A stretch of 64,000 nucleotides of DNA from contig NZ_HE978574.1 in assembly GCF_000311845.1 (NCBI RefSeq), positions 1,083,248 through 1,147,247 of the forward strand. The letters run 5' to 3'. This DNA comes from Enorma massiliensis phI. GTDB taxonomy: Bacteria; Actinomycetota; Coriobacteriia; Coriobacteriales; Coriobacteriaceae. The notes under the pieces were generated by a model. That model saw only the letters and a list, made by a program, of their open reading frames with translations. It did not search any database and was not told the DNA's origin. Positions 1-64,000 of the stretch are shown piece by piece (position 1 is the stretch's first letter; each line of letters starts with the position of its first letter). The position numbers were made by a program, and so were the translations under genes.

Positions 1-908
1 TTTTGCTCATGAATATGGAGGGCTACACGCCGGGTGAGCCGGTCGCCGAGACCGCGGCAGATGCTTGGATGTTCAGCCGCCTCGCAAAGACGGTGGGGCA
101 GGTTACCGAGGGCATCGAATCGTATGCGTTCGGCGATGTGGCGCGCAGCCTGCAGAGCTTCTTCTGGAACGAGGTCTGCGACTGGTACATCGAGGTCACG
201 AAGACCCGTCTTTCCGATGCCGAGGCGCGCCTGCAGGCGCAGCGCAACCTCATCTTCGTGCTCGATACGAGCTTGCGCCTCATGCATCCGCTCATGCCGT
301 TCGCGACCGAGGCCATTTGGGACACCATGCCCGCGAGCTGGCTTGATGCAGACGGCGAGCGCGCCGAGGCGCTCATGGTCGCCGATTGGCCCGAGCCAGC
401 GGCGTACGAGCGCTGGGTAAACGAGCCCGCAGAGCGCGCCTTCGAGCTTACCCGCGCCGTGGTGACCGATGTGCGCTCCACGCGCGCCCGCTATCGCATC
501 AGCCCCAAGGAGCAGCTTGGCGTGAGCATTCGCGCCAACTCGGATGAGGTCGCCGAGGCCATCCGCGGCATGGCGGAGTTCATCTGCGCGTTCGCGCGCG
601 TGAGCCCGCTCGATATCACCACGGGTGAGGCCACGGAAAAGCCCGAGGGCTCCATCGTCCTTGCCGGTGCCGACTTCGATGCCTGCATCATGCTGGGCGA
701 CCTTGTCGACTTCGCTGCCGAGCGCGCTCGTATCGAGAAATCCATTGCCAAGGCCGAGAAGGAGCTTGCCGGCGCCGAGCGGACCCTTGCCAACGAGGGC
801 TTCATCGCCAAGGCGGCGCCCGAGGTCGTGGCGAAGAAGCGCGAGCGCGCCGAGGAGCTCAAGGCCGAGATCGGGGCGCTCACCGCACAGCTCGCCGATG
901 TTAAATAG
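1..908 (+). CDS. valS: Valine--tRNA ligase, C-terminal part (5' end outside window)
   Basis: ValRS charges tRNA-Val in the cytoplasm. Only about the last 300 residues are present. The first part is the helical anticodon-binding domain of class Ia synthetases (segments such as FFWNEVCDWYIEVTK and LMHPLMPFATEAIWD, typical of Val/Leu/Ile enzymes). The last 65 or so residues are a charged Lys/Glu/Ala-rich coiled coil, the C-terminal arm that distinguishes ValRS from IleRS and LeuRS. The catalytic HIGH and KMSKS motifs would lie upstream, outside the window. The reading frame is open to the left edge. A long hairpin follows the stop codon. Identification rests on overall pattern and the C-terminal arm. 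Confidence 0.9.
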   Translation, partial: LLMNMEGYTPGEPVAETAADAWMFSRLAKTVGQVTEGIESYAFGDVARSLQSFFWNEVCDWYIEVTKTRLSDAEARLQAQRNLIFVLDTSLRLMHPLMPFATEAIWDTMPASWLDADGERAEALMVADWPEPAAYERWVNEPAERAFELTRAVVTDVRSTRARYRISPKEQLGVSIRANSDEVAEAIRGMAEFICAFARVSPLDITTGEATEKPEGSIVLAGADFDACIMLGDLVDFAAERARIEKSIAKAEKELAGAERTLANEGFIAKAAPEVVAKKRERAEELKAEIGALTAQLADVK

Positions 909-936
909 GTGACAGCCCCTCATTTGATGTTCTAGG

Positions 937-1003
937 AAAGCGTCGCATAGCTCGATGGCGGAGGCTTGAATGCCGCTCCACCGTCGAGTTGTGCGACGCT
1001 TTT
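937..1003 (+). terminator. Long hairpin after valS, probable terminator
   Basis: Two 22-nt arms (937-958 and 981-1002) pair at nearly every position, with the differences compatible with G-U pairs. The loop is 22 nt and a short T-run follows. It starts about 30 nt after the valS stop, so it probably ends that transcript. Confidence 0.6.
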
Positions 1004-1121
1004 GCTTGCAGCGTTTCGGAGGGCGGCCTGGCACGCCAATCCGCGTCGACGCGTGCTAGTATGGTGGAGCGGCTGAGCACCGAACACGAACCACTGATGC
1101 CGTTGAGCGATGGAGGCTTCC

Positions 1122-2207
1122 ATGGCTAATCTCGAAGCGATGCGCACCTTTCAGAGGCATTGGACGAGCTACTGCGCTGAAGAGCGCACCCTCGCCCGAT
1201 TGTGCACGCAGCTCCCCCTCGATATCTCGGGCCTGGGCGCAAGGGAACGTCGGCTCCCGCCGTTCGCGTTTTCCACCGCCGCCGTCTACGATCGTCGTGC
1301 GCTCGCTGGGGCGCTCGGGCCGGACGGCGCGCATCTCGGCTATCGCGTCGATGAGGGCATCCAATGGAACTGGTGGCTCGCCTATGACGCTTGGCGCGCC
1401 GTCATCGACGAGCGGTCGTTGCTCGACGAGCGCGCCGCATGCATCGCCGAGCTCGCAGCCGTCGCGGCCGATACGCAGCGGGCGCTGGATGGGGACGAGG
1501 AACTTGCGCGCGACCGCTCGACCTTAAGGGACTATGCTGCCGCCGACGCCGAGGAGCGCTCAGAGCTCGCCCGCATGAACGAGCAGCGCAAGAAGTTCGT
1601 GGAACCCTACGAGCAGGATGAGGCGCGCCGGGCGCCATGGATCGCGCACCCCTGGAGGCGCTTGAAGCTCTGGTTTTTCAAGAGCTTTCGGATGAGGGAC
1701 GAGCTGGACAAGATCGATCAGAAGATCGCCGACATCCAAGCTAAGCTCGACGTGCGGGAACGCAAGATCGGTGAGCTTGGGGATGCGGTAGCCGCGCGCA
1801 CGGCATTGCTTGAAGAGCCCTTCGCGCCGCAGCGCAAGCGGTCGCTCGAAGCGATTCTGTCGACCGAGCGCGAACTGCTTTCGCTCCTCGATCACGATCT
1901 CGCTGCGCGGGACGAGACCTATGAGCAGGGGTCCGTGCTCGCAGAATCGTTCGAGGACGGCCTCGCTCATGCGAACGAGCGCGAATGGGCGCTGCTGGGG
2001 CGCTGGATGACGGAGTATGGCGCGCTCCTGCCCGAAGAGATCGTTCACGCGCGGAACATGGTGGAAAGCGAGCTCGTATGGCTCGAGGGCTACGCGCCCT
2101 ACGGGAAGCGGTACTGGCCGCTTACCGATCGAGTGGTCGAGGCCATGGAGGAGGGGCGCGCCGATTCGAGCGACCTTGCGCTCAAGCTCGTGCAGGGCTC
2201 TTCTTGA
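1122..2207 (+). CDS. Hypothetical coiled-coil protein
   Basis: Not recognised as a known family. The product is about 361 residues, soluble-looking, with no signal peptide and no clear membrane segment. It is very rich in Glu, Arg, Ala and Leu. Residues about 95-270 have the heptad-like charge pattern of a long coiled coil, interrupted near residue 180 by a Trp/Lys-rich stretch (WIAHPWRRLKLWFFKSF) that could be an amphipathic membrane-contacting helix. An in-frame ATG lies 12 nt upstream at 1110, but GGAGG just inside that codon is correctly spaced for the ATG at 1122, so 1122 is preferred. It stands alone between valS and fhs. Function unknown; a structural or membrane-associated scaffold role is only a guess. 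Confidence 0.7.
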   Translation: MANLEAMRTFQRHWTSYCAEERTLARLCTQLPLDISGLGARERRLPPFAFSTAAVYDRRALAGALGPDGAHLGYRVDEGIQWNWWLAYDAWRAVIDERSLLDERAACIAELAAVAADTQRALDGDEELARDRSTLRDYAAADAEERSELARMNEQRKKFVEPYEQDEARRAPWIAHPWRRLKLWFFKSFRMRDELDKIDQKIADIQAKLDVRERKIGELGDAVAARTALLEEPFAPQRKRSLEAILSTERELLSLLDHDLAARDETYEQGSVLAESFEDGLAHANEREWALLGRWMTEYGALLPEEIVHARNMVESELVWLEGYAPYGKRYWPLTDRVVEAMEEGRADSSDLALKLVQGSS

Positions 2208-2303
2208 CCGTTTGCGTAGTTCTGCTCTCTCGCGGGGCCTGAATCCCATACACTAGATGGGTGCTCCATTCGGGGCACGACAGGCTTGTTGAGAGGGGAC
2301 AGC

Positions 2304-3977
2304 ATGGCAGAGTACAAGACCGATATCGAGATTGCCCAGGAAGCCGAGATGTGGCCCATCACGCGGGTCGCCGAGGCGGTCGGCCTCACTGACGAGCAGC
2401 TCGAGCATTATGGTACGTACAAGGCGAAGGTCGATATCCACGCTCTGCGCGACCTGCCCCGTAAGGCCAAGCTCGTGCTTGTGACGGCAATCAACCCCAC
2501 GCCGGCGGGCGAGGGCAAGACCACGACCTCCGTTGGTTTGGCGGACGCCCTCACGCGATTGGGCAAGAAGGCGGTGCTGGCGTTGCGCGAGCCCTCGCTC
2601 GGGCCGGTCTTCGGCATCAAGGGCGGTGCGGCTGGCGGCGGCTATGCCCAGGTGGTTCCCATGGAGGATATCAACCTGCATTTCACGGGCGACTTCCATG
2701 CCATCGGTGCTGCCAACAACCTTCTTGCCGCCATGCTCGACAACCATATCCAGCAGGGTAACGCCCTTGGCATCGATCCAAAGCAGATCGTGTGGAAGCG
2801 CGCGGTCGATATGAACGATCGCCAGCTGCGCCACATCGTGGACGGTCTTGGCGGAAAGGCGCAGGGTGTTCCCCGTGAGGACGGCTTCGACATCACCGTG
2901 GCCTCTGAGGTTATGGCAGCGTTCTGCCTCGCGAGCGGCCTTATGGACCTGAAGGAGCGCCTGGGCCGCATGGTCGTGGCCTACACCTACGGCGGCGAGC
3001 CCGTCACGGCCTCCGACCTGCATGCCGAGGGCGCCATGGCGGCGCTCCTCAAGGACGCCATCAAGCCCAACCTCGTGCAAACGCTCGAGCATACGCCGGC
3101 GTTCGTGCACGGAGGCCCCTTCGCGAACATCGCGCATGGATGCAACTCGGTCCAGGCGACCGAGACCGCGCTGAAGCTGGGCGATTACGTGGTCACCGAG
3201 GCAGGCTTCGGTGCCGACCTGGGTGCCGAGAAGTTCCTCGACATCAAGTGCCGCATGGCGGGCCTCGACCCCGATGCGGTGGTGATCGTGGCCACGGTGC
3301 GCGCGCTCAAGTACAACGGAGGCGTGCCCAAGGCTGAGCTGACGAGCGAGAATCTCGAGGCGCTCGAGGCGGGCATCCCCAACCTGCTCCGCCACGTCTC
3401 GAACATCCGCGACGTCTACGGTCTGCCCTGCGTGGTCGCCATCAACGCATTCCCCACGGACACCCCGGCTGAGCTTGCCCTGGTGGAGCGCAAGTGCCAG
3501 GAGCTCGGCGTGAACGTCGCCCTCTCCGAGGTTTGGGCGAAGGGCGGCGAGGGCGGCGAGGCGCTCGCCGAGGAGGTCATGCGTCTCTGCGAGGAGCCCC
3601 ACGAGTTCCGTTATTCGTACGAAACCGGCTCCTCGATCGAGGATGCCCTCGATGCCATCGCGACCAAGATCTACCATGCGGACGGCGTGGACTACACGCC
3701 TGCCGCCAAGCGCCAGCTTGCTCAGCTCAAGGCGAACGGGTTCGGTAACCTTCCTGTCTGCGTGGCGAAGACGCAATATTCCTTCACGGACGATCAGCAT
3801 AAGCTCGGCGCGCCCGAGGGCTTCCGCATCACGGTGCGCAACCTTCGCGTCTCGGCGGGTGCCGGTTTCGTGGTGGCGCTCACTGGTGACATCATGACGA
3901 TGCCCGGCCTGCCCAAGACGCCGGCTGCGGAGCGGATCGATGTCGATGAGAACGGCGTGATCACCGGTTTGTTCTAG
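2304..3977 (+). CDS. fhs: Formate--tetrahydrofolate ligase
   Basis: Joins formate to tetrahydrofolate using ATP, giving 10-formyl-THF for purine synthesis, formyl-Met-tRNA and acetogenic-type C1 metabolism. The protein is 557 residues, the usual length for the monofunctional bacterial enzyme. The nucleotide-binding loop [11 protein letters not shown] is at residues 65-75, followed by family signatures such as [14 protein letters not shown] and the C-terminal [16 protein letters not shown] 18 nt upstream is in frame, but the GAGAGGGG ribosome site fits the ATG. It heads a folate cluster with fchA and folD downstream. The gap of about 320 nt to fchA carries a long palindrome, so these may be separate transcripts. 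Confidence 0.97.
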
Positions 3978-3986
3978 TGCTTTTTC

Positions 3987-4078
3987 GGCCCGGAGGGTGT
4001 TTCCTTCGGGCGTAGTCCTCGGATTTCGACCGAGTCGAAATCCTGCGGGAAACGCCCTGCGGAAACACCCTCCGGGCC
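3987..4078. repeat. 92-nt nested palindrome between fhs and fchA
   Basis: Three nested inverted pairs share one axis. The outer 18-nt arms at 3987-4004 and 4061-4078 match exactly, a 6-nt inner pair lies at 4008-4013 and 4052-4057, and a 9-nt central pair lies at 4021-4029 and 4035-4043. A T-run (3981-3985) on the left side would follow the hairpin only on the minus strand, so it is not a simple terminator for fhs. It resembles a mobile palindromic (REP/MITE-like) element. Confidence 0.6.
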
Positions 4079-4297
4079 ACGTGGGCGAGCATCGCTGCGC
4101 TTGCTCGCTATTGGACATGGTCGTCTGCTTGGAATTCTAGGGCATCCCTCTTGGTAAAGACGGTCTGTGCGCACGGTTGCCGGCACTGAAAGATTTTTTA
4201 AGATGTCCCTGCCGGCGCGCGGGGCGGGTGCTTCTGTGGCAGGATAGACCAGTTGCTGAAGGCACTTTTGCAGCAAGATGGAGACAAGGAGGTTGCC

Positions 4298-4945
4298 ATG
4301 CGTGACAACCGTGATACGCAACAGAAGCTGACCGAACGCTCCTGCGTTGATTTTGCCGCTGCGCTCGCCGCGAAGCAATCGGTTCCCGGCGGCGGGGGTG
4401 CGGCTGCGCTCGCCGGAGCGCTCGGCACCGCGCTCTGCTCCATGGTGGCTCACTATACCGTGGGGAAAAAGGCCTACGCCTCCGTGCAGGACGATATCGA
4501 GCGCATTCTCATTGAGGCAGAGGATGTGCGCGAGAATCTCATGGGGCTCATCAACGCCGACGCCGAGGCGTTTGAGCCGCTCGCGCGCGCCTATAGCATT
4601 CCGAAGAGCGATCCGGCGCGTGCGCGTACCATAGAGCTCGCTACAAAGACGGCCTGCTCCGCTCCCATCGAGATGATGCGCCAGTGCGCACGCGCGGTGC
4701 CGCTTTTGGAGGAGCTGGCGGAGAAGGGCAGCCGTCTGCTCCTCTCCGACGTGCTGTGCGGTGCGGCGCTGTGCGGCGCAGCTCTCGTGGCATCGAGTGC
4801 GAACGTCTACGTTAATACGGGCACGCTCGGCGATCGTGAGTTCGCCGAGGAGCTCGAAGCCGAGGCCGACGCCCTCATCGGTGAATACGCACCGCGTGCC
4901 CAGGCGGTGGTCGACGCGATGCGCGCCCATCTGAGGAGGGGTTGA
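4298..4945 (+). CDS. fchA: Methenyl-THF cyclohydrolase / formimino-THF cyclodeaminase family protein
   Basis: Member of the cyclodeaminase (FTCD C-terminal domain) family, 215 residues. In anaerobic C1 metabolism the stand-alone form, FchA, acts as methenyl-THF cyclohydrolase, interconverting 10-formyl-THF and 5,10-methenyl-THF. The N-terminal region with SVPGGGGAAALAGALGTALC is the family's Gly-rich folate-binding signature. The rest is helical, with acidic and Ala-rich segments. The start follows a textbook AAGGAGG at 4286-4292. The stop is 2 nt from the folD ATG, so the two are probably translationally coupled. Placement between fhs and folD favours the cyclohydrolase role over histidine degradation, and no hut genes are visible. 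Confidence 0.9.
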   Translation: MRDNRDTQQKLTERSCVDFAAALAAKQSVPGGGGAAALAGALGTALCSMVAHYTVGKKAYASVQDDIERILIEAEDVRENLMGLINADAEAFEPLARAYSIPKSDPARARTIELATKTACSAPIEMMRQCARAVPLLEELAEKGSRLLLSDVLCGAALCGAALVASSANVYVNTGTLGDREFAEELEAEADALIGEYAPRAQAVVDAMRAHLRRG

Positions 4946-4947
4946 TC

Positions 4948-5802
4948 ATGGCGGAGCTATTGCGTGGCGCCCCGGTCGCTGCGTCCCTGACCGAGGAGCT
5001 TAGCTATCGCACCCGTGCGCTTCGGTCGCGCGGGATCGAGCCCACCCTCGCGATCGTTCGCGTGGGGGAGCGTTCCGACGACCTTGCCTATGAGCGGGGC
5101 GCCCTGAAGCGGGCGGAGCGCGTGGGGCTGACGGTCCAGAGGGTCCTCCTTCCCGCGGATTGCGCGCAGGATGAGCTCATCGCTGCCATCGAGCGCGTAA
5201 ATGCCGACGCCTCTGTCCACGGCTGCCTCATGTTCAGTCCTCTTCCCCCTCATCTCGATGAGGCGGCGGCTCGGGCCGCGCTCGATGCTTCCAAGGATGT
5301 TGACGGCATAACACCGGGATCGCTCTTCGGTCTCTACGCGCGCGAAGCGGTCGGCTTCGCGCCCTGCACCGCCGAGGCGGTGGTCGAGCTGCTCGAGCGC
5401 TCCGGCGTCGCGCTCGAGGGTTCGCGCGTCTGCGTGGTCGGTCGTTCGCTCGTGATCGGCAGGCCGGTGTCGCTTATGCTGCAGGACCGTAACGCGACTG
5501 TGACCATGTGCCACACGCGCACGCGTAATCTTGCGGAGGAGTGCCGCCGTGCCGATGTGCTCGTGGTTGCGGCGGGGCATGCGGGCACGATTGGCGCGGA
5601 CTGTGTCTCCTCGGGTCAGGTCGTGGTCGATGTGGGCATCAATTGGGACGACGAGGCGGGAAGACTCGTGGGCGATGTGGCCTTCGAGGAGGTCGAGCCG
5701 TTGGTGCGAGCGATAACCCCGGTTCCGGGTGGAGTGGGCGCGGTCACGACGGCCGTGCTCGCCAAGCACGTGGTCGAGGCCGCGGAACGTGCATCAGCTT
5801 GA
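4948..5802 (+). CDS. folD: Methylene-THF dehydrogenase FolD, cyclohydrolase residues replaced
   Basis: 284 residues, normal FolD length. FolD normally oxidises methylene-THF to methenyl-THF with NAD(P)+ and then hydrolyses it. The dinucleotide-binding region with VVGRSLVIGRPVSLML and the C-terminal ITPVPGGVG motif are intact, as is the folate-site Tyr48 and the D119 of KDVDG. Two residues essential for cyclohydrolase chemistry are changed: the catalytic Lys (E. coli Lys54, human Lys56, four residues after the Tyr) is Ala52, and the Gln of the VQLPLP motif is Phe96. With fchA directly upstream, a dehydrogenase-only enzyme is the natural reading. A TTG at 4942 is also in frame; the ATG is preferred behind the GAGGAGGGG box. 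Confidence 0.93.
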   Translation: MAELLRGAPVAASLTEELSYRTRALRSRGIEPTLAIVRVGERSDDLAYERGALKRAERVGLTVQRVLLPADCAQDELIAAIERVNADASVHGCLMFSPLPPHLDEAAARAALDASKDVDGITPGSLFGLYAREAVGFAPCTAEAVVELLERSGVALEGSRVCVVGRSLVIGRPVSLMLQDRNATVTMCHTRTRNLAEECRRADVLVVAAGHAGTIGADCVSSGQVVVDVGINWDDEAGRLVGDVAFEEVEPLVRAITPVPGGVGAVTTAVLAKHVVEAAERASA

Positions 5803-6027
5803 TGGCTTTTGCGCAGCTGCGCAGATTCCAGCCGCCGCGTGCTGCCTCAGCCTGCTTGTCGCATGCTTCGGGGTGTTGTCGTGCGGAATGGCCCGCGAAG
5901 CACTCGATGTGCCCGGTATCTGGTACCATGCTTCGGCAGATTGGGCATGAACAGCCATATCCGGCACAGGAGTTGCCGGGGTTCATTGAATGGCGCCTGC
6001 GGGTTCGGGCGCACGAGAGGGGCGGCG

Positions 6028-6594
6028 ATGGCGGTCGATAAGGCGCGCGCGGAAGCAGCGATTCGCGAATTCTTGATTGCGGTGGGCGAGGACCCGGACC
6101 GTCCAGGTCTCTTGGAGACGCCCGACCGTGTGGCCCGTGCGGCACAGGAGGTGCTCGGGGGGTACGACGAGGACCCTTCGCTGCATCTTCGCAAGCAATT
6201 CCATGAGAACGATAACGAAGAGATGGTCATCGTGCGCGACATTCCCTTCTCGTCGCTTTGCGAGCACCATATCTTACCGTTTACCGGCAAGGCGCATGTG
6301 GCCTATATTCCACATGAAGGGCGCATCACCGGGCTCTCGAAGATCGCCCGCTGCGTGAACGGTTATGCGCGCCGCTTGCAGCTGCAGGAGCGACTCACGG
6401 CCCAGATCGCGGACGCGATGATGGCAGAGCTCAGGCCGCGCGGCGTTCTCGTGGTGCTCGAGGCGGAGCACATGTGCATGACCATGCGCGGCGTGCGCGC
6501 AGCCGGCGCGCTCACCACGACCTCTGCCGTGCGGGGTACGTTCCGCTCCGATATCCGTACGCGCGAGGAGGCGCTCCGCCTCCTTGGCCTGTAG
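6028..6594 (+). CDS. folE: GTP cyclohydrolase I
   Basis: First enzyme of folate synthesis: converts GTP to 7,8-dihydroneopterin triphosphate. 188 residues, the usual size. The zinc ligands are visible as Cys78 and His81 in [11 protein letters not shown] and Cys150 in [11 protein letters not shown]. The conserved GLSKIARCV stretch and C-terminal helices are also typical. An open frame extends about 220 nt upstream, but the family N-terminus and the GAGAGGGG box fit the ATG used here. It follows folD by about 225 nt. The rest of the dihydrofolate branch (folB, folK, folP) is not in this neighbourhood, but folC lies about 9 kb downstream. Confidence 0.96.
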
Positions 6595-6610
6595 GCATGT
6601 TGGGTGCGGT

Positions 6611-6674
6611 ATGAGACAGTTGTGCCGGGTTAATCTGTCTCATGAGACAGATTAACCCGGCACAACTGTCTCAT
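6611..6674. repeat. 64-bp perfect palindrome
   Basis: Positions 6611-6642 are the exact reverse complement of 6643-6674 with no loop. The arms carry the words GAGACAGTTGTGCC and TTAATCTGTCTCAT. It lies 17 nt after the folE stop and 40 nt before the FNT start. A 32-bp loopless stem without a T-run is not a normal terminator and looks like a dispersed palindromic element. Confidence 0.85.
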
Positions 6675-6713
6675 CTGCCAGCTCACCCTTGACTTCTGTA
6701 TGAAAGGTTTTCC

Positions 6714-7526
6714 ATGGCATCAGATACTCCTACGATGCGGCCGCTGCTTACTCCCGCTGAGATAGAGGCCAAGGCCGAGGAAGCGGGAGAGGCCAAGGCA
6801 TCGCTTCCCGCTTTGCGCCTCCTGGTTCTCGCCATCCTTGCCGGAGCGTTCATCGCGTTCGGTGGGTCCTTCATGCTCCTGGTTCGCTCCGATGCGAGCC
6901 TTGGCTTTGCCGCCTCGCAGCTGCTTGGCGGTCTTGTATTCACGCTCGGGCTCTTTCTCGTGCTCGTTGCGGGCGCCGAGCTCTTCACCGGCAACTGCCT
7001 CATGGTGGCGGGTGCGCTTTCCGGACGCTACGCCTGGACGAGCGTGCTGCGCAACTGGGTGATCGTCTACGTGGGAAATGCAATCGGTGCCGTTTGCATC
7101 GCCGTGATGTTCTGGGCGGCGGGTATCTTTGCTTCGAATCACGGTGCGGTGGGGGAGATTGCCCTTTCGGTGGCGCTCACCAAGGCGGGGCTTGCCCCGG
7201 GCGTGGCGTTCGTGCGCGGTATCCTCTGCAACATTCTTGTGTGCTTGGCCGTGTGGATGGGGTTCGCCGGGCAAAGCGCCTGCGACAAACTGGCTGCGGC
7301 GATCTTGCCAGTCGTCGCATTCGTCGTCCTCGGCTTCGAGCACAGCATCGCCAATTTGTTCTTCCTCCCGCTCGGTTTCCTCGCTGAGGGTGCGGGAGTT
7401 GCCGGTGCGGGTGTGCTCACGGTTGCCGGTGTGGGTTTAAATCTGCTTTTTGTGACGGCTGGCAACATCGTGGGCGGCGCTCTCGTCGGCGCGGCATATT
7501 GGTTTGCCTATAAGCGGCAGCGATGA
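6714..7526 (+). CDS. Formate/nitrite transporter (FNT) family channel
   Basis: Six-helix membrane channel of the FocA/NirC family, 270 residues, which passes small monovalent anions such as formate across the inner membrane. A hydrophilic N-terminus of about 38 residues is followed by hydrophobic helices. The family signature GAELFTGNCLMVAGAL is present, as is the second-half FEHSIANLFFLPLGF, typical of FNT pore loops. The start has a GAAAGG box 7 nt upstream. Its position in a cluster with formate-THF ligase argues for formate as the substrate, in or out depending on growth. Nitrite or hydrosulfide cannot be excluded from sequence alone. The stop overlaps the next start (ATGA). Confidence 0.92.
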   Translation: MASDTPTMRPLLTPAEIEAKAEEAGEAKASLPALRLLVLAILAGAFIAFGGSFMLLVRSDASLGFAASQLLGGLVFTLGLFLVLVAGAELFTGNCLMVAGALSGRYAWTSVLRNWVIVYVGNAIGAVCIAVMFWAAGIFASNHGAVGEIALSVALTKAGLAPGVAFVRGILCNILVCLAVWMGFAGQSACDKLAAAILPVVAFVVLGFEHSIANLFFLPLGFLAEGAGVAGAGVLTVAGVGLNLLFVTAGNIVGGALVGAAYWFAYKRQR

Positions 7527-8257
7527 GGCTGGAGGAAGCTTTCGCCGAGGTTGTCGATGGGGTCGCTGCCGAAGAGTCTGTAGACAACAGGGCGCTTGAT
7601 GCCGCCGTCGCGGGCGTTGGTGCCAGAGGAGCCTGCTGCCCGGAAGGAGCCTGCCAGCCGCGCAAGCGTGCCCTGCGCAAGCTCCTGCTTCGCGAGCGTG
7701 CGGAGCAAACGCCAGACGAGCGGGCATCTATAGACACCCTCATCGCGCATCGCGTCATTGCCGCACCGGAGTTTGTGCAATCGGAGACGGTGCTCATCTA
7801 CCTGTCCTTCGCGTCTGAAGTCGAGACGCGCGGCATCATCCGCGCTGCTTGGGAGTTGGGGAAGGCCGTGGCGCTCCCGCGTGTCTGCGCTGCGCGCAGC
7901 CTGCGGTGGTATCGCGTCGACAGCCTTGACGGCCTTCGTGTGAGCTCGTTCGGCATCAAGGAGCCCCCTCCCCATGAGAATCGGGAGGTCGTCCCCGGCC
8001 CGGCTCCTGGGCATGTCGCCATCGTTCCTGGACTCGCGTTCGACTGCCAGGGGTTTCGCTTGGGCTACGGCGGAGGCTTCTACGACGTGTTTCTTGCTGG
8101 TTTCCCGGGCGTCTCCATCGGGTTGTGCCGTGAGCGACAGCTCTGTGCGAGCCTGGACGATCTAGGGGTGATCGATCCCCACGATCGACGCGTCGACTTC
8201 GTGGTTACCGAGCAGCGTATGGTTAGCAGCGCCTCGCCAACTTCAATTGTTGGTTGA
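7523..8257 (+). CDS. 5-formyltetrahydrofolate cyclo-ligase
   Basis: ATP-dependent conversion of 5-formyl-THF back to 5,10-methenyl-THF, rescuing a dead-end folate. 244 residues. The basic N-terminal family segment RKRALRKLLLRERA starts near residue 47, and the ATP/folate motif GYGGGFYD is at 181-188, preceded by DCQGFRL. The first 46 residues are an extra N-terminal extension with a Cys-rich patch (ACCPEGAC), not part of the usual fold. The start codon overlaps the stop of the formate channel by 4 nt (ATGA), so the two are co-translated. The context completes the C1 cluster. The usual symbols differ between organisms (ygfA, fthC), so none is assigned. Confidence 0.93.
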   Translation: MRLEEAFAEVVDGVAAEESVDNRALDAAVAGVGARGACCPEGACQPRKRALRKLLLRERAEQTPDERASIDTLIAHRVIAAPEFVQSETVLIYLSFASEVETRGIIRAAWELGKAVALPRVCAARSLRWYRVDSLDGLRVSSFGIKEPPPHENREVVPGPAPGHVAIVPGLAFDCQGFRLGYGGGFYDVFLAGFPGVSIGLCRERQLCASLDDLGVIDPHDRRVDFVVTEQRMVSSASPTSIVG

Positions 8258-8383
8258 CGCCCCCTCGACATGCGTTGCCGCCCCGGTGCCATTTGTACAA
8301 TGGAAGGCGTACATGACGCGATGACGGCACCATGCCGCTCGCAGACCGTTGTTTTGCAATGGGCGGCATTGTGGGGTGCTGGT

Positions 8384-9298
8384 GTGAATATTCAACAACT
8401 TCGATATTTCTGCTCCGTTATGAACGCCGGCAGCTTTTCGGGGGCTGCTCGCGAGGCGAACGTGACGGTCCAAGCGGTCTCCAAGGCGATCGGTGAGCTG
8501 GAGGCCGAGCTGGGGGAGCCTCTGTTCGTGCGACGAAGCAAGGGTGCCGTTCCCACCGCTTTCGGCCTTGAGCTGAGCCGGTACGCCCAGCAGGCCCTCG
8601 AGGCCTTCGATAAGGTCGGCGATATGTTCGAGGCGCGCCGGACGGATGCCGTGAAGGCGGGCGATACCTTTCGCGTCTTGCTCGCAGTGCCGTTCTTCAG
8701 CAACCATCGTATCGTCTGCGCGGGGTTGGAGCGCTTCCTTTCCAAGCAGCTGGGTACGAAGGTGAGCTTTGGGCTTTGCATGGGCTACGAGGCAGTCCCA
8801 CAGCTGCTTTCCGGCGACCTTGACGCGCTGATTACCATCGGGGAGTATTCCAATCCGCTCTGCGACAGCGTTCGTGTGGGCACGCTGCCGGTAGGCGTCT
8901 TCCTCTCGAGCAAGCACCCGCTCCGCAAGAAAAAGCTCGTCACCATGAGCGACCTCGCGCCGTATCCCGTCTGCCATGCCGAAGGTCTCGACGATTTCAA
9001 CGAGACGATCTTGAACCTGTACCTTCGCTGCGGGCTTGCGTCGAAGGTGGTCCCCATCCGCACGCAGGATGAGGTCAAGCATTTCGTGATGGAAGAGCAT
9101 GGCTACACCATGGGAGTGGGGATTCCCGCCTTCTCCATCTCTCCATCGTGGTCGATGCTGCGCTTCGTGCCCGAGGACGACATTCCCGTGTCGGTCTGCG
9201 CCGTGAGCGCAAAGGACCATAAATCCGAGCAGTACCTCGCCTTCGAGCACTTCATGCTCAAGGGCTTCCCGCGCGTGCTCTCGCTTCTTGGCGCATAG
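8384..9298 (+). CDS. LysR-family transcriptional regulator
   Basis: 304 residues from the GTG start. Residues 2-60 are the winged helix-turn-helix of LysR proteins (IQQLRYFCSVMNAGSFSGAA, with the recognition-helix segment TVQAVSKAIGELE). The rest resembles the type 2 periplasmic-binding effector domain. The frame is open for 114 nt upstream of this GTG, but the LysR fold starts exactly here. It lies about 125 nt after the cyclo-ligase and ends against a convergent gene pair. Its target is not visible; the upstream C1 cluster is the obvious candidate but no operator was recognised. Confidence 0.9.
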   Translation: MNIQQLRYFCSVMNAGSFSGAAREANVTVQAVSKAIGELEAELGEPLFVRRSKGAVPTAFGLELSRYAQQALEAFDKVGDMFEARRTDAVKAGDTFRVLLAVPFFSNHRIVCAGLERFLSKQLGTKVSFGLCMGYEAVPQLLSGDLDALITIGEYSNPLCDSVRVGTLPVGVFLSSKHPLRKKKLVTMSDLAPYPVCHAEGLDDFNETILNLYLRCGLASKVVPIRTQDEVKHFVMEEHGYTMGVGIPAFSISPSWSMLRFVPEDDIPVSVCAVSAKDHKSEQYLAFEHFMLKGFPRVLSLLGA

Positions 9299-9411
9299 CG
9301 CACATGCGCCACGCCCCGGCATCGCTTGCCATAGCTTGGAAGTGCTTGCCGCCACTCGGACGTTTCGAACGCTTCGGCATCTCAACAATAGACCTCAACG
9401 CCATAGCTATG

Positions 9412-9452
9412 AAAAACGGGCCGCCTCCACCGATTGCGATGGAGGCGGCCCG
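9412..9452 (-). terminator. Intrinsic terminator of the channel gene
   Basis: A GC-rich 13-bp stem (9417-9429 with 9440-9452), 10-nt loop, followed on the minus strand by five T. It starts just past the stop of the minus-strand channel gene and lies between converging transcripts, so it may help end the LysR transcript as well. Confidence 0.85.
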
Positions 9453-9464
9453 TTGGATGGGGGG

Positions 9465-12400
9465 CTAGGCTTCTGGGCGCGCGTCGGGGTCCTTGTCCTT
9501 CTTGGCCCGCTTCTCATCGTACTTGCCGATGGAGGCGTCTTGGCTCTCAACGAAGCTGTCGGCTCCCTCGAGCTCATCGGCCTCGCCCTCGCTCAGAGGC
9601 GAGCGGTCGTCTTCATCGTGCTCGAATTGGAGCTGGTAGGGTGCGATATCGTGCCGCGTGAGCAGAAGGCGCATCTCCCGCTTGAGGTTCCGCTCGAGTG
9701 CGGAGCGGTTCTTCTCCGAGCAGCGCGCGATCACGCGGATGGTCATCGTGCTCGTGGAGAGTGCGACGATGCCGCGGTAGAACGGGCCGTCCAAGATCAT
9801 GGGCTGGCGCTCGGCGATGCGCGGAAGCGCCTCTTTGAGCACGTTCTCGAGGTGCGGCAGGTCCTCGCCCACGGAGACCTCGACGTCGATGGTGGCGAAG
9901 GAATCGAGCTTGGTGCGGTTCACCACGTTCGAGATCGCGCTGTTCCTCAGCACGATGACGTTGTCGTTGCCGTCGTTGATCTTGGTGGTGCGGATGCCGA
10001 TCTCCATGACGGTTCCGGTGTTGGTACCCACGGAGATGGTGTCGCCCACGCGGAACTCGCCCTCGAAGATGATGAAGAGGCCCGAGAGCAGGTCGGTGAC
10101 GAGGTCCTTCGCACCGAAGCTGATGGCCAGGGTGAGGAGTCCCGCGCTTGCAAGAAGCGTGCCTGTGTCCACGCCCACCGTCGCCAAGCACCAATACAGC
10201 GTTCCCAGGATTGCGCCGTACTTGGTGAGGCTCACGAGCAGGCGGCATACGGTCTCGCCGCGCGCCGAGAGGGCATCGGAGAGCAGGTGCAGCACCTTCT
10301 GCACCACCCACGACAGGGTGAAGATCACGCATGCGGTCATAACGCTTGCCGTGAGCGCGAAGATGTTGAGGCCGCGTTCCCAGCCCCCGCCGAGGATGTA
10401 TCCGAAGACGGAGTTCGTCCCGAAGATCTGGTCCTTGAACAGTACCGAGAAGAAGACGGCGACCACGCCCACGCCAACGAAGAGGCGCAAGACATAGCCG
10501 AGCTTCTGCTCGGGTGTCATGTGGCTCCAATCGAGGGAGCGGTTGAGCCAACGGCTCGCGGCAGACTCCGTCCTCGTCCGACGACCCGAGGGCGTTTCGA
10601 TTTCGAAGACGCGGTCCGCGCTGGGGTCTTCCGTCATGGAGCGGAGAGGGGCGGGCATGTGCTCGGGCTCAAAGGCGATCAGGCAGAAGACGACGGCAAG
10701 GCAGGCGAGCGCGATGAGCCCGGTGGCGAGGGTGAGCGGGAGGCGTTGGGCCATGAGCTCGCCTTCGGGGCCCGCAACGTATACGAAGCAATCGGGCGTC
10801 TCGACTGAGGAGGCGTAGAACGTCTCGCCACCGATCGTGATGTAGTCGTCGTAGCCTCCGCGGATCTGGCTCTCCTTGAGCCCGACCTCAGTGGCCTGCT
10901 TGCCTTGAATCGAAGCGTCGGGATAGTAGGAGATGGTGCCATCGGCTTTGCTCACCGCGAACGCGAAGCCGCCGGAGCCCGCCTTCACGCCGTCGAGCAC
11001 GTGATCGATCTGCACGCTTCTGAGCAGCTCCTCGAGCCTTCCGGCATGAACCATGACCTGCACGAATCCGTTGGTGTAGCCCGCATCGTCGTAGGTTGCC
11101 ACGCCGATGTACTGAACGAGCTCCCCGGTCATCTCGTCTTCTGTGGGCTCCTGGACGTAGCTATCTACGCCCTGCAGGAGCTGCCAGAAGGCGAAGGACT
11201 GGTCGGTCTTGTCGGTCGAGAGCGAGAAGTGCTCATATGGAGCGTTCGAAACCATCATGGACCCGCTTCCATCGAACAGGTACACGCCAGACACCTGGAG
11301 CACGTCGGCAAGTTCCTGCATCTTGGGTTTCGTCGCGAGGGCGGGGTTCTCCTCGAGGATGTAGGCCGCCACGCGTGCCTTGGATAGGTAGCGCTCGTCA
11401 TACTGCACGGTAAGCTCGTCGGCGCGATCGTTCACGCGGTCGATGGTCTCGGCGATCGACGAAGCGCGCTCCTTGTTAACGACCGACTGCGTGGAGAGGG
11501 CGAAGAGCGTCTGCATGTAGAAGGAGACGGCGACGATGGCGATGAAGCCGACGAGCGTGAAGATCGCTGCGCGCTTGCCGACTTCGCGATTGTAGCGAAG
11601 GCGTCCAACGCGAACGAGGTGATCGTTCGCATGGCCGTCGCGTTCCTCCTGGCGCATGACGAAGATGCCGTAGAGCGTGACGGTCGCGATGACGGCAAAG
11701 AACACGAAGAGGATGACGGCTACGGTCACCATGCGCGATGCGGCCATGTCGCTTTCGGGCACGGCGCAAACATAGTAGGTGTCGCCGATGAGGCTCACGC
11801 GGCAGTAGAGTTCTTCTCCGTCCAAGGTGAGCTGCGCTACGGCGCCGTCCTCGAGCTTGGCTACATCGATTCCCGCGTCGAGCGCGTCTCGACCGACAAG
11901 GTCGGCGTCGGGATGGTATTCGATGAGGTAGGTTTGCGCCGAGAGCGCAAACACATAGCCGTTTTGCCCTACGGAGATGTTGCGGAGCACGCTTTCCGTG
12001 GAGCTCGTCTCGGCATCGAGGAGGCGCAGCTCCTCGGGGTTCTGCTCGATGACGACCATCGTGTCGGCGTCGAGGCACGCTGCGTAGTACCGGCACAGCC
12101 AGTCCTCGCCGGGAAGCTCGATTTCGACGGCGCGCGACGGCTCGCCCGTGGCAAGGCATTCGCGCAGATAGTTGAAGCGCGCATACGAGAAGTTCGCCTT
12201 CGTTTCGGCTGCCTTTGCCACGATGGTGCCGTCCGACTTGACGACGAGCACGTTATCGACGTCCAAGAGCTGGCGGTACTCGGCCATCTTGGCATCCGTT
12301 GCCTCGAACCCGGCGTCGTTTGCTGCCATGAAGGCGACGCTCATCGCCTTCGACTGATAGATGGCATCGAAGGTCTCCTTGTTCTGCGAGGCCTCCTCTT

Positions 12401-12584
12401 CTGCGCTGGCGAGGAGCTCCTTGAGCTCGCTTGCCTCTTCCTCCATCTCGGTGTCGTAGCTTGAGCGGGAGAGGCTCTCTTGCATGCCGGAGAGCAGGAC
12501 GCCCATGACGACCATGCTTACGGCTACGATCGCGAGAAGGAGCGCGATCTTCACATTCGTTTTGCGGAACAGCGTACGGGGCAT
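9465..12584 (-). CDS. Tandem sensor-domain (Cache-like) MscS mechanosensitive channel
   Basis: Very large inner-membrane channel, about 1039 residues. Numbering from an ATG at 12590: TM 15-35; extracellular sensor module 1 about 36-285; TM 287-312; TM about 341-360; sensor module 2 about 361-615; TM 617-640; a charged linker; two or three further TMs (698-718, 742-765, 785-806); the MscS pore helix from about 812 (GLLTLAISFGAKDLVTDLL); the beta domain (FRVGDTISVGTNTGTVMEIG); an alpha/beta C-terminal domain to about 985; and an acidic/basic tail. Each sensor module has an N-terminal helix, a VYLFDGSG-like or VLVVKSDG strand and a GYVFALS or GFAFAVS strand, the dCache pattern. The start at 12584 is preferred because GGAG abuts the first ATG. 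Translationally coupled to the upstream binding protein. Confidence 0.88.
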   Translation of the reverse strand: MPRTLFRKTNVKIALLLAIVAVSMVVMGVLLSGMQESLSRSSYDTEMEEEASELKELLASAEEEASQNKETFDAIYQSKAMSVAFMAANDAGFEATDAKMAEYRQLLDVDNVLVVKSDGTIVAKAAETKANFSYARFNYLRECLATGEPSRAVEIELPGEDWLCRYYAACLDADTMVVIEQNPEELRLLDAETSSTESVLRNISVGQNGYVFALSAQTYLIEYHPDADLVGRDALDAGIDVAKLEDGAVAQLTLDGEELYCRVSLIGDTYYVCAVPESDMAASRMVTVAVILFVFFAVIATVTLYGIFVMRQEERDGHANDHLVRVGRLRYNREVGKRAAIFTLVGFIAIVAVSFYMQTLFALSTQSVVNKERASSIAETIDRVNDRADELTVQYDERYLSKARVAAYILEENPALATKPKMQELADVLQVSGVYLFDGSGSMMVSNAPYEHFSLSTDKTDQSFAFWQLLQGVDSYVQEPTEDEMTGELVQYIGVATYDDAGYTNGFVQVMVHAGRLEELLRSVQIDHVLDGVKAGSGGFAFAVSKADGTISYYPDASIQGKQATEVGLKESQIRGGYDDYITIGGETFYASSVETPDCFVYVAGPEGELMAQRLPLTLATGLIALACLAVVFCLIAFEPEHMPAPLRSMTEDPSADRVFEIETPSGRRTRTESAASRWLNRSLDWSHMTPEQKLGYVLRLFVGVGVVAVFFSVLFKDQIFGTNSVFGYILGGGWERGLNIFALTASVMTACVIFTLSWVVQKVLHLLSDALSARGETVCRLLVSLTKYGAILGTLYWCLATVGVDTGTLLASAGLLTLAISFGAKDLVTDLLSGLFIIFEGEFRVGDTISVGTNTGTVMEIGIRTTKINDGNDNVIVLRNSAISNVVNRTKLDSFATIDVEVSVGEDLPHLENVLKEALPRIAERQPMILDGPFYRGIVALSTSTMTIRVIARCSEKNRSALERNLKREMRLLLTRHDIAPYQLQFEHDEDDRSPLSEGEADELEGADSFVESQDASIGKYDEKRAKKDKDPDARPEA

Positions 12585-12593
12585 CTTCATCTC

Positions 12594-13460
12594 CTAGTCC
12601 CACTTGTCTACGAGCGCGGCGATCGTGCCATCGTCGAGCATATCCTGCAGGGTGGACGACACCGAATCGCTCAGGTCCGAGCCCTTCTGCGTCGCGATAC
12701 CGTATGATTGCTCGGCGACCTCGAAACCTTCGATGATGGTGCGCTTGTCGTCCATATAGGTATGCGCGATAGCTCCGTCGAGCACCATGGCATCGACCGT
12801 TCCCACTTCGAGTGCGTCCGAGAGCTCTTCGTAACTCGGGAATTGCAGCAGGTGCCAGGTATCAAAGGAGACATCGGAGTTGTCGTCGTTCGCCTGTTCC
12901 ACCACGCCGGATGAGAATCCGATGTCGTAGAGCTTCTGGCTCAGGAGCGGTGCGGCGTTCGATCCAGACATGGTGCCGAAGGTGCGGCCGCGCATGTCAT
13001 CGATGGAGGCGATCATCGACGAGTTCTGGACGACGGCGATGACGGCATCCTCGTAATAAGCGGGGGAGAAGTCGAAGTTCTCAAGCCGGGTCTCGGCGAT
13101 GGAATAGCAGGCGGCTACAAGGTCGATGGTGCCCGCGAGAAGCATTTCTTTCCGGTCGTCGGGCGTGACGGTGACGAACTCCACATCGTCTATGCCCATG
13201 CGTTCTGCGAGATCGTTCACGATATCGATCTCAAGTCCGTAGTAGTTATCGGTCGTCTCGTTGAGATATCCGAAGCCGATGACGTCGGCCCTGACGCCGG
13301 CTCGAAGCGTGCCGTTTGCCGTGGATGTGCTGGCTGCGCGCGGGCTGCCGGATCCCGTGCTGCCCGATGCGGGAGCACCCTGGCCGGCGCATCCGCCCAG
13401 CGCGGCGATCGGAAGCGCGGAGAGCGCGAGGGCGCAAAGGGTTCTGCGCGATACGTTCAC
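12594..13460 (-). CDS. Substrate-binding lipoprotein, SBP family 3 (polar amino acid type)
   Basis: 288-residue exported lipoprotein. It has a twin-Arg-containing n-region (SRRT), a hydrophobic core and a lipobox LGGC with Cys24 as the acylated residue. A Ser/Gly linker to about residue 50 follows, then the two-lobe SBP_bac_3 fold (segments YYGLEIDIVNDLAERMG, LLAGTIDLVAACYSIAETR, DDMRGRTFGTMSGS, LEVGTVDAMVLDGAIA). Such proteins normally feed an amino-acid ABC importer, yet no permease or ATPase is adjacent. Instead only 3 nt separate its stop from the sensor-channel gene, with the channel's ribosome site overlapping the stop. It could therefore act as a ligand receptor for that channel, which is inference. 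The ligand is unknown. A 15-nt hairpin (13500-13514) lies in its 5' leader. Confidence 0.9.
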   Translation of the reverse strand: MNVSRRTLCALALSALPIAALGGCAGQGAPASGSTGSGSPRAASTSTANGTLRAGVRADVIGFGYLNETTDNYYGLEIDIVNDLAERMGIDDVEFVTVTPDDRKEMLLAGTIDLVAACYSIAETRLENFDFSPAYYEDAVIAVVQNSSMIASIDDMRGRTFGTMSGSNAAPLLSQKLYDIGFSSGVVEQANDDNSDVSFDTWHLLQFPSYEELSDALEVGTVDAMVLDGAIAHTYMDDKRTIIEGFEVAEQSYGIATQKGSDLSDSVSSTLQDMLDDGTIAALVDKWD

Positions 13461-13707
13461 GTCTCACCTCGTTATGGTCGAAGTTCCCTGGATGGTCTTG
13501 CCGGGTATCCCGGCACACATGCCCTCACTATACGTGAGCTCGCGCGTGGCTCGTATGCACCGCGCATGGTTCAACTTCAAATTGAAGTCCCTGGTTTTCG
13601 TTGCGGTCAAACGAGGCTTCCTTTAGATTGTCCTGGTTTGCCGCGGATGGATCCGCGGCCGCGCCCGGACTCGCTGGGGGTTCGGGGCGAGGGAATAGGA
13701 GGAAGCA

Positions 13708-14421
13708 TTGGATTCCATCAAGAAGTACGTTGCCGAAGCAATCGGTACCTTCACGCTCACGTTGTTCGGGTGCGGCAGCGCCGCCATTGCCGGCGCCACC
13801 CTGGGCACGCTCGGTATCGCGTTCGCTTTCGGTCTTTCGATCGTGGCCATGGCATTCGCCATCGGAAACGTGTCGGGCTGTCACATCAACCCTGCTGTGA
13901 CCTTCGGCCTCTATGCCGATAAGCGCATCTCCTTGAAGGACCTTTTCGGGTATTGGATTGGTCAGTTCGCTGGCGGCATCGTGGCCGCTTTCGTGCTCAT
14001 GCTGATTATCAATAGCTGCGACGCGCTCGGCGGCGTCGCCGCGACGGGGCTTGGCACCAACGGTTTCGGCGAGGCATCGACCACGGGCATCAGCATGGTC
14101 GGCGCGTTTGCGGTCGAGGTGATTCTTACCGCCGTTTTCGTGCTCACCATCTTGGGCGTTACGGCGAACGAGAAGACCTCTAGCTTCGCGGGCATCGTGA
14201 TCGGCCTCACCCTCACGTTCGTGCACATCATGGGTATCCCGCTGACGGGCACCTCGGTGAATCCGGCTCGCAGCTTCGGTCCCGCCCTTGCCATGGCGGT
14301 GCAGGGCAATACGCTGGCGCTCGAGCAGGTGTGGGTCTTCATCTTCGCTCCCCTCGTCGGCGCGGGCATCGCGGCGGCCATCTTCGCTCTGTTCAAGGGG
14401 TATTATTCGACGCAGGAGTAA
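13708..14421 (+). CDS. aqpZ: Aquaporin Z
   Basis: Six-TM water channel, 237 residues. Both NPA boxes are present (GCHINPAVTFG and TSVNPARSFG). Residues that make the narrow water-selective filter of E. coli AqpZ look conserved: the Phe in AFAFGLS, the His in FVHIMGIP, and the Arg after the second NPA. This favours AqpZ over a glycerol facilitator. The start is TTG, chosen because AGGAGGAA lies 3 nt upstream and the family N-terminus (a basic helix, then TM1) fits exactly. It is divergent from the binding-protein/channel pair with about 250 nt between, which suggests a shared osmotic context. Confidence 0.9.
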   Translation: MDSIKKYVAEAIGTFTLTLFGCGSAAIAGATLGTLGIAFAFGLSIVAMAFAIGNVSGCHINPAVTFGLYADKRISLKDLFGYWIGQFAGGIVAAFVLMLIINSCDALGGVAATGLGTNGFGEASTTGISMVGAFAVEVILTAVFVLTILGVTANEKTSSFAGIVIGLTLTFVHIMGIPLTGTSVNPARSFGPALAMAVQGNTLALEQVWVFIFAPLVGAGIAAAIFALFKGYYSTQE

Positions 14422-14607
14422 ACTACCTGCATGGTGCGTGCCGGGGATGGGTTCGAGTTGTCGCTCGCCGTCCCGGGCCGTGCCCTTCGCGCACATGCGG
14501 CCTGCGCCGATATGCTCGCTCCCGTACCGCCCTCGCGCTTGCGGGGGCATTCGCGTTCAACGGCTGCGCTCTTGAGCAGCCCTCAACCCTCAGAAAGGAT
14601 GTTTGAG

Positions 14608-15018
14608 ATGTCTGGTAACTGCAAAATCGTCAAAGGCCTGAGCCTGCTTGGAATCGTGTACGGTATCGTGCAGATTGTCGTGGGAGCCATATGCTTCTTC
14701 GGGGCCGCGGACGTGGCCGGCATGGTGGGGATCGACGACCCGGTCATTACCGCCCAGGTGCTCGGCGTCGTGCTCGCTGTCTCGGGCGTGTTCCTCATCG
14801 TGACCGGCTTTGTGGGCGCCCGCGGCGCCAACCGTCCCTCAAAGCTCATGCCCTTCATCGTGCTTGCCACGATCTTCACCTTTGTGAATCTCTTCGGTCT
14901 TGCGATGATCATCACCGGTGGTTCTGGTGCCGTCTGGCCCAACCTGCTTCAGACGGCTGTGGGCCTCTCTGCCGTGCTCGCCGCGTCCCGTGCCCAGAAG
15001 GAGGCTATGGAGCGCTAG
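14608..15018 (+). CDS. Small four-helix membrane protein, unknown
   Basis: 136 residues with about four hydrophobic helices (near 8-32, 46-68, 76-100 and 105-125) and short charged ends (N-terminal SGNCKIVKG, C-terminal RAQKEAMER). No family recognised; the pattern is like small DUF-type integral membrane proteins of actinobacteria. Two in-frame ATGs exist at 14599 and 14608; the AAGGA box is better spaced for the second. It lies about 190 nt after aqpZ and is followed by a hairpin ending in a T-run. Function unknown. Confidence 0.75.
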   Translation: MSGNCKIVKGLSLLGIVYGIVQIVVGAICFFGAADVAGMVGIDDPVITAQVLGVVLAVSGVFLIVTGFVGARGANRPSKLMPFIVLATIFTFVNLFGLAMIITGGSGAVWPNLLQTAVGLSAVLAASRAQKEAMER

Positions 15019-15044
15019 CCAGCCATCGAAAGCGCCTTTTTGAG

Positions 15045-15107
15045 CCGGCGGTTGTATGTCCACTTTCATGCTTCCTTGCGGAAAGTTGGACATAACCGCC
15101 GGTTTTC
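15045..15107 (+). terminator. Long hairpin with T-run, terminator-like
   Basis: Arms 15045-15067 and 15081-15102 pair over about 21 bases with two small bulges, loop 13 nt, followed by TTTTCTT. It ends the small membrane protein transcript and resembles the other long intergenic palindromes in this window. Confidence 0.7.
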
Positions 15108-15191
15108 TTATACCTCGGCGATCGGGCTGCGCTACCATCTTTCACGCCGATGCCGTACGATGGCGCGGTTGTCCTCAAGATCAAAGGAACC

Positions 15192-16574
15192 ATGCTCATG
15201 CCCCTTCACCATACTGAACCCTACCGCATCCCCTTCGATGTTCCCGAGCTCGCGTTTGACGAGGCGGTGCGCCTCGCTGCCGATACCGGGACCATTCCCG
15301 GGGATGCAGGCCCCCTTCTCGAGACCGTTGTCGATATGCTCGATGAACTTGGGCGCCCCGATCAGGCCTTTGATGTGCTTCAGGTGGCGGGCACCAACGG
15401 GAAGAGCTCGACCGTGCGCTTCACCGAGGCGATCTTGCGCGGCGAGGGGTGCCGGACGGCGCTCTACACCTCGCCGCACCTTGTTCGCTATCCGGAGCGG
15501 ATGGAGATTTGCGGCCGCGTGGTTGCCGATGACGTGTTCGCTCACGGCGTCTCCGCAGCGGCCGAGGCGGGTCGCAGGGTGAACGCCCGTCGTGTGAAAG
15601 AAGGGCAGCAGCGCTATACCATCACGCCGTTCGATCTGCTCACCGTAGCCGCGCTCGTGTCGTTTGCCGAGGCGGGCGTCGAGGTGGCGGTCCTCGAGGT
15701 CGGCCTCGGTGGCCGATGGGATGCAACGAGCGCCACGAACCCGGTGGGCGTTGCGGTGACGGGAATCGGCCTCGACCATATGCGCATCTTGGGTAACACA
15801 CTCGCGGAGATTGCCGCAGAAAAGGCTGCCGTGATCAAGCCGGGGCGCTTCGCGGTGCTCGGGGAAGGAACGCACGAGCCGGAGGTGCAACAGGTGATGG
15901 ATGATCGCTGTGCCGCCTGCGGGGTGACGCCCGTGGTTGTCCGCCACGAGGTCATTTCACTTCCGTGCTTCATGGGCGACGATCTGGCGGTGCGCTGTCC
16001 CGCCCCGCGCGCGGCCTATACGGTGCGCCTCCCTAAGCCCGCTTACCAAGCGCAGAACGTCGCCTGCGCCGTTGATATGGCCGAGGAGTATCTCGGGCGA
16101 CCCCTCGACGAAACGCTGCTCAATGCGAGCCTGGCCGCGTGCCCCACGCACGGGCGCTTCGATGTGCTCGCGCGCAACCCGCTTCTCATGATCGACGCCT
16201 GCCACAATCCGCAGTCGTGCGACGCGTTCGTGGGATCGGTGGGGGAGATCGCGCCCGAGCGCAGCGCCAGGCCGACGCTCCTCATCGCCGCGCTCACCGA
16301 CAAGGACGCTGCCGGCATCGTGCAGTCGCTCGTGCCTGCGTTCCCGCGCGTCGTGGTGACGCAGACCGATTCGCCGCGAGCGCTTCCCGCCTGCGATCTG
16401 GCAACCTTGGTGCGGGCGGAGCTCGACCGGGAGGGGCGGCCCGCCACGGACCTCGTTGCCGTCTACCCGTGCGTTCCCGAGGCACTCGGCGCGCTCGAGC
16501 GAGCGGGCGAGGCGGTCGTTGCGGCGGGAACCATCACGCTTGCAGGCGAGGTGGCCGCATTCGTCGCTAAATGA
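15192..16574 (+). CDS. folC: Folylpolyglutamate synthase / dihydrofolate synthase
   Basis: Mur-ligase-type ATP enzyme that adds glutamate to (dihydro)folates, retaining them in the cell and making DHF from dihydropteroate. About 460 residues. The P-loop AGTNGKSSTVRF, the TSPHLVRYPERM motif, the metal-binding FEAGVEVAVLEVGLGGR-like stretch (here SFAEAGVEVAVLEVGLGGR) and ATSATNPVGVAVTGIGLDH are family signatures. An in-frame ATG also occurs at 15198, better spaced from the AAAGGA box, and another at 15150; 15192/15198 is favoured because family proteins start close to this point. Functionally linked to folE, folD and fhs upstream in the window. Confidence 0.93.
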   Translation: MLMPLHHTEPYRIPFDVPELAFDEAVRLAADTGTIPGDAGPLLETVVDMLDELGRPDQAFDVLQVAGTNGKSSTVRFTEAILRGEGCRTALYTSPHLVRYPERMEICGRVVADDVFAHGVSAAAEAGRRVNARRVKEGQQRYTITPFDLLTVAALVSFAEAGVEVAVLEVGLGGRWDATSATNPVGVAVTGIGLDHMRILGNTLAEIAAEKAAVIKPGRFAVLGEGTHEPEVQQVMDDRCAACGVTPVVVRHEVISLPCFMGDDLAVRCPAPRAAYTVRLPKPAYQAQNVACAVDMAEEYLGRPLDETLLNASLAACPTHGRFDVLARNPLLMIDACHNPQSCDAFVGSVGEIAPERSARPTLLIAALTDKDAAGIVQSLVPAFPRVVVTQTDSPRALPACDLATLVRAELDREGRPATDLVAVYPCVPEALGALERAGEAVVAAGTITLAGEVAAFVAK

Positions 16575-17068
16575 TCGCGCTTGCCCGCCCGCGCTATTCC
16601 TCAAGCTTATGGAAGTGCGGCTCTCCATGTTCGAACGTGCAAAAGCTCTCGTATCCGAGCGCTGCGAGGCGCCGCTGAATGCGTCGGATGTAGGCGCCTA
16701 GATGCTCTGGAGCATCTTCGTGCCTTTTGTAGGTCCGTCCGATACGCGTGCGAGCGCCGCAAGGGTGCCTGCTCGCCGCACCAGGGCTGCTTGCTCGCCG
16801 TGCGGCCCCTCTGCGCTGCCTGCGGGGTATCGAGTCCGCAGCGCTGTCCAACAGGGCCTGCATCGCAAGGCCGCCGGGCTCGCTGTGCGGCCCGCCTGCG
16901 CGCTCGCGCTCATTGTGCGCCACCCGAAGCGCCTCGTCCAGACCTATTGCCACGTCGTTGCTGTGTCTTTTTTGGAAGATTTGCCATGACGGTATACAAT
17001 GTTTGACGATTTTGCCTGAATACCCGGTTTATGTTGCTCGGGTTCTCGACTGAAAGGTTCGATCGCGT
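16575..17068. other. Intergenic region of about 490 nt without a convincing gene
   Basis: Holds GC-rich sequence with several overlapping open frames on both strands, none with a good start, ribosome site or recognisable product. One minus-strand frame (16594-16953) has a normal-looking last 30 residues but an Arg/Ala/Pro-rich middle, so it could be a degraded gene. No hairpin terminator for folC was clear. Confidence 0.4.
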
Positions 17069-17500
17069 ATGATGCAGTACATCCAAGAGCTCATGTCGCC
17101 GCAGGTGATGTTCGTCATCTACCTCTTCATCGCGTTCATCATCGCGCTGTATGTCCTCTCGGTGGTATACGTGTTCATCGATGCGCGCCGCCGCGGGTCC
17201 GAATACTTCTGGGCATGGGGTCTGCTTGCCCTTCTGCCCTTTGTGGGCCTTATCGCATACAACGTCCTGAGGCCGAACACCTACCTCGCCGACCGCGAGG
17301 AGCAGGAGCTCGACATGGCTCTGCGCGAGCGCCAGCTTGCCCAGTACGGCACCTGCCCGCATTGCGGCGGCCCCATCGAGAAGGACTTCGTGGTGTGCCC
17401 GGTCTGCAACACCCAGGTGCGCAACGTCTGCCCGAGCTGCCATAGGCCGCTCGACGCGCACTGGAAGGTCTGCCCGTACTGCCGCACGCATATTCAGTAG
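17069..17500 (+). CDS. Membrane protein with double zinc ribbon
   Basis: 143 residues. Two hydrophobic helices at about 12-35 and 47-66, then a charged helix (REEQELDMALRERQ), then two CxxC...CxxC zinc ribbons: CPHC/CPVC and CPSC/CPYC. This layout is common in actinobacterial proteins of unknown role; the first part resembles phospholipase D-nuclease N-terminal-like membrane hairpins. Two adjacent ATGs (17069, 17072) are both possible starts. It is a single-gene unit with its own terminator. Exact function unknown; a membrane-anchored zinc-ribbon adaptor is inferred. Confidence 0.85.
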   Translation: MMQYIQELMSPQVMFVIYLFIAFIIALYVLSVVYVFIDARRRGSEYFWAWGLLALLPFVGLIAYNVLRPNTYLADREEQELDMALRERQLAQYGTCPHCGGPIEKDFVVCPVCNTQVRNVCPSCHRPLDAHWKVCPYCRTHIQ

Positions 17501-17510
17501 TAAGATTGGT

Positions 17511-17558
17511 GCCAGGTGCAAGCTTGCCGAGATGGCGGCTTCGCACCTGGCTCTTTTT
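17511..17558 (+). terminator. Intrinsic terminator
   Basis: A 9-bp stem (17511-17519 with 17543-17551) with an internal loop, followed by TCTTTTT. It ends the zinc-ribbon membrane protein gene 10 nt after its stop. Confidence 0.8.
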
Positions 17559-17722
17559 GTAGCCGCGTTTGTTAGCAAGTGTTTGCCGACACCGTGTTGC
17601 GAGCAATTCTGTATGGGCAACGCAGCCTGATTGTGGTAAACCTGTTACCAGACCGCGGAAGAAGGGGCCGAGCGCGTAATGCATCGCATGCTTGGACATA
17701 GCTATCGAACGCAGACTATCTA

Positions 17723-17808
17723 GGCGTCTGTCCATCCCATGGCCGGCAGGCCACGGACAGGCGCCGCATATCGCTCGCAGCCGCCTTCGGGTCGGTGCGA
17801 GCGTTTTT
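17723..17808 (+). promoter_or_regulatory. thrS leader: hairpin plus intrinsic terminator (possible attenuator)
   Basis: Two consecutive hairpins sit in the thrS 5' region. The first pairs 17723-17733 with 17755-17765 (10 of 11). The second pairs 17772-17779 with 17796-17803 and is followed at once by five T, ending 61 nt before the thrS start. A terminator inside the leader of a synthetase gene suggests attenuation. The T-box consensus was not found, so the sensing mechanism is unknown. Confidence 0.5.
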
Positions 17809-17869
17809 GTATTCACACGAGTAGCCCGCCTGATATGGTTGCTACGTAACGCAAAGGAAGAGGTTTCCT

Positions 17870-19630
17870 ATGAAGGTTCTCTATAACGACGGCCACGTGG
17901 ATGAGTGCCCGGCAGACGAGGTCACGCACGTCGTGCGCCACAGCGCCGCGCATATCATGGCGCAGGCCATCAAGCGCTTGTACCCCGAAGCCGACTTCGC
18001 CTACGGTCCCGCTACCGAAGGCGGTTTCTACTACGATGTCGATCTGGGCGACAAGACCCTTTCCGAGGACGATCTGCCCGCCATCGAGGACGAGATGCGT
18101 CGCATCGTGAAGGAGAATCTGAAGTTCTCCGTGTTCGAGCTGCCGCGCGAAGAAGCCATCGCCCTCATGGAGGAGCGGGGCGAGAAGTACAAGGTCGAGC
18201 ACATCGGCGACCTGCCCGAAGAAGCCCGCATCACCTTCTACCAGCAGGGTGACTACATCGACATGTGCGTGGGCCCGCACCTTACCTACACCAAGGGGCT
18301 CAAGGCCTTCAAGCTCACGGGCGTATCGGGTGCTTACTGGAAGGCCGATAGCTCGAACAAGATGCTCACCCGTGTGAACGGTACCGCGTTCGCCACGAAG
18401 GACGAGCTCGAGCAGCATCTCAAGATGCTCGAGGAGGCCAAGCGCCGCGACCACCGCAAGATCGGCCGCGAGATGGACCTCTTCATGATGCGCGATGAGG
18501 CCCCCGGTTTCCCGTTCTTCCTGCCCAACGGCATGATCCTCAAGAACGAGCTCTTGAACTACTGGCGCGAGATCCACCGCAAGGCCGGTTACGTTGAGAT
18601 TTCCACGCCGCAGATTATGAGCAAGCATCTGTGGGAGACCTCGGGCCACTGGGACCACTACAAGGACAACATGTACTCCACCATCATCGATGACGAGGAG
18701 TACTGCATTAAGCCCATGAACTGCCCGGGCGGCGTGCTCGTGTACAAGAGCCGTCCGCATAGCTATCGCGAGCTGCCCATTCGCGCCGGCGAGATCGGCC
18801 TCGTGCACCGTCACGAGATGAGGGGCGCGCTGCACGGCCTCTTCCGCGTGCGCTGCTTCAACCAGGACGACGCGCACCTGTTTGTGACGCCGGAGCAGCT
18901 CACCGACGAGATCGTGGGCGTGGTGAACCTCATCGACTCCGTGTACCAGAAGTTCGGCTTCACCTATCACCTCGAGCTTTCCACCCGTCCCGAGGATTCC
19001 ATGGGCTCCGACGAGGATTGGGAGCGCGCCGAGGCTGGCCTCAAGGAGGCACTCGAGCGCCTGGGCAAGGACTATGTGATCAACGAGGGCGACGGCGCCT
19101 TCTATGGTCCCAAGATCGACTTCCACCTGGAGGACTGCCTGGGCCGTACCTGGCAGTGCGGCACCGTGCAGCTCGACTTCCAGATGCCGCAGAACTTCGA
19201 TTTGGAGTACGTGGACGCCGACGGCTCCAAGAAGCGCCCCATCATGCTGCACCGCGTGTGCTTCGGCTCCATCGAGCGCTTCATCGGCATCCTCATCGAG
19301 CACTTCGAGGGCAAGTTCCCCACGTGGCTCGCGCCCTGCCAGGTCAAGGTGCTGCCCGTGTCCGAGAAGAGCCGCGACTACGCGCGCGGCGTGACCGAGC
19401 AGCTTGAGGCGGCTGGCATCCGTGCGGTGCTCGATGAGCGCGACGAGAAGATCGGCTACAAGATTCGCGAGGCGCGCAACATCGACCGTCCGCCGTACAT
19501 GCTCATCATCGGCGAGCAGGAGGTCGAGGCCGGTAACATCTCGGTGCGCGATCGCTCCAACGAGACGCATGCCGAAGAGCTTGCGGCTTTCATCGAGCGC
19601 GTGCGCGCGGAGATCGACGAGCGTCGCTAG
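17870..19630 (+). CDS. thrS: Threonine--tRNA ligase, without TGS domain
   Basis: Class II synthetase that charges tRNA-Thr, 586 residues. It starts only about 24 residues before the editing domain (HSAAH near residues 24-28, later CVGPH), so the N-terminal TGS domain of the usual 640-residue enzyme is absent. An in-frame TGA lies about 40 nt upstream, so the missing part is not simply an upstream start. The catalytic core (MNCPGGVLVYKS, RHEMRGALHGLFRVR, FNQDDAHLF) and the C-terminal anticodon-binding domain are intact. Good AGAGGT box before the ATG. A leader hairpin/terminator upstream suggests attenuation control. Active-looking. Confidence 0.96.
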   Translation: MKVLYNDGHVDECPADEVTHVVRHSAAHIMAQAIKRLYPEADFAYGPATEGGFYYDVDLGDKTLSEDDLPAIEDEMRRIVKENLKFSVFELPREEAIALMEERGEKYKVEHIGDLPEEARITFYQQGDYIDMCVGPHLTYTKGLKAFKLTGVSGAYWKADSSNKMLTRVNGTAFATKDELEQHLKMLEEAKRRDHRKIGREMDLFMMRDEAPGFPFFLPNGMILKNELLNYWREIHRKAGYVEISTPQIMSKHLWETSGHWDHYKDNMYSTIIDDEEYCIKPMNCPGGVLVYKSRPHSYRELPIRAGEIGLVHRHEMRGALHGLFRVRCFNQDDAHLFVTPEQLTDEIVGVVNLIDSVYQKFGFTYHLELSTRPEDSMGSDEDWERAEAGLKEALERLGKDYVINEGDGAFYGPKIDFHLEDCLGRTWQCGTVQLDFQMPQNFDLEYVDADGSKKRPIMLHRVCFGSIERFIGILIEHFEGKFPTWLAPCQVKVLPVSEKSRDYARGVTEQLEAAGIRAVLDERDEKIGYKIREARNIDRPPYMLIIGEQEVEAGNISVRDRSNETHAEELAAFIERVRAEIDERR

Positions 19631-19664
19631 GCGGAGCGTCGGCAGAGGGGTTTTCTTCGGTCGA

Positions 19665-19699
19665 AGCGGGTTGCAACGATTTGTTGCAACCCGCTTTTT
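19665..19699 (+). terminator. Intrinsic terminator of thrS
   Basis: A perfect 13-bp stem (19665-19677 with 19683-19695), 5-nt loop and a T-run. A classic rho-independent terminator 35 nt after the thrS stop. Confidence 0.92.
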
Positions 19700-19774
19700 C
19701 CATTGAGCTTTTACCGAGATGGGTGGGCCGATATCGGTATACTGTTGAAGATTAGTTGCCAGCGAGGGGGTTCC

Positions 19775-20968
19775 GTGAATAGTAGACCAGCATATTCCCA
19801 GGTTGCCGCCGCTTATGCGCAAGCTGCAGGTGCGCGTGCTACCTGGCTGGTGCGTGCTCGCAACGCCTTCGAGGTCATTGCCAGGACGGGCATGGTCGGT
19901 GCACACGATCGCCTTGTGGTCTATGGAGATACGGTGCTGGACCGCTGCCTGGACGTCCATCCGTGGCAGAACGTTTCGGTTGTAGAAGAGCTCACCTGCG
20001 ATGCCTTCGTGCAGGCGGGCTTCATGCCGCACGCCGAGGAGGTGGAGCGCGCGCGGCTCGTGCCTGAGGGCTCTCCCGCCTCGTATGCTCATCCTGCGGG
20101 AATGGCTGCCGATCGCCTGTTCTGGCTCGTCCCTTCGGTGGGGGGTCCGCAGCTTCGCACGGCCGACCTCCGCGCCTTCTCTCGTGCGGCGCAGGAGGCC
20201 GGCGCGCTTCTCATCGTGGACAATACGCTCATGACGGTCTACGGGTGCCATCCGTTGATGCAGGGTGCGCATATCTGCATCGAGAATCTCGATGCTATGG
20301 TTGACGCGCCGCTCGAGGAGCCTGTTGTCGCCGTTTCGGTGGCCCGCTCCCTTGCCCGCCGCGGTCGCCGCCACCTCGCCGATCCACGTGCCGAGGATGC
20401 ACATCGCCTGCTCTCGTTCGGATTTGGATCCCCTGATGCCGTGGAGCCCCAGAGTGCTCCGGCGGGGGAGGACCTCGCCGCCATCGATGCCGCTCTCGAT
20501 TCGCTCGCTGCCCGTATGCAGCCCCGTTTCGACGGTGCGAACGCGATCGCCTCATATCTTTCCTGCCATGCCGCTGTTGGTTGCGTGCGCTATCCCGCGC
20601 TCGCAACGCACCCCGATCGCCTGCTCGCGCCTACGGTCCTCGAGCATGGCTTCGGTCCTGTGGTGTCGTTTTGTTTGAGGGGTGCTCCTGCTGAGAGCAT
20701 GCGGGCGCGGGCGACGCGCTTCGCTGCCCTGTTCGAGGAAGCGCACGTCGCATCTGCCGAGTCTTTCGCGGCTGCTTCCACAGGAGAATCCGTGGTGTCC
20801 GACGCGCCGGCATCGGCCTTTGGTAAGACGCGCCGGACGCGCATCGTGCCCACAGCCGATTCCAAGACCTGCTGCCTCAGGCTCTATATGGGTGCCGAGC
20901 ACCCGCTTTCTATCGTGGACAGCCTGGACCAGGCGCTTCGTCTTTTCTGCAACCCTCCCGAGCCCTAA
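19775..20968 (+). CDS. Cys/Met-metabolism PLP-fold protein lacking the catalytic lysine
   Basis: 397 residues. The fold resembles cystathionine gamma-synthase/lyase: the LLIVDNT strand contains Asp149 that would hold the PLP ring nitrogen, and spacing to the following PLMQGA segment matches. In active members a Lys 25 residues after that Asp (SATK or SCTK) binds PLP; here the aligned residue is Ala174 (ENLDA), and the usual GGHSD is missing. So it is probably a non-catalytic homologue or does different chemistry. The C-terminal part (KTCCLRLYMGAEHP) keeps the Arg region normally used to bind the substrate carboxylate. GTG start with GAGGGGG upstream; the open frame extends further but lacks family sequence. 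Flanked by thrS and mntP. Confidence 0.75.
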   Translation: MNSRPAYSQVAAAYAQAAGARATWLVRARNAFEVIARTGMVGAHDRLVVYGDTVLDRCLDVHPWQNVSVVEELTCDAFVQAGFMPHAEEVERARLVPEGSPASYAHPAGMAADRLFWLVPSVGGPQLRTADLRAFSRAAQEAGALLIVDNTLMTVYGCHPLMQGAHICIENLDAMVDAPLEEPVVAVSVARSLARRGRRHLADPRAEDAHRLLSFGFGSPDAVEPQSAPAGEDLAAIDAALDSLAARMQPRFDGANAIASYLSCHAAVGCVRYPALATHPDRLLAPTVLEHGFGPVVSFCLRGAPAESMRARATRFAALFEEAHVASAESFAAASTGESVVSDAPASAFGKTRRTRIVPTADSKTCCLRLYMGAEHPLSIVDSLDQALRLFCNPPEP

Positions 20969-21037
20969 GGGCGCGCGGTTCTGGCCGCTTCTCGTCTCGC
21001 CATATAACCTGCTTATCCATACATCGGGGAGGGTGTC

Positions 21038-21613
21038 ATGGATCCCCTGTTTTCCACCGCCGACCTTGTTCAGGCGGTCGTTCTGGGTGTTGCGCTCGCT
21101 ATGGACGCCATGGCGGTGACGCTGTCCAATTCGCTTTGCGAACCGGATATGCCTGCGTCCAAGAAGCTCGCGATGCCCGTCATGTTCGCTCTATTCCAGA
21201 TGGCCATGCCCATCGCGGGCTTTTTCGGCGGCACACTCGTGGCGCCGCTCATCGAGGCGTATGCTGGCATCGTATCGCTCGTCATCCTTGCGTTCGTGGG
21301 CGGGAAGATGGTTTGGGAGGCGGTGCGCGAGCTTCATGAGCCCGAGCAATGCCCTGCCACGCGGCTTACGTATGGCACGATCTTCTTCGAGGCCATCGCG
21401 ACCTCGATCGACGCCTTCATCGTTGGCGTCTCGCTTGCGGCTGCTGGCGCGAACATCGTGCTCTACGGCGCCGCCATCGGCGTGACGACGCTTTTGTGCT
21501 GCCTCATCGTGCTCGCCATAGGCAGGCGCCTCGGCGCGCATTTCGGACCCAAGGCAGAGATTGCCGGCGGTATCGTGCTCATCATCATCGGCCTCAGGGC
21601 GTTTTTATCATAA
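21038..21613 (+). CDS. mntP: Manganese efflux pump MntP
   Basis: Six-TM exporter, 191 residues, which removes excess Mn(II) from the cytoplasm. The family's two internal repeats are visible, each with a conserved acidic motif in a membrane helix: ALAMDAMAVTLS near the start and AIATSIDAFIVGVSLA in the second half. Strong GGGGAGGG box. It follows the PLP-fold gene by about 70 nt, probably on the same transcript. The manganese riboswitch often found upstream of mntP was not seen in this short gap. Confidence 0.93.
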   Translation: MDPLFSTADLVQAVVLGVALAMDAMAVTLSNSLCEPDMPASKKLAMPVMFALFQMAMPIAGFFGGTLVAPLIEAYAGIVSLVILAFVGGKMVWEAVRELHEPEQCPATRLTYGTIFFEAIATSIDAFIVGVSLAAAGANIVLYGAAIGVTTLLCCLIVLAIGRRLGAHFGPKAEIAGGIVLIIIGLRAFLS

Positions 21614-21683
21614 GCGGGGTGCGCTGCGGCCTGGAGCGAAGGCGTGCTGGGCGACAAGCGCGTGTTGCATGAGCACTTTTAAT

Positions 21684-21780
21684 GCATGAGCGTCCTTATA
21701 GCGCAGTCGTCCTTATTGCGCGTGCTCTTATTGCGCAGGAGCCCATATTGCGCGTGCTCCCATATAGCGCAGGAGCCCCC
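21684..21780. repeat. Six degenerate 15-17 nt tandem units
   Basis: Six head-to-tail units, each built on GCGC(A/G) plus a CCTTAT/CCATAT core, with 17-nt spacing except one 15-nt unit. Units 2, 4 and 6 begin GCGCAG and units 3 and 5 GCGCGTGCTC, giving a higher-order alternation. No reading frame is preserved. Confidence 0.6.
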
Positions 21781-21858
21781 AATCCTGTCCTACGGGCCTT
21801 CCGTTCGGATATTTCGGTCGCGGTGCTGCGCCATCATTCGCTGCGGGTTCATTTTCTT

Positions 21859-21932
21859 GTCGAGTGCACCGCACAAACTTGCTGAAATTCGGCAATCTCG
21901 GAACTTCAGCAAGTTTGTGCGGTGCACTCGAC
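21859..21932. repeat. Perfect 28-bp inverted repeat with 18-nt loop
   Basis: Arm 21859-21886 is the exact reverse complement of 21905-21932. It lies alone in a 560-nt gene-free stretch between mntP and the next gene. No T-run follows, so it is unlikely to be a plain terminator. Confidence 0.85.
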
Positions 21933-22059
21933 ACGTTTGTGAACCCTTGGCATGGTCCAGGCCTCTGCCTTGGCGTCCATTGACATGCCTCGCCCTTGCC
22001 CGTGGGCGCATCGTAACCTATGTTCTTCGGGGTGCGGCAAAGTGCGCGCATAGCGCGTG

Positions 22060-22087
22060 TTGCGTCGTGCTGCGAGAGCGGTAGTAT
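22060..22087 (+). promoter_or_regulatory. Possible sigma-A promoter
   Basis: TTGCGT and TAGTAT are separated by 16 nt, close to the housekeeping consensus, about 85 nt before the nuclease-fold gene. This is sequence resemblance only. Confidence 0.3.
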
Positions 22088-22172
22088 GTGAGAACGTCCT
22101 ACCGATGCAGTTCCGCATCATAGGCGGGGAGCACATCAGCCGTGCGGGCGGATGACCGAAGGTGGGGATATG

Positions 22173-23276
22173 ATGGCAAAGGGTGGCGAGATACTCGGTT
22201 GCCAAGGGCAATCTGCGATCATCATCGGGGGAGCTACGGCGCTGGAGCTCATACGGCGCGAAGACCTGGCTCCGCTCATTGCTTATTCTGAACGGGTGCC
22301 GGCGCGAGCGCTCGCTTGCAAGATCGTAGCTCCGACACAACGGCAGGCAGCGCGCCTACTGGATGCGTTCGAATGCTCCGCGCCTTTGCACTGCGTTGTT
22401 GAGGACACGGGCGACCGCCGGCGCGGTGCGGTGCGCTGCCAGATTCTTCGGCCCGTGCGTCAGGGCGATGTGATTATGCTCGATCGGGGGTTGTATCTCC
22501 TTTCACCCGAGCTGCTGTATCTTCAGCTTTCCCGGGGGATGGACGTCGCCCAGCTCTGGATGCTCGCATCGGAGCTCACCGCGCGCTACGGCCTCGACAC
22601 CAGGGCTGAGGTTTCCCGTCAACACATTCATCGTGCCTCGGCGGCTCACTCGAAACGGTTCGAGGAGGCTGATTGCTCGCTTTCCGTGTCCGAGCAAGCT
22701 GACGGGGATTCGAATTCGCTCTTCGAGCGTGCGCCGCTGACTACGCCCGAGGCGCTGCGGACCGTGGTTGAGAGCGCCGGGCATGGACCGAGGTCGCTGT
22801 CGCACCGTGTGGCCTCGCTCGTGCTCGGTGGCGCGCGTTCGCCCAAGGAAGCGCAGCTCGCGGCACTCCTCGCACTGCCCCGTCGCCTCGGCGGACGTGG
22901 TATCAGCGGTATGGAGCTCAATCATGTCTTTGAGCTGCCTCGGCAGGCTCAGGTGATCGCTGGTCGCCGCGCGGTCGAGGGTGATTTGTATATCCCCGGC
23001 ATCCGTCGGAACATCGAGTACGATAGCGAGCAGCATCACTCCGATAGCGAACAGCGCGATCGCGACATTCGCAAGGCGAATGCCCTGCGTGCCATTGGCG
23101 TGGACGTGCGCACCGTGACGAGAACCCAGCTGTATACCTGGAACGTGTTCAACGCGCTCGCCGATTCGCTTGCTCGGGGGACCGTGGACCGCGCCCGCCC
23201 CGTTACCGCGTCTCTCAAAACGCTCCAATATGAGCTTTGGCATAACCTGCTCGTTCGAGACGAAGAGCGAGACTGA
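22173..23276 (+). CDS. Orphan Vsr/DUF559-like nuclease-fold protein (AbiEi-antitoxin-like)
   Basis: About 367 residues. The C-terminal 100 residues have the very-short-patch/DUF559 pattern: an acidic strand IEYDSEQHHSDSEQ, then RDRDIRKANALRAIGVDVRTV and TRTQLYT, matching a PD-(D/E)XK core in which Glu, Asp and His would lie near the active site. The N-terminal half resembles the DNA-binding and regulatory part of AbiEi-type antitoxins in actinobacteria (ADLITA-like region replaced by QGDVIMLDRGLYLLSPELL). No toxin gene (AbiEii-like) is adjacent. Two nested ATGs (22170, 22173) and an ATG at 22152 are possible; 22173 is best spaced from GGTGGGG. Catalysis not proven. Confidence 0.6.
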   Translation: MAKGGEILGCQGQSAIIIGGATALELIRREDLAPLIAYSERVPARALACKIVAPTQRQAARLLDAFECSAPLHCVVEDTGDRRRGAVRCQILRPVRQGDVIMLDRGLYLLSPELLYLQLSRGMDVAQLWMLASELTARYGLDTRAEVSRQHIHRASAAHSKRFEEADCSLSVSEQADGDSNSLFERAPLTTPEALRTVVESAGHGPRSLSHRVASLVLGGARSPKEAQLAALLALPRRLGGRGISGMELNHVFELPRQAQVIAGRRAVEGDLYIPGIRRNIEYDSEQHHSDSEQRDRDIRKANALRAIGVDVRTVTRTQLYTWNVFNALADSLARGTVDRARPVTASLKTLQYELWHNLLVRDEERD

Positions 23277-23486
23277 AGAACGGGTTAGATGGGGATCGTC
23301 TCACAGTGCCAGCTTGCATCTTTGTTGATTCGGTTCTGCCTCGGGCGCGCCGGGGACGGGGAGGGTGCATACGCTACAATGGACGCCGAATCGCTCAGCC
23401 AGGCGGTTCGAAGCGAAGACGTGCGGCAGGACGCGGCGCCGCTGAGCCCGCGGACGGATCGCACCCAACCACAAGGAGGAGTATCC

Positions 23487-25001
23487 ATGGCCATGTTTTT
23501 CCCCGGTGAGTCCCATACGTTCTCTGAGTACCTGCTGGTGCCCGGATACTCGTCTTCCGAGTGCGTTCCCGCAAACGTATCGCTCAAGACCCCGCTCGTG
23601 CGCTTCAAGCGCGGCGAGGAGCCCTCGATTTCTCTTAACGTCCCGATGGTTTCCGCCATCATGCAGTCCGTTTCGGGCGAGCAGATGGGCATCGCGCTCG
23701 CTACTGAGGGCGGCATGTCCTTCATCTACGGTTCGCAGACGCCCGAGCAGGAAGCCGCGATGGTCAAGGCCGTGAAGGACCACAAGGCCGGGTTCGTGGT
23801 CTCCGACTCCACCCTCACGCCCGAAATGACGATGCAGGAGGTCATGGATCTCAAGGAGAAGACCGGCCACTCCACCATGCCCGTCACGGAGGACGGCACG
23901 CCGCATGGCAAGCTGCTCGGCATCGTGACCAGCCGCGACTACCGTCCGAGCCGCGATGATCCGTCGTCCAAGGTCGCTACGTTCATGACTCCGCGCGAGC
24001 AGCTCATCGTGGGCGACAAGGACATCACCCTCAAGAAGGCGAACGACGTCATTTGGGACAAGAAGCTCAACGCCCTGCCTGTCGTTGACGAGAACGATTG
24101 CCTGCTCGGTATCGTGTTCCGCAAGGACTACGACTCCCATAAGACCAACCCCAACGAGATGCTCGATGCCAACAAGCGCTACATGGTGGGCGCGGGCATT
24201 AACACGCGTGACTACGAGAGGCGCGTGCCGCTGCTCATCGAGGCCGGCGCCGATGCCCTCTGCATCGACTCCTCCGAGGGCTTCAGCGAGTGGCAGAAGC
24301 GCACCATCGCGTGGATTCGCGAGAACTACGGCGAGGACGTCAAGGTGGGTGCTGGCAACGTGGTCGATGCCGAGGGCTTCCGCTTCCTGGCCGATTGTGG
24401 TGCGGACTTCATCAAGGTCGGCATCGGCGGCGGCTCCATCTGCATCACGCGCGAGACCAAGGGCATCGGTCGTGGTCAGGCCACGGCGCTTATCGATGTG
24501 TGCCGCGCCCGCGATGAGTACTTCGAGGAGACCGGTATCTATGTGCCCGTGTGCTCCGACGGCGGTATCGTCTACGACTACCACATGACGCTTGCGCTCG
24601 CCATGGGCGCCGACTTCCTCATGCTGGGCCGCTACTTCGCGCGCTTCGATGAGAGCCCCACGGCTCGCGTGAACGTGAACGGCCAGTACATGAAGGAGTA
24701 CTGGGGCGAGGGTTCCGCCCGTGCTCGCAACTGGCAGCGTTATGACCTCGGTGGCGCGGCTAAGCTCGCCTTCGAGGAGGGCGTCGACTCCTACGTGCCC
24801 TATGCCGGCTCGCTCAAGGATGGCGTGAACTCCACGCTGTACAAGATCAAGTCCACGATGTGCAACTGCGGCGCGCTCACGATTAAGGAGCTGCAGGAGA
24901 AGGCGAGGCTCACGCTCGTTTCGGCCACTTCGATCGTTGAGGGCGGCGCCCACGACGTCGTGGTGAAGGACCGCAACCATCAGATGGTGAGCTATCAGTA
25001 A
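23487..25001 (+). CDS. guaB: Inosine-5'-monophosphate dehydrogenase
   Basis: Oxidises IMP to XMP with NAD+, the rate-limiting step of guanine nucleotide synthesis. 504 residues, (beta/alpha)8 barrel with two CBS motifs inserted at about residues 100-220. The catalytic loop [17 protein letters not shown] places the nucleophile at Cys319, and the flap [10 protein letters not shown] places Arg418-Tyr419. These numbers equal those of the Tritrichomonas foetus enzyme; most bacterial GuaB have GPGSICTTR instead. AAGGAGGAG lies just before the ATG, so the longer upstream open frame is not used. A hairpin follows the stop. guaA is not in the window. Confidence 0.96.
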
Positions 25002-25078
25002 GGAGAGCTCTAAGCTGAGGCCAGGGCCCCGCAGCTGAGACGCTGCTGCGGCAGGACGACATAGTTCCCGATGTACAT

Positions 25079-25112
25079 GACAGGCGGTTTCCGTGTATGC
25101 GGGCCGCCTGTC
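25079..25112 (+). terminator. Hairpin after guaB, weak terminator
   Basis: A 9-bp stem (25079-25087 with 25104-25112) and 16-nt loop, followed by a T-poor tail. A second smaller hairpin precedes it at 25029-25051. Terminator function is only likely. Confidence 0.4.
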
Positions 25113-25291
25113 TTCGTCTCGCTCAAATGCTTGTCGCCGTCCATTCTTGTGCGGCGGATCTGCCTTCGTAGGCCCTCGATGGGTTTTCGGGGCGATCGAT
25201 TACCTGATGTGTCCTGGGCATCGATTACTGCTTGCCTGCTCCGTCTGCACTTCCTCGGCTTGGTTTATCATGGGCTTGAGGAGCTGATGGT

Positions 25292-26110
25292 ATGTTTTGC
25301 ACGAATTGTGGCGCTGCCCTTCCCGATGATGCGAAGTTCTGCACTTCATGCGGTGCCCCCGCACCGGTGTTGGGCGATGAAGAGGTGGCGGGCTCGGGAG
25401 AAGGTGCGCCGGTAGATGTTGATGTCTCCGCGCTGGACGAGCCTACGAAGCTGGAAGATGCTTCCGCGCCAAAGCGCAGGGGCATGCGTCCGGCTGCCGT
25501 TGCGGCGATAGCCATTGCCGTCGTGGCCGTGCTGGTAGGAGGAGGGGTGCTCACGTGGCACTTCTTCTTCAATGCTCCGGCGCGCGAGTCGACGATCGAG
25601 CGCGTCGATCTTGAGCAGCCCACGACGAAAGACGATGCGACGAGCGGCGACGCCGATGCGGAAGGTGACGCGCAAGCCGAAGGCACCGATGCAGAGGCTG
25701 ACGATTCGATATCGACGGGCAACGGGGCCGACGCCGCTTCGGCTGACGGCACGGATTCCGGTTCCTCGCTAGGCGCATCCCCATCGGGCGGTGTCGATGA
25801 GCCCTCTTCCGATGCTTCCTCTTCCCAGGACTATATTTTGCCAAACAGCTCCACCGAGCTCATCTCCGAGCAAGATCTTGAGGGCCTTTCGGATTGGGAG
25901 CTCTACATCGCGCGGAACGAGATCTACGCGCGGCATGGGCGCGGCTTCAAGAATAAAGACCTCCAGGAGTATTTCGGCAGCAAGTCGTGGTACGTCGAGC
26001 GCTGTACCCCCGAAGAGTTCGACGCGAACCCCACGTTGAGCGATATTGAGCTGCAAAATGTCGAGACGATTCATAACGTCGAGAAAGCGCGCGGATCATC
26101 GCACGCATAG
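25292..26110 (+). CDS. Zinc-ribbon, single-TM protein with extracellular YARHG domain
   Basis: 272 residues. An N-terminal zinc ribbon (CTNC...CTSC) faces the cytoplasm; a single membrane helix lies at about 66-88; a long acidic Ser/Asp/Ala-rich spacer follows; the C-terminal 80 residues form a YARHG domain (ELYIARNEIYARHGRGF then FGSKSWYV). YARHG domains occur in extracellular parts of bacterial envelope proteins and are often paired with zinc ribbons; their ligand is unknown. Clear GAGGAG box. It precedes another single-TM protein of similar layout. Confidence 0.88.
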   Translation: MFCTNCGAALPDDAKFCTSCGAPAPVLGDEEVAGSGEGAPVDVDVSALDEPTKLEDASAPKRRGMRPAAVAAIAIAVVAVLVGGGVLTWHFFFNAPARESTIERVDLEQPTTKDDATSGDADAEGDAQAEGTDAEADDSISTGNGADAASADGTDSGSSLGASPSGGVDEPSSDASSSQDYILPNSSTELISEQDLEGLSDWELYIARNEIYARHGRGFKNKDLQEYFGSKSWYVERCTPEEFDANPTLSDIELQNVETIHNVEKARGSSHA

Positions 26111-26468
26111 GGGGTTGTTCTTTGTTAATGGGGAAGGTTGGCGATGTTGCCGACTACCATGGGCGTATACATGGGTTGCCTCTCGTGAACGAGGAAGATC
26201 GTCCGGACGAGGGGTAGTTCTGATTTTTGCTCTCTGATCAGAGAAGCGCCACTCGCCCCGTTCCTAGTTGGTGCGTCAACGAATAGTTGCAGAGGCTGCG
26301 CGCTGCCGTGAGCGTCGCGGGCAGGAGGGCTGTCTCACGTGCGTTCTTTCCAGCCTGCGCCGCCTTTCCGCATCCTTGGCAGGGTTTAGCGTGTTTCTTG
26401 TGTGAGGAAACCGTATACTCGTGTTGCGCAACTACAGAGCTTGACCGCATCTTGGGGAGGGGGTACTG
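26111..26468. other. Intergenic region without a gene
   Basis: No convincing coding frame. A TATACT box at 26413-26418 could be a -10 element for the next gene. A 12-nt palindrome (26230-26241) was noted. Confidence 0.5.
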
Positions 26469-27359
26469 GTGGAGCGCGATATGTTGACGCTCGGCGACCC
26501 TGACCGCTCTTTGCAAGGCGACGACGGGGTGTCGCGTGTGGAAGGGGAGGACGGGGCCTCCTTTGCCGCTGAAGATGAACCGAATGCTCTTGGCCACGCC
26601 GTGCATGAGGCGAAAGACCACGAGGGTCCTGGTGAGGAGCCTCTCGAGGACGATGCCTGGGATGCAGATTTCTTTGAGGACGATGAGCGTACTGAGGATG
26701 ATGTCCAAGAGGATGAAGGATTTCCTGCGGGCATAAGCCTTGCAGAAGACGATATCGAGGGCGACGAGGAGGAGCTTCCTGTCCGCGATGTCGAAGAAGA
26801 CGGCGAACCGGATGGTTCAGGGGTGCGCGGCCGCGCTGCCCGTGCGGTTCAGCAAGCCCGGTCGTTGGTCATGGAACATCAGACGGCCTCGGCAATTATT
26901 GCGTTCGCGCTTGTATCGGTCTTTGTCATCGGAGCTTTGACCTTCGCGTTCACGCGTGTGTTCGCATATGATCGCGGGGTTCTGAGCGAGGAGAGGGAGG
27001 TTCCTGAGAACCTTCTGCCCGTTGAGCATGCCGAACTGCCGCATCTCGGCCTCCGCATCGATGGCATCTCAACGTCGGCTGCTCCGAATATCGTTGTGCA
27101 CGTGCGGGTCGATGTGCTGCCGGAGGTGGGGTATCCACCGCTCGCCCCTGAGCAGTTCGCGCTGAGCGAGTCGACTGGTGAGGGCGAGGCGACAAGCGTG
27201 GCTCTCGCGAACTTCAGCTACGATCAGGGCACGGGGATGTGTACGTTCTCATACGCCACGCCCGTTGCCGATGCCGCTGCTCGGCGAACGCTTTCCGTCA
27301 AGCTTCTTCCCGAAAGCGGCTATCGGGGCGGTTGCTCGATAACCTATTCGTGTGCCTAG
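26469..27359 (+). CDS. Acidic single-pass membrane protein, unknown
   Basis: 296 residues. Residues 1-118 are a strongly acidic, low-complexity cytoplasmic segment (many Glu/Asp). A basic patch (RGRAARAVQQAR) precedes one membrane helix at about 140-162. The remaining 130 residues would be outside and have a beta-rich look with two Cys near the end (GGCSITYSCA). No family recognised. GTG at 26469 and ATG at 26481 are both plausible starts, each with a Shine-Dalgarno nearby. It may be functionally paired with the preceding YARHG protein. Confidence 0.75.
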   Translation: MERDMLTLGDPDRSLQGDDGVSRVEGEDGASFAAEDEPNALGHAVHEAKDHEGPGEEPLEDDAWDADFFEDDERTEDDVQEDEGFPAGISLAEDDIEGDEEELPVRDVEEDGEPDGSGVRGRAARAVQQARSLVMEHQTASAIIAFALVSVFVIGALTFAFTRVFAYDRGVLSEEREVPENLLPVEHAELPHLGLRIDGISTSAAPNIVVHVRVDVLPEVGYPPLAPEQFALSESTGEGEATSVALANFSYDQGTGMCTFSYATPVADAAARRTLSVKLLPESGYRGGCSITYSCA

Positions 27360-27909
27360 GAACTGATGATTTTTCTTCGAGCGATTGGGATTGCAGCTTT
27401 TGGGAACTTCGGGGCGGAGGGTCCGGGTAGCCGCGCCGCTGCCGGGAGGGCGCCGGCTCTCTGAACTGCGCCTTTCTCTCCATCCCGCTCGCCCGTACCC
27501 GCCCGCCGCACGAGGAAGTGCCCAAAAGTTGAAACCTCGACGGGACGGACGACTCCGGAGCCCCATAATCAGCGTCTCCCCAAGAAAACGTCGATCATTG
27601 CCCTTGGGCCTCCGCTGCTTCGTCCCATAGGCGGTAAGCGACGCTTCCCGAGCAGTAATTGCGAAATGAAACCCGCTCAGGACTGCCCTGGGCTGGGCTT
27701 CCGGCTCAACGCAAATCCGTTTCCGCACCGTGCCTCCTAGCGTTTCTGGGCATGGCGCGCATTTGTGCGGCCTACGTTTTTTGCTGTGCGCATTTGTGCG
27801 GCGTGCCTCTATGCTGCGCGCTTCCGCCCTTGGCAATCCGACCCTGTTATTCGCCTAGAGTGCTGCTAGAATGTTGAACGTTACCGACGTTCAACCACAG
27901 GGAGCGAGC
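27360..27909. other. 550-nt intergenic region with repeats
   Basis: No supported gene before leuS. It contains an imperfect inverted pair (27393-27410 with 27515-27531, 15 of 17 matching) around a 104-nt spacer, and a direct repeat GCGCATTTGTGCGGC at 27757 and 27788. Neither a T-box consensus nor a leader terminator was recognised for leuS. Confidence 0.5.
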
Positions 27910-30495
27910 ATGTGCGACCACTGCACCCAAACGCATAACGAGATTCCGCCCTATGATGCCCATGCCATCGAGGCGAAATGGCAGAAGGCTTGGGAGGACG
28001 AGAACCTCTTCGCCGTGGACGAGGATCCGTCGAAGCCTAAGAAGTACGTACTGGAGATGTTCCCGTATCCGTCGGGCGACCTCCACATGGGCCATGCGCG
28101 TAACTACACCATCGGCGATGCCATGGCGCGGCAGGCGCGGATGCGCGGCTTCGATGTGCTGCATCCCATCGGGTTCGACGCCTTCGGCCTTCCTGCGGAG
28201 AACGCCGCTATCAAGCACAATACCCAGGCGGGGGAATGGACCTATAAGAACATGGACCAGGCGCTCGCCACGATGAAGCGCATGGGCTTCTCCTACGATA
28301 TGGATCGCCTGGTGAAGACCTGCGACCCCGACTATTACAAGTGGGGTCAGTGGATTTTCGAGAAGCTTTGGGAGCGCGGGCTTGTCTACCGCAAGAAGAG
28401 CCCGGTCAACTGGTGCCCCGGCTGCAACACCGTGCTCGCGAACGAGCAGGTTACGGAAGGCCATTGCTGGCGTTGCGGATCGGTGCCCGAGAAGCGCGAG
28501 CTCGAACAGTGGTACTTCAAGATCACCGATTACGCTCAGGAGCTCTTGGATGACCTCGAGAAACTTCCCGGATGGCCCGAGCGCGTGAAGCAGATGCAGG
28601 CTAACTGGATCGGCCGCTCCGAGGGGGCCGAGGTCGATTTCACCCTTTGCGATGCGGACGGGCAGCCCATTCAGGGCGATGAGGGCAAGATCACCGTCTT
28701 CACCACCCGTGCCGACACGCTCTTCGGCTGCACGTTCTTCCTGCTCGCGCCTGAGTACAAGGGGCTCATGGAGCTCGTCGAGGGCACTGAATACGAGGCC
28801 GATGTGCGCGCGGTCGTTGCGGGTGCCGAGAAGGTTTCTGCCGTGGAGCGCGCTCAGGGCACGCTTGAGAAGCATGGCGCCTTCACCGGCCGCTACGTGG
28901 TGAACCCGGTTTCCGGCCAGAAGGTTCCCGTGTGGGTGGCCGATTACATCGTTTCCGACTACGGCACCGGCGCCGTCATGGCCGTTCCCTGCGGCGACCA
29001 GCGCGACTTCGAGTTCGCTCGCAAGTACGACCTGCCCATCGTCCCCATCATCCTCATGGACGATGAGCGCGAGGCGCTTGAGGAGGCCGGCGAGTCCATC
29101 GATACCTATCATGCCGAGACGGTCGATTGGGAGAGCGCGCACGCCGCCGAGGGCACGCTCGTGCAGTCTGGCAAATATACCGGCATGCGTGGCGGCAAGC
29201 ACTCCGAGGGCGAGGCGGCGATCGTGGCCGACCTCGAGGCTGCCGGTACCGGCCGCCGTTCCGTGCAGTTCCGCTTGCGCGACTGGCTTATCAGCCGTCA
29301 GCGTTACTGGGGCAACCCCATTCCGGCCGTGCACTGCGAACATTGCGGCATCGTGCCCGTTCCCGAGGACCAGCTGCCGGTGAGGCTTCCGGCGAACCTC
29401 GATCTGGGCGCCGGCGAGACCCTTGCCGAGTGCAAGGAATTCTACGAGACGACCTGCCCTGTGTGCGGCCGTCCCGCTCGTCGCGAGACCGATACCATGG
29501 ACACCTTTACCTGCTCCAGCTGGTACTACCTGCGCTACTGCGATCCGCATAACGAAAAGCTCCCCTTCTCCAAGGAGGCCGCAGACCGCTGGATGCCGGT
29601 CGATAACTACATCGGTGGCATCGAGCACGCCATCCTGCATCTGCTCTACAGCCGCTTCTTTACCAAGGCCCTGCGCGACCTTGGCATGCTCGATGTCGAC
29701 GAGCCCTTCACCAACCTGCTCTGCCAGGGCATGGTCAAAGACGCCAACGGCGAGACCATGTCTAAGAGCAAGGGCAACGTCGTGCCGCCGTCGAGCGTCA
29801 TCGATCCGTTTGGTGCAGACACCATGCGCCTGGCGATCCTCTTCATCGCTCCGCCCGAGAAGGACTTCGATTGGGATGAAGAGGCCGTGGCAGGCGCCAA
29901 CCGCTTCATCAAGCGCGCGTGGCGCATCGTGTGGCAGCTCGCCAACGCCGGTGACGCCTCAGCAAGGCTCATCCCGGGGTCGCTCGATGCGGCTGCGAAG
30001 AAGCTCTATCGGGAACGCCATCGCACGCTCGCCAAGTGCACCGAGGACTTCGATCGCCAGCAGTTCAATACCGCGATCAGCGCCATCATGGAGCTCGTGA
30101 ACGCTGCGAGCGCCTACCTCAACGCGACCGACGCCGCGCCCGAGGCGCGCGACGCCGCACTGTGCTGGCTTGTCGCGACGGATATCGTGAGCTCGCTCGC
30201 GCCGATCTGCCCGTTTTGGGCGGACGAGCTCTGGCATTCGGCGCTCGGCCACACCGAGAGCGTCTACACCGCGCCGTGGCCGGAGTTCGACATCGCCGAG
30301 GCCGCGACCGATACGGTCGAGATTGCCGTTCAGGTTCTTGGCAAGCTGCGCAGCCGCGTGGAGATTTCCGCGACGGCCACGCAAGACGAGATGCGCTCTG
30401 CCGCCGAGGAGGCTGCCGCCAAGTGGATTGACGGCAAGACGGTCGTGAAGGCGATCTGTGTCCCCGGTAAGCTGGTCAATTTGGTTGTCAAATAG
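27910..30495 (+). CDS. leuS: Leucine--tRNA ligase
   Basis: Class Ia synthetase, 861 residues. The HIGH-type motif appears as [15 protein letters not shown] and the KMSKS-type motif as [10 protein letters not shown]. The CP1 editing domain lies between them with [14 protein letters not shown]. Zinc-ribbon-like Cys pairs are visible (CPGCNTV, CWRC; later CEHC, CPVC). The frame is open from 27871, but GGGAG sits just before the ATG at 27910 and family N-termini start here. It stands alone and ends in a strong hairpin. Confidence 0.97.
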
Positions 30496-30532
30496 GGCTG
30501 CGGCTTATTTAGCCATGCGATCTTGCCATTCA

Positions 30533-30573
30533 ATGGGGGCGGGATGACCTTCGGGCTATCCCGCCCCCATTTC
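30533..30573 (+). terminator. Strong hairpin after leuS
   Basis: A perfect 13-bp GC-rich stem (30533-30545 with 30558-30570) and 12-nt loop, followed by TTTC. It lies 38 nt after the leuS stop. Confidence 0.8.
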
Positions 30574-31045
30574 ATGTCAACTTCGCACACCTGAATCGGC
30601 CTCGCCGACCTGATGGGGGTGCCTGCCTGCCGTTTACTCGTCGGTCGCCGCTGTAAGGTACCCCGTGTGCGGCGGTCTGCGGTTTCTTGGTTTCCCTTGC
30701 CAAGTGGCCCGCAATAGAATTGTCGAAAGAAATATCCAAAACTGTAGGCATCTTTCTACAATTCTTACGATAATTTTTCAAAAGGGTGACGATCGCGAGC
30801 AAGAGGCTGTGTGGCAGCTTCCCCTGGCACCAATGTCGCCCGACTGCCGCCCGACTGCCGCCCGACTGCCACATCTGGCTTCTCCGCGGCCGCTCGAGGC
30901 GTTTCCGCCGTCGCCTGACCGTTCGCCGACAGGGATTGTGTGATATTTGAGGAGGAAATGGCGGGCACGGGCACCCTCGAATGACCTCAACAGCCTATCT
31001 GACCTGCATGTGCTATCCTTGAGCACGGTAATCAGTCTGCATGAG
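30574..31045. other. Intergenic region with an AT-rich island
   Basis: No supported gene. Positions 30705-30785 are markedly AT-rich against a GC-rich background and include the inverted pair AGAATTGT/ACAATTCT around 40 nt. This could be a promoter or upstream activating region for the rimP operon, or a small foreign insert. Confidence 0.45.
30838..30870. repeat. Three exact copies of an 11-nt tandem repeat
   Basis: CGCCCGACTGC is repeated three times head to tail with no gaps, in noncoding sequence between leuS and rimP. Likely a slippage-prone microrepeat. Confidence 0.8.
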
Positions 31046-31078
31046 AAAGGAGTGGGGCTTCGGCCTCGCTTCTTTTTT
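31046..31078 (+). promoter_or_regulatory. UUCG hairpin and T-run upstream of rimP (possible attenuator)
   Basis: A 13-bp stem (31046-31058 with 31063-31075, some G-U pairs) capped by TTCG and followed by T residues, ending 17 nt before the rimP start. This is an intrinsic terminator placed in the leader of the operon that encodes NusA, so autogenous control of termination is plausible. Confidence 0.6.
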
Positions 31079-31094
31079 ATTGAGGAGGTGTCGC

Positions 31095-31586
31095 ATGGTC
31101 AAGAGCAAGCAGGAGCAGCTCATCATCGACGAGCTCGAGAAGCTCGCGCCCGAGCACGGCGTCGACATCGTTGACGTGGAGCTCGCCGGTGCCACCAAGG
31201 CCCCGTGCGTGCGTGTTCGCATCGAGGGGGCCGAGGGGGAAGCGCTCTCGCTCGACGAGGTAACCGCGCATACAGCGTGGGTGAGCGAGGTCGTTGAGGC
31301 GATCGACCCCGTATCGGGCTCCTACACGCTCGAGGTCTCCACGCCCGGCATCGATCGCCCGCTTCGCCGTCCGAACGACTTCCAGCGTTTCGTCGGCGAG
31401 CGTTGCGAGCTCACCACCACTGCGACCGAGGGGCGTCGCCGTTTCAAGGGTGCGATCATGACGGCCGACGAAGACGCCGTCACGCTCGAGCTCGAGGGCG
31501 AGGAACCCGTTCGCATCCTCTATACCGATGTAAAGAAGTGCACGCTGAAGCCGGTCATCGACTTCGGCCGGAAGGAAGGGAAATAA
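31095..31586 (+). CDS. rimP: Ribosome maturation factor RimP
   Basis: 30S subunit assembly factor, 163 residues. The N-terminal domain has LAPEHGVDIVDVELAGA; the conserved YTLEVSTPGIDRPL motif and a C-terminal SH3-like domain follow (RRRFKGAIMTADEDAVTLE). Start set by GAGGAGG. It heads the rimP-nusA-infB-rbfA run, with nusA starting 3 nt after its stop. A hairpin-terminator lies directly upstream. Confidence 0.95.
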   Translation: MVKSKQEQLIIDELEKLAPEHGVDIVDVELAGATKAPCVRVRIEGAEGEALSLDEVTAHTAWVSEVVEAIDPVSGSYTLEVSTPGIDRPLRRPNDFQRFVGERCELTTTATEGRRRFKGAIMTADEDAVTLELEGEEPVRILYTDVKKCTLKPVIDFGRKEGK

Positions 31587-31589
31587 ACC

Positions 31590-32828
31590 ATGGCATCCCA
31601 GATGATGGAGGCATTGGCAGAGCTCTGCCAGGAGAAGCATATCGACCAGGGCGCGCTCATCAACGAGCTCGAGCATTCGCTCGCCGATAGCTACGCTACG
31701 GTCCTGCACCTTCCGTTCGGCGCCGAGGTCACGATCGACCGCGCTACGGGCAAGGTCTATGTGTACGAGCGCGTTCCCGTCGAGGAATCCTACGACGAGG
31801 AGACCGACGAGTACACCGAGTACACCAAGAAGAACGTGACTCCCAAAGATACGAGCCGCATCGCCGCCCAGCACGCCAAGGCGGCCATCAACGCGCTTGT
31901 GCGCAAGAGCGCGCGCGAGCAGATCTTCGAGGAGTTCAGCGATCGCATCGGCGACATCATCACCGGTACGGTGCTGCAGTCCACACCCGATTTCACCATC
32001 GTGAAGATCCGCGACGGCGTTGAAGCCGAGCTCCCGCACTTCGACCTGCGCCGGCACGAGGGCGAGCGCAACGAGCGCCCGCTCGGCGAGCGCTACTCGC
32101 ATAACCAGCGCATCCGCGCCGTGATCATCGACGTGCGCGACCCCAACTCCACCGAGCCCCCCGTGCGCGGCGAGCATTCGCGCCCGCCGATCGTGGTGAG
32201 CCGAACCCATCCCGCGCTCATCAGGCGACTCTTCGAGCTCGAGGTTCCCGAGATCTACGAGGGCACGGTCGAGATCAAGTCCATCGCACGTGAGCCCGGC
32301 CAGCGCTCCAAAGTCGCCGTTCGCTCGCTCGACGATCGCCTCGACCCCGTGGGCGCCTGCGTGGGCCCCAAGGGAAGCCGTGTGCGCACGGTCGTCTCGG
32401 AGCTTCGCGGCGAGCGCGTCGACGTCATCCTGTGGGATGAGGATCCCGGCCGCTACGTTGCCAACGCCCTCTCGCCCGCGAAGGTGAATCGCGTGCTCAT
32501 CGACGAGGAGAAGCGCTATGCAGGCGTCATCGTGCCCGATGACCAGCTTTCGCTCGCCATCGGCAAGGAGGGCCAGAACGCCCGCCTGGCCGCGCGCCTT
32601 ACGGGCTGGCACATCGACATCAAGAACGAGACGCTCGCCCAGGACATCCTGAGCCATGTGAACGTGCCCGCTCCCGCGGATGACGACCTCATCGATGACG
32701 ACGAGCCGGGGCGCTGCGCCTACGTGAGCGAGGACGGCGTGCGCTGCCGCAACCAGGCGCGTCCGGGCTCGCGGTTCTGCGGCGTGCATGAGTCCGATGC
32801 CATCGCGACTGCGGAGGACCTCATCTAG
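31590..32828 (+). CDS. nusA: Transcription factor NusA with C-terminal CCCH zinc-like tail
   Basis: 412 residues. Order: N-terminal RNA-polymerase-binding domain, S1 domain (about 130-200), then KH1 and KH2 domains ([18 protein letters not shown] and [19 protein letters not shown]). NusA controls pausing, termination and antitermination. After an acidic linker the last 40 residues hold Cys376, Cys386, Cys397 and His400 (C-x9-C-x10-C-x2-H), resembling a small zinc-binding motif found in various bacterial proteins. This is not part of normal NusA. The small ylxR gene that often follows nusA is absent, with infB only 80 nt away. Confidence 0.95.
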
Positions 32829-32908
32829 CGGGTCGGGGGCGACCCGCCCCACCCATTCGACCCGTTGGAAGCTGTGGCGCGCGAGCGCCGGGAGGTAGGT
32901 GAAGGCAA

Positions 32909-35575
<2,667 letters not shown>

Positions 35576-35597
35576 CCTTGGTTGAGGGGAGGCTCCC

Positions 35598-36077
35598 ATG
35601 AAGCAGAACAACGTCACGCGTCGCCTCGCGGAGCAGCTCCGCGAGAAGCTGGGCTACATCTTGCTGTTCGAGATCGCCGATCCGCGTCTCGACCTTGTGA
35701 CCATTACGGGAGTCGAGGTCTCGCAGGACCGTTCGTATGCGCGCATCTTCGTCTCATGCGAGGGCGCGCGCTACGAGGAGGTCCTCGGCGCCCTCGGCGC
35801 GGCCAAGGGCCGCATCCGCAGCCTCTTGGCCCGTGCGCTCGATTGGCGCGTGGTTCCCGAGCTCGACTTCCGAATCGATCGATCCACTGATGAGGCCGAG
35901 CGCATCGCGCTTGCGCTGGAGAACGTTCCGCCTACGATCGGGGTCGAGAAGGACGAGGCTGGCTATCCTCTGCAGGAGCTTGATGGCGACGGCGAGGAGG
36001 CAGAGGCCGGCGAGCCTCTTGCCGGCGATGTCCCTGAATCTGTCGATGCCTCGGAAAGCGGGGCCATCGATGGATAA
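35598..36077 (+). CDS. rbfA: Ribosome-binding factor A
   Basis: 30S maturation factor with a single KH-like fold, 159 residues. Family segments visible: NVTRRLAEQLREKLGYIL and DRSYARIFVSCEG, then LDWRVVPELDFRIDRSTDEA. The last 40 residues are an acidic Glu/Asp/Gly-rich tail beyond the core domain. It follows infB by 22 nt, and its stop lies inside the start of nrnA (8-nt overlap), showing coupling. Confidence 0.93.
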   Translation: MKQNNVTRRLAEQLREKLGYILLFEIADPRLDLVTITGVEVSQDRSYARIFVSCEGARYEEVLGALGAAKGRIRSLLARALDWRVVPELDFRIDRSTDEAERIALALENVPPTIGVEKDEAGYPLQELDGDGEEAEAGEPLAGDVPESVDASESGAIDG

Positions 36078-37140
36078 GATTCCCCTTGTTCCTGCCCCCG
36101 AGGTCCCTCCTGAACGGGCCGATGCATATTGGGGCATCCTTGAGGTCATCGAGGATGCCCAGACCATCGCCATCTCGGGCCATACCTCTCCCGATGGAGA
36201 CGCTTTGGGCTCGACGCTCGGGTTGGGCCTTGCCCTGCGTGAGCGTTTCCCGAACAAGGAGATCGCCTTCCTCATGGCGGATGATGCTCCCGTCCCGCGG
36301 ATCTACCGTTTTCTCCCCGGTGCTGAAGAGCTCGTTCCCGCCGTCCGCTATGCCGAAGACCCCGATCTGTTCATTTCTGTTGATTGCCCCGTGCTGGAGC
36401 GGCTCGAGGACGCTCGCGAGGTCGTCCAGCGCTCTCGATTCGTGGTGAGCTTCGATCACCATCCTGCACGCGAGGAGTTTGCCGACTCCTCGATTCGGCG
36501 CGTGGATGCCGCCTCCGCTTCGGTGCTCATCGAGGAGTTCCTCTCGTTCTGCACCATTTCGATTTCTCCCGATGTTGCGAACTGCCTGTTCTGCGGGTTG
36601 GTGACCGATACTGGGCGCTTCCAGTACCAGAATGCCGACCCGGAGAGCTTCGTGGTTGCATCACGGCTCGTCGCCGCGGGCGCGGAGCCCTCGCGCATCT
36701 CGCTCGAGGTCTATCAGAGCCAGCGCATCGAGTACCTGCATCTGGAATCAATCGTCATGGGGCGGATCCGCACGGTTGTGAATGGGCGCGTGGCCTTCAG
36801 CTACGCGCGTGCGGAGGACCTTGAAGGGTGCGGCGTGTCGCAGGACGAATGCGACGGGCTCGTTGACATCGTTCGCTCGGTAGGCGGTGTGGAGGTCTGT
36901 CTCTTCCTCAAGGAATGCGGTTGCGACGGCAAGGTGCGCGGCAACCTGCGATCGAAGGGCCCGCTCGATGTTTCGGGGGTCGCCGCTTCTTTTGGCGGCG
37001 GTGGTCACGCTGCGGCGGCAGGATTCACCTATGAGGGAACGATCGAAGAGACCCTTGCCGCAGCACTTCCGATGCTTGCGGAGCTGGTTGGAGCCGATCC
37101 CGCGTCGGTTGGCCCCATCTCCGTCGATCCGGCACTCTAG
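36070..37140 (+). CDS. nrnA: DHH-family bifunctional oligoribonuclease / PAP phosphatase
   Basis: Degrades short RNA and dephosphorylates pAp, 356 residues. DHH motifs visible: SGHTSPDGDALGS (metal site), SVDCPVLERL, SFDHHP and DTGRFQYQN. The C-terminal DHHA1 domain carries GGGGHAAAAGF, the substrate-binding Gly-rich loop. The start overlaps the rbfA stop. The position between rbfA and truB is the standard actinobacterial and firmicute order. Confidence 0.94.
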   Translation: MDKIPLVPAPEVPPERADAYWGILEVIEDAQTIAISGHTSPDGDALGSTLGLGLALRERFPNKEIAFLMADDAPVPRIYRFLPGAEELVPAVRYAEDPDLFISVDCPVLERLEDAREVVQRSRFVVSFDHHPAREEFADSSIRRVDAASASVLIEEFLSFCTISISPDVANCLFCGLVTDTGRFQYQNADPESFVVASRLVAAGAEPSRISLEVYQSQRIEYLHLESIVMGRIRTVVNGRVAFSYARAEDLEGCGVSQDECDGLVDIVRSVGGVEVCLFLKECGCDGKVRGNLRSKGPLDVSGVAASFGGGGHAAAAGFTYEGTIEETLAAALPMLAELVGADPASVGPISVDPAL

Positions 37141-37151
37141 GCGGGTGGCGC

Positions 37152-38096
37152 ATGGCAAAGCGTCGCGTCTCACAACTGAATTGTCTCATCGCGGTCGATA
37201 AGCCCGTTGGGTGCACATCCCATGACGTCGTGTCCCGTGTGCGCAGGGCGTTGGGGGAGCGCCGCGTGGGGCATGCGGGCACGCTCGATCCGCTCGCCTC
37301 GGGCGTGATGGTCGTTGGCATCGGGCAGGCGACACGCTTGCTCGGGTTGCTCACGCTCGACACCAAGGCGTATGTCGCGGAGATCACCTTCGGGTCCGAG
37401 ACCTCTACCGACGACGCCGAGGGTGAGGTCGTGCGTGAGGCCGACGTTCACCCCGGCCTGTTCGAGCATGCGGCTGCCGAGGCGGCGTGCAAGAGCGTCC
37501 TCGGGCAGCAGATGCAGGTTCCACCGTCGTATTCGGCCATTTCGGTGAACGGGGTGCGTTCATACAAGCGTGCCCGCGCCGGAGAGGAGGTCGAGCTCGA
37601 TGCGCGGCCCATCGAGGTGCTCGCCGCAGATCCCATCGCGGTTGCCTGCCGCGATGGCGTTCCGGTTTGGGCGATCGCCTTCACCGTGAGCAAGGGGACC
37701 TATATTCGAGCCCTCGCCCGCGACATGGGCCGCGCGCTCGGTACCGCAGCCCATCTGAGCGCGCTGCGCCGAACCGCTTCCGGCTCGATCGGCCTCGGCT
37801 CATGCGTATCGCTCGATGACCTTGATGTCCGGACGGCATGCGAGCATATGCTCGACCCCGTTCGCGTGCTCGATGTGCCGGCCGTCGTGCTTCCGGAGCG
37901 GCTGAGAGAGGATGTGCTCTGCGGAAAACGGCTCTCGAGCAGCATTGCCGTGGGAGCGGATGGCCGCCTGCTCGGCGAGGGCGAGCGGTGCGCGCTCGTT
38001 TCCGGCGGTTCGCTTGTTGCTCTCGCTGCGGTTCAGGGCAGCGCGATTGCCCCGCGTGATGTGTTTCCGCAGCCTATTGGAGGTGTTGCGCTTTGA
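37152..38096 (+). CDS. truB: tRNA pseudouridine(55) synthase
   Basis: Makes pseudouridine at position 55 of the tRNA T-loop, 314 residues. The catalytic Asp is in GHAGTLDPLASGVM; other family signatures are DKPVGCTSHDVV, QVPPSYSAISVNGVRSY and SKGTYIRALARDMG. The C-terminal part corresponds to the extra tRNA-binding domain. It begins 11 nt after nrnA, and its stop overlaps the next start (TGATG). Confidence 0.97.
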   Translation: MAKRRVSQLNCLIAVDKPVGCTSHDVVSRVRRALGERRVGHAGTLDPLASGVMVVGIGQATRLLGLLTLDTKAYVAEITFGSETSTDDAEGEVVREADVHPGLFEHAAAEAACKSVLGQQMQVPPSYSAISVNGVRSYKRARAGEEVELDARPIEVLAADPIAVACRDGVPVWAIAFTVSKGTYIRALARDMGRALGTAAHLSALRRTASGSIGLGSCVSLDDLDVRTACEHMLDPVRVLDVPAVVLPERLREDVLCGKRLSSSIAVGADGRLLGEGERCALVSGGSLVALAAVQGSAIAPRDVFPQPIGGVAL

Positions 38097-39157
38097 TGCC
38101 ATCGATCGGCGAGCTTCGTCGAGATTTCATCGCGTCGTCGCGCGACGTTGCCCCTCTCGTGAGCCTTCCCGAGGTGTCTGGACCCGATTCTCTTGCTGGT
38201 GCAGGCGCCTCTTTCTTTCCGGACGAAGCGGTGGCGCCATTGCGCGCATTGGGCCCATGCACGATCGCAATCGGCGCCTTCGACGGGTTCCATGCTGGGC
38301 ACCGCGCGCTCATCGATGCTGCGGTTCGCGATGCGCACGTGCGGGGAATGGCCTCCGTCGCGTTCACCTTCGACCCGGATCCCGATGTTGTTGTGTCTCC
38401 ACGTCCCGCACGTAGGCTGACCTGCGCATCTGATCGGCATGCGCTGCTCGCCGCCTCCGGCGTGGATGCCGTGGCTTCGATTCCATTTACTTGCGACCTC
38501 GCATCGCTCTCCTTCGATGCGTTTCTTTCCATCATGGTCGGCATGGTCTGCGATGTGCGCTCCATTCACGTGGGGAGCAACTTCCGCTTCGGTCGTGGCG
38601 GTACGGCGACCGTTGCCGACATGGATACCTGGTGCTCCCGCAGGGGCATCGACGTATGCGGGCACGACCTTATCCTTGATGATGGCGAACCCGTTTCTTC
38701 CACGCGCATTCGCGCCAGCCTGCGCGCGGGCGACCTCGCGCCGGTCGAGCGGGAGCTCGGTCGCCGCTATCTTGTGCGTGGCCGCGTTAAGAGCGGGCGA
38801 GGGGAGGGGACCGGTATGGGGTTCCCGACTGCAAACATCGCGGTGGACGGTTCGCTCCAGCTTCCCGCCGAGGGGGTGTACGAGGGGCTCGCTCTCGTGC
38901 GGGGTGAGGTCTGGCCCGCCGCGATCAACGTCGGTGTGCCCCCGACGTTCAAAGATCGCGCGCGATCGGCATCGCTCGAGGCCAACCTCATTGGGTTCTC
39001 AGGCGATATCTACGATGACGATATATCGCTCGTCTTCGCCCGGCGCCTGCGTGGGCTTGTGAAGTTTTCCTCCGTTGACGAGCTCATCCGTACGGTGCTC
39101 GGCAACATCGAGACGGTCAAAGCGGATTTTGGCGAGAAGGGGGTGCCGCTCGTATGA
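38096..39157 (+). CDS. ribF: Bifunctional riboflavin kinase / FAD synthetase
   Basis: Phosphorylates riboflavin to FMN and adenylates FMN to FAD, 353 residues. The FAD synthetase nucleotidyl-transferase domain has GAFDGFHAGHRALI and later DDGEPVSSTRIRASL. The riboflavin kinase domain has GRGEGTGMGFPTANI and an N-x-G-V-P-P-T-F segment. About 55 extra residues precede the usual N-terminus. A TTG three nt upstream is also in frame; the ATG overlapping the truB stop is preferred with GGAGG in front. Confidence 0.95.
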   Translation: MPSIGELRRDFIASSRDVAPLVSLPEVSGPDSLAGAGASFFPDEAVAPLRALGPCTIAIGAFDGFHAGHRALIDAAVRDAHVRGMASVAFTFDPDPDVVVSPRPARRLTCASDRHALLAASGVDAVASIPFTCDLASLSFDAFLSIMVGMVCDVRSIHVGSNFRFGRGGTATVADMDTWCSRRGIDVCGHDLILDDGEPVSSTRIRASLRAGDLAPVERELGRRYLVRGRVKSGRGEGTGMGFPTANIAVDGSLQLPAEGVYEGLALVRGEVWPAAINVGVPPTFKDRARSASLEANLIGFSGDIYDDDISLVFARRLRGLVKFSSVDELIRTVLGNIETVKADFGEKGVPLV

Positions 39158-41211
39158 TCAGCGATGAGGATAAGAACCGCGTGCGCGCGGCAACCGACCT
39201 TGTGGACCTTGTGCAAGAGACGGTTCCGCTCAAGCCGCGGGGGCAGGACCTTTGGGGGTGCTGTCCCTTTCACGGCGAGAAGACCCCGTCGTTTCATGTC
39301 ATTCCCGCGACCCAGGTTTGGCATTGCTTCGGATGCGGCAAGGGGGGCGACTGCTTCACCTACGTGATGGAGCGTGAGAACCTCTCGTTTCCCGAGGCCA
39401 TCCGCTACCTTGCTGATCGTGCAGGCATTGAAATACATGATTCATACGATGGGGGCAACCGCGGGACGAAACGCACGAGGCTCATGGACGTATGCGATGC
39501 GACCGCCGCGTTCTACCACACGCAACTCATGCGCAGCCACGATGGTCGCGCGCGCGAATACTTCGCATCTCGCGGCATGGGGGCCGAGGTATGCCGTCGC
39601 TACCGGCTGGGGTTCGCCCCGGGCCATGAAGCGCTCGTGCGCCACCTGGGCGAGGCGGGGTTCACCGCGCAGGAGATGATCGATGCCAACGTCGCCGTGA
39701 AGCGCGGCCGTGGCCTTGCTGATCGCTTTTTCGATCGCGTGATGTTTCCCATCTTCGACGAGCGGGGTCGCTGCATCGCCTTCGGCGGCCGCGTGATGGG
39801 GGACGGCCAGCCGAAATATCTCAACACGGCCGAAACCGCCATCTTTCACAAGAAGCGCAACCTCTATGGTTTTAACTGGGCGAAGCAGCATATCGTCTCC
39901 GATGCGAGGGCGGTGGTGGTCGAGGGATATACCGACGCCATCGCGTGCTACGAAGCAGGTATCGGCAATGTGGTCGCGACGCTTGGAACGGCGCTCACCG
40001 AGCAGCACGTGAAGACGCTCACGCGTTTTTCGAAGCAGATCATCTATTTGTTTGACGGCGATGCCGCCGGCCAGAAGGCAGCTGAACGCGCCATCCAGTT
40101 CATCGAGCAGAGTTCGGTCGACCTTCGGTGCGTGGTGCTGCCAGACAATATGGATCCCATGGAATTCCTTACGGCACGCGGGGGAGATGCGCTGCGCGCG
40201 CTCCTCGATGATGCTGAGCCGCTCATGGATTTCGTTTTCGGGAAACTTGCCGAGCGCAGCGATGTTTCCACTCCCGCCGGGCGCACCAAGGCGCTCGACG
40301 AGGCGTGTCGCCTTATCTATCCCCTGCGGGCGAGCTATCTCATCGATTCGTACTATATGCAGATCGCCGACCGGCTGCGCTTGGATGTGGATACGGTGCG
40401 CTCGGCTGCTCAGGAGGTCTTCCGTGCCGTGCGCTCCGAAGAGTCGACCGCTCGACGCCGCGAGCAGGCGCGCGAATCCGCCGGTGCTGCTTCTGCGTGG
40501 GATCGTACGGCTGCCTCCTCGACAGGGGGAGCTCGGGGGAGCTCTGGCGCCTCGGGGGCGCTGCCAACCGTTCGCGACGGCGGCGAAGACGTCGATGTGC
40601 CGTATGACTACGTACCGCTTGATGCCTACGAGGGCGTAGCGCCCGCTGGGCCCGAGGATGCGAACGGCTATCCCGCATCCGGCTTCCAGGGTGGCGTCGA
40701 TGCGTCGGCTCCCGCAGCTCCCGCGGTGGTGCTCACGGATCTTGAGCGGCGTGCGCTGGCAGGTGAGCGCGAGCTTCTCACCCTGCTCACGAGCTCGCCC
40801 GATGCCTTTCGGTCGTTTGCCGACCGCATTACCGAGATCGATTGGGTCGATCCACGACATGAGGCCATTGCGTGGGCGGTTCTCGCTACGCCGGAGGGGA
40901 CGAGCCCGGCAGATGTGATGAACGCCGTGCTCGCCGTTTGTCCTGAGGCACCCCAGCTTGTGTCGAGCGGGCTCATCTCGTCTACCAGCAGTCATTCCAC
41001 GGAGACGAACATCGAGTTTCTTATCGACACGCTCGAGCTCTACACCGTGCAACGTCGTCTGCGCGAGGCGCAGGCGCAGCTTCGGCAGGGGCGAGGGCTC
41101 AGTCATGAGGAGCGGCGCGAGCTTACCATCAAGGCGACGCGCTATGCCGCGCGGCAGCGGGAGCTTCATAAGGCTGTGGGCGGCATCGCCGATCCGTTCC
41201 GTACGGAGTGA
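39154..41211 (+). CDS. dnaG: DNA primase
   Basis: Makes RNA primers at the replication fork, 685 residues. The N-terminal zinc finger is CPFHGEKTPSFHV...CFGCGKGG; the catalytic core follows with RYRLGFAPG and FGGRVMGDGQPKYLN; the TOPRIM domain has VVEGYTDAIACYEAG and FDGDAAGQKAA. A low-complexity linker (about 430-520) leads to a C-terminal helicase-binding domain. ATG overlaps the ribF stop by 4 nt. Confidence 0.97.
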   Translation: MISDEDKNRVRAATDLVDLVQETVPLKPRGQDLWGCCPFHGEKTPSFHVIPATQVWHCFGCGKGGDCFTYVMERENLSFPEAIRYLADRAGIEIHDSYDGGNRGTKRTRLMDVCDATAAFYHTQLMRSHDGRAREYFASRGMGAEVCRRYRLGFAPGHEALVRHLGEAGFTAQEMIDANVAVKRGRGLADRFFDRVMFPIFDERGRCIAFGGRVMGDGQPKYLNTAETAIFHKKRNLYGFNWAKQHIVSDARAVVVEGYTDAIACYEAGIGNVVATLGTALTEQHVKTLTRFSKQIIYLFDGDAAGQKAAERAIQFIEQSSVDLRCVVLPDNMDPMEFLTARGGDALRALLDDAEPLMDFVFGKLAERSDVSTPAGRTKALDEACRLIYPLRASYLIDSYYMQIADRLRLDVDTVRSAAQEVFRAVRSEESTARRREQARESAGAASAWDRTAASSTGGARGSSGASGALPTVRDGGEDVDVPYDYVPLDAYEGVAPAGPEDANGYPASGFQGGVDASAPAAPAVVLTDLERRALAGERELLTLLTSSPDAFRSFADRITEIDWVDPRHEAIAWAVLATPEGTSPADVMNAVLAVCPEAPQLVSSGLISSTSSHSTETNIEFLIDTLELYTVQRRLREAQAQLRQGRGLSHEERRELTIKATRYAARQRELHKAVGGIADPFRTE

Positions 41212-41283
41212 TGCGCAGCGGATCGTTTGGTCGGTTCGGCCTGCCTTGTCTATACGCCTTCGAAGTGCAAGAAGGTATTTTTA

Positions 41284-41314
41284 TTGCTTCATTTCCGCAC
41301 ATGCTGGGTATAGT
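41284..41314 (+). promoter_or_regulatory. Possible promoter upstream of rpoD
   Basis: TTGCTT and TATAGT with a 19-nt spacer lie about 50 nt before the rpoD start. The spacer is long, so this is tentative. Confidence 0.35.
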
Positions 41315-41362
41315 GACCTGTGTTAAAGTATTGGGTCTGTGAAAAGAAGGAAGGGAGAGTCT

Positions 41363-42691
<1,329 letters not shown>

Positions 42692-42724
42692 CCTTATCGC
42701 TTTCGTCAAACGCGCTAAGTATTG

Positions 42725-42761
42725 CATCCCGCCTATACCGTCGTGTAGGCGGGATGTTTTT
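42725..42761 (+). terminator. Intrinsic terminator of rpoD
   Basis: An 11-bp stem (42725-42735 with 42746-42756) and five T. Confidence 0.9.
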
Positions 42762-42816
42762 ATGGTCATCCTGTCGCGATTGGGGAGCTCCGGGCAGGCT
42801 TCGATACGCAGAACAA

Positions 42817-42849
42817 AATAAAAAACCCTGTCAGGGGGACTGACAGGGT
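42817..42849 (-). terminator. Intrinsic terminator of tRNA-Asn
   Basis: Stem 42825-42834 with 42840-42849; on the minus strand it is followed by TTTTTATTTT. It ends the minus-strand tRNA transcript. Confidence 0.9.
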
Positions 42850-42860
42850 CTTTGAATCAA

Positions 42861-42935
42861 TGGCTCCCCGGGTAGGACTCGAACCTACAACAGCGCGGTT
42901 AACAGCCGCGTGCTCTACCATTGAGCTACCGAGGA
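42861..42935 (-). tRNA. tRNA-Asn (anticodon GTT), CCA encoded
   Basis: Minus-strand cloverleaf. The 5' acceptor TCCTCGG pairs with CCGGGGA; the D-arm holds GCTCAATGGTAGAGC; the anticodon stem-loop is CGCGGCTGTTAACCGCG with GTT in the loop; the T-arm is GTAGGTTCGAGTCCTAC. The gene includes the 3' CCA with G as discriminator. It has its own terminator and is the only RNA gene seen in the window. Confidence 0.97.
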
Positions 42936-43078
42936 ATGTGGCTGCTCTCAAGCAACAGGAACTAGTATACAAAAGTCATGGCGATTGGCAAGACTCAAAA
43001 TGAAAAAATTCCGTTGCGGGTAACGCTCTGATAGAATGACCACCGTCAACGTAAGCTTTATCCGTAGGGAGCCTTGTC

Positions 43079-43909
43079 GTGGCCGTAGCCATCAAGTCGC
43101 AGAGTGCGGCACATGCCCGCACGGAGATGGAGAAAGACCTCTTCATCCTCCAGCAGCTCGTGACCAAGGATTTTAAGATCAGATACCGTCGCTCGGTGCT
43201 GGGCGTTGCGTGGAGCGTTCTCAACCCGCTGCTCATGATGATCGTCATGGCGATTGTCTTTAGCACGATTTTCGCTCAGGGGAGAAATGGTTCCATCACT
43301 CCTGAGATGTACCCGCTCTACCTTATCGTGGGCAACATCACCTTTACACTCATGTCGGAGTCTACAAGCTCTGCCCTGACCTCGATCATCGATGCTTCGT
43401 CGCTCCTTAAGAAGGTTAAGGTGCACCGCTTTGTGTTCCCCGTGCAGAAGGCTTTGTTCTCGCTCGTCAACTTCGCCTTCTCTCTTGTCGCCGTCGCCCT
43501 CGTTATGCTGTGGTTCCGCGTTGTGCCCACGTGGCACCTCATCTGGTTGCCGGTGGTGCTCATCTTGCTTGTGACGTTCTGCATGGGTCTCGGCCTGCTG
43601 CTGAGCGCGCTCACCGTCTTTTTCCGCGACATCCGTCATCTGTGGAGTGTCGTGATTACTGCGTGGACCTATTTCACGCCCATCTTCTGGACCACTGATT
43701 TCATCGCGCAGATGCCGCGCATCCTTCAGCTCGTGATGTACGCAAATCCCATGTACAACTACCTCCAGTTCATGCGCGATATCTTCCTGTTCCAGACGAA
43801 TCCCACCGCCTTCACGCTCGGCATGTGCGCATTCTGGGCTGTGCTTGCCATCGTGGCGGGTTACCTCGTCTTCCATAAGACCGAGCATAAGTTCATCCTC
43901 TATATCTAA
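43079..43909 (+). CDS. ABC-2 type polysaccharide/teichoic-acid export permease
   Basis: Membrane half of a Wzm/TagG-like exporter, 276 residues with six hydrophobic helices. Family features: the N-terminal amphipathic segment (LFILQQLVTKDFKIRYRRSVLG), AWSVLNPLLMMIVMAIVFS, and the SALTVFFRDIRHLWSV loop before the last helices. GTG start with AGGGAG. It is coupled with the ATPase gene about 60 nt downstream. No glycosyltransferase or sugar-nucleotide genes accompany the pair, so the cargo is unknown. Confidence 0.92.
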   Translation: MAVAIKSQSAAHARTEMEKDLFILQQLVTKDFKIRYRRSVLGVAWSVLNPLLMMIVMAIVFSTIFAQGRNGSITPEMYPLYLIVGNITFTLMSESTSSALTSIIDASSLLKKVKVHRFVFPVQKALFSLVNFAFSLVAVALVMLWFRVVPTWHLIWLPVVLILLVTFCMGLGLLLSALTVFFRDIRHLWSVVITAWTYFTPIFWTTDFIAQMPRILQLVMYANPMYNYLQFMRDIFLFQTNPTAFTLGMCAFWAVLAIVAGYLVFHKTEHKFILYI

Positions 43910-43966
43910 CCGAAGCGTCGCGGCGCATCAGTTCGCGCTGCACGCCGCATGCGAAGGACAAACGCC

Positions 43967-44728
43967 ATGGCAGGGACCGCAACTTCAACGCCTGAATACG
44001 CCATCGAGGTCAATGATGTGACCATGATCTTCAACATGGCATCGGAGCAGTTGAACAACCTCAAGGAATACTTCATTAAAATCATGCGCCACGAGCTCTT
44101 CTTCAGTGAGTTTCGAGCGCTCAAGCATATCTCGTTCAAGGTGCGGCGAGGCGAGGTCGTAGGACTCGTGGGCACCAACGGCTCGGGCAAGTCGACCATG
44201 CTTAAAATCATCGCCGGCGTTCTCGAGGCGAGCGAAGGCGAGTGCATCGTACGAGGCAATATCGCGCCGCTCATCGAGCTCGGTGCGGGTTTTGATATGG
44301 AGCTTACGGCACGCGAGAACATCTATCTCAACGGTGCGCTTCTGGGCTATACCAAGCAGTTCATCGACGACCACTTCGATGAGATCGTCGAGTTCGCTGA
44401 GCTGCGCGACTTTGTCGATATGCCGCTCAAAAATTATTCCAGCGGTATGGTTGCCCGCATCGCATTTGCCATCGCGACGGTAACTGAGCCCGATATCCTC
44501 ATCGTAGACGAGACGCTTTCGGTTGGTGACGTGTTCTTCCAGCAGAAGTGCGAAGACCGCATCCAGCATTTCATCAAGAACGGTGATGTGACGGTTCTCT
44601 TTGTGAGCCATTCTATCGAGCAGGTCGAGCGTATTTGCCAGCGCGCTATCTGGATTGAGAAGGGCGACCTTCGCATGGATGGTCCCGTTGCCGAGGTTTG
44701 CGAGGCGTACCGGGGCCAGTTCGGCTAG
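43967..44728 (+). CDS. ABC transporter ATP-binding protein, polysaccharide export type
   Basis: Wzt/TagH-type ATPase that powers the adjacent permease, 253 residues. Walker A LVGTNGSGKSTMLK, signature YSSGMVARIAFAIA, Walker B ILIVDETLSVGD and the H-loop VSHSIEQ are all intact. It ends right after the ATPase domain, without the C-terminal carbohydrate-binding domain found in some Wzt proteins, so it belongs to the short form. An ATG 18 nt upstream is in frame; AAGGA favours the one used. Confidence 0.93.
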   Translation: MAGTATSTPEYAIEVNDVTMIFNMASEQLNNLKEYFIKIMRHELFFSEFRALKHISFKVRRGEVVGLVGTNGSGKSTMLKIIAGVLEASEGECIVRGNIAPLIELGAGFDMELTARENIYLNGALLGYTKQFIDDHFDEIVEFAELRDFVDMPLKNYSSGMVARIAFAIATVTEPDILIVDETLSVGDVFFQQKCEDRIQHFIKNGDVTVLFVSHSIEQVERICQRAIWIEKGDLRMDGPVAEVCEAYRGQFG

Positions 44729-44890
44729 GCTCTTTTCCGTCGCACGCGGGTGCATTCTGTGCCCTTTCGTTTTGAATATGCAGAAACGAAGAAGTTTCAT
44801 ACATGTTTGACGTCTATTGAGGGAATGGACCGAGTGCGTGCGTCCTCGTGATAAACTAAGCACGACCTTTAAGCGCGGTACGAGATACTC

Positions 44891-45604
<714 letters not shown>

Positions 45605-45607
45605 CCC

Positions 45608-46552
45608 ATGTTCAACAACCACAAGCACCTGATCGACATCTCGGAGTATTCCGATTCCGAGCTCATGACGATCCTCACCACCGCTAAGGCCTTCTCCTCG
45701 GTCAACGAGCGCGCAATCAAGAAGGTCCCCACGCTCAAGGGTAAAACGATCGTCAACATGTTCAACGAGCCGTCTACCCGTACACGCAGCTCGTTCGAGC
45801 TCGCTGAGAAGCGTCTTTCCGCTGATACGCTCAACTTCGGCGGCTCTTCCACCTCCACGGTGAAGGGCGAGAGCCTCATCGATACCGTCATGACGCTCGA
45901 TGCGTACAAGATCGACTGCATCGTTGTGCGCGACAAGCACGCCGGAGCTCCCTACATCGTGAGCCAGGCGAGCCCTGCGGTCGTCATCGATGCCGGCGAT
46001 GGCAAGCATGGCCATCCTACCCAGGCCCTGCTCGACCTGTATTCCATTTGGGAGCGCAAGCAGGACTTCAACGGCCTCAAGGTGGGCATCGTGGGCGACA
46101 TTGCCCACTCGCGCGTCTGCGGTTCGCTCATCCCTGCGCTCAAGATCATGGGCGCCGAGGTCACGGTCGTTGCCCCCGGTACGCTCATCCCCGCAGCGCC
46201 CGAGGTGCTCGGCGCCGACCTTGTTAGCTATTGCCTGGACGACGTCCTGCCCGAGCTCGATGTGGTCTACATGCTTCGCATCCAGCGCGAGCGCTTGGAG
46301 GGTGCGCCCTTCCCGAGCCTTCGCGAGTACCATGAGCTCTTCGGTCTTACCAAGAAGCGCGAGAAGCTCATGAAGCCCGATGCGATCATCTGCCACCCCG
46401 GTCCCATCAACCGCGGTGTGGAGTTCGATTCCTATATGGCCGACCATCCGGAGCGCTCCGTGATTCTCGACCAGGTGTACGCGGGTATCTGCGTGCGCAT
46501 GGCTGCCTTGTATCTGCTGCTTGGAGGTGCCGATAATGGCCTTGCTGCTTAA
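45608..46552 (+). CDS. pyrB: Aspartate carbamoyltransferase, catalytic chain
   Basis: Joins carbamoyl phosphate to aspartate, 314 residues. The carbamoyl phosphate site EPSTRTRSSFELA is intact, as are the HPTQALLDLYS and the C-terminal CHPGPINRGVE motifs. No regulatory chain (pyrI) is present, so this is the simple ATCase form. It overlaps pyrC by 17 nt. Confidence 0.97.
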   Translation: MFNNHKHLIDISEYSDSELMTILTTAKAFSSVNERAIKKVPTLKGKTIVNMFNEPSTRTRSSFELAEKRLSADTLNFGGSSTSTVKGESLIDTVMTLDAYKIDCIVVRDKHAGAPYIVSQASPAVVIDAGDGKHGHPTQALLDLYSIWERKQDFNGLKVGIVGDIAHSRVCGSLIPALKIMGAEVTVVAPGTLIPAAPEVLGADLVSYCLDDVLPELDVVYMLRIQRERLEGAPFPSLREYHELFGLTKKREKLMKPDAIICHPGPINRGVEFDSYMADHPERSVILDQVYAGICVRMAALYLLLGGADNGLAA

Positions 46553-47825
46553 GAACGGACACGTCGTCGACCCGCAGACCCATACCGGTATGCGCTTTGA
46601 CGTGAAAATCGACGGCGATACGATCGTCGAGGTGGGGGAGAACCTATCCTCCGACGGTTGCGAAGCCATCGATCTTGCTGGTAAGTACCTCGTTCCCGGC
46701 CTCGTGGACATGCATGTGCACCTGCGCGAGCCCGGCTACGAGCACAAGGGCACCATCGAGAGCGAAACCCGCGCCGCTGTGAAGGGCGGCTTCACCGGCG
46801 TCTGCTCTATGCCCAACACCGATCCTGTGACCGATAACGGCACCGTGGTCGAATACGTGAAGTCCGTGGCCGCCCGAGAGGGCCACTGCCACGTGTACCC
46901 GGCGGGCGCTTGCTCCAAGGGCCTCAAGGGCGAGATCATCGCCGAGATGGGCGATATGGTGGCGCACGGCGCCGTCGCCTTCACCGACGACGGCCGCGGC
47001 ATCCAGGGCGCGGGCATGATGCGCCGCTGCATGGACTACGGCAAGATGTTCAACAAGACCTTCCTCTCCCATTGCCAGGACGAGGACCTCGTGGGCGACG
47101 GCCAGGTGAACGAGGGTGTCGTCTCCACCCGCCTGGGGCTTCTCGGCTGGCCCGCGGAGGGCGAGGAGCTGCAGATCGCTCGCGACATCGCGCTTGCGCG
47201 CCTCACCGGTGCGAAGCTCCACATCCAGCACATCTCCACCGCGCGCGGCCTTGAACTGGTGCGCGCCGCCAAGGCGGAGGGCCTGCCCGTGACCTGCGAG
47301 GTCACGCCGCACCATCTCTTCCTTACCGAGGATGCGCTCGACGGCACCTATGACACCCGCCTCAAGATGAACCCGCCGCTGCGCACTGCCGCGGATGCGG
47401 AGGCGCTCATCCAGGGTGTCATCGACGGTACCGTGGACGCTATCGCGACCGACCACGCCCCGCACGCTGAGTGGGAGAAGGCGCGTGAGTTCGAGCTGGC
47501 GCCCTTCGGCACCACCGGCATCGAGTGCGCGCTTGGCCTCGTGCTCACGAATCTCGTGAAGACTGAGAAGATTGACCTCGGCCGCATGGTCGAGCTCATG
47601 GCCGTGAAGCCGCGCGAGATCCTGGGCCTGGACCCCGTCAAGGTTGAGGTGGGCTCCATCGCCGACCTTACCATCATCGATCCCGAGGCCACCTGGACCG
47701 TGGGTGCCGAGGGCTATGAGTCCAAGGCTGTGAACTGCGCCTTCGAGGGTACCGAGCTCACCGGCTGCGCGACTGACGTCTTCGTTGCCGGCGTGCGCAA
47801 ACTCGCCGACGGCGTCGTTTGCTAA
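46536..47825 (+). CDS. pyrC: Dihydroorotase
   Basis: Zinc amidohydrolase that cyclises carbamoyl aspartate, 429 residues, class I type. Metal-binding DMHVHLREPG near residue 60, the CSMPNTDPVTDNG segment, HCQDEDLV, HISTARGLELV and ATDHAPHA mark the active site. Start inside the pyrB 3' end, GGAGG 8 nt upstream. Confidence 0.96.
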   Translation: MALLLKNGHVVDPQTHTGMRFDVKIDGDTIVEVGENLSSDGCEAIDLAGKYLVPGLVDMHVHLREPGYEHKGTIESETRAAVKGGFTGVCSMPNTDPVTDNGTVVEYVKSVAAREGHCHVYPAGACSKGLKGEIIAEMGDMVAHGAVAFTDDGRGIQGAGMMRRCMDYGKMFNKTFLSHCQDEDLVGDGQVNEGVVSTRLGLLGWPAEGEELQIARDIALARLTGAKLHIQHISTARGLELVRAAKAEGLPVTCEVTPHHLFLTEDALDGTYDTRLKMNPPLRTAADAEALIQGVIDGTVDAIATDHAPHAEWEKAREFELAPFGTTGIECALGLVLTNLVKTEKIDLGRMVELMAVKPREILGLDPVKVEVGSIADLTIIDPEATWTVGAEGYESKAVNCAFEGTELTGCATDVFVAGVRKLADGVVC

Positions 47826-47865
47826 AAACGCTACGTTGATGGGTCGTGCCTGGCCCGTCGCACGT

Positions 47866-47903
47866 GATGGGGGCGGGTTCTGCCATATGAACCCGTCCCC
47901 ATC
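47866..47903 (+). repeat. 15-bp hairpin between pyrC and pyrK
   Basis: Arms 47866-47880 and 47889-47903 pair with one G-U, 8-nt loop, no T-run. It may stabilise the upstream mRNA or weakly terminate, splitting the operon into pyrRBC and pyrKDF. Confidence 0.6.
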
Positions 47904-47970
47904 GTCAGTTTCTCCTACAATAGGAATGACGCTGCCACGCAGCTAGCACCTGCTCGTCGAGAGGAGCCTT

Positions 47971-48768
47971 ATGCCAACACCTTCACCGGCTCGGATGCAC
48001 GATGTGACCGTCGTGTCAAACGAGCCCATCGCCGACGGCGTGTACGCGCTCGTTATCAATGCGCCGAAGCTGGCGCAGACCATTAAGCCCGGCCAGTTCG
48101 TGAACATCGCGGTTCCCGGCAACGCCATGAGCTTGCTGCGCATCCCGCTCAGCTATGCCTCGGCCGATGCTGAGGCCGGTACCGTCGAGATCTGGTATGC
48201 CGTGGTGGGCGATGGTACCGAGCGCCTCTCACAGATGAAGCCAGGTGCCAAGACTGACCTTTTGGGCCCTGGCGGCAACGGCTGGACGATTCCCGAGGGC
48301 TGTCGCCGCGCCCTGCTCGTGGCGGGCGGTATCGGTGTGCCGCCGGTGCTCTGCCTGGCACGCGAGCTCGCCGCCCGGGGCATTCCCTACACCGTGAGCA
48401 TCGGTGCGGCCTCGAAGGGATGCCTCGTGGGCGAAGACGAATTCGAGGCGGCTGGGGCCCCTGTCATTTCGGTTTCTACCGACGATGGTTCCTACGGCTA
48501 TCATGGCTTCTGCACCGCTGCAGCTGAGCAGGTGCTTGAGCTCGAGGGCGGGGAGTTCGACTATGTGGCGGCTTGCGGCCCCGAGCCCATGATGGCTAAG
48601 GTTGCCGCTGCTGCCGCAAAGGCGGGCGTTCCGTGCGAGGTCTCGCTTGAGCGCATGATGAGCTGCGGCTTCGGTGCCTGCAGCACCTGCGCGGTCGAGA
48701 CGACGAGCGGTATGAAGGGCGCCTGCATGTGCGGCCCCGTCTTCAATGCAGAGGAGGTCGTGTGGTAA
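47971..48768 (+). CDS. pyrK: Dihydroorotate dehydrogenase B, electron transfer subunit
   Basis: Takes electrons from PyrD (FMN) to NAD+ through FAD and a [2Fe-2S] cluster, 265 residues. FAD/NAD-binding domains are followed by the cluster motif CGFGACSTC and a fourth Cys in KGACMCG. Strong GAGAGGAG. Its stop overlaps the pyrD start (TAATG), indicating a PyrK-PyrD complex made in equal amounts. Confidence 0.94.
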   Translation: MPTPSPARMHDVTVVSNEPIADGVYALVINAPKLAQTIKPGQFVNIAVPGNAMSLLRIPLSYASADAEAGTVEIWYAVVGDGTERLSQMKPGAKTDLLGPGGNGWTIPEGCRRALLVAGGIGVPPVLCLARELAARGIPYTVSIGAASKGCLVGEDEFEAAGAPVISVSTDDGSYGYHGFCTAAAEQVLELEGGEFDYVAACGPEPMMAKVAAAAAKAGVPCEVSLERMMSCGFGACSTCAVETTSGMKGACMCGPVFNAEEVVW

Positions 48769-49691
48769 TGGGCAAGGTATCCATGGCCGTCGATTTCGCC
48801 GGCATCAAGCTCAAGAACCCCATCAACACCGCTGCCGGCACCTTTGGCCAGGGCTGGCAGTTCACGAACTTCATGGACGTGTCCGAGCTGGGCGCCATCA
48901 CCACGAAGGGCTGTGCGGCGGAGCCGTGGCCTGGCAATCCCAAGCCTCGCATGACTGAGGTGCCCGGAGGCATGATGAACTCCGTGGGCCTGCAGAACCC
49001 GGGCGTTCGCGCGTTCGCCGAGGAGTCGGGCCCGTATCTCGCCGACCTCACAGATAAAGGTACCGCGGTCATCTGCCAGGTAGCCGGCCATTCCGTCGAG
49101 GAGTACGTGGCTGCGCTCGAGCTCTTCGATGAGCTCTGTCCATGGGCCGCGGCGTTCGAGATTAACGTGAGCTGTCCGAACATCTCCGCCGGCGGCGCTG
49201 CCATGGGCTCCACGCCTGAGGGTGCGGCCGAGGTCATGCGCGCGTGCCGCCCAGTGACCAAGAAGCCTCTGCTCGTCAAGATGGCTCCCGTGCGCCTGCC
49301 CGAAATCGCCCGCGCCCTCGAGGCGGAGGGTGCCGACGGCCTTACCGTCATTAACTCCATTCCTGGCATGGCGATCGACGTGCACACGCGCCGCTCAAAG
49401 ATCAGCCGGCCGACCGGCGGCCTCTCCGGCCCCTTGCTGCATCCCATCGCGGTCCGCATGGTGTGGGAGGTCTGCCAGGCGGTCGATATCCCGGTTTGCG
49501 GCGTCGGCGGCGTGATGACCGGTGAGGATGCCGCTGAGTTCATCCTGGCGGGTGCGACCTCCGTCGCGGTCGGCATGGCGAGCTTCGTCGATCCCGCCGC
49601 TTCCGTTCGTATCCTGCATGAGCTCGAGGAGTGGGCCGAGTCCCAGGGCGTCTCGAGCATCAACGAGCTGATCGGAGCCTTCGAATGCTAG
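48768..49691 (+). CDS. pyrD: Dihydroorotate dehydrogenase B, catalytic subunit
   Basis: FMN enzyme oxidising dihydroorotate to orotate, class 1B, 307 residues. Family signatures: NPINTAAGTFG, NSVGLQNPG, FEINVSCPN (with the active-site Cys region), and NSIPGMAID, followed by GVGGVMTGEDA. Works with PyrK and NAD+. Start from the ATG overlapping the pyrK stop. Confidence 0.96.
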   Translation: MGKVSMAVDFAGIKLKNPINTAAGTFGQGWQFTNFMDVSELGAITTKGCAAEPWPGNPKPRMTEVPGGMMNSVGLQNPGVRAFAEESGPYLADLTDKGTAVICQVAGHSVEEYVAALELFDELCPWAAAFEINVSCPNISAGGAAMGSTPEGAAEVMRACRPVTKKPLLVKMAPVRLPEIARALEAEGADGLTVINSIPGMAIDVHTRRSKISRPTGGLSGPLLHPIAVRMVWEVCQAVDIPVCGVGGVMTGEDAAEFILAGATSVAVGMASFVDPAASVRILHELEEWAESQGVSSINELIGAFEC

Positions 49692-50410
49692 ATGCAGAGG
49701 CGCGCGAGCGCGTGATTGTAGCCCTCGATTGCGACCGCGAGGAGGCGCTTTCGCTGGCGAATGCCCTCTCCGGGCATGCCAAGTGGCTCAAGGTGGGCAT
49801 GACGCTCTACTATGCCGAAGGCCCCTCGATCGTGCGGGAATTCAAGGAGCGCGGGTTCAAGGTGTTCCTTGACCTTAAATTCCACGACATTCCCCATCAG
49901 GTGCGCGGGGCCGCGCGCTCTGCGGCTGGCGCGGGCGCGGACCTTCTATCCGTGCATGGCCTAGGTGCCGGTGCCATGCTTAAAGCGGCGCGCGAGGGCG
50001 CTGAGGAGGCGGCTGAGGCGATGGGTGCCGAGCGCGCCAAGCTCGTCGCTATCACAGTGCTCACTAGCATGGACGAGGCTGCTATGGAGCAGATTGGGCT
50101 TACCTGCCCGATTGCGGATGAAGCCGCTCGTCTTGCGGCGCTCGCAAAGGGGAGCGGCATCGATGGCATCGTGTGCTCGCCGCGCGAGGCTGCCGAGATG
50201 CGCGAACTTCTGGGTTCCGATGCGCTCATCGTGACCCCTGGTGTTCGCCCCGCCGGTGCCGAGCTCGGAGACCAGAGCCGTGTGGCCACGCCCGCAGCGG
50301 CAATCTCCGCGGGCGCAAGCCACCTGGTCATCGGTCGTCCCATCACGGGGGCCCTAGATCCCGTGGCGTCGTACGAGGCAATCGTAGAAGAGCTTGTGCG
50401 CGACGCATAG
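49685..50410 (+). CDS. pyrF: Orotidine 5'-phosphate decarboxylase
   Basis: Last step to UMP, 241 residues. The Asp-x-Lys-x-x-Asp catalytic centre is visible in FLDLKFHDIP, with VALDCDREEAL before it and VTPGVRP near the C-terminus. Overlaps the pyrD stop (ATGCTAG). The operon lacks pyrE and carAB, which must be elsewhere. Confidence 0.96.
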   Translation: MLDAEARERVIVALDCDREEALSLANALSGHAKWLKVGMTLYYAEGPSIVREFKERGFKVFLDLKFHDIPHQVRGAARSAAGAGADLLSVHGLGAGAMLKAAREGAEEAAEAMGAERAKLVAITVLTSMDEAAMEQIGLTCPIADEAARLAALAKGSGIDGIVCSPREAAEMRELLGSDALIVTPGVRPAGAELGDQSRVATPAAAISAGASHLVIGRPITGALDPVASYEAIVEELVRDA

Positions 50411-50426
50411 AGATCGTTTTCTGAAC

Positions 50427-50470
50427 GGGGCGGCACCCTCATGTGCGCGTAAACCAGCGCTTGCCGCCCC
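50427..50470 (+). terminator. Hairpin after pyrF, weak terminator
   Basis: Stem 50427-50435 with 50462-50470, 26-nt loop, no T-run. Position suggests the end of the pyr operon. Confidence 0.35.
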
Positions 50471-50666
50471 TTGCGATGCCGCCATCGTTCGAGGTCGTTC
50501 TGTGAATTACCAGCTTACGGCCACAAACTTTCGGTTGATTCCCTTGAACTTTGCAGCAGTATCGACTAACCTATCGCAATGGACTTATCGCCGGTCATCA
50601 TTTCCTGAGGTAAACCGGCATGCGTCGAATCGTTTGTTGTCGAAACCTAACTACTAGGAGGTTCTA

Positions 50667-50975
50667 ATGGCGCTTCCCCAGCTCACTGACGAGCAGCGCA
50701 AGGCCGCTCTCGAGAAGGCCGCTGCGGCCCGTCACGCCCGTGCCGAGCTTCGTGAGAAGATCAAGAAGGGCGAGGTTTCCCTCGAGTCCGTCCTGAACTC
50801 CGATGATCCCATCGCGTCCCGCATGAAGGTCTCCACCCTCATCGAGTCGCTCCCCGGCTATGGCAAGGCCAAGGCCGCCAAGATCATGGACGAGCTGGGC
50901 ATCTCCGCTACTCGTCGCGTTCAGGGCCTCGGCGTCCGTCAGCGCGAGCAGCTCCTCGAGGCGCTCACCAAATAG
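50667..50975 (+). CDS. mihF: Actinobacterial integration host factor
   Basis: Small basic DNA-binding nucleoid protein of the actinobacterial mIHF type, 102 residues. A charged N-terminal helix (DEQRKAALEKAAAARHARAE) is followed by the helix-two-turn-helix region (VSTLIESLPGYGKAKAAKIM) and the GISATRRVQGLGVRQREQLL end. It is unrelated to E. coli IHF. The family marks Actinomycetota. Its stop overlaps gmk by 1 nt. Confidence 0.95.
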   Translation: MALPQLTDEQRKAALEKAAAARHARAELREKIKKGEVSLESVLNSDDPIASRMKVSTLIESLPGYGKAKAAKIMDELGISATRRVQGLGVRQREQLLEALTK

Positions 50976-51544
50976 TGGGCTGCAGCGTAGCAAAGCTCTT
51001 TGTTGTTTCCGGGCCGTCAGGCGCGGGCAAGGGTACCATGGTCGCGTTGGTGCGTGACCGGTTGCCCCGCCTGGGCCTGACGGTTTCCGCTACCACGCGT
51101 TCCCCGCGCGCGGGTGAGGTGGACGGCAAGAGCTATTATTTTCTCTCGCAGGATGAGTTCGACCGCAAGGTGCAGGCGGGGGAGTTCGTGGAATGGGCTC
51201 ACGTTCATGGCCATTGCTACGGTACGCTTGCGAGCGAGGTTGAGCGCAACCTCGCTTCTGGTTCATCGCTCATCCTAGAAATCGATGTCCAGGGCGCTTT
51301 GCAGGTTCGCGAGCACTACCCCGATGCCGTGCTCGTGTTCATCAAGCCGCCGTCGCTCGATGTTCTGCGCGAGCGTTTGGTTCACCGTGGAACCGAGTCT
51401 GCCGAGTCGCTTGAGCTGCGCCTCGCAAACGCTCGCCAGGAACTTGAGCTTGCGGATAGATACGATGAGGTCATCGTCAACGACGACCTCGATCGCGCCA
51501 CCTCCGAGCTCGTCGGCATCATCGAGAAGTATGAAAGGAACTGA
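50975..51544 (+). CDS. gmk: Guanylate kinase
   Basis: Phosphorylates GMP to GDP, 189 residues. P-loop SGPSGAGKGT, the GMP-binding TTRSPRAGEVDG and YYFLSQDEF are typical. GTG start inside the mihF stop region. Linked in purine metabolism with guaB earlier in the window. Confidence 0.96.
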   Translation: MGCSVAKLFVVSGPSGAGKGTMVALVRDRLPRLGLTVSATTRSPRAGEVDGKSYYFLSQDEFDRKVQAGEFVEWAHVHGHCYGTLASEVERNLASGSSLILEIDVQGALQVREHYPDAVLVFIKPPSLDVLRERLVHRGTESAESLELRLANARQELELADRYDEVIVNDDLDRATSELVGIIEKYERN

Positions 51545-51550
51545 GGTCCC

Positions 51551-51853
51551 GTGTCTGTCGTTAAGCCTCATATCGATGATCTGCTCGAGAAGACCGATAA
51601 CAACCGGTTCCTTCTCGCCTCGCTCGCGTCTAAGCGCGCGTGCGATATCAACAACATGCTCCGCGGCCAGCACAGCCGCGTCCTTGCCGTTCAGGATGTG
51701 GACGACATCACGATCGCCCTTTCCGGCAAGGACACCATCTCCATGGCCATGGAGGAGATCGTGAACGGCGATATCTCCTTCGACCACGAGAAGTATCATG
51801 ATGCGCTGGGCCATCAGCCGACGGCCTACCAGTCGATTTCGCTTTCGGACTAG
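51551..51853 (+). CDS. rpoZ: RNA polymerase omega subunit
   Basis: 100-residue omega chain helping beta-prime folding. The family core NRFLLASLASKRACDINNML and the following charged parts are present. GTG start 6 nt after gmk; thiI follows 3 nt later. Confidence 0.9.
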   Translation: MSVVKPHIDDLLEKTDNNRFLLASLASKRACDINNMLRGQHSRVLAVQDVDDITIALSGKDTISMAMEEIVNGDISFDHEKYHDALGHQPTAYQSISLSD

Positions 51854-51856
51854 CGA

Positions 51857-53125
51857 ATGGCGAGCCGCGTTTGCCTCGTTCATTACCACGAAGTCGGTCT
51901 GAAGGGTAAGAACCGGGCTCATTTTGAGCGCATCCTCATTGATTCCATCAAGGCGGCCTGTGCCGCCTTTTCGTTGGCGAGCTGCACCCGCATCTCTGGC
52001 CATATTCTCGTGACGTTTTCCGTGCCGGGAGAGGCCGAGCGGGCCTTCGACGTGATTCGCCGCGTCCCCGGCGTCGCCCGGGTGTCGCTCGCCTTCCATA
52101 CCAACCGCGATCCCGATGAGTATTGCCGGGCCGCGGTCTTGGCACTTCGCGAGGCGGGTGAATTCGAGAGTTTCAAGGTTGCAGCCAAGAGGTCGAATAC
52201 CGACTACGCCCTCGGCTCGCTCGAGCTCAACGCGCAGGTGGGCGAGGTGCTTTGTGGAGCGTTCCCTCAGAAGCGCGTCCAAATGCATCATCCCGACGTC
52301 GTCGTTCACGTGCTCGTCGTGCAGGGGAGCGTCTACGTCTACGCGCGCTCTGAGCGCGGCGTGGGCGGGCTTCCTGTTGGAAGCGCCGGTAAGGTGGTGA
52401 CGCTGCTCTCTTCGGGTATCGATTCACCGGTAGCGACGTGGCTTCTTTCCCGTCGCGGAGCCGTCTGCGTTCCGGTTCATTTTTCCGGGCGACCGCAGAC
52501 AGCCGATACCAGCGAGTACCTTTGCCAGGACATTATCCGTGCGCTGGCCCCGTCGGTGCAGATCGGGAGGCTCTACGTGGTCCCGTTCGGCGATGCCCAG
52601 CGCGAGATATCAATCAAATGCCCCGGGAAACTTCGGGTCATCATATATCGCCGCATCATGTACGCGGTCGCTGAGCGCATCGCGCGCATCGAAGGTGCCA
52701 AGGCGATCGTGACGGGCGAATCGCTCGGCCAGGTCGCGTCGCAGACGCTCGAGAACATCGCTGCTGTCAACGAGGTGGTGTCGCTGCCTGTGCTCCGTCC
52801 GCTCATCGGTTCGGACAAGCAGGAGATCATCGAGCGCGCCGAGCAAATCGGCACCTACGATATCTCGTGCGAAACCGCGCCAGACTGCTGCACCCTCTTC
52901 ATGCCGCGCGCACCCGAGACCCATGCGCGCATTGATGAGGTGCATGAAGCGTGGGAGGCCTTCGACCACGATGAGATGATCGACCGCCTAGTTGCTTCGG
53001 TCGAATACGTCGACTTTGAAAGCGCCTCATACCGGCGTCCTCGCAGGTTCCGTGAGCGCCATGAGGAGCTTGCGCCCGCCCCCTTTGCAGAGAGGCGCCC
53101 GCGTGAGGATGAGCCTTCCTCGTAA
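51857..53125 (+). CDS. thiI: tRNA 4-thiouridine synthase ThiI (no rhodanese domain)
   Basis: Adenylates U8 of tRNA for sulfur insertion and can support thiamine thiazole synthesis, 422 residues. N-terminal ferredoxin-like and THUMP domains (GHILVTFSVPG), then the PP-loop LLSSGIDSPVATWL and GESLGQVASQTLEN. The C-terminal rhodanese domain of enteric ThiI is absent, so it is the short form; the tail is Arg/Glu-rich. Confidence 0.95.
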   Translation: MASRVCLVHYHEVGLKGKNRAHFERILIDSIKAACAAFSLASCTRISGHILVTFSVPGEAERAFDVIRRVPGVARVSLAFHTNRDPDEYCRAAVLALREAGEFESFKVAAKRSNTDYALGSLELNAQVGEVLCGAFPQKRVQMHHPDVVVHVLVVQGSVYVYARSERGVGGLPVGSAGKVVTLLSSGIDSPVATWLLSRRGAVCVPVHFSGRPQTADTSEYLCQDIIRALAPSVQIGRLYVVPFGDAQREISIKCPGKLRVIIYRRIMYAVAERIARIEGAKAIVTGESLGQVASQTLENIAAVNEVVSLPVLRPLIGSDKQEIIERAEQIGTYDISCETAPDCCTLFMPRAPETHARIDEVHEAWEAFDHDEMIDRLVASVEYVDFESASYRRPRRFRERHEELAPAPFAERRPREDEPSS

Positions 53126-53245
53126 GGGGGTGCCGGCGGCCAAGCCTGTCCGTGTCGTTTCAAGGCAGCTTGAAGCGTCGGATGGCTGGAGCGTGGCCAG
53201 GTCTTGGTAGTGCATCAATTCGATGAGGTATTGCATATCTTTTTG

Positions 53246-53279
53246 AAGCGGGCTGCGAATCCTAACGCAGCCCGCTTTG
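53246..53279 (+). terminator. Intrinsic terminator of the mihF-thiI operon
   Basis: A perfect 12-bp stem (53246-53257 with 53266-53277), 8-nt loop, short T-run. Confidence 0.8.
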
Positions 53280-53407
53280 CATGTACGTGTTGATGCATCA
53301 AAGCGGTGCTGAACAATATCGGGGCGTTTAGAACGAGCACGGCAATTTGTCAGCTTGCAAGCGAGGAGTGTAGGTTTCTTGGCACCTCCGGGGCAGGAGG
53401 TGGGACG

Positions 53408-54163
53408 ATGTGCCATGAGGTGGTGGATATGGCACAGCGGGTACGTGAAAGCGTTTTCGTCCGGATTTCCCGTCGCCTGCGCTCCATGCGTCATTATGGC
53501 GCTTTCGCTGCGCTTTGCGTATTGCTCGTCGCAGCGGTGGCAGGTCTTGCGGTAGCTGGGACGACCCTTGCGAGCGGAGAAAGCTTTACGATCGAGCGCT
53601 TGCAACGCGCCGAGAGGGCGGTCGATTCCGGCAAGACAGGTGGAGCCTCTGGCGACAAACTTGCTGGGGAGACCGAGTCGGACGCTGCCGAGTCGGATGA
53701 TATGGTCATCGTTGATGTGGATGGGGCTGTGACGGCACCTGGCGTATACGAGCTCGAACAGGGTGCCCGTGTCGCCGACGCGATCGCTGCGGCTGGCGGC
53801 CTTTCCCCAGATGCCGACACCACCTCGCTTAACCAGGCAGCCGAGGTAGCCGATGGCTCCAAGATATATGTGCCCGTCACTGGTTCGGCCGCAGCGGCCG
53901 GATCCTCCTCGGGAGATGGTTCGACGGCTTCGGCGGCAGCGAACGGTAGCCAGGCGGGTGCCTCTTCGAATGCTCTCGTCAATATCAACGCTGCGACGCT
54001 CGAGGAACTGGACGGGCTCCCTGGCATCGGGCCGGCCACTGCTCAAGCGATCATCGATGATCGGACGGAGAACGGGCCCTTCACCTCACCGGAGGACCTT
54101 ATGCGCGTGAGCGGTATCGGCGAGAAGAAGTTCGAGAAGCTCTCGTCCCTCATTTGCATATGA
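53408..54163 (+). CDS. comEA: Competence protein ComEA (DNA receptor)
   Basis: Membrane-anchored DNA-binding protein of natural transformation, 251 residues. One TM at about 30-52, an acidic linker, an SLBB domain (VDVDGAVTAPGVYELEQGA), a Ser/Ala/Gly-rich spacer, and two helix-hairpin-helix DNA-binding motifs at the C-terminus (LDGLPGIGPATAQAII and LMRVSGIGEKKFEKL). AGGAGGTGGG before this ATG; upstream frame lacks family features. ComEC follows with overlapping ATGA. Confidence 0.92.
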   Translation: MCHEVVDMAQRVRESVFVRISRRLRSMRHYGAFAALCVLLVAAVAGLAVAGTTLASGESFTIERLQRAERAVDSGKTGGASGDKLAGETESDAAESDDMVIVDVDGAVTAPGVYELEQGARVADAIAAAGGLSPDADTTSLNQAAEVADGSKIYVPVTGSAAAAGSSSGDGSTASAAANGSQAGASSNALVNINAATLEELDGLPGIGPATAQAIIDDRTENGPFTSPEDLMRVSGIGEKKFEKLSSLICI

Positions 54164-56481
54164 GGCGCGCCTTTGCAACATCGGATGCTCCGGAGTTTCC
54201 TCCAAGGCCGTACCTTCCTCCTGCGGCGGCGGGGGCGGCGGGCGCTCTGGTTGCGGCCGCGCTGGGTCTCGAGTTCGGTTGGCGCTCGTATATCGCCTCT
54301 GACTCCGGGGCGCCGGGCCAAATCGCGTTCGCTGTGCTTGCGGTTTCATGTGCGGTGGGCATCCTATGCATCTTCGTGAGGCGGTTTTGGAGTGAAAGGA
54401 TGCGGCGATGGGCAAGGTGGCTCGGCATCGGGATCGTGCTCGGCGCGGCGTCTGCGACGCTGGGAACGATGTGGCGCACGAGCGCCCATGAGCGTATAGA
54501 GAACATCGTTGCCAGCGCGTGCGTCTTTGAGATAGAGGGCGATCCGTCTATTTCTTCTTACGGTGTCCAGCATACAGCGCGCGTGATGAGTGCTGAAGGG
54601 GCGGTGCTGGGGCGCGTGCGACTCGATGCCGATAGCGCCTATGAGAATGGAACGCGTCTCCGTCTCGTAGGGAGGGTGAGCAGTCTCCCCGATTCTGCTT
54701 GGGGGAGGAGCCGGTACATGGCAGGGGAGGTTGCCCGGGTCTCTGCAGTTCGAATCGTCGATTCAGAGCCGCGCGCAATCGGCCCTATCGAGGCGCTGCG
54801 TGCGCGCATGCTCGATGTCATACAGCCCGATGCGAGTCAGGCCCGCGCTCTCGTCGCGGGAATCGTGTGCGGGCGAACGACGGAGCTAGATCAAGCGAGC
54901 GCTTCAGAGGCGTTTGCGCGAACCGGAACCTCTCATCTTGTCGCCGTGTCTGGCAGTCATCTTGCGCTGGTCACATCGCTTGCACAGGTTTTCCTTGCGT
55001 TCGTTGGCGCGCGCTTGCGAACGCGCTATCTGCTCCTCGTGCTGCTCATGAGTTCCTACGTTATATTGACCGGCGGATCTGCGTCCGCCGTTCGCTCGCT
55101 CATCATGGTGGGGCTCACCCTCGTCGCATCATGGGGCAAACGCCGCGGGCACGGCATCTCGGCTCTTGCCTTGACGACGATGGCGCTCGTTGCGCGCGAC
55201 GCCGGGGTTGTGTTCGATGTTGGATTCCAGCTCTCGGCGGTGAGCGTTCTTTTCATCCAGCTGTTCTATCGATATCTCTCGTATCTGCTCATCCGTCTTG
55301 GCATGCCGCGGCCGATTGCCGAGCCGCTGTCGCTTACTCTGTGCGCCCAATGGGGGACGCTTCCCATCACGATTCCGATCTTTGGCACGTGCTCGATCGT
55401 GGCTCCTCTCGCGAACCTCGTGCTGGGTCCCGTTATGAGCGCGCTGCTTGTTGTGGGGCTCGTGTCGGTTCCCCTCGCAGCGATAGTAGGACCGCTCGCT
55501 GATGTTCTGCTCGCTCCCGCCGGTGCGCTCGCCTCGATATCAGTGTTCGGGGCGCAAGCGCTCGCTGGTTTTCCCTACGCATCGATCGCTATGGCTGCTT
55601 CGCCTGCTACGGCGCTGCCCTACCTCGCAGCGTGCGTGGTATACGCGGCATGGTTGGATGCAAGCCGATGGCAGGTAGCCGTCGTATGCGCGGCAATACC
55701 GGGCGCGCTTGCGATGCACTTGGTTCGCTGGACCCTTTTCGCGCCCGCATCGGTGACGGTGCTCGATGTGGGGCAGGCCGATGCCATTTTGGTGCGCGAA
55801 GGGTCGGCGGCTATACTCGTCGATGCCGGCGTTGACAGCGAGGTTGCAGATGCGCTGGCACGCAACAGCGTGTTCCAGCTCGATGCCGTCGTTATCACCC
55901 ATTGGGATCTCGATCATTACGGCGGTTTGGAAGACGTGCTCGCAAGCGTCTCCGTCTCCCGCGTCGTCGTGGCAGAAGGAGCGCTCGACGCTATGCCAGA
56001 AGAGCTTGTCGCCCTCGATATGCCTGAAGTCGACGAGCTGAGTGAAGGCGACGCGCTCTCAGTCGGAGGCTTTGCCTGCACCATGGTCTGGCCCGAGGGC
56101 CCTGTGGAGGGTTCAGATAACGAAGATTCCGTTGCGCTCGCCGTGAGGTACGATTCCGGTGGTTGCGCGCTCGACATGTTGCTCGCGGGGGATACCGAGA
56201 TTGCGCAGGAAGAACGCTATGCCGGGCGCGTGGGGGATATCGATGTCCTCAAGTTGGGACATCACGGGTCTGCTGCCTCCGTTGACGCAGCGCTGATGGC
56301 GCAAATGCGACCTGAGCTTGCGATCGCGAGCGCCGGGGAGGGCAATAGCTATGGGCATCCTACCAAGGAGTGCATCGATACCGTGGAGGCCTCCGGGGCG
56401 CGATTCCTTTGCACCATCGATGTGGGCGATGTGACCATCCGCCCTGCCCGGGGCGGCTTCAGCGTGAGCACCGAGCGGTGA
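54160..56481 (+). CDS. comEC: Competence protein ComEC/Rec2 (DNA uptake channel)
   Basis: Multipass channel passing single-stranded DNA into the cell, 773 residues. An N-terminal DUF4131-like part with 2 TMs is followed by the Competence domain (GTSHLVAVSGSHLALVTSL and many TMs) and a C-terminal metallo-beta-lactamase-like nuclease domain with THWDLDHYGGLED and HHGSAASVD. The H-x-H-x-D-H metal motif appears as HWDLDH, so the first His is conserved but the second is Asp-flanked. ATG overlapping the comEA stop is preferred over TTG at 54154. Confidence 0.93.
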   Translation: MRRAFATSDAPEFPPRPYLPPAAAGAAGALVAAALGLEFGWRSYIASDSGAPGQIAFAVLAVSCAVGILCIFVRRFWSERMRRWARWLGIGIVLGAASATLGTMWRTSAHERIENIVASACVFEIEGDPSISSYGVQHTARVMSAEGAVLGRVRLDADSAYENGTRLRLVGRVSSLPDSAWGRSRYMAGEVARVSAVRIVDSEPRAIGPIEALRARMLDVIQPDASQARALVAGIVCGRTTELDQASASEAFARTGTSHLVAVSGSHLALVTSLAQVFLAFVGARLRTRYLLLVLLMSSYVILTGGSASAVRSLIMVGLTLVASWGKRRGHGISALALTTMALVARDAGVVFDVGFQLSAVSVLFIQLFYRYLSYLLIRLGMPRPIAEPLSLTLCAQWGTLPITIPIFGTCSIVAPLANLVLGPVMSALLVVGLVSVPLAAIVGPLADVLLAPAGALASISVFGAQALAGFPYASIAMAASPATALPYLAACVVYAAWLDASRWQVAVVCAAIPGALAMHLVRWTLFAPASVTVLDVGQADAILVREGSAAILVDAGVDSEVADALARNSVFQLDAVVITHWDLDHYGGLEDVLASVSVSRVVVAEGALDAMPEELVALDMPEVDELSEGDALSVGGFACTMVWPEGPVEGSDNEDSVALAVRYDSGGCALDMLLAGDTEIAQEERYAGRVGDIDVLKLGHHGSAASVDAALMAQMRPELAIASAGEGNSYGHPTKECIDTVEASGARFLCTIDVGDVTIRPARGGFSVSTER

Positions 56482-56583
56482 CGATGCGTTCAGCCATTAA
56501 AAGTGGGGAATGCGGCGAAAGCGGTTAGAATACTGGCATCGATACAGGAGTGGATGGTTCAGACGTCTCTCATGGAGGTTTCT

Positions 56584-57555
56584 ATGCCGGAAGCAACGCT
56601 GCTGCCTGGCTATCTTATCGTTGGGCCCGACGAGGTCAAGCGCGATACCGCTGTCGCCCGCCTGAGGAAGCGCCTTGAGGCGAGCGGTATGGCCGACTTC
56701 AATTTCGACCGTAGGGACATGACGAAGGAGCAGGATCCCGATGAGGTGCTTGCATCGCTCAACACCTTGCCGATGGGAGCCGATTTCCGCCTCGTCGTGC
56801 TCGACGGATGCGACCGGCTGCCCAAGGCTACGAGCGAGGCGCTCGTCTCATATTTCGCGAATCCCTCAACCGATACCGTCTGCCTGGTGATCGCAGCCTC
56901 TCTTGCGAAGAACACGCGGCTCTATAAGGCGATTGCGAAGCTCGGGGCAAAGGCGGTGATTGATTGCTCGAGCAAGAAGCGCTGGGAGTTGCCCAAGCAG
57001 GTGCAGGGGATGGCGCGCCGGCACGGCAAGACCATATCGCTAGCGGCGGCAGAGGAGCTCGTATCTCGTGTTGGCGAATCGACGCGCATGCTTGACAACG
57101 AGTTGCGGAAGCTCGCATCGATGGTCGAGGAGCCCGAGATCGAACGCGAGGATGTTGAGCAATTCGTGGTGCGTACTGCCGAGGTAAAGCCATGGGACTT
57201 TCTCGATGCGGTGAGTGCTCGCAACCCTGTGCGCGCCCTTGAGCTGTATCGGCTTTTGCCGCCTCGAAGCGAGGTCCGCCTGTTTTCGCTCATGCTCACG
57301 CGCCTACGCGAGCTCATCACCGCCAAGGCGCTCGATGCACGTGGCCAGGGCCGCCAGCTCGCACAGACGCTCGGAGTAAAGGACTGGCAGGTCAAGCACC
57401 ATATATCGTGGGCTCGGGGGTTCTCGATGCAGGAGCTTGTCGATGCCCTTCGTGCCGCGGAAGACGTCGAGACAGCTCTTAAAGGGTCGCGTGATTCCGT
57501 TGTCGCGTTTACGGCGTGGATCGCTCGGATCGCCTCCAAGCCGTCGCATCGGTAG
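56584..57555 (+). CDS. holA: DNA polymerase III subunit delta
   Basis: Clamp-loader subunit, 323 residues. The N-terminal AAA+-like fold (LPGYLIVGPDEVKRDTAV) binds the sliding clamp; later VVLDGCDRLPKATSEALV and the C-terminal collar domain. The ATG is chosen because GGAGG precedes it and the delta-subunit N-terminus begins here. Standard comEC-holA-rpsT order. Confidence 0.92.
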   Translation: MPEATLLPGYLIVGPDEVKRDTAVARLRKRLEASGMADFNFDRRDMTKEQDPDEVLASLNTLPMGADFRLVVLDGCDRLPKATSEALVSYFANPSTDTVCLVIAASLAKNTRLYKAIAKLGAKAVIDCSSKKRWELPKQVQGMARRHGKTISLAAAEELVSRVGESTRMLDNELRKLASMVEEPEIEREDVEQFVVRTAEVKPWDFLDAVSARNPVRALELYRLLPPRSEVRLFSLMLTRLRELITAKALDARGQGRQLAQTLGVKDWQVKHHISWARGFSMQELVDALRAAEDVETALKGSRDSVVAFTAWIARIASKPSHR

Positions 57556-57606
57556 CGCGCCATGCAGCATAGGGTGCTCCACATGGTATTTTCACAGCTT
57601 CAACAC

Positions 57607-57635
57607 TTCACTTACCTGTGCCTTCGTGGTAAACT
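57607..57635 (+). promoter_or_regulatory. Probable sigma-A promoter for rpsT
   Basis: TTCACT and TAAACT with an exact 17-nt spacer, about 85 nt upstream of rpsT. Confidence 0.45.
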
Positions 57636-57720
57636 GCGTCTTCGTGACCTCAATCGTGTCTCAGAGGCCTGATCATATGGCGATACTTTAGAACTAGGAA
57701 CTCGAAAGGAACTCTGCAAA

Positions 57721-57984
57721 GTGGCTAACATCAAATCGCAGAAGAAGCGTATCCGCACCGCCGAGAAGGCCCGTATGCGCAACCGCGCTGTGCGCTCTGA
57801 GCTCAAGACGCTCGTTAAGCACGTTCACGAGGCCGTCGAGCAGGGCGATGCCGACGCCGCCAAGGCTGCTGCGTCCCGCGCCTACAAGCGCCTCGATCAG
57901 GCTGCTGCCAAGGGCATCATCCACAAGAACCAGGCTTCGAACCGCAAGTCCGGTGTCCAGAAGCTCGTGAACACGCTCAACTAG
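57721..57984 (+). CDS. rpsT: 30S ribosomal protein S20
   Basis: Primary 16S rRNA-binding protein, 87 residues, highly basic and helical ([35 protein letters not shown]). GTG start with GAAAGGA upstream. It has its own likely promoter and terminator. Confidence 0.97.
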
Positions 57985-58007
57985 AGCATCTTCACACCAT
58001 TGCTTGT

Positions 58008-58037
58008 AAAGCCCGCTCTCGTAGCGGGCTTTTTCTT
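58008..58037 (+). terminator. Intrinsic terminator of rpsT
   Basis: A 10-bp stem (58008-58017 with 58023-58032), 5-nt loop, T-run. Confidence 0.92.
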
Positions 58038-58118
58038 TGCGGGTGTATCGCTGGGGAAAGGGTGGAGCGGCTGGCAATGTCGTGCCATGATGCAGGCAAA
58101 TCCAGTACAATGACGCTC

Positions 58119-59927
58119 ATGAATACGACAGATACCTCTCACATCCGCAACTTCTCCATCGTTGCGCACATCGACCACGGCAAGTCCACCATATCGGACC
58201 GCATCCTCGAGCTCACGAACACCGTCGAGGAACGCGATATGGAGGCTCAGCTGCTCGACACCATGGATATCGAGCGAGAGCGCGGCATCACCATCAAGTC
58301 GAATGCCGTCCGCGTTATGTACACGGCAGACGATGGGGAGACCTATCAGTTTAACCTCATCGACACGCCGGGCCACGTTGACTTCACCTACGAGGTTTCG
58401 CGTTCGCTTGCCGCCTGCGAAGGTGCCGTGCTCGTCGTCGATGCGACGCAGGGCGTCGAGGCGCAGACCGTCTCAAACGCGAACCTTGCCATGAACGCTG
58501 ACCTCGATATCGTCCCCGCCATCAACAAGATCGACCTACCGTCTGCGCATCCGGATGAGGTCAAGCTCGAGATCGAGGATGAGCTTGCCATCCCCGCCGA
58601 CGATGCGGTGTGCGTTTCCGGCAAGACGGGCGAGGGCATCCATGACCTGCTCGAAGCGATCGTCTTTTTGATCTCGCCCCCTCACGGTGACCCGTCGGCT
58701 CCGCTCAAAGCGCTCATCTTGGATTCGTACTTCGACGAGTACCGTGGCGTCGTTGCTACGGTGCGCGTCTTCGATGGAGGCATCAAGAAGGGCGACCAGC
58801 TTCAGATGATGCAGGCGGGGCATGCGTTCCTCGTTGACGGCGTAGGTGTGAAGCGCCCGGCCGAGACGCTTGTAGGCGAGCTCTCCGTGGGCGAGGTCGG
58901 TTTCGTGGTGACGGGCCTTAAAGATCCGGAGGCGGTGCGCGTGGGCGATACCCTCACGGGCGCGCTTCGCCCCACGGCCGAGCCGCTCCCTGGCTATCGC
59001 GAGGCCAAGCCCATGGTGTACACGGGAATCTTCCCCATCGACAACAAGGATTACGAAAACCTGCGCGACGCGCTCGAGAAGCTCCATGTCAACGACCCCT
59101 CGCTCACCTGGAGCCCCGAGACCTCTGTAGCGCTCGGTTTTGGATTCCGTGTCGGTTTCCTGGGCTTGCTGCACATGGAGGTCGTGAAGGAGCGCTTGGA
59201 GCGCGAGTTCGACCTCGACCTCATCGCGACCTCGCCATCCGTGGACTACCACGTCTATAAGACCGACGGCACCATGCTCGAGGTGCGCAGCCCCCAGGAC
59301 CTGCCCGACGTGACGCGCATCGACCATATCGAGGAGCCGTATCTCAAGGCCAAGGTTATCGTGCCACCCGAATACACCGGTGCTGTCATGCAGCTCTCCA
59401 TCGAGCATCGCGGCATCATGACCGACATGATCCACCTCTCGCAGAAGTCGGTCGAGATGCGCTTCGATATTCCGCTTGCTGAGCTCATCTTGGACTTCTT
59501 CGACCAGCTCAAGAGCCGCACCAAGGGCTACGCGAGTCTCGATTACGAGTTTGCGGACTACCGTCCCTCAGAGCTCGTGAAACTCGACATCCTCCTTTCG
59601 GGCGATGAGGTGGATGCCCTCAGCTTCATCGTTCACAAGGACAAGGCCTATGGCCTTGCGCGCGGGCTCTGCGACAAGCTCAAGGAGATCATTCCCCGTC
59701 AGCTCTTCGAGGTTCCCATCCAGGGTGCGATTGGCAACAAGATCATCGCTCGGTCTACGGTGAAGGCGCGCCGCAAGGACGTGCTCGCTAAATGCTACGG
59801 CGGCGATATCTCGCGCAAGCGAAAACTCCTGGAGAAGCAGAAGGAGGGCAAGAAGCGCATGAAGGCTATCGGCTCGGTCGAGGTCCCCCAGGAAGCGTTC
59901 CTCGCCATCCTCAAGGTCGAAGACTAG
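58119..59927 (+). CDS. lepA: Elongation factor 4 (LepA)
   Basis: Ribosome-associated GTPase active under stress, 602 residues. G1 [10 protein letters not shown]3 DTPGHVDF, G4 NKIDLP; EF-G-like domains follow, and the C-terminal domain specific to LepA is seen in the [20 protein letters not shown] end. An ATG 9 nt upstream is also in frame; start choice is based on family length. Confidence 0.97.
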
Positions 59928-59934
59928 GTTGTGA

Positions 59935-60088
59935 GTCATTTTGGTCATTTTGGGACGTGTTTAAAACGCCTCATTTGGGCCATTCTAGGATGTGTCCGAC
60001 GGTGCGCTCGCGGTACTGCGTTACGAAGCCCGTCCCAAAATGATCGATTGGGGCGTTTTAAACACGTCCCAAAATGACCCAAAATGAC
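59935..60088. repeat. 154-nt inverted-repeat element (MITE-like)
   Basis: A perfect 28-nt core (59943-59970 with 60052-60079) extends outward to about 36 nt with one indel; the word TCATTTTGGGACG also recurs as a third, inverted partial copy at 60031-60042. The interior of about 80 nt has no coding potential. The outer ends repeat CCAAAATGAC directly. It lies between lepA and dusB. Confidence 0.75.
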
Positions 60089-60130
60089 CCAAGATGGCCC
60101 TGCAGCTATCTTCTTGTGAAGGTGAGACCG

Positions 60131-61165
60131 ATGTCCAACCCCGATGTTATTCGCGCTCTCTTGGCTGAGCGCCCCTTCTTGATGGCGCCTATGGCCGGCG
60201 TGACGGATGCTGCATACCGCATACAGATGCGGCGTCACGGTGCACCCCTCGCATACAGCGAGATGGTGAGCGTAGCGGGCCTTGCGTATGCGAGCGAGCG
60301 GACCTGGGAACTCGTGCTTCCCGCCGATGAGGAGCCGAGTATCGCCGTGCAGCTTTTTGGGAGCAAGCCCGAGCAGTTCGCGTTAGCGGTGGAGGCGGTC
60401 GAGGAGCGCGTGGGCGAGAAGCTCGCGCTCATCGATATCAACATGGCGTGTCCCGCCCGCAAGGTCATAACCAAGGGGGAGGGCTCTGCGCTCATGGATG
60501 ACCCGCTGCTCGCCTCGGCGATCATGAAAGCGGCGGTTTCACGCGCGCATGTTCCCGTTACCGCGAAGATTCGCATCGGGTTTCACACCGGGGACCGCGT
60601 GGCGCCCGCTTTCGCCGAGATGCTCGAGGACGCGGGCGCCGCTGCGGTGGCGGTGCATGGCAGGAGCGCTAAGCAGCTCTACACGGGTGCGGCAGATTGG
60701 TCGATCATAGACGAGGTCGCACGTGCCGTGTCCATCCCCGTGATCGGTTCCGGCGACGTGTTCTGCGCCGATGATGCCGTGCGCATGCTGCGGGAGACCG
60801 CTGCGGAGGGCGTGTTCATCGCGCGCGGCTCCTATGGCAACCCATGGATATTCGGAGACGCGCTTGCCCTGGCTTGCGAGGGCAAGCCGGTTCCGCAGCG
60901 CCCCTATCGCGAGCGCCTCCACGCCCTGCGGGAGCACTTGAGCTTGACGTATAGGCTCGTCCCGCGTGCGATGGCGCGGGCGCGAACGTACGCGAGTTGG
61001 TATCTCAAGGGCATGCCCCATGCTGCCGCATGGCGTGGGCGCGTGGTGAAGTGCGACTCCTATGAGGACTTCTGCCTGCTGGTCGACGAGATCGAAGCGG
61101 ACGTTGTTCCTTTGGAAGCTGCCATGACCGCTCGGCCCCATGGGCTCTCTAGCGAGGCCTCGTGA
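60131..61165 (+). CDS. dusB: tRNA-dihydrouridine synthase
   Basis: FMN enzyme reducing uridines in the tRNA D-loop, 344 residues. Family motifs: APMAGVTDAAYRI, NMACPARKVITKGEGSALM (active-site Cys in ACPARK), VHGRSAKQLYTG and GSYGNPWIF. Family start at MSNPD; AAGGTGAG precedes it. Stop overlaps the hemW start by 1 nt (TGATG). Assignment to the DusB class is by overall similarity. Confidence 0.92.
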   Translation: MSNPDVIRALLAERPFLMAPMAGVTDAAYRIQMRRHGAPLAYSEMVSVAGLAYASERTWELVLPADEEPSIAVQLFGSKPEQFALAVEAVEERVGEKLALIDINMACPARKVITKGEGSALMDDPLLASAIMKAAVSRAHVPVTAKIRIGFHTGDRVAPAFAEMLEDAGAAAVAVHGRSAKQLYTGAADWSIIDEVARAVSIPVIGSGDVFCADDAVRMLRETAAEGVFIARGSYGNPWIFGDALALACEGKPVPQRPYRERLHALREHLSLTYRLVPRAMARARTYASWYLKGMPHAAAWRGRVVKCDSYEDFCLLVDEIEADVVPLEAAMTARPHGLSSEAS

Positions 61166-62343
61166 TGGCAGTCGAGGCCCTGTATCTGCATATCCCGTTT
61201 TGTCGCGCGCGTTGCGCATACTGTGACTTCGATACGTGTGCTCTCGATCCCGCCGCCCTCAAGCTCGAGGCCACCCGCTATCTTGCGGCGCTCGAGCGTC
61301 GCATCGACGAGTTCGGCGCCCGCGGCATGCTCGCTTCGGTGCGCACGGTCTATATCGGCGGGGGCACGCCTACCGTGCTCGGGGAGCGCCTGCCCGGGCT
61401 CGTCCGCCGCGTGCGCGCCTGGTGCGCGCCCGAGGAGTTCACCTGCGAGGCGAATCCCGAGTCGTTTCATGAGGAGCTTGCTGGGAGCCTTGCCACTTCC
61501 GGTGTGACGCGCATCTCCCTCGGCGTGCAGAGCCTTGAGGATGACGAGCTTTCCGCCATCGGGCGCATCCATACGGCAACGGTGGCGCTCGAGGCTATCG
61601 AGCTTGCGCGACGCGAGGGGTTTTCCGTATCGTGCGACCTCATGTGCGGCCTTCCAGGGCAACATGCGGCTAGCTGGCGCCGTACGCTCGAGCGGGCGCT
61701 CGCGGCCCATCCTGATCACATCTCGGTCTACCCGCTCACGGTCGAAGCGGGTACGCCGCTTGCCAATCGCGTCGCGCGCAATCCCTCGCTTCTTCCGGAC
61801 GAGGATTTCCAGGCCGATTGCATGGAGGTCGCGCGGTCCCTTTGCGAAGGGGCGGGGCTTGCTCCCTACGAGGTGGCGAGCTACGCGCGGCCGGGGCATG
61901 CATGCCGCCATAACATCGCGTATTGGAGCGGCGTGAGCTATCTGGGCCTTGGCCGCTCGGCGGCGAGCATGATGGGCGCCGGGGAACTTTGCGATATGGC
62001 ATCGCTCATTCCCGGGGCGTCGCCCAGCCAAGGCGATGCCCGGGCGCGCTTCGTGCAAGCCGATGGCCGGGCCCATACCTTCGAGTTTGAATTTCTGAGC
62101 GAGCGAGAGGCCCTCGCTGAGGACCTCATGCTCGCCATGCGCATGACCGCAGGCGCGCCGCCGGAGCTCATCGGTCGAGCTCAAGACCTTTTTGGTGCGC
62201 GCTTCGATCAGGTAGTCGAGATGGCGCTTGCCGAGGGCCTTGCGTGCATCGACTCCGCAGCGGGCGCGCTCGTGCCCACCGCTCGCGGATGGCTCATGGG
62301 GAATGAGCTTTACGGGCTCATGTGGGGCCTCGCCGAAGCTTAA
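61165..62343 (+). CDS. hemW: Heme chaperone HemW (radical SAM)
   Basis: Radical-SAM heme-insertion chaperone often misnamed HemN, 392 residues. The 4Fe-4S motif is HIPFCRARCAYCDF, and GGGTPTVL follows. The Cys motif has CxxxCxxC without the further Cys of true coproporphyrinogen oxidase HemN. C-terminal domain present. GTG at 61162 is an alternative start. Order lepA-dusB-hemW-dnaJ-like. Confidence 0.92.
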   Translation: MAVEALYLHIPFCRARCAYCDFDTCALDPAALKLEATRYLAALERRIDEFGARGMLASVRTVYIGGGTPTVLGERLPGLVRRVRAWCAPEEFTCEANPESFHEELAGSLATSGVTRISLGVQSLEDDELSAIGRIHTATVALEAIELARREGFSVSCDLMCGLPGQHAASWRRTLERALAAHPDHISVYPLTVEAGTPLANRVARNPSLLPDEDFQADCMEVARSLCEGAGLAPYEVASYARPGHACRHNIAYWSGVSYLGLGRSAASMMGAGELCDMASLIPGASPSQGDARARFVQADGRAHTFEFEFLSEREALAEDLMLAMRMTAGAPPELIGRAQDLFGARFDQVVEMALAEGLACIDSAAGALVPTARGWLMGNELYGLMWGLAEA

Positions 62344-62469
62344 CCGGCGCACCGCGGCAGCCGCCCCACGCGAATTCCACACCTCTTTACCATTGCGCCA
62401 TGACGAGGTGTTTTGGGTACAATTACGCACGTTATAACGACGCGCGGCCGCAGAGAGGGTTTCCGCCAC

Positions 62470-63591
62470 ATGGCAAGCATGAACGAAAAAGACTACTACG
62501 CGATCCTCGGGGTCTCCAAGGACGCGGACAAGCGAGAGATCCAGAAGGCGTTCCAGCAGAAGGCGCGCAAGCTCCACCCCGATGTCAACAAGGCGCCTGA
62601 CGCCGAGGAGAAGTTCAAAGAGGTTTCCGAGGCCTATGCGGTGCTCTCCGACGAGCAGAAACGCGCGCGTTACGATGCCATGCGTTCCGGCAACCCTTAT
62701 GCCGCCTATGGAGGCGGGCAGGCGTCGAGCCCGTATGCGGGCGGTGCCTCGGGTCGCGGTGGGTACTACGGGGGCTTCGGCGGCTTCCCGTTCGGCGGCA
62801 TGTGGTCGGAGCCTCGTCGCGGCTCGCATCAGGGCGCGCAAGCTTTCAACCCCGAGGAGGGCGCGGATGTGGTGGTCGATGTCGACCTCACGCCCGATCA
62901 GGTCAAAAACGGCGTGCGCAAGGGCGTCAAGTACCGCCGGTACGAGCCCTGCGGCCACTGCCATGGTTCCGGCTCGGTTTCCTCGGACCATGCGCATGTC
63001 TGCCCGAGCTGCGGAGGTACGGGCGCCATGGGTGTCGACATGTCGTTCCTCTTCGGCGGCGGCGTGTTCCAGATGGTCTGCCCTGAGTGCAACGGCTCGG
63101 GCAAGGTCATCAACGATCCCTGCCCCGATTGCGGAGGCTCCGGTCGCACCAAGGTGATGTCGGAGGCCGTGATCGAGTTTCCCGCTGGGATGCACGACGG
63201 CGACACCGTGCGGGTGCGCGGCATGGGCCATGCGGGCACCAACGGGGCTGCGGCGGGCGATCTGGTGGGCCGTGCGCGCGTCGCTGCAGAGCGACTCGAC
63301 GGCAGGGCGCAGCGGGGTTTCAACATCATGGGCATGGCGGCGCCGTTCCTTCTTCTCGTCGCGCTGGGGGGCGCGATGACGCTCTTCGCGCTCATCTGCC
63401 TCATTCCGTTCGTCTTCGGTCTGGTTCAGGTTTTGCGCGAGGTCCCCAGCCATCGGTCGATGGTATGGCTTAAGCGCGGCTTCAAGGCATTTCTCAACGG
63501 TTTCTTGAACGCGTTGTTCTATGTGGTCATCATCCTTTGGTTCGTGAGCTGCACCTCGGGGCTCTATTACCGACCGATGTATTTCTGGTAG
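62470..63591 (+). CDS. Membrane-anchored DnaJ-like protein (J domain, zinc fingers, TM tail)
   Basis: 373 residues. J domain at 7-70 with the HPD motif at 36-38, a Gly/Tyr-rich linker, and the full DnaJ zinc region ([32 protein letters not shown]). After a short piece of the client-binding fold ([19 protein letters not shown]) the usual C-terminal domains and dimerisation part are replaced by three hydrophobic helices (about 285-318 and 345-365). So it would recruit DnaK to the membrane. A second dnaJ of normal start follows about 105 nt downstream. Confidence 0.9.
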
Positions 63592-63696
63592 TGCGCGTGC
63601 GCCCGTAGCGCGTTTAGCCTGCGGAGACGTGGGGTACCATGAGGTCTGGTCAAGCCAAACCTGTGCTGATGGATGAGATGGGGGAAGGTTCCAACA

Positions 63697-64000
63697 GTGC
63701 CGAGCTCTAAAGATTATTACGAGATTCTGGGCGTCGATCGTGACGCCGACCAGCGCACGATCAAGCGCGCGTTTCTGAAGAAGGCGCGCGAGGTGCATCC
63801 GGATGTTTCCGACGACCCGGATGCCGAGCAGAAGTTCAAAGAGGTCAACGAGGCCTATTCGGTTCTTTCCGATGAACAGAAGCGTGCGAATTACGACCGC
63901 TTTGGAACGCCCGATGGCCCCGGCGGTTCCGGGTACGTCGATTTCAGCGATATCTTCGGCGGCATGGGCATGGACGATATCTTCTCCTCGTTCTTCGGCG
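63697..64000 (+). CDS. dnaJ: Molecular chaperone DnaJ (3' end outside window)
   Basis: Only the N-terminal 101 residues are inside the window. The J domain has [32 protein letters not shown] and the HPD triad, followed by the Gly/Phe region ([19 protein letters not shown]). GTG start with GGGGAAGG upstream. The frame is open to the right edge. No hrcA, grpE or dnaK is seen. Whether it also carries zinc fingers lies outside the window. Confidence 0.93.

Follow-up and report, generated by a model that had tools for sequence, protein, structure and literature searches.

Why should a genome that encodes a FolD protein also encode, directly beside it, a separate enzyme for one of the two steps that a bifunctional FolD carries out? 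The question is raised by a stretch of 64,000 nucleotides from Enorma massiliensis phI (contig NZ_HE978574.1, positions 1,083,248 to 1,147,247; hereafter the window, in whose coordinates all positions are given). Here fchA (4298..4945, 215 aa), predicted to encode a stand-alone methenyl-THF cyclohydrolase of the FTCD_C family, has an ATG start preceded by GGAGACAAGGAGG and ends 2 nt before folD (4948..5802, 284 aa), the gene for a predicted monofunctional methylene-THF dehydrogenase. The initial annotation had placed the two genes at this distance, and the coordinates confirm it. The first gene of the fhs-fchA-folD cluster is fhs (about 2304..3977), encoding formate-tetrahydrofolate ligase (PF01268, 906.8 bits; NF010030 over its cut-off), and all genes named here lie on the plus strand. 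Downstream, and outside the two-step unit, comes folE for GTP cyclohydrolase I (6031..6594, start approximate; PF01227, 245.9 bits; TIGR00063 over its cut-off), followed by a FocA-like gene of the formate/nitrite transporter family (6714..7526; PF01226, 229.4 bits; TIGR00790 and TIGR04060 matched under their cut-offs) and the gene for 5-formyl-THF cyclo-ligase (7523..8257; PF01812; TIGR02727 over its cut-off). Since fhs lies upstream of the pair and these three genes downstream, the region 2304-8257 is a folate/C1 neighbourhood. Rfam at gathering scores returned a single tRNA for the whole window and no riboswitch near the cluster.

We consider it very likely that the window encodes the bifunctional FolD in split form. 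FolD would act as a dehydrogenase only, interconverting methylene-THF and methenyl-THF: its fold, its NAD(P) domain, Tyr48 and Asp119 are preserved, but the Lys and Gln on which the cyclohydrolase step depends are missing. FchA would interconvert methenyl-THF and 10-formyl-THF. With Fhs encoded upstream, the cluster would connect formate and 10-formyl-THF to methylene-THF. Both enzyme activities are ones that we infer, from observations on residues, predicted folds, co-occurrence, synteny and trees.

With E. coli FolD (from MG1655) as the reference for the residue columns, the alignment is free of gaps around the sites concerned (YERGALK versus YVASKRK; MFSPLP versus VQLPLP). Tyr50 corresponds to Y48 (codon at 5089..5091), the catalytic Lys54 to A52 (GCC, 5101..5103), Gln98 to F96 (TTC, 5233..5235) and Asp121 to D119 (5302..5304). 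The initial annotation had named these two replacements and the retention of Tyr and Asp, and was right on all four residues. Y48 and D119 are invariant across 38 aligned FolDs of all types. The window protein belongs to the FolD family by both of its domains (PF00763, 102.8 bits; PF02882, 188.9 bits; both over the gathering score) and by its fold, as its AlphaFold model (pLDDT 96.2) reaches a TM of about 0.94 to solved FolDs at 36-39% identity; the rows of the structure-model alignment are the window and the fetched genomes only. The signature of bifunctional FolDs (Y-x3-K and V-Q-L-P-L-P) is absent from it, Ala52 and Phe96 standing in place of Lys and Gln. In solved FolDs the Lys, positioned by the Gln, takes part in the cyclohydrolase step, the Asp holds the pterin and the Tyr holds the substrate (PMC3338484, PMC6443876). 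The K54N mutant of E. coli FolD has undetectable cyclohydrolase and about 19% dehydrogenase activity, and Q98H about 1% and 8%, respectively (PMC5688156). From its sequence, the window FolD is predicted to be a dehydrogenase only, its cyclohydrolase residues having been lost; we assume that it carries compensating changes, since the E. coli mutants retain little dehydrogenase activity. It is possible, though quite unlikely, that this FolD is still bifunctional by way of another residue, such as the window's own Lys54, which corresponds to E. coli Lys56 and is retained, or of a water network, and that FchA redundantly adds capacity when flux is high. In a computational study of MTHFD2 the Lys could not be made to serve as the base and a proton relay was proposed, which leaves the role of the Lys open (PMC9173628), and the cyclohydrolase reaction also runs uncatalysed (PMC5688156). 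However, the K54N enzyme possesses Lys56 as well and loses the activity all the same, as Q98H very nearly does.

Redundancy also does not predict the distribution of the two residues in the class Coriobacteriia, for which we sampled 119 genomes, 43 with FTCD_C and 76 without, and found a FolD in 117. The initial annotation had proposed an alignment of FolDs from genomes with and without fchA, and its outcome is uniform: in the 43 FchA genomes, 44 of 44 FolDs have lost both Lys54 and Gln98, whereas in the 74 FchA-free genomes with a FolD, 77 of 77 keep both (Fisher p 5e-33, uncorrected for phylogeny; zero exceptions). Ala takes the place of Lys54 in 40 of these FolDs, Ile in 3 and Leu in 1; at the Gln98 position, Phe is found in 29, Leu in 12 and Met in 3. 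FchA and a FolD without Lys and Gln are found in the genomes that we take to be Cryptobacterium curtum, Eggerthella lenta and Atopobium parvulum (G004, G070 and G080), and the FolD of G104 (L038) has Ala and Phe at the two sites. The window genome has a single FolD, a second one with Lys and Gln being absent, and within the class a genome that has the pair retains no bifunctional FolD.

In every FchA genome of the class but one, fchA adjoins folD. In that one (G094; L066, L067), the Lys-less folD lies next to fhs and fchA is found on a separate contig; the pair can thus separate, and neither Lys nor Gln has been regained. Another genome (G100; L069, L070) has two fchA-folD pairs on separate contigs, both with a Lys-less FolD. 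All 43 FchA genomes encode fhs, 32 of them within about 5 kb of folD, but Fhs alone as the cause of the split was rejected, since it occurs in 90 of the 119 genomes and with both FolD types. A link to acetogenesis was likewise rejected. Acetyl-CoA synthase (PF03598) is absent from the window genome and from every FchA genome of the class, and the seven class genomes that do encode it have no fchA and a FolD with Lys and Gln. Judged by acetyl-CoA synthase in the genome, the cluster does not belong to an acetogenic Wood-Ljungdahl methyl branch.

The lost step is very probably performed by the separate upstream enzyme, FchA. The closest solved relative of the fchA product, which is encoded by the only FTCD_C gene of the window genome, is Methylobacterium extorquens FchA (7vg4; 8.7e-36, 38% identity), and its model (pLDDT 94.5) has a TM of 0.90 to that structure. 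It contains the FTCD_C domain (PF04961, 187.2 bits) with the PGGGG motif, and P30-G33 and D151 are invariant in 33 relatives. It scores 164.8 bits against the FchA equivalog NF045657, under the cut-off of 275, and the name FchA therefore rests on fold, function and context rather than on that model. The NCBIfam matches listed for FolD are all named bifunctional, the best scoring 250 against a cut-off of 421. As neither protein encoded at 4298-5802 is above any NCBIfam cut-off, the automatic names are likely to be "bifunctional FolD" and a generic cyclodeaminase/cyclohydrolase. The FTCD_C family does include both of the latter activities, 1o5h and 1tt9 are among the matches, and 33 of the 40 Bacillota genomes that combine FTCD_C with a Lys+Gln FolD also have a formiminotransferase, the other seven having mostly weak FTCD_C matches. 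One could thus propose that the upstream gene encodes a formimino-THF cyclodeaminase of histidine or purine breakdown and lies beside folD by chance. We regard this as very improbable and reject it for the class, since formiminotransferase (PF02971) was found in none of the 119 Coriobacteriia genomes, the control genome of T. maritima being positive. Its absence separates FchA from the cyclodeaminase of the histidine pathway, and it points to FTCD_C being a cyclohydrolase in Coriobacteriia. The structural proximity to M. extorquens FchA and the strict tie between FTCD_C and the residue loss in FolD also speak against a cyclodeaminase.

The association extends beyond the class. The Bacillota sample was a targeted one of 153 of 199 genomes, in which FTCD_C-positive and low-scoring genomes came first and FTCD_C-negative controls were added, and a FolD was counted as adjoining when it lay within 400 nt of the FTCD_C gene. 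Not one of the 45 adjoining FolDs has both Lys and Gln: 22 have lost both residues, 22 keep Lys with Gln98 changed to Glu, and one keeps Gln without Lys. The rule is that a FolD adjoining fchA never keeps the Lys-Gln pair, and the residue that is lost differs by clade. The initial annotation had named relatives with fchA and an intact Lys/Gln as evidence against its proposal. Such relatives exist in part, since the 22 Lys-keeping FolDs beside fchA indicate that loss of the Lys is not obligatory, but none keeps both residues. The FchA-linked FolD type of Bacillota L284-L303, which combines Lys54 with Glu98 ("ELPLP") and a GRGETVGKP nucleotide-site motif, forms its own clade. Human Gln100 mutants, studied by Sundararajan and MacKenzie in 2002, reportedly lack cyclohydrolase and have dehydrogenase activity, and by this result the Glu-type FolD would be monofunctional too. 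Bacillota genomes without any Lys+Gln FolD have FTCD_C in 69 of 70 cases. The remaining one (G332; L276, L325, L326) has three FolDs, none with Lys and Gln, and no match to FTCD_C, and either breaks the rule or is incomplete. FTCD_C-free Bacillota genomes have 43 FolDs with Lys and Gln, and their nine others are Asp-to-Glu second copies or belong to G332. In Clostridium and relatives, 21 genomes have a Lys-less FolD, and FTCD_C is present in 20 of them, compared with 0 of 29 genomes with Lys and Gln; FTCD_C is missing from G131, a small MAG whose FolD is Lys-less. Some genomes, with or without FTCD_C, have two FolDs, often in tandem, of which one has Lys, Gln and Asp and the other has Lys54 changed to Gln or Ile and Asp121 to Glu (Bacillota rows L255, L364, L365, L367, L366, L259, L375 and L264; also G183, G302, G229 and G357). 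These paired FolDs could form heteromers or serve a second function.

When and how were the residues lost? In a FolD tree of 185 rows (IQ-TREE quick, trait columns left out), the FchA-type FolDs of Coriobacteriia form one clade (SH-aLRT 78), nested within a 64-row clade together with FchA-type FolDs of Bacillota (SH-aLRT 97). Since the Lys+Gln FolDs of the class sit in a separate clade, its two FolD types are old xenologues and not intact and decayed copies of one gene. The FchA tree shows much the same partition, most FchAs of Glu-type loci grouping apart. Changes counted on the FolD tree were 6 for Lys, 9 for Gln and 15 for adjacency. Paired contrasts on this tree were not significant (8 pairs, about 0.5 informative on average), since independent origins are few. 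The residue loss is old, fchA and folD tend to travel together and have been exchanged horizontally, and the FolD type is an old subfamily common to Coriobacteriales and part of the Bacillota, inherited and exchanged with fchA. A recent decay in the window lineage after the arrival of fchA would also leave adjacent genes and missing residues, but it is highly improbable in light of the two clades and of a loss common to all FchA genomes of the class. The initial annotation had spoken of division of labour by domain decay. Division of labour is well supported at the sequence level, by a co-occurrence that is complete in the class and nearly so in Bacillota and by a displacement within one genus. 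Decay of a domain is not supported, as both activities share one site in one domain and the subfamily is old, confidently folded, shared with Bacillota and exchanged.

This displacement is seen in a neighbouring genus, g3, within the window's own family. In nine sampled g3 genomes and one of g5, fhs adjoins a Lys+Gln folD and fchA is absent; four other g3 genomes have fchA and a Lys-less folD. We compared the flanks of fhs in 12 of these genomes, eight with Lys and Gln (seven g3, one g5) and the four with FchA. Upstream of fhs, the two kinds share synteny. On the 3' side, folD follows fhs directly in 8 of the 8 Lys+Gln genomes, and tblastn detected no folD remnant at this place in the four FchA genomes, in which fchA-folD lies about 11 kb from fhs. 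Since the FolDs and FchAs of these four all branch inside family f2, the simplest reading is that the pair was acquired by transfer, a direction that we infer, and that the resident bifunctional folD was lost. One gene here stands for two with which it is never found in the class, so that a Lys-less FolD plus FchA would equal a bifunctional FolD, and the displacement is the best in silico evidence for this functional equivalence.

It is tempting to generalize that bacteria exchange two interchangeable solutions, a bifunctional FolD and a mobile fchA-folD pair, and that a FolD beside fchA is always one without cooperation of Lys and Gln, this having been abolished by replacement of both, by a change of Gln to Glu with Lys kept or, in Clostridium, by a change of Lys to Gln. 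We find this proposal somewhat more probable than its converse. If it is true, the loss of cyclohydrolase activity in FolD would be predictable from sequence, and the residue rule provides a quick test. Since carolacton, an inhibitor of FolD, is anchored by Lys54 and has no effect on E. coli K54N (PMC5688156), split-system FolDs should be insensitive as well, and Lys-less types, including that of Eggerthella lenta, would be so naturally. As databases name such FolDs bifunctional, metabolic models of common gut actinobacteria credit FolD with an activity that it probably does not have, and they may count fchA as dispensable. The occurrence of two folD types within one genus is moreover a natural gene-swap experiment on splitting versus fusing the two steps. 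A dehydrogenase-only FolD together with FchA is already known. The residue rule with its exceptions may be new, as may the swap within a genus, but that a literature search returned no paper stating the rule is weak evidence of novelty, as subscription journals lay mostly outside the search.

Aluri, Sah, Miryala and Varshney are said to have described in 2016 a dehydrogenase-only FolD with separate FchA and Fhs in Clostridium perfringens. The window resembles this system in all three components, its own activities being predicted: its FolD has lost Lys54 and Gln98 and kept Tyr and Asp, and its genome has FchA and no other FolD with Lys and Gln. The two differ in FolD clade, in the substitutions and in that fchA is not adjacent in C. 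perfringens, which was compared through relatives (nearest record 97% identical to an approximate query); in the close clostridial relatives Lys54 is changed to Gln and Gln98 to Leu, and fchA lies elsewhere in the genome. Acetogens also resemble the window in a separate cyclohydrolase and dehydrogenase and in the fhs-fchA-folD set, a likeness drawn from published reports: monofunctional enzymes of the methyl branch have been reported for Acetobacterium woodii and Clostridium formicoaceticum (PMC9124964), and fhs, fchA and folD of C. autoethanogenum have consecutive locus tags (PMC9618320). However, the window genome has no acetyl-CoA synthase gene, and its pathway is not the acetogenic one. 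M. extorquens FchA belongs to the same family as the window protein, but the dehydrogenase that partners it is MtdA and not FolD (PMC9618320). A parallel in residues is provided by the carolacton-resistant E. coli K54N and Q98H enzymes, which are altered at the same two positions and have lost all or nearly all cyclohydrolase with dehydrogenase partly kept (PMC5688156). These are laboratory single mutants, whereas the window FolD carries a natural double substitution that is fixed in its subfamily.

Follow-up and report, generated by a model that had tools for sequence, protein, structure and literature searches.

In the LuxP–LuxQ system, a binding protein presents its ligand to a Cache-like outer sensor; the output there is a histidine kinase, unlike the channel considered here. 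Mycobacterial GlnH passes its aspartate/glutamate occupancy to GlnX, which sits in the membrane and carries two outer sensor domains in tandem (PMC6069109). The locus analyzed here resembles GlnH–GlnX(–PknG) in that a putative aspartate/glutamate-binding lipoprotein of solute-binding protein (SBP) family 3, which lacks a permease of its own, shares an operon with a two-sensor membrane protein (PMC6069109), but the sensors of GlnX are predicted four-helix bundles with the kinase PknG as output, whereas here they are predicted dCache modules and the output would be a channel pore. The pore helix and beta domain of this channel align with those of the MscS channels from Thermoanaerobacter (3T9N/3UDC) and E. 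coli, from which it differs by about 740 extra N-terminal residues, two dCache modules, and more transmembrane (TM) helices. In YbiO and MscK, too, an MscS pore is joined to a large N-terminal part. To our knowledge, the extra parts of YbiO and MscK are not dCache domains, and we know of no SBP linked to either of them or to the known Thermoanaerobacter and E. coli MscS channels. A parallel exists in the alpha2delta protein of calcium channels, in which tandem dCache domains are associated with a channel; alpha2delta, however, is a subunit in its own right, belonging to a eukaryotic voltage-gated channel, while both dCache modules are fused to the pore protein here (PMC9901441). The SBP itself has the fold and the aspartate/glutamate-type pocket of PEB1a and other binding proteins of amino-acid ABC importers, but differs from them in having no permease or ATPase neighbors and in carrying an insertion in lobe 2. 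The open-access literature, to which the search was confined (subscription papers were outside its scope), yielded no description of this system and no paper joining a Cache domain, MscS, and a mechanosensitive channel.

The SBP gene (12594..13460, minus strand; GTG start, 288 aa) and the channel gene (9465..12590, minus strand; 1041 aa) lie in the window, the whole 64-kb stretch of DNA that was analyzed. At their junction (12585..12598, minus strand; ACTAGGAGATGAAGATG), the channel's AGGAG ribosome site overlaps the TAG stop codon of the SBP. The first channel ATG (12590) lies 3 nt beyond this stop and a second one in frame (12584) 9 nt beyond it; because AGGAG touches the first ATG, the second, which yields 1039 aa, is the likelier start. 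Both the spacing of 3 nt with a ribosome site over the SBP stop and the channel length of about 1039 residues, as given in the earlier note, are borne out by the sequence. In most relatives, a TAGGAGG-like ribosome site again overlaps the stop, usually with a gap of 8–19 nt.

The two genes are also inherited together, as a search for the pair in other genomes confirmed. Within the family of the window's genome, the channel is present in 20 of 67 genomes, always with the same SBP directly upstream (20/20), and among the 47 genomes without the channel, the SBP was found only as a broken copy in one (G043). More widely, the pair is kept at 54 of 57 loci in Coriobacteriia, Lachnospiraceae, and one Bifidobacterium, that is, in Actinomycetota and Bacillota; the three exceptions correspond to a contig end (L075) and to broken channel frames (L113 and L115). 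Single-gene damage occurs in both directions, with an in-frame stop in the SBP next to an intact channel at L079 and an intact SBP next to a broken channel in G036. Since it is conserved across phyla, the pairing goes far beyond chance. On sequence grounds, the SBP and the channel constitute a conserved two-gene system, and they are very probably functional partners. Among more distant relatives, some tandem-dCache MscS channels have no SBP next to them (L170–L173, L223–L225, L228–L233, and L238), so that the SBP marks a subfamily and the channel core does not need it. The interpretation in the earlier note, which was not aware of a described system with tandem sensors, an SBP, and an MscS pore, is supported in part; it needs amending in that channels of this build also occur with no SBP at their side.

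The channel is a predicted member of the MscS superfamily, with a beta domain and a pore-lining helix (approximately residues 740–895; 9906..10373, minus strand). Pfam assigns PF21088 to residues 788–828 (E 4.3e-7) and PF00924 to residues 829–893 (E 8.1e-15), and the pore aligns to Thermoanaerobacter MscS 3udc/3t9n with an E-value of 2.4e-30. Two TM-bracketed extracellular modules precede the pore, namely D1 (approximately residues 37–285; 11736..12482, minus strand) and D2 (approximately residues 366–612; 10755..11495, minus strand). D2 matches Pfam dCache_1 with an E-value of 4.6e-11 and 43.1 bits, slightly below the curated cut-off of 45 bits; D1 of the window protein is too weak for a match, and 18 of 28 orthologues do match in this region (best E 4.7e-8). 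The predicted structure of D1 (AlphaFold2, pLDDT 90.4) retrieved exclusively dCache proteins from the PDB (Foldseek E 8.6e-11 to PscC; VIA Z 14.2) and only scattered Cache or histidine-kinase proteins from a viral structure library, while the predicted fold of D2 matched the Mlp37/PctA class (Foldseek E 3.7e-10). As modeled, both modules are dCache folds. They are homologous to each other (hhalign 99.4%, E 8.6e-22, 23% identity) and therefore arose by duplication. Predicted folds, Pfam, and internal homology agree with the description of two tandem TM-bracketed Cache-like modules in the earlier note, and the non-Cache folds that it had named as counter-evidence did not emerge from structure prediction and fold search.

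Six polar residues of D1 are invariant across phyla (R138, N140, R167, Y168, Y169, and D174), and direct ligand binding is common for dCache modules. These observations, together with the dCache-like regions that orphan channels retain, would fit an arrangement in which the modules bind ligands of their own, by which the pore is gated or tuned, and the SBP, though co-expressed as part of an osmotic or nutrient response, has its role elsewhere. We consider this unlikely in view of the stop-overlapping coupling and the near-perfect co-inheritance of the two genes. Moreover, D2 has not kept the R-x-W-Y amino-acid signature; in its alignment to Mlp37, the RPWY stretch of the dCache_1AA signature (a carboxylate-binding Arg plus an aromatic residue, as in PctA) is not conserved. 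No R-x-W-Y stretch was seen in D1 across 28 orthologues, in a comparison made without residue-by-residue alignment to PctA. The dCache pockets may nevertheless bind ligands of their own, in which case the SBP would be minor, a point that runs counter to the valve proposed below. Identity to the window protein alone had suggested D1 as an SBP-specific docking domain; a comparison matched for pore divergence gave no clear support. In such pairwise comparisons of paired channels, D1 shows no clearly stronger constraint than D2, and conservation therefore singles out no docking domain.

The SBP carries a lipobox ending in ALGGC, with Cys24 at about 13389–13391 (minus strand), and matches SBP_bac_3 (Pfam E 3.5e-25) as well as Lig_chan-Glu_bd. 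Its fold is common to ionotropic glutamate receptors. The closest solved structure in a profile search is PEB1a (2v25, E 8.5e-46), and the SBP_bac_3 domain contains both the alpha-carboxylate Arg (R125) and the alpha-amino Asp (D228), which places the protein in SBP family 3. Compared with the ligand contacts of GlnH (taken from PMC6069109), R103, S120, R125, and D228 correspond to Arg147, Ser164, Arg169, and Asp250, and Y210 to the aromatic residue at Trp232. Of the 52 channel-linked SBPs, 51 keep these aspartate/glutamate-type residues; the exception is L234, in which Thr replaces S120. Judged by its residues, the pocket is of the type found in the aspartate/glutamate binders PEB1a and mycobacterial GlnH, and the ligand is likely to be aspartate or glutamate.

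Channel-linked SBPs share an insertion of about 14–18 residues in lobe 2 (approximately residues 183–205; 12846..12914, approximate, minus strand), which was recognized from alignment spacing and is missing from transporter relatives. Between Gly166 and Tyr210, 50 of the 52 channel-linked SBPs have 41–51 residues, L174 has 37, and L227 has 27, compared with 20–33 in transporter SBPs and 26 in PEB1a. The SBP paired with the channel at L227 has neither the pocket nor the insertion. In the tree, a branch with a support of 91 separates channel-linked from transporter SBPs. The insertion is a candidate docking element. Neither the pocket, nor the insertion, nor the adjoining aquaporin figured in the earlier note.

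The nearest SBP paralogue (40%) is part of an ordinary amino-acid ABC operon at C1:160–163 kb, which comprises two permeases and an ABC ATPase-like frame. With this matching operon in the genome and a pocket of the same class as that of the transporter SBP, the channel-linked SBP might be an ordinary scavenger that feeds leaked aspartate or glutamate to the paralogous permease and makes no contact with the channel; glutamate release is possible through MscS-type channels (MscCG, PMC7835871). However, the paralogue occurs in nearly all genomes of the family, whereas the intact channel-linked SBP is confined to channel-bearing ones, the channel-linked SBPs stand apart as a group marked by an insertion, and a scavenger role leaves the two dCache modules unexplained, which makes such recapture quite unlikely. 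Cognate amino-acid ABC importer genes are absent beside the SBP in the window and were not recognized at relatives' loci, in line with the earlier observation of an SBP without ABC permease or ATPase. All 22 BPD_transp_1 genes of the genome lie outside the window, and no SBP-type permease was recognized near relatives' loci, where the matches were ABC exporter-type or ATPase proteins. ABC matches downstream of some loci were considered as hidden permeases; one that was tested proved to be an ABC exporter and another an FHA–ABC ATPase. The check for a dedicated SBP permease elsewhere covered neighboring permeases and the operon of the paralogue.

Divergently from the SBP lies an AqpZ-like aquaporin of the MIP family (13708..14421, plus strand; PF00230, E 2.4e-48). 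It is the only MIP gene of the window's genome; among 12 genomes checked, 9 have the aquaporin as their sole MIP. The aquaporin recurs as a neighbor of the pair, arranged in several ways. We propose, with middling confidence, that the SBP and the channel form an osmotic release valve of the MscS family, the threshold of which is tuned by extracellular aspartate or glutamate via the lipoprotein and the dCache modules. The SBP, tethered outside the membrane, would close on L-aspartate or L-glutamate and, in this ligand-closed state, dock on the channel's outer dCache modules, probably by its extra lobe-2 element. The helices bracketing the dCache modules would then move and thereby shift the tension threshold of the pore. 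With the aquaporin moving water and the channel venting solute, the unit would be part of turgor control. Direct docking of the SBP on the channel is moderately likely, and the chances that the SBP or its ligand alters gating seem evenly balanced. As to direction, we lean weakly toward bound glutamate or aspartate closing or desensitizing the channel, as feedback on a solute that the channel releases. Weighing against the valve are the tandem-dCache channels with no SBP beside them, the SBP at L227, the single-gene damage at L079 and in G036, and the lack of a clearly stronger constraint on D1. The full picture of an aspartate/glutamate-controlled MscS-family channel is tentative; in it, a lipoprotein of the glutamate-receptor fold would attach to the tandem dCache modules and thereby open or close the pore, with an aquaporin as third partner. 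A purely ligand-gated channel, a bacterial glutamate/aspartate receptor that uses an MscS-family pore without tension gating, would suit the large ligand-sensing ectodomain and the Lig_chan-Glu_bd match of the putative aspartate/glutamate SBP, but is highly improbable given the close alignment of the pore with MscS and the linked aquaporin, which point to osmotic use.

If the valve reading is correct, the reach of bacterial binding proteins would extend beyond transporters, kinases, and chemoreceptors to the control of an ion channel, and gut bacteria of two phyla would possess an SBP-dependent one. In Coriobacteriia and Lachnospiraceae that are common in the gut, amino-acid sensing would be tied to the control of turgor, and a prokaryotic parallel to alpha2delta, with its tandem dCache domains and channel, would be at hand. 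The pair would further offer a tractable model for how a ligand of a Cache domain or of an SBP is coupled to a mechanosensitive gate, and the old question of what the extra domains of large MscS-family channels do would become directly testable.

According to Pfam, the neighboring genes encode, besides the aquaporin, a LysR-type regulator, a 5-FTHF cyclo-ligase, and a formate/nitrite transporter; no PknG-type kinase was found among them. A palindrome of 15 bp that lies upstream of the SBP (within 13570–13590) was considered as a conserved operator and rejected, as it does not appear in the upstream regions of relatives, and a scan for consensus promoters and terminators gave nothing above chance. 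The LysR-type regulator (8384..9298, plus strand; PF00126/PF03466) is convergent with the channel, and its GTG start was assigned from orthologues within an ORF that opens at 8270. About a dozen relatives have it at this position, and it is a conserved neighbor in Collinsella-type loci.

The SBP gene, which encodes a solute-binding lipoprotein of family 3 (288 residues by ORF reading; 13460-12594, minus strand; Pfam SBP_bac_3, E 3.5e-25), lies directly upstream of a gene for a membrane protein of 1041 residues from its first ATG (ORF reading; 12590-9465, minus strand). This channel combines MscS pore domains with a match to dCache_1 (E 4.6e-11) that, at 43.1 bits, falls just short of the Pfam cut-off of 45. 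At the junction, ACTAGGAGATGAAGATG, the SBP stop codon TAG overlaps the AGGAG of the channel's ribosome site, as the earlier note had observed, and this arrangement recurs in most relatives, usually with 8-19 nt to the channel start. Because AGGAG abuts the first ATG, the second ATG at 12584, which gives 1039 residues, is the likelier start.

From about residue 800 onward, the channel aligns with the MscS protein of Thermoanaerobacter (3udc, E 2.4e-30), including the stretch LLASAGLLTLAISFGAKDLVTDLLSGLFIIFEGEF. The genome contains one other MscS gene and no further dCache_1 protein above threshold. The proposal of two Cache-like sensor modules is borne out by AlphaFold2 models of residues 1-735 (pLDDT 78, 17 orthologues) and of the first module, D1, alone (pLDDT 90, 28 orthologues). 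In Foldseek and VIA searches with the predicted models, D2, the second module, matches domains of the Mlp37, Mlp24, PctA and DctB class, and D1 matches PscC, PctA, Mlp24 and a uracil dCache receptor of Roseburia. D1 of the window protein scores poorly in Pfam, yet 18 of 28 orthologues give a dCache_1 match there. Together with their flanking TM helices, the two modules share homology (hhalign 99.4%, E 8.6e-22, 23% identity), which makes the N-terminal part the product of a TM-dCache-TM duplication. The R-x-W-Y stretch of amino-acid-sensing dCache_1AA domains (motif residues from PMC10104139) is absent from D2 in the alignment to Mlp37. The invariant polar residues of D1 (R138, N140, R167, Y168, Y169 and D174, numbered as in the window protein) would fit a separate ligand site in this module. 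Paired channels at first seemed to show special conservation of D1, but this was not clearly upheld after matching for pore divergence.

The two genes are inherited together. The channel is present in 20 of 67 genomes of the window's family, all 20 with the SBP orthologue directly upstream; among the 47 others, an SBP orthologue occurs only in G043, as a truncated remnant. When conserved peptides of the channel were searched for in 84,980 species genomes, 57 loci emerged, in Collinsella, Enorma, Olsenella/Atopobiaceae, Eggerthella, Gordonibacter, Enteroscipio, Raoultibacter, Rubneribacter, Senegalimassilia and Bifidobacterium panos, and in Lachnospiraceae and related Clostridia. The SBP is directly upstream in 54; the exceptions are a contig end (L075) and two broken channel frames (L113, L115). 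Class-wide, the sensor part was matched in 61 of 398 genomes, a few of the weakest matches being other dCache proteins (e.g. a histidine kinase in L175), and 39 of 397 genomes of the Lachnospiraceae-type family match, only about five of them in the close group. Decay affects either gene: both are broken in G054, the channel is in pieces beside an intact SBP in G036, and an SBP with an in-frame stop adjoins an intact channel in L079 (1987-2937).

Tandem-sensor MscS channels that lack an adjacent SBP are found among more distant relatives in Coriobacteriia (L170-L173) and in Lachnospiraceae-type genomes (L223-L225, L228-L233, L238), and the tree requires several gains or losses of the pairing. 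Several of these large MscS-family channels, whose tandem sensor regions are related, have a very divergent first sensor region, which may sense something else.

Channel-linked SBPs are split from all other sampled SBPs (support 91). The closest paralogue in the window's genome (40%) is preceded by an ABC ATPase-like frame and followed by two permeases. The Gly166-Tyr210 interval spans 41-51 residues in 50 of 52 channel-linked SBPs, compared with 20-33 for transporter SBPs; the closest paralogues have 28 residues there, and PEB1a, the nearest solved relative (profile E 8.5e-46), has 26. The extra lobe-2 element of the channel-linked SBPs would be an obvious docking candidate. In GlnH of M. tuberculosis, the amino-acid backbone is gripped by Ser164, Arg169 and Asp250 and the side chain of Asp by Arg147, Trp232 and Thr162, and these residues are reported to be conserved among binders that share this specificity (PMC6069109). 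By spacing and alignment, these residues correspond to S120, R125 and D228, and to R103, Y210 and position 118, respectively. R103, R125, Y210 and D228 are all kept in 51 of 52 channel-linked SBPs, in which S120 is also Ser except in L234 (Thr); at position 118, Cys, Thr and Ala all occur, and position 57 is Arg, with Lys in transporter paralogues and in L234. Judged from these residues, the ligand is quite probably Asp/Glu. In L227, an SBP-like protein without pocket or insertion (382-1155) is paired with a tandem-sensor channel (1110-4076) and may be a ligand-free partner.

In the mechanism that we propose, the SBP would bind Asp/Glu and dock on the channel's dCache modules, and the docked SBP would shift the gating threshold of the MscS-family valve. 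The closest logic is that of GlnH-GlnX, in which an Asp/Glu lipoprotein signals to a membrane protein that carries two sensor domains on its outer side (PMC6069109). Since the MscS-type channel MscCG releases glutamate (PMC7835871), feedback by released glutamate is plausible by analogy. Every component belongs to known families; the earlier note knew of no such system, and the open-access literature searched likewise yielded no description of the combination.

A MIP (aquaporin) gene neighbours the pair, directly or at a short distance, in 17 of 57 loci and in the window. It is divergent upstream in the window, Enorma and Olsenella types, co-directional upstream in Lachnospiraceae, L174 and L235, co-directional downstream in L117 and L237, and near the pair in Bifidobacterium. 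Among 12 genomes picked for this adjacency, it is the only MIP gene in nine. The aligned filter residues F, H, T and R, at the AqpZ positions, match those of water channels. Proximity retained through such rearrangement supports a turgor role. A 15-bp palindrome in the aquaporin-SBP intergenic region (13570-13590; ACTTCAATTTGAAGT) was not found in the upstream regions of relatives. Convergent with the channel, a LysR-type regulator (8384-9298, plus strand), which about a dozen Collinsella-type loci have in this position too, possibly regulates the pair. Another recurrent neighbour, found after the channel in many loci of Eggerthellaceae and Olsenella, is an ABC protein (L071, 10079-11959; L073, L078, L080-L082, L086, L087, L115); it is probably unrelated, and the one tested, that of L071, is an ABC exporter.
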